Shown here one piece after another: positions 1-38,744 of a stretch of 38,744 nt of DNA. The DNA comes from an uncultured bacterium (GTDB lineage Bacteria > Patescibacteriota > Minisyncoccia > Phycocordibacterales > CAIJYI01). The notes beneath the pieces were generated by a model that was not told the origin of the DNA, ran no database searches, and saw only the letters and a list, made by a program, of their open reading frames with translations. The position numbers and the translations under genes were made by a program. Position 1 is the stretch's first letter. Each line of letters opens with the position of its first letter. The stretch spans positions 1 through 38,744 of the forward strand of contig CAIJYI010000036.1 in the NCBI GenBank assembly GCA_903824855.1, written 5' to 3'.

Positions 1-1
1 A

Positions 2-1246
2 AACGATGTTGTCACACTAAAAGCCAGCAGTTCAGTTGTTTCAACTGTTGTTGGAACCTACCAGGTTGATTATACCGCTACAGACTCACACAATCTTGCA
101 GCTACTCCAAAATCACTTACCGTGAATGTTATTGCGGTTGTTGTTCCACCACCAACTGGTTGTACTTCTAATTGTGGCGGTGGAGGTGGCGGAGGAAGCA
201 CCGGCGGTGGCGGAGGAGGCGCTGTTATTATACAAACCCCTTCTCTTAAAATTTCGAATGAGAAAGTAAACCAAGGTTCACTCTCGGGAACAGCTGTTGT
301 TGAATGGACAACAAATCTTCCTTCAGATAGTCGTGTCGTTTATGGAACATCCTCTGTCTCCGCATTTCCTTCAGGTGACGAAAAATATGGATATCCAAAA
401 ACAACCGTTACTGTTTCTCCTCTCGTAACCACTCACTCTGTTGCTATCGGTGGAATTGACCCAAACCTTACCTATTATTTCCGCCCGGTCTCAAGAACTT
501 CATCTTTGAGTGCGACAGGTATTGAACTCACACTTTCACAGAATGGATGCTACTATCTTCGCGGGTTCATGAAATTGGGAGATGTAAATAACGATCCGAT
601 TGAAGTTAAGAAACTCCAAGTCTTCTTGAACGAATTTGAAGGAGCGAAACTCGATGTAAGCGGAATCTATGACATAAAAACGAGAGACGCAGTAGATGCA
701 TTCCAGAATAAATATAAATTAGACGTTCTTGATCCATGGGGTCATAAAGCGCCGACCGGGTATGTGTATCTCACCACGAGAAAACAAGTAAATGAAATTT
801 ATTGTAAAGCAGCCTTTCCTCTCGATGGAGCGCAAAGCGCCGAAGTAAATGCATTCCGTGCACTTCTCGAAAGTTTACGACAACAGGGAATAGCTACTCC
901 AACAAATGAGGAAACAGCGACAAACGTTTTCACTCCCACTACCGGTTTGGTGAAAGGAGCTACTGATGCAATGAATTCACTTCTCGATGGAGAAAACACA
1001 AAAGAATTGGGAGTTGCTACGAATACACAATCAAATTCCATTACCAATAGAGGCGCCGTTCGAAATATGATTGCCGGAGTTTACGGATCGGTGAGAGGTA
1101 TTATCGTTAATTACTGGTTCGCACTCGTGCTTATTGCCATCCTGCTTCTTACCGGATTCTATGCAATAAAAATGGCGAGAGAGGAAAGATTGGCGGAAGA
1201 AGAATTTGAAGCGGAGATAGACGCAGACGATGAGGAAGAAGAATAA
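2..1246 (+). CDS. 5'-truncated cell-surface protein: Ig-like end, Gly-rich linker, fibronectin-III-like region, peptidoglycan-binding-like region, C-terminal TM
   Basis: Frame is open from base 2 (NDVVTLKASSSVVSTVVGTYQVDYTATDSHNLAATPKSLTVNV...) through the track's GTG 'start' at 122; GGGGGGGSTGGGGGG linker; C-terminal hydrophobic helix then acidic tail. Confidence 0.8.
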   Translation, partial: NDVVTLKASSSVVSTVVGTYQVDYTATDSHNLAATPKSLTVNVIAVVVPPPTGCTSNCGGGGGGGSTGGGGGGAVIIQTPSLKISNEKVNQGSLSGTAVVEWTTNLPSDSRVVYGTSSVSAFPSGDEKYGYPKTTVTVSPLVTTHSVAIGGIDPNLTYYFRPVSRTSSLSATGIELTLSQNGCYYLRGFMKLGDVNNDPIEVKKLQVFLNEFEGAKLDVSGIYDIKTRDAVDAFQNKYKLDVLDPWGHKAPTGYVYLTTRKQVNEIYCKAAFPLDGAQSAEVNAFRALLESLRQQGIATPTNEETATNVFTPTTGLVKGATDAMNSLLDGENTKELGVATNTQSNSITNRGAVRNMIAGVYGSVRGIIVNYWFALVLIAILLLTGFYAIKMAREERLAEEEFEAEIDADDEEEE

Positions 1247-1255
1247 AAATTTATA

Positions 1256-1294
1256 AAAACAAAACCCCGATTACAATCGGGGTTTTGTTTTTTT
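1256..1294 (+). terminator. intrinsic terminator
   Basis: AAAACAAAACCCCGATT/AATCGGGGTTTTGTTTT hairpin followed by T-run. Confidence 0.85.
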
Positions 1295-1853
1295 ATTTGC
1301 AAATTCCTTCCGCCCATAAACCACTTTTGTTTTCGCGCGCAATTTTTTCAGCTTCTCTAAAATCGGCTTGGTATTTGTAAGGCACCTTATAGGTATATTC
1401 ATAACCGAATCCATTCGCAATCATAAATTTATTAAAATTCGTTCCGTCGGTTAAAATGACATAAGCAAGCAAACGCCCATACTTATCACGAAAATCTTGA
1501 CTAGCATCCGTTTCCAAACGAACCGTTTTTCCTGCAAGAATTTTTTTCGCTTCGTCTGATGCTTCTTTTCCAAAACATTCCACCGTCTTCCTTGGGTCAA
1601 CAATCTCCGGCGTATCAAGTCCGATGAGTCGTACACTTTCGTCACCATCATTAATGCGAACAACAATGGTATCGCCGTCAACAACACGAGTGACGGTATA
1701 TTCATCACTTATTTTTGTTTTGGTTCTATTATTTTTTTCGAAAGAAACGGAGAAAAGGGGATTGCTTGGTTTGCTCGGAATTTTTCCATGATAAAAAAGA
1801 ATTCCAAAAACAGTTCCGAGAAGAAAAAATAATAAAAGTAAACTCTTTTTCAT
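1293..1853 (-). CDS. thermonuclease (SNase-like) family protein with N-terminal TM/signal
   Basis: VTRVVDGDTIVV..VRLIGLDTPE..ECFGKEAS..DKYGRLLAYV..ANGFGYEY..YKYQADFREAEKIAREN..GLW. Confidence 0.9.
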   Translation of the reverse strand: MKKSLLLLFFLLGTVFGILFYHGKIPSKPSNPLFSVSFEKNNRTKTKISDEYTVTRVVDGDTIVVRINDGDESVRLIGLDTPEIVDPRKTVECFGKEASDEAKKILAGKTVRLETDASQDFRDKYGRLLAYVILTDGTNFNKFMIANGFGYEYTYKVPYKYQADFREAEKIARENKSGLWAEGICK

Positions 1854-1958
1854 AGATGATTATTGTACAGCTTTTTAATTGGAAAAGGTATCTTTTTACA
1901 CGCTTGCTATTTTAACTAGGGGGTGGTAATTCTTTTAATTTTCGTATATACTAAACAC

Positions 1959-2075
1959 ATGGCAAAAAGAATGAGTGTAAATACGAAGAATAAAGCAACT
2001 CGCTCCAAAAAAACTACGAAGCGTCTTGCTGTTAAGGCGGCTATGATTACCGCAAAGAAGGCGAAGAAAAAATAA
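1959..2075 (+). CDS. 38-aa Lys-rich basic peptide (not in ORF track)
   Basis: MAKRMSVNTKNKATRSKKTTKRLAVKAAMITAKKAKKK; TATACT at 1947-1952 ends 6 nt before ATG. Confidence 0.55.
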   Translation: MAKRMSVNTKNKATRSKKTTKRLAVKAAMITAKKAKKK

Positions 2076-2147
2076 CCGGCCCCTCTTTTTATAATCGAAA
2101 ATTTAAACGGCAAATCATTTTGCGGTTTATTTTTCTATATAAAAAAG

Positions 2148-2178
2148 AAAAACCGCCAATTGCTGGCGGTTGTTTTTG
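2148..2178 (-). terminator. intrinsic terminator of the beta-barrel-like gene
   Basis: CCGCCA/TGGCGG stem; T-rich 3' side on the minus strand. Confidence 0.75.
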
Positions 2179-2189
2179 TTGATGATTCG

Positions 2190-3215
2190 TTAGAAGAATA
2201 TTCTGAAACGGACCATTGGTGCGTTATCAACTACTTTTGGACCATTATCGACTGAAGTTATCGAGTGTGTGAAGTCTAATGAGACGCTGGAATTTGCGAA
2301 TCGTCCGTAGCCACCTTCTTTTGGAAGTTCTAAACTCAATCCGCCGGAGAATCCATCATAGTTTATTGAGCCGTTCATTGTCTCATACATGGCGTTAACT
2401 TTCAGGTCGAGTTTATTGCCGTCCATTTTCCAGAGTGTATATTCGGGAAGAATAAATCCGCCCATACCAACAGTCGCTCTTTTTCCTACGGCATGTTCAT
2501 CGGCACGATACATGCCACCATAGAGATCAAATCGATCAGTTGGACTTGCTACAAATCTGAAACCTAAACGATGAAAATCAGTGCTCCATGCATTAAAGAG
2601 TGAAAGTTTGAGCAACGTTTTTCCGTCGGCGTCTTTCATCGCCTTCCAATCTATTCGTTGTGAAGTTTCCGTACGACTATTTCGATTTATGTCGTCGAAG
2701 GGGACTCCTGTTGTTCCCGTAATGTCTGCCGTAAGGGTTACGTCTTTGATGACGTTTGTTTGTATTTGCACACCATTAGCATACGAACCGAATGGGTTAT
2801 GTTGGCTCACTACCGGAATAGTTTCAAAAGATGCGGGAAGATATAATCCTCCGGCGGTTAAAAGACCTCCGGCACGAATAGTCGTATCGGAAAACATATT
2901 TCCAAAAAGTGGCTCCTTTCCAAAATTATATCCGACCCAAGCTTGGGTGATGTAATTCGCTTTTATTCGGTCATCAAGTCCGGCAATGTCGTTCTCCATA
3001 AAGAAACGCCAGTTTTTGTATTCTGCACTTGTGCGGATGCGAACCTGGTTTGCTTTAAATTCGGTATCTTTTCCTCCGACGATGTTCGTATATCCCCATA
3101 TCGAGACTTTTGCATTTTCTGATTGATAGAGCGGTTCCGGGTTATGTTCTGCGAGAGCACCTGTAGATAGTAATATCGCACAGAGTGTTAGCATAAACCT
3201 CTTTATAAGAGTCAT
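2190..3215 (-). CDS. putative outer-membrane beta-barrel / porin-like protein
   Basis: Sec signal MTLIKRFMLTLCAILLSTGALA; repeated amphipathic beta-like segments; C-terminus MVRFRIFF; SD GGAGGAG before ATG; TTGACA-17-TAATGT promoter. Confidence 0.65.
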   Translation of the reverse strand: MTLIKRFMLTLCAILLSTGALAEHNPEPLYQSENAKVSIWGYTNIVGGKDTEFKANQVRIRTSAEYKNWRFFMENDIAGLDDRIKANYITQAWVGYNFGKEPLFGNMFSDTTIRAGGLLTAGGLYLPASFETIPVVSQHNPFGSYANGVQIQTNVIKDVTLTADITGTTGVPFDDINRNSRTETSQRIDWKAMKDADGKTLLKLSLFNAWSTDFHRLGFRFVASPTDRFDLYGGMYRADEHAVGKRATVGMGGFILPEYTLWKMDGNKLDLKVNAMYETMNGSINYDGFSGGLSLELPKEGGYGRFANSSVSLDFTHSITSVDNGPKVVDNAPMVRFRIFF

Positions 3216-3260
3216 TTTGCCTCCTCCTTTTTTTTAAAATTAACAGTATTTCTGATACAA

Positions 3261-3289
3261 ACATTATCACTTAAAGTTGTTATTGTCAA
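3261..3289 (-). promoter_or_regulatory. sigma70-like promoter for the beta-barrel-like gene
   Basis: minus strand TTGACA (3289-3284), 17-nt spacer, TAATGT (3266-3261). Confidence 0.65.
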
Positions 3290-3368
3290 GAAATGAATCC
3301 CGAATTACTTTAATGATAAACACACGTTATTGCTTCTTTCCTCAAATTGTGATATAGTTAGAAAAGTG

Positions 3369-3391
3369 AATAGTTTTAAAACTTAACTATT
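3369..3391 (+). promoter_or_regulatory. candidate MarR operator (inverted repeat)
   Basis: AATAGTT-TTAAAACTT-AACTATT perfect 7-bp inverted repeat between TATAGT box and marR ATG. Confidence 0.45.
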
Positions 3392-3395
3392 AATT

Positions 3396-3827
3396 ATGAC
3401 CAAAACAAAGATTACTAATGAGCTGGTTGCGAGTATTTTTGCTACTATGCGGATCGTTCGCGAAAGCTCTCAAAATCATAAAAAAAGAGATCCATTTTCG
3501 GTACTTCAACTTGAAGTGCTTAATTATGTTTTAGTGAAAGAAAATCCGACGATGAAAGATATTTCAAATTATTTGTGTGTTACTCCACCTTCCGCAACTT
3601 CAGTAGTGAATGGATTGGTTATGGCTAAAAAACTTGAACGCATCAACGATACGACCGATCGAAGGATTATACGGCTCGTTATCTCCGCCAAAGGGAAAAA
3701 CGAAGCACAGAAGTGGAATCAAGAAAAAACAGAGAGGATGAAAAAAATATTGTCGGTTTTGTCTGAGAAGGAAAAAGAAGAACTTATTCGAATATTTACA
3801 AAAATATCAAAAGCCTATCATTCATAA
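3396..3827 (+). CDS. MarR family transcriptional regulator
   Basis: winged-helix pattern MKDISNYLCVTPPSATSVVNGLVMAKKLERINDTTDRRIIRLVISAKG. Confidence 0.9.
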   Translation: MTKTKITNELVASIFATMRIVRESSQNHKKRDPFSVLQLEVLNYVLVKENPTMKDISNYLCVTPPSATSVVNGLVMAKKLERINDTTDRRIIRLVISAKGKNEAQKWNQEKTERMKKILSVLSEKEKEELIRIFTKISKAYHS

Positions 3828-3842
3828 TTAAGAATACATATC

Positions 3843-5402
3843 ATGAAAGAAAGAATAAAAACAAAAGCAAAAAAGTTTATTAAGGAACAACCGAGAACCG
3901 CTTCAGGAATCGGATTCGCCGTACTTCTCGCTCTCGGCGTTTTAATTTATTTATTTTTTGTCTCCGCAGTTCTTCCACCGTACGATTTTTATACTGTGGT
4001 AAAAACTGATGTTACAGAGACCGTTGTTGCGCAGGGAACAGTGAAGCCCGCTTCTTCTGTTGATTTGGCATTTCCAAAAAGTGCCGTAATTTCAGGTGTA
4101 TACGTAAAAGAGGGAGATGTTGTTACAAGGGGTACTGTTCTTTCAACTCTCGCAAATTCAGATCTTCGTGCCTCTCTTTCTCAGGTGCAGGCGAGTTATG
4201 ATGCGGAAAAAGCAAAACTTGATGCCATGGAGTCAGGAGATAGACCGGAAGATCTTGCCATGAAACAAACCAGTGTCGCCACGGCAAAAAATGTTCTTAT
4301 TGACCGAATTCACAATGCTTATACCGTTTCTGATGATGCGGTTCATAATCAAACAATGTTATTATTCCTCAATCCAAGAAGTGCGAATCCTTCGCTTACT
4401 TTTTCATTCCCTGACATGGCTCTTAAAATTGCAATAGAAGGAAACAAAAAAGATCTTGAACTTTCTTTGACGAGCTGGAAAGATTCGCTCTCCGGTATCG
4501 ATGCGGGAGGTAATCCGATTTCCGGAGGTTATGCCGATGTTGCAACGAAAAACTTGCGCGCGGTTTCTTCTCACCTTGATTCTCTGGCAACTGCCTTAGC
4601 GGAAGCAACTCCTGATTCAGCCACCACTGCTTCGATTCTCGCTCAATATCGAAGTAGCGTTTCTCTTGCTCGTGCGAATGTTAATGCCGCCGCTTCATCT
4701 CTCGTCCTTGCGATACAGAGCGAATCGAATGCCGAATCAGCACTTACTCTTGCGAGCGCCGGTTCAACCCCGGGGGATCTTGAAGCGGAAAGAGCTCGCG
4801 TTAACCAGGCTCTCGCTGTTGTTCAGAGCGTAGAGGTAAGTATCGGACAAACAGCTTTAGTCTCTCCTATTGATGGAATTATCACTCGTGTGGATGCAAA
4901 GGTTGGAGCGGTTGCTTCGGCAAACGTCCCGCTTGTTTCTGTTATATCACAAGGCAAATATCAAGTTGATACGTTTGTCTCACAGATAGATATCGGAAAA
5001 CTTTCCGTCGGTCAAAATGCTAATATCACACTCGATTCTGAAGGAAGTTCTGTTATTTTTCCGGCAAGTGTTGTGTATGTTGGAAGTGGAAATACTCCAG
5101 TCGCCGGCGCTGCTTCATACAAAGTGACTCTGGAATTCACTAATACTGATGCTCGCGTTAAACAGGGTATGAATGCAAATATAGTAATACCGACAAAATC
5201 GAAGATATCCGTTCTTGCTGTTCCAAGAGGCGCGATTCTTTCTTCAAACGGAGAAAATTATGTTCAAATTAAAAACGGACAAGCTCTGTTAAAACAAAAA
5301 ATTAAAACAGGAATTATCGGAGATACAGGATTAGTAGAAGTACTTTCCGGGGTTGCCGTCGGAGATCAGGTCGCAAACTTTGGAGGAAGTTTCAATAAAT
5401 AA
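3843..5402 (+). CDS. HlyD/RND-type efflux adaptor (membrane fusion protein)
   Basis: N-terminal TM; lipoyl halves VDLAFPKSAVISGVYVKEGDVV and ALVSPIDGIITRVDAKVGA; MNANIVIP beta-barrel region. Confidence 0.9.
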   Translation: MKERIKTKAKKFIKEQPRTASGIGFAVLLALGVLIYLFFVSAVLPPYDFYTVVKTDVTETVVAQGTVKPASSVDLAFPKSAVISGVYVKEGDVVTRGTVLSTLANSDLRASLSQVQASYDAEKAKLDAMESGDRPEDLAMKQTSVATAKNVLIDRIHNAYTVSDDAVHNQTMLLFLNPRSANPSLTFSFPDMALKIAIEGNKKDLELSLTSWKDSLSGIDAGGNPISGGYADVATKNLRAVSSHLDSLATALAEATPDSATTASILAQYRSSVSLARANVNAAASSLVLAIQSESNAESALTLASAGSTPGDLEAERARVNQALAVVQSVEVSIGQTALVSPIDGIITRVDAKVGAVASANVPLVSVISQGKYQVDTFVSQIDIGKLSVGQNANITLDSEGSSVIFPASVVYVGSGNTPVAGAASYKVTLEFTNTDARVKQGMNANIVIPTKSKISVLAVPRGAILSSNGENYVQIKNGQALLKQKIKTGIIGDTGLVEVLSGVAVGDQVANFGGSFNK

Positions 5403-5430
5403 TTGATTCAAACATCTAAAAAATAACTTT

Positions 5431-6069
5431 ATGGAACAAAAATCAACAATCATAGAACGTTTAACGAAGAATAAATGGCTCGCCGGTTTTATGTTGGCTG
5501 TCATCTTTGGTCTTATTCTCGCTTCTGCTATTTATTTCACGATTGAAGCTCGTCGAATTTCTATCGATAACGCGGGCATTGAAGCGCCAACCATTGCACT
5601 TTCACCGAGCGTCCCCGGAGTACTTCGTGAAGTTTATGTCAGCGAAGGCGACAGAATATTGCCGAATACCGTCGTTGCACGTGTCGGAAACGAATTGGTA
5701 AAATCGCTTTCCGGGGGTATTGTAACCTCCGTTTCGAATAATATAGGTGCGGTAACAAATCCGGCACAACCTCCGGTAACCATGATTGATGCTTCCGAAC
5801 TTCGCGTTGTCGGAAAGATTGCCGAAGACAAAGGACTTTCATCCATTGCCGTTGGGCAGCGCGTAACTTTCACGGTTGACGCATTTTCCGGAAAAGAATA
5901 TACCGGTGTTGTAGATGAAATAAGCACCGTTCCTCATGAATCAAGCATTGCCTTTTCTATTTCGGATAAACGCACAGTGAAAGACTTTGATATTAAAGTT
6001 CGCTTTGACGTCTCGAAATATCCTGAAATTAAAAACGGTATGTCAGCAAAGATAACTATCTATAAGTAG
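5431..6069 (+). CDS. short HlyD/EmrA-like adaptor lacking the alpha-hairpin
   Basis: N-terminal TM; GVLREVYVSEGDRI..GGIVTSVSNNIGAV directly joined, then barrel (VGQRVTFTVDAF..NGMSAKITIYK). Confidence 0.8.
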   Translation: MEQKSTIIERLTKNKWLAGFMLAVIFGLILASAIYFTIEARRISIDNAGIEAPTIALSPSVPGVLREVYVSEGDRILPNTVVARVGNELVKSLSGGIVTSVSNNIGAVTNPAQPPVTMIDASELRVVGKIAEDKGLSSIAVGQRVTFTVDAFSGKEYTGVVDEISTVPHESSIAFSISDKRTVKDFDIKVRFDVSKYPEIKNGMSAKITIYK

Positions 6070-6079
6070 AAAGTTTTTC

Positions 6080-7588
6080 ATGAACGAAGAACAGAATAAA
6101 AATGTAAATCCATGGCTTGTTCTCGCAACAGTCATGTTGGGAACACTTCTCATCGGTCTTGATCGTACGGTTGTTTCGCTTGGTCTTCCAAACATCATTA
6201 ACGACTTCAGTATTACGGTGACTGTTGCGAGTTGGGTGGCGACTTCTTACATAATCTCAAATGCTATTTTTGTTCCCGTTTTTGGAAAGCTCGGGGATAT
6301 GATAGGGAACAAGATTATATATTTATGGAGCTTCATTGCTTTTGTCGTTTTTTCCGTTCTTGCCGGAATGTCATGGAATATCAGTTCTCTTATCTTTTTC
6401 AGAACACTCCAAGGACTTGTCGGAGCCGCTGTTTATCCGACCGCCATGTCACTTATCGCGAAGACTTTTCGAAACCCGAAAGAACGTGCTTCGGCCCTCG
6501 GAATTTGGTCGGCATCCATGGCTGCATCATCGGTATTTGGCCCGCTCGTAGGTGGTCCGCTCATAGATTCTTTTTCATGGAGAATGCTTTTTTATGTGAA
6601 TCTCCCCGTCGGACTTATCGGTATCGTGATGGTACTTTTATTTCTTCCTGAAGATGCCCCGTCGAAAAAGATGGCCGGTGCCTTCGATTATCTCGGCGCG
6701 CTTCTTCTTGGTATTTCACTAACAAGCCTCGTTCTCGTTCTTGAACAGGGAAGGGATTGGGGATGGACATCAGGAACCAGTCTTTTATGTTACGCTTCTA
6801 TGATTGTCTTTGGTTGGTTATTTGTCGTTGCCGAAAAGAGAGCGGATAATCCGATTATAGATCTTAAGTTTTTCAAAAACCGTTCTTTCGTTACCGTTCT
6901 TATTATTTCGTTCATTTCATTTGGAGGAATGATGGGTTCATTCTTTATGATACCGCTTTTTGCACAAATGTTTCTCGGGCTTAATGCGACGGAAACGGGG
7001 TATCTCTTTCTCCCTATGGCACTGACGATGATGGTCTCCGCGCCTTTTGGCGGTAAAATGTCTTCCAAATTTCATACAAGATATGTCGTCTCATTTGGTA
7101 TGTCTATTGCTTCGTTGGCGATATTCTTTCTTTCATTTCTTGATCCCGAAACGACGGCATTCAATCTTACTTGGCCCCTCATGCTTTTCGCAGCCGGCCT
7201 TGGTCTCGGGATGGGACCGCTTACTAATCTTGCTACTTCAAGTGTTCCGCAAAATGAAGTTGGAATCGCCTCCGCTATTTTGAATCTGACACGCAATATT
7301 GCGGGCGCCGTTTCGATTGCTGTTTTCAGTACCACTCTCAGCAATCTCATTTTGAGCAATGTTTTGAAAGTGAGTGCATATTCAAAATTAAATGTTCCGC
7401 TCTCTCAAGTGAAAGGGGTGTTTCCAACTCTTGTTGTTATGAAGGCACAGGTTCTCTCTTATGGACAAGTCTTTTTATACGCTTCGATGGTAATGTTTCT
7501 TGGTGCTATGCTCGCGCTATTACTTGATGATATACGTGAAAAGCGACGAATATTATCCGCAGAAAATATGCCCGTTTTCTCCGAATAA
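6080..7588 (+). CDS. MFS drug efflux transporter, DHA2/EmrB-QacA type
   Basis: LDRTVVSLGLPNI, GKLGDMIGNK, ALGIWSASMAASSVFGPLVGGPL motifs; about 14 TM segments. Confidence 0.9.
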   Translation: MNEEQNKNVNPWLVLATVMLGTLLIGLDRTVVSLGLPNIINDFSITVTVASWVATSYIISNAIFVPVFGKLGDMIGNKIIYLWSFIAFVVFSVLAGMSWNISSLIFFRTLQGLVGAAVYPTAMSLIAKTFRNPKERASALGIWSASMAASSVFGPLVGGPLIDSFSWRMLFYVNLPVGLIGIVMVLLFLPEDAPSKKMAGAFDYLGALLLGISLTSLVLVLEQGRDWGWTSGTSLLCYASMIVFGWLFVVAEKRADNPIIDLKFFKNRSFVTVLIISFISFGGMMGSFFMIPLFAQMFLGLNATETGYLFLPMALTMMVSAPFGGKMSSKFHTRYVVSFGMSIASLAIFFLSFLDPETTAFNLTWPLMLFAAGLGLGMGPLTNLATSSVPQNEVGIASAILNLTRNIAGAVSIAVFSTTLSNLILSNVLKVSAYSKLNVPLSQVKGVFPTLVVMKAQVLSYGQVFLYASMVMFLGAMLALLLDDIREKRRILSAENMPVFSE

Positions 7589-7654
7589 TCGTTCAGTATA
7601 AAAGTAATTGTTTTATACGAGGACAAAACATGATATAATCGATACATTGAACGT

Positions 7655-8263
7655 ATGAGGTTACATTCATTATTTTTATTTTATCTCACTCTTTGGAGAC
7701 CTCTCGGGTATTCTCTGGTGGCTCTTGGTGTGGCGTTTGAAGGGGATGGCATGTTATTTACCTCGGCCTTTTTAACCGCTGAAGGTTTTTTTGATGTCGG
7801 AGATATGATGATTATCATTTTCCTCTCGGTTATTCTCGGCGACACCATCTGGTTTCTAATCGGGCGCAATTACATAAGGCGTTTTCCTCGTCTTGTCCGG
7901 TTAGTCAATAAATTCGCCAAGCCTTTCGATCGGCACCTTTCAGAAAATCCAACACGAACACTTATTTTTACAAAATTTCTTTATGGCGCAAATCACGCGA
8001 TGCTTTTACGTGCCGGTATGTCAGAAATAAGCTACAAAAAATTTATCAAAGCTGACCTTGTCTCAATCCCGATATGGATTACCGTAGTCGGAGGTCTCGG
8101 ATTTTTCTCCGCGCATACGCTCCATTCAGCGCGCCATTATTTAAAATTCGCAGAAATCTCACTCGCTCTGGCTCTTATCGGATTCTTTGTTTTGGAATAT
8201 TTCCTCCATAAAATATCGGTATCCGCGGAATTGGAGGCAGAAAAAAACGACAGCCATTCCTAG
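7655..8263 (+). CDS. DedA family (SNARE-associated-like) membrane protein
   Basis: FEGDGMLFTSAFL, GDTIWFLIGR, FTKFLYGANHAMLLRAGM DedA-like motifs; TM-rich. Confidence 0.8.
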   Translation: MRLHSLFLFYLTLWRPLGYSLVALGVAFEGDGMLFTSAFLTAEGFFDVGDMMIIIFLSVILGDTIWFLIGRNYIRRFPRLVRLVNKFAKPFDRHLSENPTRTLIFTKFLYGANHAMLLRAGMSEISYKKFIKADLVSIPIWITVVGGLGFFSAHTLHSARHYLKFAEISLALALIGFFVLEYFLHKISVSAELEAEKNDSHS

Positions 8264-8280
8264 GTCTGTCGTTTTTTATT
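8244..8280 (+). terminator. intrinsic terminator overlapping the dedA stop
   Basis: AACGACAG/CTGTCGTT then T-run. Confidence 0.8.
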
Positions 8281-8295
8281 TATTTGAAATATTTT

Positions 8296-8829
8296 TTACG
8301 AATCTTCCGGTGGCATATCTTGAATATCTGTTGCGTGGTCAATAAAAAGAATTCCTTTTAGGTGGTCGGTTTCGTGTTGAAAAATTTGAGCGATAAGTCC
8401 GCTTCCTCCATATTCAAAAAGTTTCCCTTTTTCATTGTAGGCCTGAACTCTGGCTTTTTCCGAGCGGAGTGTTTTTCCATAAAGCCATCTGACGGAAAGG
8501 CAACCTTCAGGAACAACAACTTTTTTTCTGGAAATTTTTATGATTTCGGGATTGATAAAAACAATATCGTCCGGCAGCACTTTTTCAACATTTTCTGAAC
8601 CATTTTTTTTCACGTTCTCATAGAGAGGGGCTTTTCCCGACATAACGAAAATGGAAAGGGAAACACCTATTTGCGGAGCTGCTATGGCAACTCCATCTTC
8701 CTGAGATTTAAGAGCTTGCTTCATGTCGGCAATAACTTTCTGAATATATGGAGAAGTAATCTCATGTGGATCCACGAGTTTTGTAACCTTTCTGAGGACG
8801 GGGTCCTTCTGTTGAACTATTTTTACCAT
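8296..8829 (-). CDS. def: peptide deformylase
   Basis: GVAIAAPQIG, EGCLSVR, QHETDHLKG motifs; start reassigned to internal MVKIVQQKD, 6 nt downstream of TATTAT. Confidence 0.95.
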   Translation of the reverse strand: MVKIVQQKDPVLRKVTKLVDPHEITSPYIQKVIADMKQALKSQEDGVAIAAPQIGVSLSIFVMSGKAPLYENVKKNGSENVEKVLPDDIVFINPEIIKISRKKVVVPEGCLSVRWLYGKTLRSEKARVQAYNEKGKLFEYGGSGLIAQIFQHETDHLKGILFIDHATDIQDMPPEDS

Positions 8830-8955
8830 TTTTTGATAATACCACGGAATTGGATGAAAGGGAAGAAAACACACACGGAATAATTCGTTTTGTAGACAAA
8901 ATTCAATTATTATGTTATGATAATATAAGATATATAAACTAATTGGAGGTTTTCG

Positions 8956-9804
8956 GTGAAGTACTTTTACAAATTAATACCGCTGATACTTTTGTCTTTG
9001 GCGTTGTTATTCAGTTCAGGTTGTTCTACTGTCGGGTTGATTACTTTTGTTCCCGACCAGCGACAAGAAGTGTTCCACAACACATTGAAGTCGCTTAATG
9101 ATTTAGTGCGTCAAACAGGTAATGAAGATTCTCAAAAGATTCTTTCCATGTTTCAAAAAGAGAGTGTTCTCATTACTCCGACAAAAGACGGATTTCGTGA
9201 TCCGAAAATTTGGAACGAGAGAGAAACCCTTAAGGTTGTCGTTCTTCTTCCGGAAGATTCTCGGTTTCCATCCTGGTCTCAAATTGTTTCCGATAAAAAA
9301 AGTTACGCTTATTTTTTTCCAAGATACAATGTGATAGTTCTCAAAAGAATGGATGAGCTCAGTCCTGTTTTTCAAGCGATAACAGTTGACCATGAGGGTT
9401 GGCATGCTTTTCATTTTCAAAGTGATTCAATAGTAGCACGACCTTTAAGTTCGGAACATTTGGCAATCGAACGCGACACGTATGAACATGGGGCAAGTTT
9501 GCTTTCCTCAATTGGCGGTGAACCGTACAAAATGTTTATGCGAGAAGAAATGAAAAGAATTGATGCTTTTGTGAAAAATTCGGTTGGGGGAAATACACTT
9601 CCTGCGCTAAAAAATGAATACAATGAAAAGTTGGATAAGATATTCGGTGTTGCGCAAAGTGACACAGAAAAAAGAAGTAGGGTTTCTTTCATCGGTATTT
9701 CAGGTATCTTTCAGTATATCGATGAAAATTATCACGGTACACAACCGGAGAAAGAACTCGCAAAATCAAATGCGCTTCTGAATATTTATCGACACGGTCA
9801 ATAA
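8956..9804 (+). CDS. exported lipoprotein, putative HExxH metallopeptidase-like (family copy 1)
   Basis: lipobox LFSSGC; HEGWH-x21-E; shares YxxxxDxIFG and IGGExY blocks with the next two genes; SD GGAGGT, GTG start. Confidence 0.7.
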   Translation: MKYFYKLIPLILLSLALLFSSGCSTVGLITFVPDQRQEVFHNTLKSLNDLVRQTGNEDSQKILSMFQKESVLITPTKDGFRDPKIWNERETLKVVVLLPEDSRFPSWSQIVSDKKSYAYFFPRYNVIVLKRMDELSPVFQAITVDHEGWHAFHFQSDSIVARPLSSEHLAIERDTYEHGASLLSSIGGEPYKMFMREEMKRIDAFVKNSVGGNTLPALKNEYNEKLDKIFGVAQSDTEKRSRVSFIGISGIFQYIDENYHGTQPEKELAKSNALLNIYRHGQ

Positions 9805-9825
9805 GATTTAACGGTATTTGGTACA

Positions 9826-9858
9826 AAGGGTGGCTCAATTCGGCCGCCCTTTTTTTGT
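9826..9858 (+). terminator. intrinsic terminator
   Basis: AAGGGTGGC/GCCGCCCTT then T7. Confidence 0.75.
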
Positions 9859-9931
9859 GGACAATTTATCCTATATGTGGTAATATGCAGATAATAACGT
9901 TATTTGAAAATAATCTCAAAAGGAGGTTTAA

Positions 9932-10807
9932 GTGAAAAAAGAATATAAAAGCCTGTTGATTCTCGGGTTGGTTTTCTTATTATCCGTCGGTATAAACACC
10001 TGTCAAAAAAGTTTCGACAAGGATACCCCAATAACCGCTACACCAATAACCGCTCCGTCGTTTTCTGAGGCAGTCGGTCCGCGTCAGGCAATTGTGAAGG
10101 AATTTCTTGATGCTTTTCAATTGGTAGCGGATAAAACAGGAGATCAACAAGCGAAAGATAACTTGCAGATGCTTCGTGAAAAAAATACCGTCGTGATTCC
10201 TGACGAAAAAGGATTTACGTATCTTTCCAATGAGAATGATACCATAAAACCGATACGTATTATTCCGCTCATTCCGGATGATAGCCAATATTCATATTGG
10301 AAAAATGAATTAAATAGTGACGCGGCTGCGGCATTTGAAACCGGTTCAGGTCTTTTAATATTGAAAGACACGATGAAAATCAGTGCTTTTTATAAAGGCA
10401 CGCAGATTGCTCACGAAAGTGAACACGCGCGCAGATATTTAAATAACCCTTCTCGGAAATTCAACATTCTCTCGATTGCAAAAGAAGAATCGGAAGTCTA
10501 TGCTTTTCATAATCGTTTGATTGCAAAAGCAGGAGGTAGTGAATATACAACATTACTTCAAAAAATAACAGATGAAATCAGTCCACAGATAAAAACATCT
10601 GATGATAGTTTCAGTTATCCAATCCTTCCGTATTATCACGAGTTCGACAAAATGTTCGGCCCGGCACTTTCCTCCGAAGAAGAACAATTTAGAGCATTTC
10701 TATTTGAAGTTGATGTGATGTATCGCTATTTTGAAAAAACATCACCCGACAAATCAACAGATCTCAAAACTCTTTTTATGAAAAATTTGTACGAACCAAA
10801 GAATTGA
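9932..10807 (+). CDS. exported protein, putative HExxH metallopeptidase-like (family copy 2)
   Basis: signal segment with NTC lipobox-like site; HESEH-x20-E; FDKMFGPALSSEE; SD AGGAGGT, GTG start. Confidence 0.7.
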   Translation: MKKEYKSLLILGLVFLLSVGINTCQKSFDKDTPITATPITAPSFSEAVGPRQAIVKEFLDAFQLVADKTGDQQAKDNLQMLREKNTVVIPDEKGFTYLSNENDTIKPIRIIPLIPDDSQYSYWKNELNSDAAAAFETGSGLLILKDTMKISAFYKGTQIAHESEHARRYLNNPSRKFNILSIAKEESEVYAFHNRLIAKAGGSEYTTLLQKITDEISPQIKTSDDSFSYPILPYYHEFDKMFGPALSSEEEQFRAFLFEVDVMYRYFEKTSPDKSTDLKTLFMKNLYEPKN

Positions 10808-10810
10808 TAA

Positions 10811-10848
10811 AAAAATCCCCACCGGCATTATGTCGGTGGGTTTTTATT
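10811..10848 (+). terminator. intrinsic terminator
   Basis: CCCACCG-gcattatgt-CGGTGGG then T5. Confidence 0.8.
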
Positions 10849-10937
10849 TACTCAATATTTTTTGGACATTTAATTCGATATGTGGTAATACAAACATAGT
10901 AATGTTGTTTGAAAGTAATCTCAAAAGGAGGTTTTTT

Positions 10938-11801
10938 ATGAAAAAAATTACCAAAGTGTTTCTTTTAGTCTTTTTTCTTCTATCATTTGTCGGTTATTAT
11001 ATCTTTTCTCAAAACACAAAAGGAGAAGATGTTACTCCCACAGAAACAAAAAGTGAAATCAGTCAGCGTATCGTTTTATCAAATGATTGGATAAAAGGAC
11101 TTAATGAAGTTTATTCTCTTACCAAGAATGCGGAGATATACGATGAATTAATTCTTCTCAAGGAACATGGAGTCATTGGAGAGCCTAAAAACGAGGGACT
11201 TATTCCGTCACGGCAATTGAAAGATGATGATTTCTCCGTAATAACTCTTATTGCGAGCGATAAACAATTTTCCCCGTGGAACGAAATACTTGCTTCTCCT
11301 GAAGCCGCATCATATTCCGGATTGGATAAAGTCATGGTGCTAAAAAATAATTATTCGGTCAGTTTACTTTTTAAAGGAATTTTATTGGCTCATGAAACCA
11401 AACACCGTCTCTTGGATCCGGACAGTCTGGTTTTACAAGATGCGATGGAATATTGCCGTGAAGAAGTTGTTGTTCATTCGTTTGAAAATAAATTATTGCT
11501 ACAAATCGGTGGGGAAGCTTATCAGAGTCTTCTCAATCAAAAAGTAGATGAAATGAATAAAATAGCATCTGACTCTTCCATAAAAGCGCGTCCTTTCTCC
11601 TATTATGCGGATGAACTTGAGAAAATTTTTGGCCCGTCTCTTTCAAAAGAAGAAAAAATGACCAGAGTGGGAGCTTTTAAAATTGGAGCGATGTTTCAAC
11701 TGGTTGACCGATATTATGACGGCGACAAAAAAGAACAAAAAGCGCTTATCATGCGTGAAATGTATAAAGCAAACGGCAACTCATTGCCTGAAGGAAAATA
11801 G
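10938..11801 (+). CDS. exported protein, putative HExxH metallopeptidase-like (family copy 3)
   Basis: start revised from 10830 to ATG after AGGAGGT; N-terminal hydrophobic segment; HETKH-x19-E; LEKIFGPSLSKEE. Confidence 0.7.
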   Translation: MKKITKVFLLVFFLLSFVGYYIFSQNTKGEDVTPTETKSEISQRIVLSNDWIKGLNEVYSLTKNAEIYDELILLKEHGVIGEPKNEGLIPSRQLKDDDFSVITLIASDKQFSPWNEILASPEAASYSGLDKVMVLKNNYSVSLLFKGILLAHETKHRLLDPDSLVLQDAMEYCREEVVVHSFENKLLLQIGGEAYQSLLNQKVDEMNKIASDSSIKARPFSYYADELEKIFGPSLSKEEKMTRVGAFKIGAMFQLVDRYYDGDKKEQKALIMREMYKANGNSLPEGK

Positions 11802-11810
11802 TAACATACT

Positions 11811-11848
11811 CAAAATCCCCGCCGACATTATGTCGGCGGGTTTTTATG
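11811..11848 (+). terminator. intrinsic terminator
   Basis: CCCGCCGACAT/ATGTCGGCGGG then T5. Confidence 0.8.
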
Positions 11849-11853
11849 TATTC

Positions 11854-11886
11854 AAAAAAAATCACCCGAGATAAATCTCGGGTGAT
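11854..11886 (-). terminator. intrinsic terminator for the minus-strand gene
   Basis: ATCACCCGAGAT/ATCTCGGGTGAT with A-run on plus strand (T-run on minus). Confidence 0.8.
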
Positions 11887-11894
11887 GGTCGCAT

Positions 11895-12407
11895 TTATTG
11901 CGGTATAAGAATTTGTGGTCTTGTTTGGTGAGGAAGCATAACTCCGTTTCTACAATAGCTTAAATTGTAATTTACGCCTGACGCATCAGGACTCACAAAA
12001 TAGGGAACACCAAGACTGACAGTAAGTCGGCAGGTGTCTACTTGTGCGATACCAAGAATTTTAACCAAAACTGTTTCGGCTTCATTTCTCGAAGCAATCA
12101 AATTATTTCCAAGTAATGCTACGTTAAAACTGCTATCTTTGGCGTAGAACACTATGCTGTAATTTTGCGCAGCTATTATTTCCACATCTTTTTCTTCGTC
12201 TATAATTGTTGCACTCGGCAGTGAATAAAAATTATTAACAAAAATATTTTTATTGTCGGACGTTTTTATCAACAATTTGTTGCTTACTCTTGAAATAAGA
12301 GAGTCAACGATACCGCTCGATGATGAGGGAACGGGCAAAAGTAGCATAAAGGAAACGGTCGCCACGGCAAAGGTTTTTAAAAGCTTTGATAGTATTTTTT
12401 TGTTCAT
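11895..12407 (-). CDS. exported protein of unknown function
   Basis: start revised to MNKKILSK after AGGAGGG; signal-like hydrophobic segment; upstream TTGACA-17-TATAAT. Confidence 0.65.
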   Translation of the reverse strand: MNKKILSKLLKTFAVATVSFMLLLPVPSSSSGIVDSLISRVSNKLLIKTSDNKNIFVNNFYSLPSATIIDEEKDVEIIAAQNYSIVFYAKDSSFNVALLGNNLIASRNEAETVLVKILGIAQVDTCRLTVSLGVPYFVSPDASGVNYNLSYCRNGVMLPHQTRPQILIPQ

Positions 12408-12576
12408 TTTGCCCTCCTGATTCAATGTGCGTAAAAAAGTATTAATCTAATGAAAATTATAGCAATAATTACTCATTTTGTCAATTCTGCAGAGTCATTG
12501 ACATATTTTTAATAGTGTGATACATTTTAATCAGGAAACGGTTACAATTTATTGCAGAAAAAGAAGGAGGTTTGAC

Positions 12577-12765
12577 ATGAAATTTGAAGAGAAAAAAACA
12601 AAATTCACGTGGGAGGAGGCACTCCCGATGAATTTTTGGGAAGGTGCTTTCATGGCGTTTATAATAGGTGGAATTATCGGAGTTTCCGGATATATTGCCG
12701 GTCTTTCAGTCATCTTTTGTTACGTTTTAGTGAAGTGGTATTGGCACTATGTGAAAAATTTGTAG
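12577..12765 (+). CDS. small membrane protein of unknown function
   Basis: start revised to MKFEEKKTKF after AAGGAGGT; one or two TM segments. Confidence 0.6.
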   Translation: MKFEEKKTKFTWEEALPMNFWEGAFMAFIIGGIIGVSGYIAGLSVIFCYVLVKWYWHYVKNL

Positions 12766-12781
12766 TTTGAAGAAAACAACA

Positions 12782-12820
12782 AAAGCGGCTTATCTATAAG
12801 ATAAGCCGTTTTCTTTTTTT
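12782..12820 (+). terminator. intrinsic terminator
   Basis: CGGCTTATC/GATAAGCCG then T-run. Confidence 0.8.
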
Positions 12821-13535
12821 ATGAATGATCAAGAAGACTGAGGAAGTCAGAGAGCTCTTTTCCCTGTAACCTGCGCCATGTTCCCGCTTGAAGAGAACCG
12901 AGTTTGATATTCATAATACGAATTCTTTTAATATCTTTTACCGTATATCCAAGAGCGGCACACATGCGTCGTAATTGATGCTTTTTTCCTTCAGTAATAA
13001 TGACATCAATTTTGCAAAAACCATTTTCTTTTGCGATGGCCGGTTTTGTCATATAACCTTCAATCTCCACACCGCGTTCCATCAGTTTAAGAAATTTCGC
13101 AGTAATCGGTTTATCAAGAGTGACGATATATTCTTTTTCGTGTTCTCTTTCCGGAGACAAAAGTTTTTGGGTAATTCTTCCGTCATTCGTAAGAATAATG
13201 AGTCCGTGAGAATCTTTGTCTAATCGTCCAATAGGGAATACTTCGGCCTTGATGCTTCCTTTGATGACATCTTCGATGCTTTTTTCGCCGTTCTGTGGGC
13301 TATGAGTGATTATTCCTCTCGGTTTATAATAGGCGAAATAAAGATATTCTTTTTTATCCAATCCTTTTATCGTGACGACATCTTTTTCATTGACGGCATC
13401 TCCAAGCTTCGCAAGTCGGCCATTTATGGTCACTTTTCTGTCTTCTATTAAGGCATCTGCACCCCGACGAGTCGCGTCACCACGGAGAGCGAGGAACTTA
13501 TTTATGCGCATTGGATATTCGTTTTTTGGTATCAT
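12819..13535 (-). CDS. pseudouridine synthase, RsuA/RluB/RluF type with S4 domain
   Basis: MRINKFLALRGDATRRGADALI..VTINGRLAKLGD (S4), YKPRGIITH, PIGRLDKDSHGLIILTNDG, TEGKKHQLRRMCAALGY. Confidence 0.93.
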   Translation of the reverse strand: MIPKNEYPMRINKFLALRGDATRRGADALIEDRKVTINGRLAKLGDAVNEKDVVTIKGLDKKEYLYFAYYKPRGIITHSPQNGEKSIEDVIKGSIKAEVFPIGRLDKDSHGLIILTNDGRITQKLLSPEREHEKEYIVTLDKPITAKFLKLMERGVEIEGYMTKPAIAKENGFCKIDVIITEGKKHQLRRMCAALGYTVKDIKRIRIMNIKLGSLQAGTWRRLQGKELSDFLSLLDHS

Positions 13536-13539
13536 AGTA

Positions 13540-13574
13540 TTGACAACTATAACTTATCTATGTTATTATGTCAA
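13540..13574. promoter_or_regulatory. overlapping back-to-back divergent promoters
   Basis: minus: TTGACA (13574-13569)-17-TATAGT (13551-13546); plus: TTGACA (13540-13545)-18-TATTAT (13564-13569). Confidence 0.6.
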
Positions 13575-13598
13575 CTAGATAAATAATTTTAACAACAT

Positions 13599-13628
13599 GT
13601 CCGCCGTCGCTTGAGAGCAAGGGCGGGC
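13599..13628 (+). promoter_or_regulatory. GC-rich hairpin in 5' leader
   Basis: GTCCGCC / GGCGGGC pairing (one G-U) plus inner CTT/AAG, just upstream of AAGGGAG SD. Confidence 0.5.
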
Positions 13629-13641
13629 AAGGGAGAAAAAA

Positions 13642-14247
13642 ATGAAAAAGTTGTTTGGAAAAATGGGCACATTTATTTTTGATCGGTTTTCAGGTCGCAA
13701 TGCTCATATGTTTCAGGTGCATGAAGGAATAATGACCATTCCGAATATGGTGACCTTCACAGGGATTATTTGGTCCTTTCTGTATCTTATAATGTATTTG
13801 TTCGGAATCTGCACCTATTTGATTCCCGTATTGGTAATCTTTATTGTTCTCACTGATGGGATTGATGGGTATCTTGCCGATCGTCTCAATCAGCACAGCA
13901 AGTACGGAAAGTTTCTGGACCCGCTTCGAGACCGTTTATTTACCTTGGCGTTGCTTGGAAATATTTGGCTCATTGTAGGGAATCAAGCTTTACCCGCCAT
14001 TATTCTTCTTATCGTAATTGAGAGCAATCTCGCTCTTCATTATCGAGAAGTGTATCTTTCAACCGGAAAGATAAAGGAAGTACATTGGATAGGAAAAGCA
14101 CGTTCTGCATTACAATGGATTTTGGGCTTCGGCATTCTCATCCAGTTTTATTGGTTAGGTGTCGTATATGTTGCTCCTTTGTCGCTTGTTTATGTGATGT
14201 TCCTAGCAAGTCTTGCGGTACATTTCAACACCTACTATCGTAGATAA
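13642..14247 (+). CDS. CDP-alcohol phosphatidyltransferase family protein
   Basis: DGIDGYLADRLNQHSKYGKFLDPLRD matches D-x2-DG-x2-A(R)-x8-G-x3-D-x3-D except R to D. Confidence 0.85.
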   Translation: MKKLFGKMGTFIFDRFSGRNAHMFQVHEGIMTIPNMVTFTGIIWSFLYLIMYLFGICTYLIPVLVIFIVLTDGIDGYLADRLNQHSKYGKFLDPLRDRLFTLALLGNIWLIVGNQALPAIILLIVIESNLALHYREVYLSTGKIKEVHWIGKARSALQWILGFGILIQFYWLGVVYVAPLSLVYVMFLASLAVHFNTYYRR

Positions 14248-14251
14248 TATA

Positions 14252-14289
14252 AGGAGAGGGCATTAATTTGCCCTCTCGTTTTTTTATTA
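14252..14289 (+). terminator. intrinsic terminator
   Basis: GAGAGGGC/GCCCTCTC then T7. Confidence 0.85.
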
Positions 14290-14311
14290 AAAAAGCGGTA
14301 TTATAGACAAT

Positions 14312-15025
14312 ATGAAGATAAAAACAAATCTACATTTTCACAGCAGTGACGATAAAATGGATCATATTTCGTATTCTACAAAAGAGGGAATCGACAAAGC
14401 TGTTTCTCTTGGTTTCGGCGCACTTGCCATCACTTGCCACCAACATTTCGCTTGGACACCCGAATATGCCGAATACGCCAAAAGCAAAGGTTTATTGTTT
14501 ATCTCCGGCATTGAACTTTATATCGGCGAAACGATGGAAACCTCCATGAGACACTGTCTTGTTTTGAATGCTACGAAAGATGTGGAAAATGTCCGCACTT
14601 TTGACCAACTCGCCGATTATAAAAAACAACATCCGGAAATATTTATTATGGCGCCTCACCCGTATTTTTACGGCAATATTTCGCTTAAAGAATTATTGGA
14701 GAAATACATTCATTTTTTTGATGCCATTGAACAATCATGGTTTTATTCCCGGCTTTTTAATAGAAACATAAAAGGAGCAAAGATTGCTCTGAAATATAAA
14801 CTTCCTTTCGTTTCCACTTCTGATACTCATTTCTTTGATTTTTTGGACAAGAGTTATTGTACAGTAGAAGTGGAAGAAGCAACAACCGAAGCTATTTTTA
14901 AGGCCATTCGAGAGGGGAAGTTTACAAATACGACGTCAAGGCGCAATTTTTGGAGAGATATGGTATGGAGACAAGTCCGTTTTTCGTATAAAACGTACCT
15001 TTGGAGAAAAAAGAATAAAACCTAG
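14312..15025 (+). CDS. PHP-domain metal-dependent phosphoesterase-like protein
   Basis: LHFHSSDD, CHQH, GIELY, RHCLVLN, APHPYF, TSDTHF metal-ligand pattern; basic/aromatic C-terminal tail. Confidence 0.85.
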   Translation: MKIKTNLHFHSSDDKMDHISYSTKEGIDKAVSLGFGALAITCHQHFAWTPEYAEYAKSKGLLFISGIELYIGETMETSMRHCLVLNATKDVENVRTFDQLADYKKQHPEIFIMAPHPYFYGNISLKELLEKYIHFFDAIEQSWFYSRLFNRNIKGAKIALKYKLPFVSTSDTHFFDFLDKSYCTVEVEEATTEAIFKAIREGKFTNTTSRRNFWRDMVWRQVRFSYKTYLWRKKNKT

Positions 15026-15098
15026 AAAGCTTGCGTAAACAATAAAAGTGTGTTACAATAAGACAACCTTTTTAGTTTGTCAAGAAACATATTAAACG

Positions 15099-16346
15099 AT
15101 GTCACCAGCCTTAATTGTCGCTACGAATATACTTCTTTTTTTCACCTTATACGCTCAGGTGCTTTTGTTGTTTACCTTTTTTGAAAAAAAGAATGTATTT
15201 ACCAATACGGGTGGAAATAATGACACTCCACTGAAACGATATCCAATCGTTACGGTCATTGTGCCTGTCTGGAATGAAGAAAAAACTCTCGGCGGAACCA
15301 TCGAATCTTTGCTCGCTCTTGATTATCCAAAAGATAAATTGGATATTTTGATTGTTGACGACGGAAGTACGGACAACACCAGACAAGTAGCGAATACCTA
15401 TAAAACACATCCGGAAGTTCGTGTGTTTTCAAAAACGAACGGCGGCAAACATACCGCGGTGAATCTGGGAATTTCCAAAGCGAGAGGTGAATTCATCGGT
15501 TGCCTCGACGCCGATTCTTATGTTGATAAGAACGCCCTTTCTCGTATTATTCGTTGCTTCGAAGATTCTCAGGTTATGGCTGTCACTCCCGCCATTAAAG
15601 TTCATACTCCTGAAAACATACTTCAACAGATGCAGAGTGTGGAATACGATATGGGGATTTTTCTCCGAAAAGTATACGGATCAATGAATGCTATTCATGT
15701 CGCGCCGGGTCCTTTCTCTATTTTCCGTAAAGAAGTTTTTGATAAGCTCGGGGGATATGTGAAAGCGCATAACACCGAGGATATGGAATTTGCGATGCGT
15801 ATGCACAAAAATCATTATCCGATTGCGAATGTCTATGATTCCTATGTTTATACGGTTACACCAAAAACAATCAAAGGATTATATAAGCAACGATTGCGTT
15901 GGGTGTATGGTTTTTTGGAAAATGCGAAAGATTATCGTATGATGATATTCAATCGAAAATATGGAAACCTTGGGGTGTTCACTCTTCCTGCCGCAATTAT
16001 CTCCATCTTTGTCGCGTTATTTTTCACAGGGCTTGCAATAGTGCGAATCGCTTCCTCGTTGTGGAGAAAAATCCTCGAAATGCAAGCAATTGGAATTCCT
16101 TTACGTTTTGAATGGCCTCAATTTGAATGGTTCTTCGTGAACACAAGCGAAACATCAATGGTGGTATATGCGCTTTCACTCTCTACTGTTTTTGTTATTC
16201 TCGTCGGAAAAAAACTCTCAGAAGGGAACATGAAACCCAATATCAGTATGCTTTACTTCTTTATGTTTTATGGTATTCTTGCCCCAACATGGCTTTTTAA
16301 AGCGGTATATAATGTTGCCTTAAAAAAGAAGACCACGTGGAGATAG
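15099..16346 (+). CDS. processive-type family 2 glycosyltransferase, multi-TM
   Basis: VTVIVPVWNEEKTLGGTIES, IVDDGSTDNT, GCLDADS, NTEDMEFAMRM, QRLRW. Confidence 0.93.
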   Translation: MSPALIVATNILLFFTLYAQVLLLFTFFEKKNVFTNTGGNNDTPLKRYPIVTVIVPVWNEEKTLGGTIESLLALDYPKDKLDILIVDDGSTDNTRQVANTYKTHPEVRVFSKTNGGKHTAVNLGISKARGEFIGCLDADSYVDKNALSRIIRCFEDSQVMAVTPAIKVHTPENILQQMQSVEYDMGIFLRKVYGSMNAIHVAPGPFSIFRKEVFDKLGGYVKAHNTEDMEFAMRMHKNHYPIANVYDSYVYTVTPKTIKGLYKQRLRWVYGFLENAKDYRMMIFNRKYGNLGVFTLPAAIISIFVALFFTGLAIVRIASSLWRKILEMQAIGIPLRFEWPQFEWFFVNTSETSMVVYALSLSTVFVILVGKKLSEGNMKPNISMLYFFMFYGILAPTWLFKAVYNVALKKKTTWR

Positions 16347-16403
16347 ATTAGTTCATCAGGTTTATAAAGTCTAACGACAAATAGCAGTGATGACTAATCG
16401 TCT

Positions 16404-16470
16404 GAACTTGATAAACTTGATGAACTTTACAACTTGATAAACTTAATAACTCGATAAACTTTTAACTTAT
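16404..16470 (+). repeat. AACTTGATR short tandem repeat abutting a start codon
   Basis: AACTTGATA|AACTTGATG|AACTTTAC|AACTTGATA|AACTTAAT|AACTCGATA|AACTTTT|AACTTAT-ATG. Confidence 0.8.
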
Positions 16471-17169
16471 ATGCACAGCGTAGATTGGAAAAAATATTTT
16501 TATGTCTTTCTCGTAACGGGAGCAATATTCCTTACCGCTTTTTTTGTGAGTAATACTCTTGGTAATAAAAAAATTGAGGATATTCAAACGATGCAGAACC
16601 GTGTTTCCATTGATATTCTTTCTTCCGAAACTCAGTTTGCACTTCTTTCTGAATCTTCCTGTGAGACGGTCGGAGATACTTCTCTCTCAAAAGACCTTGA
16701 TTCTCTCGCCGCAAAACTTTCCTATGCGGAAGTAAATCTTAATTCCAACAAAGAAGATGTGCTTTGGCTCAAAAAGAATTACTCTCTGCTCGAAATTAAA
16801 GATTATGTTCTTATGAAGAAATTGTCGGATCGATGCCAAGTGAAGCCGGTATACATCCTGTATTTCTATTCCAATAGAGCGGGTGCATGTCCTGATTGCC
16901 AAAAAGAAGGTATCGTTCTCACGGAACTTCGCAAGAAATATCCGGGCCTTCGCGTATACTCGTTTGACTATGACCTTGATTTATCTGCCGTAAAAACTCT
17001 TGAATCATTGTACAATGTTCAACCGGAATTACCGGCAATGGTTATCCATAGAAGTGTTCAGTATGGCTGGAAAAGTGTAGAAGACATGGAAAAAGTTATG
17101 CCGGAATTGGCAACACTGACGGGAACAACAACTCCCGTTGAAACTTCAAAAAATACGACTAAGAAATAA
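16471..17169 (+). CDS. membrane-anchored thioredoxin-like-fold protein with CPDC motif
   Basis: N-terminal TM; ILYFYSNRAGACPDCQKEGIVLTELRKKYPGLRVYSFDYDLD...PELPAMVI. Confidence 0.7.
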   Translation: MHSVDWKKYFYVFLVTGAIFLTAFFVSNTLGNKKIEDIQTMQNRVSIDILSSETQFALLSESSCETVGDTSLSKDLDSLAAKLSYAEVNLNSNKEDVLWLKKNYSLLEIKDYVLMKKLSDRCQVKPVYILYFYSNRAGACPDCQKEGIVLTELRKKYPGLRVYSFDYDLDLSAVKTLESLYNVQPELPAMVIHRSVQYGWKSVEDMEKVMPELATLTGTTTPVETSKNTTKK

Positions 17170-17257
17170 GTAAAGTTGACAAAATACTTACCTGTGATAT
17201 AATTATCATGGGTTTGTTTTTATAGAGAAGATATTTTTTACTCAATCAGGAGGGTAA

Positions 17258-17419
17258 ATGAATTTCGAAGAAGAAATCGCAAAGGAAAAGGAATACAATA
17301 AAGAGCATCAGAAAAAAAGGAACCATAATAAAGAAGAAGGTCCCAATATTTCAGAAGATGTCATCTTTTCAATTTTCGCCGTCATTACGGGCGCATTGAT
17401 GCTTTGTGTTTTATTTTAA
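17258..17419 (+). CDS. 53-aa charged N-terminus / single-TM small protein (not in ORF track)
   Basis: MNFEEEIAKEKEYNKEHQKKRNHNKEEGPNISEDVIFSIFAVITGALMLCVLF; SD CAGGAGGG; upstream TTGACA-16-TATAAT. Confidence 0.65.
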   Translation: MNFEEEIAKEKEYNKEHQKKRNHNKEEGPNISEDVIFSIFAVITGALMLCVLF

Positions 17420-17430
17420 ATTCAGGAGTG

Positions 17431-17577
17431 ATGAAAATGTTGTTATTTAAGAAAATATTGTTGTATCTTAGTATCATGGTATGTGGCGGGTTAATCACTT
17501 CGGGGGATATTCTCCTCGCTTCTATGGGTACTATCGGGTTTGTCGTCCTTACCGGTATTGTGATGAACTTAAAATAG
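17431..17577 (+). CDS. 48-aa hydrophobic small membrane protein (not in ORF track)
   Basis: MKMLLFKKILLYLSIMVCGGLITSGDILLASMGTIGFVVLTGIVMNLK; SD CAGGAG close to ATG. Confidence 0.55.
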   Translation: MKMLLFKKILLYLSIMVCGGLITSGDILLASMGTIGFVVLTGIVMNLK

Positions 17578-17590
17578 TAAATAATAGGAT

Positions 17591-17623
17591 AACTCCGTCG
17601 GTTTATATCGACGGAGTTTTTTT
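17591..17623 (+). terminator. intrinsic terminator
   Basis: ACTCCGTCG/CGACGGAGT then T7. Confidence 0.85.
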
Positions 17624-17657
17624 GTGCGCGTGCAAAAATTTGGTATACTATCCATAC

Positions 17658-19229
17658 ATGGAAAATATTGAGAAAAAAAGGAAGGTTTTGAAGCGCCTTC
17701 GCGAATGGAGGGAAGCTGAGGCCAAACGCACCGGTGCGGAACTTTTTCGCGTGCTTTCCAATGATGCAATGAATGGAATAGCGGAAACCTTGCCGACTAC
17801 CAAGGAAGCACTTTTGGAAGTGAAAGGAATTGCAGAAAAAAAATATCAGACATATGGAAGGGATATCCTTGCTATCGTTGCGGAAGAAACGACGACCGGA
17901 CTTTTTGGAGCATCTTCTGAAATAAAAAATAATGAAGAAGAAAGTGATTTATTGAATGAAAAAGAAAACGAAGGTGAGAGCGACGGTTATCGACAAAATG
18001 GAGAAATGATATTTATCGTTTCGGATTATCTTGAAATTCTTAATACGGGTCTTCGACAGTTTGAGGCGAAAGTTATCGGCGAAATTACCAGCTTGGACAT
18101 TCGTGGAAATTATATTTTCTTTAGCATAAAAGATAAAAAAGAAAATGCCTTGATGCCGTGCTTCATGTGGGGATCGGCATATAAGATGAGTGGCGTCTTT
18201 CTGGAAGAAGGAATGGAGGTGCAGGTGCATGGTTTTCCTGAAATGTATAAACCGAGCGGACGAATGACTTTTAAAGCTGATACCGTTGAATTGGTGGGGG
18301 AAGGTGCGCTCAAAAAAGCTTATGATTTGCTCAAGAAGAAATTAACGGCGGAAGGTCTTTTTGATGAAGCGAGGAAGAAAGCTATTCCGGAATATCCACA
18401 AAATATCGGACTTATAACATCAGAAACAGGAGCAGTTATTCACGATTTTTTGAACAATATCGGAAAGTTCGGTTTCAAAATATCCTTTCGTGATTCGCGA
18501 GTTGAAGGGGCGCTGGCGGTAAAAGAATTAGTGAGTTCCGTTCGTTATTTCAAAAAGAAAAAAGGAATAGAAGTTTTAGTCATTATTAGAGGCGGCGGCT
18601 CCATGGAATCGCTTCAGGCGTTCAATAATGAAGTATTGGTGCGGGAGATTGCCGATTGTCCGTTTCCTGTATTGGTAGGTATCGGACACGATAAAGACGT
18701 TCCTTTGGTCTCTCTAGCGGCCGATAGAGCATGTTCTACGCCTACCGCTGTCGCAAAACTACTCAATTCAACATGGGAGACAGCGCTTTCGAAAGTGCGG
18801 ATTTCTGAACAAAAAATACTCAATCGCTTCTCTGAATTACTCTATGAAAAAAAGGACACGATTCGCGAATATTCGGATAATATCGAAGAGAAATTCAGGG
18901 CTATATTTGAACGATTTAAGAATTCTGAAGAAAAGATAAAAAGAAACTTTGTTGCCATAGGCAGTGCAATCGGAAGATCAAAAGAGAGAATTAATCGTTT
19001 AGAGAAAATGCTCGGTGAAAAACTAGAAGGCGATATAAGACGATCAAAAGAAAAAGTTATTTATATCGAAAAAATGTTGGTCGCCAATAATCCCATGAGG
19101 CAGTTGAAGCTCGGATATTCTCTCGCACTGTCAAAAGGGAAAGTAGTTCGAAAAGTTACGGATGTTTTAAAAGGTGATGAAATAAAAATCCGTGTTGAAG
19201 ATGGGAATATTGATGTGGTAGTATCTTAA
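17658..19229 (+). CDS. xseA: exodeoxyribonuclease VII large subunit with N-terminal HRDC domain
   Basis: start revised from 17481; HRDC-like residues 3-75 (LREWREAEAKRTGAELFRVLSNDAMNGIAETLPTTKEALLEVKGIAEKKYQTYGRDIL), then OB-fold and IGLITSETGAVIHDF..VLVIIRGGGSMESLQAFN..GIGHDKD. Confidence 0.93.
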   Translation: MENIEKKRKVLKRLREWREAEAKRTGAELFRVLSNDAMNGIAETLPTTKEALLEVKGIAEKKYQTYGRDILAIVAEETTTGLFGASSEIKNNEEESDLLNEKENEGESDGYRQNGEMIFIVSDYLEILNTGLRQFEAKVIGEITSLDIRGNYIFFSIKDKKENALMPCFMWGSAYKMSGVFLEEGMEVQVHGFPEMYKPSGRMTFKADTVELVGEGALKKAYDLLKKKLTAEGLFDEARKKAIPEYPQNIGLITSETGAVIHDFLNNIGKFGFKISFRDSRVEGALAVKELVSSVRYFKKKKGIEVLVIIRGGGSMESLQAFNNEVLVREIADCPFPVLVGIGHDKDVPLVSLAADRACSTPTAVAKLLNSTWETALSKVRISEQKILNRFSELLYEKKDTIREYSDNIEEKFRAIFERFKNSEEKIKRNFVAIGSAIGRSKERINRLEKMLGEKLEGDIRRSKEKVIYIEKMLVANNPMRQLKLGYSLALSKGKVVRKVTDVLKGDEIKIRVEDGNIDVVVS

Positions 19230-19249
19230 TATTTTTTTAAATTATTTTT

Positions 19250-19468
19250 ATGGAAAAGAAAACAAACGGGGTAAATTTGAATGAGACATTAAAAAAACTT
19301 GAAGCGATATCTTCGTGGTTTGATAATCAGCGTGAAGTTGACGTCGAAGAAGGTTTGAAGAAAGTGAAAGAAGGAGCGGAACTAATCAAGGCGAGTAAAG
19401 AAAGATTGGCCGAAGTAGAAAATGAATTTGAGACGGTAAAGAAGGGAATGGCGGAAGATGAAGAATAA
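19250..19468 (+). CDS. xseB: exodeoxyribonuclease VII small subunit
   Basis: LNETLKKLEAISSWFDNQREVDVEEGLKKVKEGAELIKASKERLAEVE; directly follows xseA. Confidence 0.9.
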   Translation: MEKKTNGVNLNETLKKLEAISSWFDNQREVDVEEGLKKVKEGAELIKASKERLAEVENEFETVKKGMAEDEE

Positions 19469-19582
19469 GGAGCTTTTAGCTGTTAACTTTTAGGACGACG
19501 AACAAAATATTTAAAAAGGAACTGTTTTTGCAAAAAAATACCTCTTAATTTTTTGCCAACCAAAAGGCCGTAATGAGCAAAA

Positions 19583-19613
19583 AAAACGCCCCGATTATTT
19601 TCGAGGCGTTTTG
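19583..19613. terminator. intrinsic terminator, probably bidirectional
   Basis: AAAACGCC-CCGA / TCGA-GGCGTTTT. Confidence 0.65.
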
Positions 19614-19633
19614 TGTAAAAAATTTCATGGTAT

Positions 19634-19900
19634 CTAATCCCAATGAATTACTTTTTCTTTTTTTACAACAGAACTTTTTTTATCATGAGGAACATTTGCA
19701 TCTAAAGTTTTTGGCTTAATCCTTTTTGTAACGGGTTTGTTTGGAAGCACATAGGGCTTGAAACAATCGCTATCTAGTGGTCGCGCCGTACAAGGAATTC
19801 CTTGTGAGGTTAGAATGTATTCGTATCCGGCAAATCCTGTTTGAGGGAAATTTAACATCATAACAACAAAAAAAACCAGCAGTATATATATTTTTTTCAC
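19634..19900 (-). CDS. small exported protein of unknown function
   Basis: GTG start after GGAGGT; signal MKKIYILLVFFVVMMLNFPQTGFA; TTGACA..TATACT promoter upstream. Confidence 0.6.
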   Translation of the reverse strand: MKKIYILLVFFVVMMLNFPQTGFAGYEYILTSQGIPCTARPLDSDCFKPYVLPNKPVTKRIKPKTLDANVPHDKKSSVVKKEKVIHWD

Positions 19901-19974
19901 TTAAAGTACCTCCGTGTGGTCTTACTTAAAAAATAGTATAAAACATTAAGATAAATGTCAAGGGTTGGTTTTTT

Positions 19975-21150
19975 TTAGAGAGTATCCTCTATGCGGAGAG
20001 CGAAATAAATACCCGAAAGCATAATAATGCCGAGAGCGAGAAATAGATATTTTATATCTATAAGAAAAAGAAATGCCGAAGCGGAAATAGTTCCAAAAAC
20101 AAAAGCGAGAGGTTTTGTATGACGGAAAAGACTGATGAGCCCCATGTCGCTCGCCTCAATTTTTTTGAAAAAGTAGGTTTCCGTCATGACTTCAATAGCT
20201 GCCGCGCCGACCCGTGTTACAAAAAGAAGAATTGCCCAGATAAAAATAGTGGAACCTGTTCCTAAAAATGATAAAGAAGCAGTAGAAAAAGCCGTTATAA
20301 GGAATCCGATAATAAGCATCTCCTTTTCTCCATATCTCTTGTCGGCCATTTCTCCAAGCGGAAATTGCAGAAAAATAAAAGGAAGAAGCATAATTCCGAA
20401 TATTATCCCGATTTCACCCCATGCGAAGTGCATATATTCTGAGAGATATATCGGGGTATAAATAATCATCCAAGCATAAAAGAATTGAAGCAAAAAATTT
20501 GCGAGAGAAATAAATCGGATGTTTTTATCAGCCCAAGCAAAACTAATCATTTGTTTTAAGGAAACATCTTTGTATGGGGGATCGGAAAAAGTGGAAAGTT
20601 TGCGAAGTATAATAAAAAGTGCGGGTAAAATAAGAATCGCTGAAATTATATATATTTTCCAGAATTGGTTGTCATAAAGAAGAAAACCTGCAATTATCGG
20701 TCCAAAAAATACCGCGAGATTCATGGTCGTTAAAAAAATTCCTCTTGTCTCTCCGGTCGTTTCGTCTTTTGAGCCATTCTCGATAAAAATATCAAGATTG
20801 TAAGCGAGAATAGTAACGGCAATGGTGTGAAGTATAAAAACAAAAGCAATTAAAAGACCTGATTGAAGAAGTGTCAGGGAAAGAAGGGAAATAATTTCAA
20901 GAATTGCAAAAGCGATAGAGAGAGGATAATTGCCGTACTTTCTGAGGAAATGAGGAATAAAACCGAGCGCAAAAACCGTGGCGAGCGAACCAATGAAGTA
21001 TATAGTATTTATTCCGTTGCTTTTGAAGTATTGAGCGAGATAAGAGGAATCAACATAAATACTGACGGAGTAATGCAGTGAAAGAAAAAAGGTAGCCAGA
21101 TAGACACTAGGCAATAATCCCTGCGTTTTATGTGACGGTCTCCAGAGCAT
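19975..21150 (-). CDS. MFS transporter
   Basis: about 12 TM segments; GEMADKRYGEKEMLIIGF loop motif. Confidence 0.8.
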   Translation of the reverse strand: MLWRPSHKTQGLLPSVYLATFFLSLHYSVSIYVDSSYLAQYFKSNGINTIYFIGSLATVFALGFIPHFLRKYGNYPLSIAFAILEIISLLSLTLLQSGLLIAFVFILHTIAVTILAYNLDIFIENGSKDETTGETRGIFLTTMNLAVFFGPIIAGFLLYDNQFWKIYIISAILILPALFIILRKLSTFSDPPYKDVSLKQMISFAWADKNIRFISLANFLLQFFYAWMIIYTPIYLSEYMHFAWGEIGIIFGIMLLPFIFLQFPLGEMADKRYGEKEMLIIGFLITAFSTASLSFLGTGSTIFIWAILLFVTRVGAAAIEVMTETYFFKKIEASDMGLISLFRHTKPLAFVFGTISASAFLFLIDIKYLFLALGIIMLSGIYFALRIEDTL

Positions 21151-21223
21151 GTGTGAAATTTAATAATTGATTAATATCCATATTATACACTACGAACGAA
21201 GACGATGCATTGATTAATAAAAC

Positions 21224-21254
21224 AAAAAAATACTCCCTTATTCGGGGAGTATTT
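21224..21254 (-). terminator. intrinsic terminator
   Basis: ATACTCCC/GGGAGTAT with T-run on minus strand. Confidence 0.8.
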
Positions 21255-21266
21255 AGGGGAAGAAGT

Positions 21267-21410
21267 TTATCTTCCAAATTGTTCTTTTACTCGATCACCA
21301 ACCGTTTTTTCTTTTTCGCGGCTTTTTTCCCGTTTTTGCTGACGTTTTTCTTTTGGCGTCAAAACGGGTTTTTTGCCTTTCTGGTGTTCGGGTTTATTTC
21401 TGCCTTTCAT
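21267..21410 (-). CDS. 47-aa Lys/Arg/Glu-rich small protein (not in ORF track)
   Basis: MKGRNKPEHQKGKKPVLTPKEKRQQKREKSREKEKTVGDRVKEQFGR followed closely by a minus-strand terminator. Confidence 0.55.
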   Translation of the reverse strand: MKGRNKPEHQKGKKPVLTPKEKRQQKREKSREKEKTVGDRVKEQFGR

Positions 21411-21618
21411 TTGGTGGCCTATTTCTTCGTTTAGGAACGGGTTTTAGCTCAATAAAAGAGCCTACGTTTATAATACACCATTTATTAAAATAAGTCAAGT
21501 ATATCGGGAAAATTGACAAATATTTATAAAATGTGTACTTTGTCTATAGATATTTACATACGGACTATTTTAATCCAATAGTACATTCACAAAGACCCCA
21601 TTTGGAAGGAAGGTTATT

Positions 21619-22101
21619 ATGCGTTGGCTTAAGAAAGAAGCTTGTGGTAAATGGATTGTGTTTTATATTTTGTGTGGCGTGGCGATTAAAATTACCTATG
21701 ACTTTGGAATGTTTAGTCTTTTGAATTTTTCCCATATTGCCACGAGTAATATGTCGAGCGGTGTGGCACCTATTGATAAGACACCAATGTTTTTTCTTTC
21801 AATGTTAATCTCTGCAATATTTGAAGAAGCCGTTTTTCGTCTTCTCCCTCTTTATTTAGCTGTGACTTGCGGGCTTTCAACGAAAAAAGTAATCTTTGTT
21901 GCGGTAATCAGCTCTGTCCTTTTCGGTTACCTCCACGGTAATGCGTTCAATCTTATTTTTCAAGGGATCGGTGGTCTTTTGTTCAGTCTTATCTTTTTGA
22001 AATGTGGGGGATTGCATTTTCATTTTTGGAAAGCATTCAGTGTTTCAACAATAGTTCACCTTCTATTTAATTCAATAATTGTTTTAATTGTATTGATGTA
22101 A
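21619..22101 (+). CDS. CPBP (CAAX/Abi) family intramembrane protease-like protein
   Basis: FEEAVFRLLPLYL (EExxxR), FGYLHGN, HLLFNS (HxxxN); SD GGAAGG. Confidence 0.8.
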   Translation: MRWLKKEACGKWIVFYILCGVAIKITYDFGMFSLLNFSHIATSNMSSGVAPIDKTPMFFLSMLISAIFEEAVFRLLPLYLAVTCGLSTKKVIFVAVISSVLFGYLHGNAFNLIFQGIGGLLFSLIFLKCGGLHFHFWKAFSVSTIVHLLFNSIIVLIVLM

Positions 22102-22102
22102 C

Positions 22103-22142
22103 AAAAAACCGGTGTCGTTTAATCGACACCGGTTTATTTTTT
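22103..22142 (+). terminator. intrinsic terminator
   Basis: AAACCGGTGTCG/CGACACCGGTTT then T-rich. Confidence 0.85.
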
Positions 22143-22180
22143 TAATATTTTTATCTAAAAGAAGAAAAGGGACGTTCTTA

Positions 22181-24241
22181 TTAAACGCCTAATATTACAG
22201 GGAGAATAATCGGGCGTTTTGCGGTTTGCTGGAAAAGGAATCTTCCTAAAGTATCTGTTACGATAGTTTTAAGATAATCAAAGTTTAAGGGATTCATATT
22301 TTCTGAAGAATCTTCAATGGTTTTTTTGATGATATATCTGGATTGTCTGAGTAAGTCTTGAGATTCGCGAAGATATACAAAACCGCGGGAAAGAATATCA
22401 GGAGATTTTCTCAGTTTTCCTGTTGCGGTGTCAATTATTGCGACGACAATAAACATTCCGTCTTGCGCGAGTGCTTGTCGGTCTCTCATGACTACTTCTT
22501 GCATATCGCCGATGGAAAATCCGTCGACAAGAACAAGTCCCGAAACAACTCTTTCTTTAAGCGCAACGATTTTTTCTCCGCGTTCAATTTCAATCATCAT
22601 TCCGTTATCCGGCACAATAACATTTCCTTCTTTTACTCCGGCGGCGATAGCGAGATCGGCGTTTGAGCGAAGTTTGTAGTGGAATCCGTGAATCGGGATA
22701 AAGAATTTCTCTTGTACTTGGCGATGAATCCATCCGATTTCATCTCCATTTGCGTGACCTGACGCGTGGACTTCCGACATCTTGGAATGAATTATTTTGG
22801 CGCCTTGTCTGGAAAGATTGTCTTTTATTTTTTGTACGCCCATTTCATTTCCCGGGATGATAGAAGAGGAGAGAAGTACGGTATCATTTTTTGTAATTTT
22901 GAAACTCTTGTGAGTTTTGTTGGACATTCTCATGAGCGCGGCAAATTCCTCGCCTTGAGAGCCGGTAACAATCGCAACTATTTTACTGGCGGGGTATTGT
23001 TCCATCTGATCCGAGGAAATGATGGTGTCCTTATTTATTTTTAGAAGTCCGACTTCTTTTGCGACTTCGATATTTACCTTCATGCTACGACCTTCAATGA
23101 CAATTTTTTTGCCGAATTGTTCGCAGAGATTGATTATTTTTATGATGCGTTCTAATTGTGAAGCAAACGTACCGATAATAAGACGTCCTTTTGTGTTTCT
23201 GATTATTTCTTCGATGTTTTTGAGAACGACTTTTTCAGACAAAGAAAAACCGGGAGAGTCCGCATTCGTAGAATCTGAAAGAAGAAGAAGCGGTGGTTTC
23301 TTGCCAAATCGCGCAAATACATTTTCTTCTTCCTCCGTAGGAATACCCGCGTTATTATCAACGCGCAAGTCGCCGGTGTGAACGATATCGCCGTAAGGAG
23401 TTTCAATGATAATACCCATTGCATCAGGAATGGAATGGCTTACCGCAAAAAATTCAATATGTGTTTTTCCAACTTTTATTCTCTCGTTTTTTTCAACGAC
23501 GCGAATATCAAGAGTGGGGAAGTGCGGATATTCCAGCTGTCTTTTTTGAATAAGAACGGCAGTAAGATTTCTGGCGTAGATTGGCGGGTTTCCAATTTTA
23601 GGCATAATAAAGGAAATTCCTCCGATGTGATCCAAGTGTCCGTGGGTAATAAAGACGCCACGAATTTTTTCCTTCCTTTCTTCAAGGTATTTTGTATTTG
23701 GGAGAATAAAATCAACGCCGGGAGTATCCTCGTCATGGAATTGAAGTCCGATGTCTACAATGAAAATATCATCTTTGGTTTCAAAGACGGTCATATTCTT
23801 TCCGATTTCTTCAACTCCGCCCAAAGGAATGATACGAATGACATCTTCTCTTACTTCCGGAACTTTAGAATTTTTTGCCGGTGCAACATGGAGAGAAGTA
23901 GGGACCGGTCTTTTTCCCGGATTTCGAAGTCTTTTAACACCGCTTTTTTGGTGCCCTTTATCAAACGATTTCTTTTTCTCGGGAGTGCCGGAAGTCTGCG
24001 CTTTTGCGACGGGTGCTGCTAATGTCCACCCTTCATTCGGGTCTTGAAAGCGTCGGCGAGGAAAATTCCTTTGGCCTTCTTTGTTTGAAGGATTATTGGA
24101 TTGATCCCGTCTCATCGGTTCTCCGACGGAGGTTTTTGGCCGCCGTTTCATCGGTGGAATTTTTCTTGGAGGTAGACCTCCGTTTTTAGGTCTAAAACCA
24201 TTTTGGTTTCGGCCTTTATCTTCAGAATGTTCTTGCTGCAT
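22181..24241 (-). CDS. rnj: ribonuclease J with about 135-residue basic disordered N-terminal extension
   Basis: IIPLGGVEEIGKNMTVFE, THGHLDHIGG, SHSIPDAMG, HTGDLRVD, SDSTNADSPGFS, HASGHANGDE. Confidence 0.95.
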   Translation of the reverse strand: MQQEHSEDKGRNQNGFRPKNGGLPPRKIPPMKRRPKTSVGEPMRRDQSNNPSNKEGQRNFPRRRFQDPNEGWTLAAPVAKAQTSGTPEKKKSFDKGHQKSGVKRLRNPGKRPVPTSLHVAPAKNSKVPEVREDVIRIIPLGGVEEIGKNMTVFETKDDIFIVDIGLQFHDEDTPGVDFILPNTKYLEERKEKIRGVFITHGHLDHIGGISFIMPKIGNPPIYARNLTAVLIQKRQLEYPHFPTLDIRVVEKNERIKVGKTHIEFFAVSHSIPDAMGIIIETPYGDIVHTGDLRVDNNAGIPTEEEENVFARFGKKPPLLLLSDSTNADSPGFSLSEKVVLKNIEEIIRNTKGRLIIGTFASQLERIIKIINLCEQFGKKIVIEGRSMKVNIEVAKEVGLLKINKDTIISSDQMEQYPASKIVAIVTGSQGEEFAALMRMSNKTHKSFKITKNDTVLLSSSIIPGNEMGVQKIKDNLSRQGAKIIHSKMSEVHASGHANGDEIGWIHRQVQEKFFIPIHGFHYKLRSNADLAIAAGVKEGNVIVPDNGMMIEIERGEKIVALKERVVSGLVLVDGFSIGDMQEVVMRDRQALAQDGMFIVVAIIDTATGKLRKSPDILSRGFVYLRESQDLLRQSRYIIKKTIEDSSENMNPLNFDYLKTIVTDTLGRFLFQQTAKRPIILPVILGV

Positions 24242-24319
24242 AATTTTTTTTAATAAATATGAAATAGAAAATAGAAAATTATAATTGTTATTTTTCTATT
24301 TTAATATTGTTTATAGGGT

Positions 24320-26098
24320 TTATTTTTTTACGAAAATTGGCCAAACTTTTTGTGTTCGAGAATACCATTGATAGACATTTGCAAAACGGTCAGACAAAAC
24401 AGAAACACCGGAAAGATTCACCCCTTGTATATTTTGAGGTAAAACATAGATGAAATTTGGGCTATAGAGAAAAACGGCAGGGATATCGGAGTGGACTTCT
24501 GTGAGGAATTTTTGATATAAAGCCGAGCGTTTCTCAGGATCTGACTCTCCACGTACGTTTTCAAGTATTTTGTCGGCCGTAACATTAGCATATAAGGACA
24601 TATTAAGCCCAGGATTTAATCTCTGTGATGAGTGCCAATAGGCGTAGAGGTCCGGCTGTCGCCCGATTATTTCTCCCGATAAGAGGGCATCATATTCTCT
24701 AGGGCGAATTACCGCTTGCAATAAATCACCCTCCTCGTATGTTTTAATCGTGACCTTTGCTCCAATCTTTTCCCAGTTTTTCTTGAGGATTTCAGCCACC
24801 TTTTTCATCTCAGGATTGTTTGAAATTGATAGTGAGAATGACAGCGTCTGCGTTGCTTTTTTACTGCTGGTCTTTTCCATCACTAAGGTGGTGGGATTTA
24901 ATTTCCAGCCGTCATTTGCAAGAATTTTTTTTGCATTGGTGATTCTTGTTTGTATATTTTCGGTGTCAGAAGTGCCTTCATCGCTTAATACTCCCGGAGG
25001 AAGAGGTCCGTCAATTTTGGTCGCGTATCCGTAAAAGACATTATTTATAATTTCGTCTTTATCTGTTGCCATATCAAGAGCTTTTCTCACAGGTTTGTTT
25101 ACAAAAAGCGCCTGTTTGTTTTGATTGAAAAATACAGAAAAAATTCTCGGGAGCGGGGTTGATATAATCTGTGTGTTACTCCCTTTTATTTCTTCGGCAC
25201 TCACCGGAGAGAGCGCGGAAACAGAAGAGAATTCGCCGGCTTTATATCCCTCAACAAGTTTATTGTAACTCGTATAAAATTTAAAAACGATACTTCCCAA
25301 ATATGGTTTTCCAAGAGCAAAATGGTCGAAGGGGAGAAGGGTATATGACTCCGGAATTCCTGATGAATTTTGTTGAATATCAGAAATTACAAATGGCCCT
25401 GAACCTACTGGCTTAATATTATATGAGCTGAATACAAATTGTTCCGGCTCTAACCCACCCCAGATATGCTGAGGAAGTATTCCAACCGTGGTATTTTCCA
25501 GAAACGGAGCGTATGGCTGGTTTAATGTAAATTTGATTGTTTTTTCATCAATTTTTTCAACAGTAACACCATCCCATGCGCTTTTTTTCGGGCTTCGTAT
25601 TGCAGGGTCTTGGATGGTTTTAATTGTAAAGACGATGTCACTTGCCGTAATCGGTTTCCCATCGCTCCACTCCAGGCCGTCTTTTAAAATGAAAGTGTAT
25701 TCCTTATTATCCTCTGAAACGGAGAAGCTTTTTGCCATATCCGGATAAAGATTTCCATTTTTTCCTACTCTCATCAAACCGGAATAAACAAGTCCAATAA
25801 GATCCTTCTCTGACGTGGCATCAGGTAGAGAAAGTACCGGGTTTATAAATCTTGGGGTTGTTCCATCGACTCCTTCGACGAGCGTTCCTCCGTAAGCGGG
25901 GATGGTATCCATGAAGGACTGATTAATAAGTGTAAAAGTAACAAGACCGCTTAACAGGGCGACGAATGCCAAAAACCAGAAAAGCATTTTTTCTTTCCAT
26001 GAAAATGAGCGAATTGCAAGAGAAATTTTCGCCCGGAACGAATAAAATTGCGTTCTGTGCGCTCGTATTTTTTCTAAAATATTGATATTTTGATCCAC
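24320..26098 (-). CDS. membrane-anchored peptide ABC substrate-binding protein (SBP_bac_5 type)
   Basis: YGGTLVEGVDGTPRFINP.., LAKSFSVSEDNKEYTFILKDGLEWSDGKPITASDIVFT-type family signature; uncleaved N-terminal TM; GTG start. Confidence 0.9.
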   Translation of the reverse strand: MDQNINILEKIRAHRTQFYSFRAKISLAIRSFSWKEKMLFWFLAFVALLSGLVTFTLINQSFMDTIPAYGGTLVEGVDGTTPRFINPVLSLPDATSEKDLIGLVYSGLMRVGKNGNLYPDMAKSFSVSEDNKEYTFILKDGLEWSDGKPITASDIVFTIKTIQDPAIRSPKKSAWDGVTVEKIDEKTIKFTLNQPYAPFLENTTVGILPQHIWGGLEPEQFVFSSYNIKPVGSGPFVISDIQQNSSGIPESYTLLPFDHFALGKPYLGSIVFKFYTSYNKLVEGYKAGEFSSVSALSPVSAEEIKGSNTQIISTPLPRIFSVFFNQNKQALFVNKPVRKALDMATDKDEIINNVFYGYATKIDGPLPPGVLSDEGTSDTENIQTRITNAKKILANDGWKLNPTTLVMEKTSSKKATQTLSFSLSISNNPEMKKVAEILKKNWEKIGAKVTIKTYEEGDLLQAVIRPREYDALLSGEIIGRQPDLYAYWHSSQRLNPGLNMSLYANVTADKILENVRGESDPEKRSALYQKFLTEVHSDIPAVFLYSPNFIYVLPQNIQGVNLSGVSVLSDRFANVYQWYSRTQKVWPIFVKK

Positions 26099-26258
26099 AA
26101 AAATATGAAGAGAAATCGCATATTTGACGGGTTATTTCGAAATTGTCGGTTTTCGAGTTTGGTTTCGTTTAGCAACTATGCCAAAATGACAATATAATGG
26201 AACTCCCGTGCCGAGAGCGAAAAACTCTATAAGTTATAGCTTGTTTTAAAAAATGAGA

Positions 26259-26495
26259 TTATTTAGGGGAGATTACCAGAGCGGCAAGGGCTGAAATAGC
26301 GAAAAGGACGGCTACGGCAATAGTCATGTAAAAAAGGATTTTTTCTGCGCCTCTTCTTGTGTAAACGCTTGCGCTGTCAGAACCGCCGAAAGCGCTTCCG
26401 AGACTTGCGTCACTTCTTTGAAGGAGGATGAGTATGGTCATAACGACAGACAATACGATCTGGATCCAAGGTAAAATGTTGGCAATAAAATTCAT
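26259..26495 (-). CDS. secG: preprotein translocase subunit SecG
   Basis: start revised; IVLSVVMTILILLQRSDASLGSAFGGSDSASVYTRRGAEKILFYMTIAVAVLF. Confidence 0.9.
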   Translation of the reverse strand: MNFIANILPWIQIVLSVVMTILILLQRSDASLGSAFGGSDSASVYTRRGAEKILFYMTIAVAVLFAISALAALVISPK

Positions 26496-26555
26496 TACTG
26501 TCATTATAGCAATTTTCAAAAAGAAAGCAAGGGGGGCGGGAAGAAACCCGAACCA

Positions 26556-26596
26556 ATAAAAAAGCCGACTCAAATTTGAGTCGGCGGACTTTTTAA
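26556..26596 (-). terminator. intrinsic terminator
   Basis: GCCGACTCAAATTTGAGTCGGC with T-run on minus strand. Confidence 0.8.
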
Positions 26597-26958
26597 TAAA
26601 TGAAGTGAAGAAGAATGAGAACGACAATAGCTATTGCGGTAATTATGACTGTCGTAAGAAATTGTTTTGTACTATCTCTGTCGAAATCTTCGAGCTCTTC
26701 TTGCGATTCAAAATCATCGGATGATTTACTTTTTTTATTAGGGTTATCAAGGGAACTATGAAAGTGTAAATCTGAAAGCGCCTCGTAAGCCTTCTTCGAA
26801 TTTTGGAGTTCTGCCTTCAATTTATCGATTTCCCTTTGTTTATAATAGAGAGCATCTTCTCTTTCTATCGCTAACCGCGAGTCTAACCTCCATCGCGCAC
26901 TTTCATCTTCCCAAAAAAAGCGTGGTATTTCTTTTGTTTTTAGGCAATTCGATTTCAT
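26593..26958 (-). CDS. coiled-coil protein with C-terminal TM anchor, unknown function
   Basis: REIDKLKAELQNSKKAYEAL helix; C-terminal FLTTVIITAIAIVVLILLHFIY. Confidence 0.6.
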   Translation of the reverse strand: MKSNCLKTKEIPRFFWEDESARWRLDSRLAIEREDALYYKQREIDKLKAELQNSKKAYEALSDLHFHSSLDNPNKKSKSSDDFESQEELEDFDRDSTKQFLTTVIITAIAIVVLILLHFIY

Positions 26959-26994
26959 TTTTATTCCTAAATTATTGGGTTTTCTAATATAAAA

Positions 26995-27204
26995 TTAGGC
27001 AATAATATGAAAGAGCCATACTAAAGCAATAACACTAATAATGGCAAATCCTCGGCCAATCAGACGCGGGAGAGTCTTTTTTTGATTTACATTGAGGATT
27101 GGTTTTTTTGCTGAATTTTTTATTTCAGAATTTTCCACAATACTTTTGTTGTAAAACTTTTTCGCTTTGAGTAGTTTGTTTCTCTTCATGCTTCTTCGTG
27201 ACAT
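26995..27204 (-). CDS. small basic single-TM protein, unknown function
   Basis: SD AAAGGAG; Lys-rich N-terminus, C-terminal TM. Confidence 0.55.
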   Translation of the reverse strand: MSRRSMKRNKLLKAKKFYNKSIVENSEIKNSAKKPILNVNQKKTLPRLIGRGFAIISVIALVWLFHIIA

Positions 27205-27273
27205 TTTCTTCTCCTTTTGTGAATGTACAACTCCTGATTGTTTATAACATGATTATAATTAGATGTCTAGATA

Positions 27274-27307
27274 CAAAAAAAATAACGACGGTTGTTCCGT
27301 CGTTATT
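27274..27307 (-). terminator. intrinsic terminator
   Basis: AATAACGACGG/CCGTCGTTATT with T-run on minus strand. Confidence 0.85.
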
Positions 27308-27322
27308 CTTGAATTATGAATC

Positions 27323-27916
27323 TTAAATCTTTGTGTCGGTACTTCTTCTTCCCGTATCTTGAGATTTCATTTTTTCAATTTCAACAATAATAGATTGAAG
27401 AGTCGTTTCCATTTTCTGCAGAGATTTGTTTCTTTCCGAACGGTATACTTCTTCCTTTTTTTCATCCTCTTCCATATCATCGCTAATCTCATCAAAGTCC
27501 TTTCCCAGTTCCTCAACATCTTCTTGGATTTCGCTGATATCCTCGCTAATCTCGTCAAAGTCTTCGCCGAGTTCTTCAACGTCTTCGTGGATGTCTTCGA
27601 TATCTTCGGAGATTTCTTCGATTTCCTCTCTGACCTCGTGGAGTTTTTCTTCCTGTCTATTAATAGTAATTTGAATAAAGATGGCAAGATAAATCGCTTC
27701 AAGGGAAACGACCGTCGTCAATATAAGAAGAATTTGATCAAAAGGAACGCCGAATTGATGCATAACAAAAATACCAATAAAAAAAATCGTATGAACAAAA
27801 AGGGAAGCGGGTGTTCCAATCCATCTCGTCATTTTTGTTGATAAAGTTTCCGGTAGTATTACTTGCGGAGTTTCCCTTTTATCGTCTTTTTTTACGTCTT
27901 TGTTTTTTTCTTTCAT
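27323..27916 (-). CDS. two-TM DUF1003-like protein with acidic heptad coiled coil
   Basis: FDQILLILTTVVSLEAIYLAIFIQITINRQEE resembles DUF1003; then repeated EDVEELGxDFDEISxDI segments; start uncertain. Confidence 0.65.
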   Translation of the reverse strand: MKEKNKDVKKDDKRETPQVILPETLSTKMTRWIGTPASLFVHTIFFIGIFVMHQFGVPFDQILLILTTVVSLEAIYLAIFIQITINRQEEKLHEVREEIEEISEDIEDIHEDVEELGEDFDEISEDISEIQEDVEELGKDFDEISDDMEEDEKKEEVYRSERNKSLQKMETTLQSIIVEIEKMKSQDTGRRSTDTKI

Positions 27917-27983
27917 AATGACACGTGACACACCATAAGAATTAATTTCCCATTGTGTATCAAATTATAATAAAAGCGATTTT

Positions 27984-30065
27984 TTAATCCGCAACAATTC
28001 CAAAATCTAAGAGTCTTTCCGGAACATTTGCGTGGAGGAGTTTTACATTAAGTATATCTCCGAGAGCGTATTTCTTTTTCTTGTGTTTTCCGATCAAGCA
28101 ATAATTTTTCTGATCAAGAATATAGAAGTCATCGGAGAGGTCTCTCATCCGTATCAGTCCTTCAGATTTGGTTTCTTTTTCTTCAACATAAATACCCCAG
28201 TCGGTAACACCGGTTATCGTGGCGGTCATTTCTTCTCCGACGTGGCGTTGCATATATTCAACCTGTTTCCATTTTATGGAAGCACGTTCAGCATCGGTAG
28301 CAAAAATTTCGCGCTCTGTAGCGTAAACGAGCATCGCTTCATAATCATGCCAGGCCTCATCCGGAATCTCAACGTTATTGAGATGTGCAAAAAGTAGGCG
28401 ATGAGAAAGGATATCGGGGTACCGGCGAATAGGGGAAGTGAAATGGGTATAATACTCAAAACCGAGTCCGTAATGTCCGATATTTTTGGTCGAATAAATG
28501 GCTTTCGACATGGTTCGGAGTGCTGAGGTGTGGACTATATTTTGAAATGGTCCGCCTTCTGTCTTAGCGAGAATATCATTGAGTTCTTTTGTGGAAACAC
28601 TACCGTCTTCTTTGATATGAAGTTCATAACCGAGCGTCTTCAAAAATACGGCAAGAGTACGGAGGCGTTCTTTGTCGGGTTCATTATGAATTCTGTACAC
28701 AAAGAGTTTTTCTTCTTCTTTTCCAATTCTTGCTATGTATTCAGCAACTTTTTTATTCGCAAGAAGCATGAATTCTTCTACGAGCTTATTCGAATCTTTT
28801 CTTTGTTTTTTGACGATTTTGATAGGGAACCCTGTTTCGTCTAGGAGGATTTTTATTTCATCTTGCTCAAAAGAAATTGCACCGTCCTTATATCTTGCTA
28901 TCGACATATTCTTCGCGATAGCGTTCATGATAAGAAGCTCTTTTTCGCAATCTCCATGTCCTGTTTCCAAAACCTCCTGTGCTTCTTCGTAGGAAAATCG
29001 TCTATCGGAATGAATAACGGTTTTTCCAAACCATTGTTTTTTTATGTTGACGGCATTGCCTTCCATTACCGCATCCTTATCAATAGTGAAAATAGCGGAA
29101 AAAGCGAGGCGGTCTTCGTCCGGTTTTAAGCTACAGAGATCATTTGAAAGTCGTTCGGGTAGCATCGGAATGCATCGGTCGACAAGATACACTGAGGTTC
29201 CGCGATATCTGGCTTCTTTATCAAGCGCTGTTCCGGGGGTAACAAAATGGGAAACATCGGCAATATGAATACCTATTTCAAAGTCACCATTTTTAAGTTC
29301 TTCAAAAGAGAGAGCGTCGTCGAAGTCTTTGGCATCAAAAGGGTCTATCGTAAAAGTTTTGACGGTCCTCATGTCTCTTCTTTTTGCAACCTCTTCTTCG
29401 GTAATTTTTCCGCTAACGACTTCTGCGCTCGCTAAAACTTCGGGCGAAAAAGTAGACTGAAAACCTTTCTCTAAAACGATGGCCTCCATTTCTGTTTCGT
29501 GGTCTCCCGGGAGTCCGAGGACTTTAAGCACTTCTCCGGAAGGGTTTTTCTTCGGGTCAGTCCATGAAATTATGCGTGCAAAAACTTTTTGTCCGTCTTT
29601 TGCATCCATCGATTTTTCATTCGCAATATAAATATCCGTATACATGTGACGATCATCAGCGATAAGAAATACAAGATTTCCTTTTCGTTCAATTTTTCCA
29701 ATGAAGGTCATTTTGTGCCTCATCAGAATTTCCGTAACCTCGCCCGTTTGTCTTTCTCCTTCTTTTTCAGGATGAAGAAAAACTCGAACGCGATCTCCGT
29801 GAAGGGCCGTATTGAGAAATCTCTGCGCAATTTCGATATCTTCATCTTCTGAATCTTGCACACGAACGTATCCGGTACCTTTTGCAGTAATAGTGATGGA
29901 ACCTTCCTTGAAGTGTGAATCATTTGGTCCGGAAGAATTTGGAATGCCTGCCGGAATTTTTTGAACGGGGGAAGGGGGTAAATATGGTTTAAGAGCTTCC
30001 TTTTTTATCAAGGGAATTTTTGGCTCCTTTTTCGTTTTTTTCTTGTTGTATATCTCTTTTTTCAT
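27984..30065 (-). CDS. rnr: ribonuclease R (RNB-domain exoribonuclease)
   Basis: FTIDPFDAKDFDDALS, GIHIADVSHFV, RGTSVYLVDRCIPMLPERLSNDLCSL, HFTSPIRRYPDILSHR, S1 domain; start revised to MKKEIYN. Confidence 0.95.
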   Translation of the reverse strand: MKKEIYNKKKTKKEPKIPLIKKEALKPYLPPSPVQKIPAGIPNSSGPNDSHFKEGSITITAKGTGYVRVQDSEDEDIEIAQRFLNTALHGDRVRVFLHPEKEGERQTGEVTEILMRHKMTFIGKIERKGNLVFLIADDRHMYTDIYIANEKSMDAKDGQKVFARIISWTDPKKNPSGEVLKVLGLPGDHETEMEAIVLEKGFQSTFSPEVLASAEVVSGKITEEEVAKRRDMRTVKTFTIDPFDAKDFDDALSFEELKNGDFEIGIHIADVSHFVTPGTALDKEARYRGTSVYLVDRCIPMLPERLSNDLCSLKPDEDRLAFSAIFTIDKDAVMEGNAVNIKKQWFGKTVIHSDRRFSYEEAQEVLETGHGDCEKELLIMNAIAKNMSIARYKDGAISFEQDEIKILLDETGFPIKIVKKQRKDSNKLVEEFMLLANKKVAEYIARIGKEEEKLFVYRIHNEPDKERLRTLAVFLKTLGYELHIKEDGSVSTKELNDILAKTEGGPFQNIVHTSALRTMSKAIYSTKNIGHYGLGFEYYTHFTSPIRRYPDILSHRLLFAHLNNVEIPDEAWHDYEAMLVYATEREIFATDAERASIKWKQVEYMQRHVGEEMTATITGVTDWGIYVEEKETKSEGLIRMRDLSDDFYILDQKNYCLIGKHKKKKYALGDILNVKLLHANVPERLLDFGIVAD

Positions 30066-30151
30066 GAATATAGAATAACACAATGTTAATCAAAGGTATA
30101 GAGCAAAAAATATTATCCACAGAGCATCTTCTCCCCGTAATATTTTCGATG

Positions 30152-30300
30152 TATACTGAATGAAGAAATGTCCTTTCACCATTTCTCTTTCTTAAGGAAG
30201 AGAAAATTAAAGTTGTTTTTTGCAATCTGGGCGTGAATTCGTTTGGAACAAAGCAATTAACACGATCAAAAAACAGAGATAGAATTATCTCTGTTTTTTG
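30152..30300 (+). ncRNA. candidate small RNA or micro-ORF transcript
   Basis: TATACT at 30152-30157 in an otherwise empty intergenic region, own intrinsic terminator at 30267-30299; contains possible 22-aa ORF MSFHHFSFLRKRKLKLFFAIWA. Confidence 0.35.
30267..30300 (+). terminator. intrinsic terminator
   Basis: AAAACAGAGATA/TATCTCTGTTTT-type hairpin then T-run. Confidence 0.75.
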
Positions 30301-30309
30301 TATGGACAT

Positions 30310-30348
30310 AAAAAAACGGAAGTACAATAAAGTACTTCCGTGTGTTTT
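30310..30348 (-). terminator. intrinsic terminator of lipoprotein gene
   Basis: ACGGAAGTAC/GTACTTCCGT, T-run on minus strand. Confidence 0.8.
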
Positions 30349-30349
30349 C

Positions 30350-30829
30350 TTATTTTTCTGCTTCAATACCGAAGAATCCTTGAAAAGCTCTTTTTTCGGA
30401 ATCGGCTAGGTGATTAACTTTAATCGCGCACTCCCTTGCAAACATGGTATTTCTTGTTTTGTCAATTTGCGCACGAGTATATTGGGCATATTCGATGAGG
30501 ACACCATTACTGTCACGGCTCCATAATTCAGCATACAATTGACCATCCTTAATCCCTAACCTTTGTGTTTGAGAACGCTTTGAATAGTTCGTTGCGTAAG
30601 TCATGACCTCTTTCTTATCAGCTCGGATGCTTATAATACAGGAATCATTCGATAAATAGGTCGGATAATTCTTAATGAAATAGAATGGAGTATGTGCAAT
30701 ATCATAGATTGCCGGATAATTTGAACCGTTTATGTATTTGTGAGTACTCCATGTCTGATTCGGGTGTGTTTGGCAGGCAGATAACACAAGAATAAACAAT
30801 ATCACTGTGATTTTCTTTAAAATAGACAT
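30350..30829 (-). CDS. lipoprotein of unknown function
   Basis: MSILKKITVILFILVLSAC lipobox; SD GAGGAGGAC; TTGACA-17-TATAAT promoter. Confidence 0.7.
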   Translation of the reverse strand: MSILKKITVILFILVLSACQTHPNQTWSTHKYINGSNYPAIYDIAHTPFYFIKNYPTYLSNDSCIISIRADKKEVMTYATNYSKRSQTQRLGIKDGQLYAELWSRDSNGVLIEYAQYTRAQIDKTRNTMFARECAIKVNHLADSEKRAFQGFFGIEAEK

Positions 30830-31043
30830 AAGTCCTCCTCGGACAAAACTTTGTGAAAATTGAATGAACTTTATTTGCGAATATTATATATTATTTAAAA
30901 CATTTTGTCAAGTAACAAATAGATTTTATGTAAAACCCCGGTTTATTGAAAAAAAGGGCCTTTATTCGCCGATTAAAAAATGAATTTTCAGGTTTTTACG
31001 TTTCATTATTGACAATGAGTCTGATTATGCTAGTATTACGACT

Positions 31044-31346
31044 ATGTTAAAAATTAGATTACAACGAGTGGGAAGAAAAAATGATCCGTCCTTTCGGGTT
31101 GTCTTAACCGACTCCAAAAACGCAGCGCGAAGCAATAAATTCCACGAAATTCTTGGATCCTACGATTCACGAAAAGGGGAGCCTGTTATTTCCGCAGAAC
31201 GCGTGAAATATTGGATGTCTGTCGGAGCAAAACCTTCAGGAACTGTTCATAACCTTTTGGTTGGCAGTAAGATTATCGAAGGAAAGAAAATCAACGTTCT
31301 CTCAAAGAAATCTCCTATTCGCCCTGAAACAGTCCCACAGGCCTAA
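31044..31346 (+). CDS. rpsP: 30S ribosomal protein S16
   Basis: MLKIRLQRVGRKNDPSFRVVLTDSKNAARSNKFHEILGSYDSR. Confidence 0.97.
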   Translation: MLKIRLQRVGRKNDPSFRVVLTDSKNAARSNKFHEILGSYDSRKGEPVISAERVKYWMSVGAKPSGTVHNLLVGSKIIEGKKINVLSKKSPIRPETVPQA

Positions 31347-31392
31347 TAATTGAGGCAAATTGAGCTATCCACAGAGGAAAGCTTGTTTTGCG

Positions 31393-31420
31393 TTGACTTT
31401 TAGGTGAATATGACTATAAT
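31393..31420 (+). promoter_or_regulatory. sigma70-like promoter between rpsP and khpA
   Basis: TTGACT-16-TATAAT. Confidence 0.65.
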
Positions 31421-31494
31421 AGATAGTCAAGGAGCAACGGTCGTTTTGGTCGACTATCGTTCCTCTTATTAAAAGAAAAGTAAGAATCAGCAAA

Positions 31495-31815
31495 ATGGAA
31501 AAGCATTCTGATCAAGAGTTTCTTGAGTTTGTCGTTAAAAGCTTGGTAGACAACCCGTCTGCCGTAAAGATTAATCGTGCCGTAGATGAAATGGGGGTAC
31601 TTTTAGTTCTTGATGTTGACCCGCAGGATATGGGCAAAATAATCGGTCGTGGTGGAAAGACGGCGCAAGCCATTCGTTCTCTCCTTCGCGTAGTCGGAAT
31701 GAAGAATCACGCTCGCGTTACCTTAAAGGTAAATGAGCCGGTTGGAAGCACTAGAGTACCGAGTCACTCTTCTACACAATCTGTAGATGACGCCCTCGAA
31801 GATCTGAAACTCTAA
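31495..31815 (+). CDS. khpA: KH-domain RNA-binding protein KhpA
   Basis: VDPQDMGKIIGRGGKTAQAIRSLLRVVG. Confidence 0.92.
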   Translation: MEKHSDQEFLEFVVKSLVDNPSAVKINRAVDEMGVLLVLDVDPQDMGKIIGRGGKTAQAIRSLLRVVGMKNHARVTLKVNEPVGSTRVPSHSSTQSVDDALEDLKL

Positions 31816-31837
31816 TTTTAAATTATATTCTATTCTC

Positions 31838-31871
31838 AAAAACCGTTTCCGTAAGGAAGCGGTTTTTGTTT
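31838..31871 (+). terminator. intrinsic terminator
   Basis: AAAACCGTTTCC-gtaa-GGAAGCGGTTTT then T-rich. Confidence 0.8.
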
Positions 31872-31908
31872 GACAAAGATAATAATATATCGTAGCCTAT
31901 AATGACTT

Positions 31909-32586
31909 ATGCTTACATATCACGTCATCTCTTTATTTCCCGAATCTCTTACCTCATATATTAACGAGTCTATTTTGTCGCGTGCACAGGAAAAAAAATT
32001 AATAAACATTAAAACATATAATCCGAGAGACTTCGCGGAAATTACCGGTGGTTGGAGAAAAAAAGTTGACGGAAAGCCCTATAGCGGAGGTCCGGGAATG
32101 GTACTTTTGCCCGGTCCGGTTTTGAGAGCAGTTGCAAAAGCAAAGGGAAGAGCGAGTACAAAAAAGAAATTTAAAATAATAATTTTTTCTCCGGGCGGAA
32201 CAATGTTTACGAATACGTACGCGAAAAATATTGTTGATAAAAAGATTACCGATATTATTATGATATGTGGTCGTTATGAAGGAATCGACGCACGCGTAAA
32301 AAAAATATTGAAAGCTGAAGAAGTTTCCATTGGTGATTATGTTTTAACGGGAGGGGAATTACCTGCGATGATTTGCATGGATGCTATTTCAAGGCAGATA
32401 AAAGGTGTCTTGGGAAAATTTGAATCATTGGAAGAAAATCGTGTATCCAGTCATGAAGTTTATACACGACCGGAGATTTTTGAATACAATAAAAAGAAAT
32501 ATAAAGTCCCGGAAGTTCTTCTCTCCGGCGATCACAAAAAAATCGAAGAATGGAAAATGAAATCAAAACAAGCCGAAAACAAATAA
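31909..32586 (+). CDS. trmD: tRNA (guanine-N1)-methyltransferase
   Basis: GGPGMVLLPGPV, IIFSPGG, MICGRYEGIDARV, SIGDYVLTGGELPAM. Confidence 0.96.
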   Translation: MLTYHVISLFPESLTSYINESILSRAQEKKLINIKTYNPRDFAEITGGWRKKVDGKPYSGGPGMVLLPGPVLRAVAKAKGRASTKKKFKIIIFSPGGTMFTNTYAKNIVDKKITDIIMICGRYEGIDARVKKILKAEEVSIGDYVLTGGELPAMICMDAISRQIKGVLGKFESLEENRVSSHEVYTRPEIFEYNKKKYKVPEVLLSGDHKKIEEWKMKSKQAENK

Positions 32587-32683
32587 TCTATTTACTGCGA
32601 TTCAAACCTTGACAGAATATGATTATAAGAGTATGGTTAGAGTCGGTAAGGTTGTAAAAAATAAACCACAATAAGGGGGTTTT

Positions 32684-32932
32684 ATGTACGAAAGATTAGG
32701 TAAGATATTAGATCTTGGATTGGATATCGGCACTATTTTAGAAGAAAGAACCGAAAATAATAAAGGCATCAGTGATGAAACTTTGCGACATGAATTCCTT
32801 GTCAACGAAGTGGTGTATCTAAACCAAGAGAAGATAAAAAAAGATGACCTCGTTTGGTTTTCATTAGTAAAACCATGTGGCGGAAAAGAAATGATTGATA
32901 CCATTAGAAAACCTCTTTTTCCATCTCACTGA
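32684..32932 (+). CDS. small protein of unknown function
   Basis: 82-aa ORF preceded by AAGGGGG SD and TTGACA-17-TATGGT; followed by terminator. Confidence 0.6.
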   Translation: MYERLGKILDLGLDIGTILEERTENNKGISDETLRHEFLVNEVVYLNQEKIKKDDLVWFSLVKPCGGKEMIDTIRKPLFPSH

Positions 32933-32946
32933 ACGATATATACTTA

Positions 32947-32979
32947 GAAACGCTTTGATTTTCCAAAGCGTTTTTTTTA
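32947..32979 (+). terminator. intrinsic terminator
   Basis: AAACGCTTTG/CAAAGCGTTT then T8. Confidence 0.85.
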
Positions 32980-33060
32980 TGCACTTTTTTTCTGTTGCAT
33001 AGAGAAAAATATGTTATAATTTTAAGAGACATAAATAATTAAATTTATAAAAAAAACACA

Positions 33061-34614
33061 ATGACTTTTTTAAGATTTCTCAAGAGGCATAAAAAAAAGA
33101 TGATATTTTTTATATTTCTCGCCTGCATGATTGCATACGGGGCGTGGAGTATGAGACCGAAACCTCCGGTGTACGATTTTGTTACGGTTACACCGCGCGA
33201 TATCATTCAGGAAGTAAGTGTTACCGGTCGCGTGACTCCTTCAGAAGATGTTTCCCTCGCTTTTCAGGTTGGCGGAAGAGTATCTCAAACTTATGTAAAT
33301 GTCGGAGATTCAGTAAGGGCAGGTGACACACTCGTTTCATTACAAAAAGCCGATATTACGGCAAATCTTGAGCAAGCAAACGCTCGGGTTGCTGCGGAAC
33401 AAGCTCGCCTTAACCAACTTCGAGAAGGAACCAGGCCGGAAGAAATCGACGTTCAAAAAGTCAGAGTGGCAAACGCAAAACTCGCATACGAAAATATTAA
33501 AAAAAATATTATCACAACGAACGCCGATGCTTTTACAAAAACAGACGATGTCATTCGTAATAGTGTTGATAAATTCTTTGTAAATCCGAACAGTTTAAAT
33601 CCTCAGATTATTTTCTCGATGAATGACATTCAAACGCAAACATATCTTGAATCAAATCGAATTGATTTAGGAAGGATGTTCGTTGCGTGGAAGTCAGAGA
33701 ATGCCTCTCTTCAAAATTCATTTGATCCGGCTGTTGTTGCGCTCGCAAAGGATCATCTCGTTCAGACTCGAACGTTCTTAGAAAAAACCGTTGCGGCACT
33801 TGCGACAGCAATTCCAACCACTACGATAACTCAGACAATGATTGATGGTTATAAAACAAATATCTCGGCATCTCGCACTATCATAAATGGGGCTCTCTCA
33901 TCTTTTGAAGCGCAGAACGACGCACTTTCATCCGCTCAATCAAACGTAGATTTGGAAGTTTCCAACCTTGCCTTGAAACAAGCGCCGACACTTCCGGAAA
34001 CGATTTCTGCTCAAGTTGCGATGGTAAATCAAATGCAGGCAAACGTGCTCTCTATTACTGCTGACCTTCAAAAAACAGTTTTGAAGTCTCCCATCGATGG
34101 AGTCATTACTAAACAAGATACGAAAGCAGGAGAAATAGTTTCACCGGGAACGCCAATCATTTCAATTATCTCTAAAGACAAACTTCTTATCGAAGCATTT
34201 ATTCCTGAAGCGGATATTGCAAAAATAAGTATTGGAGATATTGCTTCAGTAACGCTTGATGCCTATGGAGATACGGTAAAATTCAGCGCCACCGTCACTT
34301 TTGTCGATCCAGCCGAAACAATGCTTGAGGGAGTCGCCACCTATAAAATGAAATTCCAATTTACTGAGGAAAACGAAAAAATTAAACCGGGAATGACCGC
34401 CAACGTCGATATCAGAACCGCTAAAAATATCGGAGTTCTTTCTTTGCCTCAGCGTGTCATCATTCGAAAAGATTCGGGTACTTTTGTTCAAGTTCTTGAG
34501 GGGAATGTAATCAAAGAAATTCCTATCGTTTCAGGTCTCCGAGGATCTGATGGAAATACAGAAATACTTTCAGGTTTAAACAAAGGTCAGCAGGTGGTCG
34601 TACCGAAAAATTAA
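33061..34614 (+). CDS. HlyD/MacA-type adaptor (paralogue of 3843-5402)
   Basis: N-terminal TM; VSLAFQVGGRVSQTYVNVGDSVRAGD..VLKSPIDGVITKQDTKAGE. Confidence 0.9.
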   Translation: MTFLRFLKRHKKKMIFFIFLACMIAYGAWSMRPKPPVYDFVTVTPRDIIQEVSVTGRVTPSEDVSLAFQVGGRVSQTYVNVGDSVRAGDTLVSLQKADITANLEQANARVAAEQARLNQLREGTRPEEIDVQKVRVANAKLAYENIKKNIITTNADAFTKTDDVIRNSVDKFFVNPNSLNPQIIFSMNDIQTQTYLESNRIDLGRMFVAWKSENASLQNSFDPAVVALAKDHLVQTRTFLEKTVAALATAIPTTTITQTMIDGYKTNISASRTIINGALSSFEAQNDALSSAQSNVDLEVSNLALKQAPTLPETISAQVAMVNQMQANVLSITADLQKTVLKSPIDGVITKQDTKAGEIVSPGTPIISIISKDKLLIEAFIPEADIAKISIGDIASVTLDAYGDTVKFSATVTFVDPAETMLEGVATYKMKFQFTEENEKIKPGMTANVDIRTAKNIGVLSLPQRVIIRKDSGTFVQVLEGNVIKEIPIVSGLRGSDGNTEILSGLNKGQQVVVPKN

Positions 34615-34642
34615 TCAACCAAATTCGTCTTATTTGTCGTCG

Positions 34643-34684
34643 TACTTGATGAACTTGATGAACTTTAAAACTTGATGAACTTAT
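34643..34684 (+). repeat. AACTTGATG short tandem repeat abutting a start codon
   Basis: ACTTGATG|AACTTGATG|AACTTTAAA|ACTTGATG|AACTTAT-ATG. Confidence 0.8.
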
Positions 34685-35404
34685 ATGCCTCTCATTGAAG
34701 TCAAAGATTTAAAAAAGAAATACGATGATGGGGAAATGGCTACCGTCGCTCTTCATGGGGTTTCCTTTGATATACACGAAGGTGAATTCGTAGCTATTAT
34801 GGGGCCATCCGGCTCCGGTAAATCAACATTACTGCATATTCTTGGATTTTTAGATAAACAAACTTCCGGAACGTATCATTTTGACGGAAAATCAATGAAA
34901 ACGTACGGAGAGGAAGAACTTGCCCGTATTCGCAATAAAAAAATGGGTTTTGTTTTTCAGGCGTTCAATCTTTTACCGAGAACTTCCGTGTATGAGAATG
35001 TCCTTTTACCTTTGGTGTATTCAGATATTCCCGAATCTGAGTGGGATATGCGTGTTACGAATGCAATTCATGCCGTTGGCCTTGAAGCTCGCGCCCATCA
35101 TGAGCCATCCGAATTATCCGGCGGAGAAAAACAACGCGCCGCTATTGCCCGCGCCCTTGTGACTGACCCCACGATCATTTTTGCCGATGAACCGACAGGA
35201 AATCTTGACTCAAAATCCGGACAGGCGATTATGGAAATATTACAAGATTTGAATGAAATCGATAATCGCACCATCGTTCTCATCACACACGAAACCTATA
35301 CCGCAGAAAATGCCGAAAGAATAATCCATATGTTAGACGGAGAAATAGAAAGAGACCATCTCGTTCAAAATCGTAAGTCAGCAAGAAAGAAATTTGAGAA
35401 ATAA
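34685..35404 (+). CDS. ABC transporter ATP-binding protein, MacB/LolD type
   Basis: Walker A GPSGSGKST, signature LSGGEKQRAAIARAL, Walker B IIFADEPTGNLD. Confidence 0.96.
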   Translation: MPLIEVKDLKKKYDDGEMATVALHGVSFDIHEGEFVAIMGPSGSGKSTLLHILGFLDKQTSGTYHFDGKSMKTYGEEELARIRNKKMGFVFQAFNLLPRTSVYENVLLPLVYSDIPESEWDMRVTNAIHAVGLEARAHHEPSELSGGEKQRAAIARALVTDPTIIFADEPTGNLDSKSGQAIMEILQDLNEIDNRTIVLITHETYTAENAERIIHMLDGEIERDHLVQNRKSARKKFEK

Positions 35405-35415
35405 AATTTTCGGAA

Positions 35416-36651
35416 ATGCACTGGAAACATATTTTAAAAACAGCACTCCGCGCGCTCGCGGTAAATAAATCTCGCACACTTCTTACTATCCTTGGAATAG
35501 TAATCGGCATTTCGTCTATCATGGTCATTATGTCACTCGGTTCCGGTGCAGAAAATTTGATTATGGGGCAGGTGCAGGGAATTGGCTCAAAAACAATCGG
35601 AATTATTCCAGGGCGTCAGCCTTCCGGACCTTCTGATGTCGCACAAATGTTCACCGATTCCCTGAAGCAAAAAGACGTTGATGCCCTTCGGAAGAAAGAA
35701 AATGTTCCCGAAGCAAATCTCGTGATGCCTCTTGTTGCGGGTGCAGAAACTGCCTCAGTAGGAAATGAAACGTATCGCGTTACTATTTTTGGGGCAACGG
35801 AAGCAATTCAGGGAATTCTCGATGTTTATCCTGATAAAGGAATTTTTTTCAGCGCTGACGACGTGAAAGAATATGGTGCAAATATTGTTATCGGAAGTAA
35901 AATTGCGGAAAAACTTTTTGCCAATGAAGATCCTCTCGGTAAAAAATTGCGCATAAAAGGAAAAAACTTCCGTATCGTTGGGGTGCTCTCATCAAAAGGA
36001 AGTGGCATTTTGAATTTCGATAGCGCTGTTATTCTTCCTTACACTACGGCTCAGCAATATATTACCGGTACAAAATTCTTTCAGCGTATTGTCGTGGAAG
36101 TAATTTCCGAAAGTATGACTGCATCGGCTATTGTAAATATTGAAAACACTATTCGAAATTCTCACAACATAACCGACCCGACAAAAGATGATTTTTTTGT
36201 TGAAACTCCAGCCGATGTTTTGAGTCGTCTGAGTGTTATAACGACTGCGCTCACATTACTTCTGACTTCTCTTGCTGCAATTTCTCTTGTCGTCGGTGGT
36301 ATCGGAATTATGAATATTATGCTCGTTTCTGTTACCGAAAGAACTCGCGAAATCGGCCTCCGCAAAGCTATCGGCGCGTCAGAAAAAGATATCTTACAAC
36401 AATTTCTTTTGGAAGCTGTCATTCTCACTTTCTTCGGAGGAGTCGTCGGAATCGCTTTTGGTTCGGCACTTTCCTATCTATTTGCTTTTGCAATAAATCT
36501 CTCCGGTACGATTAGCTGGACGTTTGTATTCCCGTGGAAGGGCGCCGCTCTTGGTCTCGGAACATCAATCGCCCTCGGACTTTTGTTTGGAATATATCCG
36601 GCCCGTCGAGCCGCGATGATGGAGCCGATTGAGGCGCTCAGAACTGAATAA
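35416..36651 (+). CDS. ABC transporter permease, MacB/FtsX type (copy 1)
   Basis: LTILGIVIGISSIMVIMSLGSGAE, GGIGIMNIMLVSVTERTREIGLRKAIGA, PARRAAMMEPIEALR. Confidence 0.95.
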   Translation: MHWKHILKTALRALAVNKSRTLLTILGIVIGISSIMVIMSLGSGAENLIMGQVQGIGSKTIGIIPGRQPSGPSDVAQMFTDSLKQKDVDALRKKENVPEANLVMPLVAGAETASVGNETYRVTIFGATEAIQGILDVYPDKGIFFSADDVKEYGANIVIGSKIAEKLFANEDPLGKKLRIKGKNFRIVGVLSSKGSGILNFDSAVILPYTTAQQYITGTKFFQRIVVEVISESMTASAIVNIENTIRNSHNITDPTKDDFFVETPADVLSRLSVITTALTLLLTSLAAISLVVGGIGIMNIMLVSVTERTREIGLRKAIGASEKDILQQFLLEAVILTFFGGVVGIAFGSALSYLFAFAINLSGTISWTFVFPWKGAALGLGTSIALGLLFGIYPARRAAMMEPIEALRTE

Positions 36652-36663
36652 CATAAACAAAAT

Positions 36664-37899
36664 ATGAGACTCAAACACACCATCAGAATATCTTGGAAAA
36701 GTATAAGCGTAAACAAGTCGCGGTCTGCGCTGACCATTCTTGGTATTGTTATCGGAATCGCTTCTATTATTGCGATTATGTCTCTTGGTGATGGAGCCTC
36801 GGCGCTCATTAAATCTCAGATTGAGGGAATAGGTTCTCAGACCATTTCTATTCAACCGGGAGGCGAGCCGACGAGCGCTTCAGATATGGCGCAAATGTTT
36901 TCCGATTCGCTACAACCGAAAGATATTGATGCACTCAAGATAAAAGAAAATGTTCCGGGGCTTCAATCTATTATGCCCGAGGTGTACGGGGGAGTAACAG
37001 GTTCATATGAAAATCAGACATACAGATTCACGGTAACCGGAGTAACAGAACTTTTTCCCGCCATATTAAATTCATATCCGGAAATCGGGCAATTTTTCAC
37101 AGCTGATGACGTAAAACAATCCGCCACCGTCGCCGTTATCGGAGCAAAAGTAAAAGAAAAACTTTTTTCCGCCGATGATCCGATTGGAAGAAAAATTAAA
37201 ATAAAAGGTGTAAACTTGCGCGTTATTGGAATCTTACCGTCAAAAGGTTCTTCAATAATGAGTTTCGATGATATGGTTATGGTCCCATATACCACCGCGC
37301 AAAATTATATTTTAGGAACAAAACATTTCAATGAAATAATAGTTCTCGCCGATCCGAGTATGCCACTTACCCAAACTGTTTCCGATGTAAAAACAACTCT
37401 CAGAATTTCTCATGATATTACCGACCCAACAAAAGACGATTTTCACGTCGGAACTGCAGCCGATATTCTTGCGCGTATCAGTGTCGTTATGACAGCACTC
37501 ACGCTTCTCCTCGCTTCTGTCGCAGGTATTTCACTCGTCGTCGGAGGCATCGGTATTATGAATATTATGCTCGTTTCTGTTACCGAAAGAACTCGCGAAA
37601 TTGGACTTCGCAAAGCGCTCGGTGCAACCGAACACGAAATCCTCTCACAATTTCTCGCAGAAGCAATAATCTTAACTGCTCTCGGCGGAGTTCTCGGCGT
37701 GCTCTTTGGCGCTTTTGTCTCGCTGTGCTTTGCCATAGCCATCGATAATTTCACCACTATCGCGTGGACCTTCGTTTTCCCAATTCGAGGCGCCGTTATC
37801 GGAATCGCCACCTCTTCCACCATCGGCCTCATCTTCGGTTATTTTCCCGCCAGAAAAGCCGCCAAAAAAGAAGCCATCGAAGCTTTGCGCTATGAGTAA
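36664..37899 (+). CDS. ABC transporter permease, MacB/FtsX type (copy 2)
   Basis: LTILGIVIGIASIIAIMSLGDGAS, GGIGIMNIMLVSVTERTREIGLRKALGA, PARKAAKKEAIEALR. Confidence 0.95.
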   Translation: MRLKHTIRISWKSISVNKSRSALTILGIVIGIASIIAIMSLGDGASALIKSQIEGIGSQTISIQPGGEPTSASDMAQMFSDSLQPKDIDALKIKENVPGLQSIMPEVYGGVTGSYENQTYRFTVTGVTELFPAILNSYPEIGQFFTADDVKQSATVAVIGAKVKEKLFSADDPIGRKIKIKGVNLRVIGILPSKGSSIMSFDDMVMVPYTTAQNYILGTKHFNEIIVLADPSMPLTQTVSDVKTTLRISHDITDPTKDDFHVGTAADILARISVVMTALTLLLASVAGISLVVGGIGIMNIMLVSVTERTREIGLRKALGATEHEILSQFLAEAIILTALGGVLGVLFGAFVSLCFAIAIDNFTTIAWTFVFPIRGAVIGIATSSTIGLIFGYFPARKAAKKEAIEALRYE

Positions 37900-38014
37900 T
37901 TTTAGAATGTATTTGACTTTTTTATAAAAAATTATATAATAAAAAACAGAATTTTAATAAACACAACCCGCCGGCGCTCTTTTTGAGCTATGGCGTGGTA
38001 ATGGGAGGCGGAAA

Positions 38015-38305
38015 ATGTCTGAATTACAGAAAACTAAATTGTGGGATAGTTTAAGTCCTTTATCTGCGAGCGAAGTCGAAATGAAATTGAGATATTCATC
38101 CGATCGCGCTGGGTTTCCAAGATGCACGACAAACAATGGTTGTCCGTTATCATTCGAGCTTATTCTTTTTAACGGGGAAAGAGTTACTGCTTTCGTTGAT
38201 GAAAGTCATCAATATACTTGCGAAGGGAGTTTGTGGATACGAAAAGGTAAAGTTGAGAGTGTTTCTCGGTATCAAGTTGTCGCATGGAAAGAAATAGAAG
38301 AATAA
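38015..38305 (+). CDS. small protein of unknown function
   Basis: 96-aa ORF, SD GGGAGGCG before ATG, TTGACT-16-TATAAT upstream, terminator downstream. Confidence 0.65.
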   Translation: MSELQKTKLWDSLSPLSASEVEMKLRYSSDRAGFPRCTTNNGCPLSFELILFNGERVTAFVDESHQYTCEGSLWIRKGKVESVSRYQVVAWKEIEE

Positions 38306-38314
38306 CTTTATTAA

Positions 38315-38346
38315 TAAGGCGGGGTTTCATGCCTCGCTTTTTTTGT
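38315..38346 (+). terminator. intrinsic terminator
   Basis: GCGGGG/CCTCGC (one G-U) then T7. Confidence 0.7.
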
Positions 38347-38376
38347 CGCTTTTAGAATTTGCGGTATACTATAGGT

Positions 38377-38744
38377 ATGAATACACTAACAATTATTTTA
38401 CTTATTGTCCTCGCCCTCATTGTTGGCGCGCTGTTAGCCGTCATTATTTTAGGAAAGCAAAAAAAACCAACCGCGCAGGGACCGGATCAGGGGATGCTGA
38501 TGTTGCAACATCGTTTGGATTCTTTAATGCAAATCGTTGATAAAAAATTAGGGGAATCGCAGAACGCGACGCTTCGGCAGTTTTCGGAATCGCAGAAATT
38601 TATGCAGGATATAAATAGCGAGATGCAGAAACATCTTTCGCAAGTAACGAAAGCGGTAACGGAAACGAATGAGGGAAGCAAGCAAGTTTTGGGAATTACG
38701 GAAGAGCTTCATAATTTACAGAAAATTTTAACCAATCAGAAACA
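38377..38744 (+). CDS. rmuC: RmuC-like DNA recombination protein, 3'-truncated by window edge (not in ORF track)
   Basis: MNTLTIILLIVLALIVGALLAVIILGKQ TM then coiled coil ...TETNEGSKQVLGITEELHNLQKILTNQK; open to window end. Confidence 0.75.
   Translation, partial: MNTLTIILLIVLALIVGALLAVIILGKQKKPTAQGPDQGMLMLQHRLDSLMQIVDKKLGESQNATLRQFSESQKFMQDINSEMQKHLSQVTKAVTETNEGSKQVLGITEELHNLQKILTNQK

Follow-up and report, generated by a model that had tools for sequence, protein, structure and literature searches.

Our study describes three tandem genes in a window of 38,744 nucleotides, the whole stretch of DNA that was analysed, from an uncultured patescibacterium. They follow one another on the forward strand, and each encodes a protein with an HExxH motif and, further on, a glutamate which may complete a zinc site:

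8956..9804, forward strand: copy 1, 282 aa, lipoprotein-type signal (FSSGC), HEGWH and E172
9391..9405, forward strand: HExxH of copy 1 (HEGWH), residues 146-150, within predicted helix 137-154
9469..9471, forward strand: putative third zinc ligand Glu172 of copy 1, from alignment, in predicted helix 166-208
9932..10807, forward strand: copy 2, 291 aa, N-terminal hydrophobic segment, HESEH and E186
10412..10426, forward strand: HExxH of copy 2 (HESEH), residues 161-165
10487..10489, forward strand: putative third zinc ligand Glu186 of copy 2, from alignment
10938..11801, forward strand: copy 3, 287 aa, N-terminal hydrophobic anchor, HETKH and E176
11391..11405, forward strand: HExxH of copy 3 (HETKH), residues 152-156, within predicted helix 143-158
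11463..11465, forward strand: putative third zinc ligand Glu176 of copy 3, from alignment, in predicted helix 169-211

The start of copy 3 is most likely the ATG at 10938, which stands behind an AGGAGG, rather than 10830. A sequence-only reading of this DNA had claimed three tandem homologous open reading frames, and all three are present. Their proteins align over nearly the whole mature length with pairwise identities of 20-26%, and this kinship is not due to chance, because the pairwise BLASTP E values run from 4e-18 (copies 1 and 2) through 1e-19 (copies 1 and 3) to 2e-29 (copies 2 and 3). The motifs described in that reading are borne out by the alignment: 21, 20 and 19 residues lie between the second histidine and the glutamate in copies 1, 2 and 3, respectively, and the blocks GG(E/S)xY and (F/L)(D/E)K(I/M)FG are present in all three. 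No further copy of the family was found in the same genome (1.106 Mb in 45 contigs).

Export-type N-termini were judged by inspection of the sequence. Copy 1 carries a lipobox-like FSSGC, a loose fit, and copy 3 a hydrophobic anchor with no cysteine, much as had been claimed for them; the INTC of copy 2, noted there as a possible lipobox, does not fit one, lacking the usual [AGS] before the cysteine. Most members of the wider family have an N-terminal hydrophobic segment, clear lipoboxes are seen in two relatives (G090 and G1045), and an evident signal is absent from the open reading frames read in three more (G188, G787 and G843). We infer a surface location for these proteins.

Other proteins of the window were also inspected. 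On the reverse strand, 11895-12425 encodes an exported-looking protein of 176 aa, which adjoins copy 3 in convergent orientation and has no meaningful family match, and 30350-30829 encodes a lipoprotein-like protein of 159 aa (SACQ) with no family match. The product of 2190-3215, also on the reverse strand, has 341 aa and a signal peptide; by eye it is strand-rich and porin-like, and its C-terminal FRIFF recalls outer-membrane barrels. Searches of Pfam, NCBIfam, PDB sequences and plasmids matched nothing to this protein, which is odd for a patescibacterium.

Relatives were sought with successively wider alignments as queries in genome samples at the level of the order, class and phylum; hits that matched the hydrophobic N-terminus or unrelated open reading frames by chance were left out. 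About 30 relatives were recovered, all from Patescibacteria, the sole phylum sampled. A survey of copy number, proposed as a follow-up to the sequence-only reading, places convincing carriers at 9 of 297 genomes of the order (about 3%) after reading of the open reading frames, and more carriers came from the class and phylum samples. A genome of the same genus (G001, Ca. Nomurabacteria Ike-200m-9) has two copies in tandem; one copy is the rule in the other carriers, among which G104 has two that lie apart, and the family is absent from two close relatives (G002 and G003). Profile-profile comparison links a second branch, marked by a WW(L/I)-type motif towards its N-terminus, to the window-type branch at 98-99% probability, against 0.1% for the reversed control. 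One member (L047 in G1011) has a single TAG within the matched stretch and may be interrupted. Phage, plasmid and viral-contig searches gave no relative, and neither did the three-copy alignment against the genome-contig collection, where the query P0004 returned its own contig only; an alignment of six members was too diverged for pattern scans.

Conservation of the putative zinc site was assessed in an alignment of 31 members, with columns ranked by relative entropy and numbered according to copy 1. The columns of His150, His146, Glu147 and Glu172 rank first, second, fourth and sixth of all those scored, with Tyr191, Tyr278, Tyr/His176 and Phe/Tyr120 among the other leading columns, and between 15 and 24 residues separate the second histidine from the glutamate across the family. 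All four site residues are kept in 26 of the 31 members, drawn from many genera. HExxH is a short motif that occurs at random in many proteins, and coincidence might have placed it in unrelated exported proteins; this explanation is refuted by the alignment, given the near full-length homology and the joint conservation of four positions in those 26 members, and we give it next to no credence.

Homologues without an intact HExxH, which the sequence-only reading had counted as evidence against itself, do exist: the remaining five members deviate at the four site positions, for which the tree needs four changes. Their residues at these positions are Arg-Glu-His-Glu (G025), Arg-Glu-Arg-Glu (G705), Arg-Glu-Ile-Lys (G729), Arg-Glu-Tyr-Lys (G584) and Ser-Met-Gln-Glu (G864), so that the first histidine has become arginine in four of the five, and in each of the five genomes the deviating copy is the sole copy found. 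The members with degenerate motifs are L015:1450-2394, L025:1489-2292, L026:1444-2307, L027:1252-2139 and L055:1489-2406. Degeneration of the site in this minority looks like secondary loss, and the five members that have lost site residues suggest that an incomplete site is compatible with the fold; the best reading of these sequences is that several branches of the family are inactive-looking. That four separate lineages keep the fold and lose part or all of the site would also suit a metal-binding or purely structural family, in which the site binds metal or stabilizes the fold without peptidase activity. However, 30 of the 31 members retain Glu147, the presumed catalytic residue of HExxH, which would not be expected to act as a ligand, and we regard such a non-peptidase role as improbable.

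The reading of these residues as a zinc site is strengthened both by their place among the most conserved columns and by predicted structures, in which they lie on neighbouring helices, the arrangement of gluzincins. Structure prediction covered proteins of the window and of one related locus (L065). AlphaFold models of copy 1 (pLDDT 84.4, pTM 0.80) and copy 3 (pLDDT 82.0, pTM 0.77), made with five sequences each, are confident and agree in the order of their elements: after helices and several strands come the HExxH helix, a helix of 43 residues and three C-terminal helices. In both models the glutamate lies about two turns from the start of the 43-residue helix, the next one after the HExxH helix, and the two histidines and the glutamate would converge on one point. 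Foldseek searches of the PDB place LTA4 hydrolase, a cold aminopeptidase, the collagenases ColH and ColG, and PprI at the top for copy 1, and PprI/IrrE, the same cold aminopeptidase and LTA4 hydrolase for copy 3, with selecase lower in the list; none of these is significant, the best E value for the two copies being 0.14 and the query-normalized TM-scores at most 0.30. A BFVD fold search returned scattered IrrE-like, SprT-like and M34-named matches among unrelated ones and was uninformative.

The proteins had earlier been described as belonging to no named peptidase family, and our searches agree: against Pfam, NCBIfam, PHROGs and PDB sequences there were weak matches and no significant one, with none above the curated cut-offs of Pfam or NCBIfam, and literature searches turned up no description of a family like this one from Patescibacteria. 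The gluzincins (MEROPS clan MA(E)), among them LTA4 hydrolase, the M1 aminopeptidases and the M9 clostridial collagenases, head the structural match list with non-significant scores, and like them the family has, in the models, HExxH on one helix and the glutamate on the next, with a conserved residue one turn later. This residue, Tyr/His176, sits where a second-shell residue is found in clostridial collagenases; in the collagenases the glutamate lies 28-30 residues downstream, in contrast to the shorter spacing here (PMC3711286). Unlike the M1 and M9 enzymes, the family is devoid of their accessory domains and has no sequence match to them. The IrrE/ImmA/PprI proteins (Pfam Peptidase_M78) also combine HExxH with a distal glutamate, and PprI is the best structural match of copy 3. 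Membership of Peptidase_M78 was rejected, as hmmscan gave no match and hhalign with a profile built from M78 proteins of Patescibacteria gave a probability of 14% for the window-type branch; the WWL-type branch reached 50% in a match of 15 columns that covers the motif only. Among the minigluzincins, selecase from Methanocaldococcus jannaschii represents a small gluzincin core, and 4qhj matches copy 3 with a TMt of 0.45 and an E value of 1.5. The selecase chain has about 108 aa, compared with about 245 aa in the window family, and to our knowledge no export segment is to be expected in it. The Pfam families DUF3920 and DUF6782 match one or two members each over the HExxH region, weakly and far below the curated cut-offs (E 0.012-0.09). 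What is new here is an unnamed family and its evolution, not new chemistry.

The tree of the family has long end branches, and its deep joins are unsure. Copy 1 pairs with the first copy of G001 (40% identity, support 96/91), a clade of window copies 1-3 alone is rejected (p-AU 0.003), and a clade of all five copies of the genus, three from the window and two from G001, is not rejected (p 0.47). Since copy 1 is sister to a copy from another species and the three-copy clade is rejected, at least one duplication is older than the split of the two species. The lineage-specific expansion put forward in the sequence-only reading can be upheld at the level of the genus at most; it does not hold for the three copies as a clade of their own, and the family as a whole is patchy across the phylum.

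The flanks of the three genes carry their own signals:

8893..8921, forward strand: promoter-like site of copy 1, TAGACA-17-TATGAT with TG before the second hexamer, a consensus match only
9825..9852, forward strand: terminator-like hairpin after copy 1
9853..9929, forward strand: promoter/5' leader of copy 2, identical to the copy 3 leader at 64 of 77 positions
10812..10855, forward strand: terminator region of copy 2, hairpin 10818-10840, identical to that of copy 3 at 39 of 44 positions
10858..10934, forward strand: promoter/5' leader of copy 3, identical to the copy 2 leader at 64 of 77 positions
11812..11855, forward strand: terminator region of copy 3, hairpin 11818-11840

Promoter-like sites are found upstream of copies 1 and 2, the stretch upstream of copy 3 closely resembles that of copy 2, and a terminator-like hairpin follows every copy, so that each looks like a transcription-unit-like cassette of its own, three separate ones in all. 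The leaders of copies 2 and 3 are 83% and their terminators 89% identical, whereas the coding regions are 26% identical in protein. The 27-nt core of the leader occurs nowhere else in the genome, the hairpin pattern occurs once more with 3 mismatches, and Rfam gave no RNA element between 8000 and 13000. A simple recent duplication of copies 2 and 3 followed by diversification of amino acids only was considered and is unlikely beside flanks of such identity, as synonymous codons approach saturation where the two proteins have the same residue (38 of 69 codons identical, 29.2 expected). A leader like that of copies 2 and 3 precedes the second G001 copy as well (scores 24-26, whereas these three leaders reach maxima of 12-19 when compared with 30 other leaders of the window), and the protein of this second copy groups with copy 1. 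Constraint on the leader, homogenization between neighbours or exchange of cassettes could each account for these likenesses.

From sequence conservation and the predicted models, we propose, with a probability of roughly 0.7, that these proteins are exported zinc peptidases of the gluzincin type and constitute an unnamed family. Family members would bind zinc and cleave proteins after export through the N-terminal signal or anchor, remaining bound to the outside of the membrane, either as lipoproteins or through a transmembrane helix. The catalytic half, small and made of strands and helices, would present the HExxH helix and then the long helix with the third-ligand glutamate, the conserved Tyr/His lying one turn past it. 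Two histidines and the distal glutamate would hold the zinc, the glutamate of HExxH would activate water for cutting of the peptide bond, and an all-helical C-terminal part with the DKIFG block would complete the fold. Our guess is that the substrate is an extracellular protein, either of a partner cell or of the cell's own envelope. A self-directed envelope protease would use the same chemistry for processing or quality control of the cell's own exported proteins, and so competes with our proposal on the target only; it is in keeping with membrane attachment in most members, with the promoter-terminator unit that each copy appears to form, and with the lack of a common partner gene beside the copies in the three neighbourhoods read. 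However, a family carried by about 3% of the genomes of the order and missing from G002 and G003 is a poor fit to a housekeeping task, and we consider this target possible, if rather doubtful. The patchy, sometimes multi-copy and fast-diverging distribution of the proposed peptidases fits an accessory role in interaction better than housekeeping, and its patchiness mildly favours a partner cell over the envelope as the target.

A broader picture can be drawn, which we offer as speculation and think unlikely in its entirety: a new gluzincin family restricted to Patescibacteria would act at the symbiont surface and diversify in exchangeable cassettes, in which a conserved promoter/leader and terminator surround strongly diverged proteases, with inactive copies born repeatedly, in an arms-race-like relation with host proteins. 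Few surface enzymes have so far been defined through which Patescibacteria, with genomes of about 1 Mb, act on the cells they live on. An exported, enzyme-like, patchy and fast-evolving family provides a concrete, clonable candidate for such an enzyme, and the repeated loss of its putative zinc site offers a natural test of the fold without catalysis.
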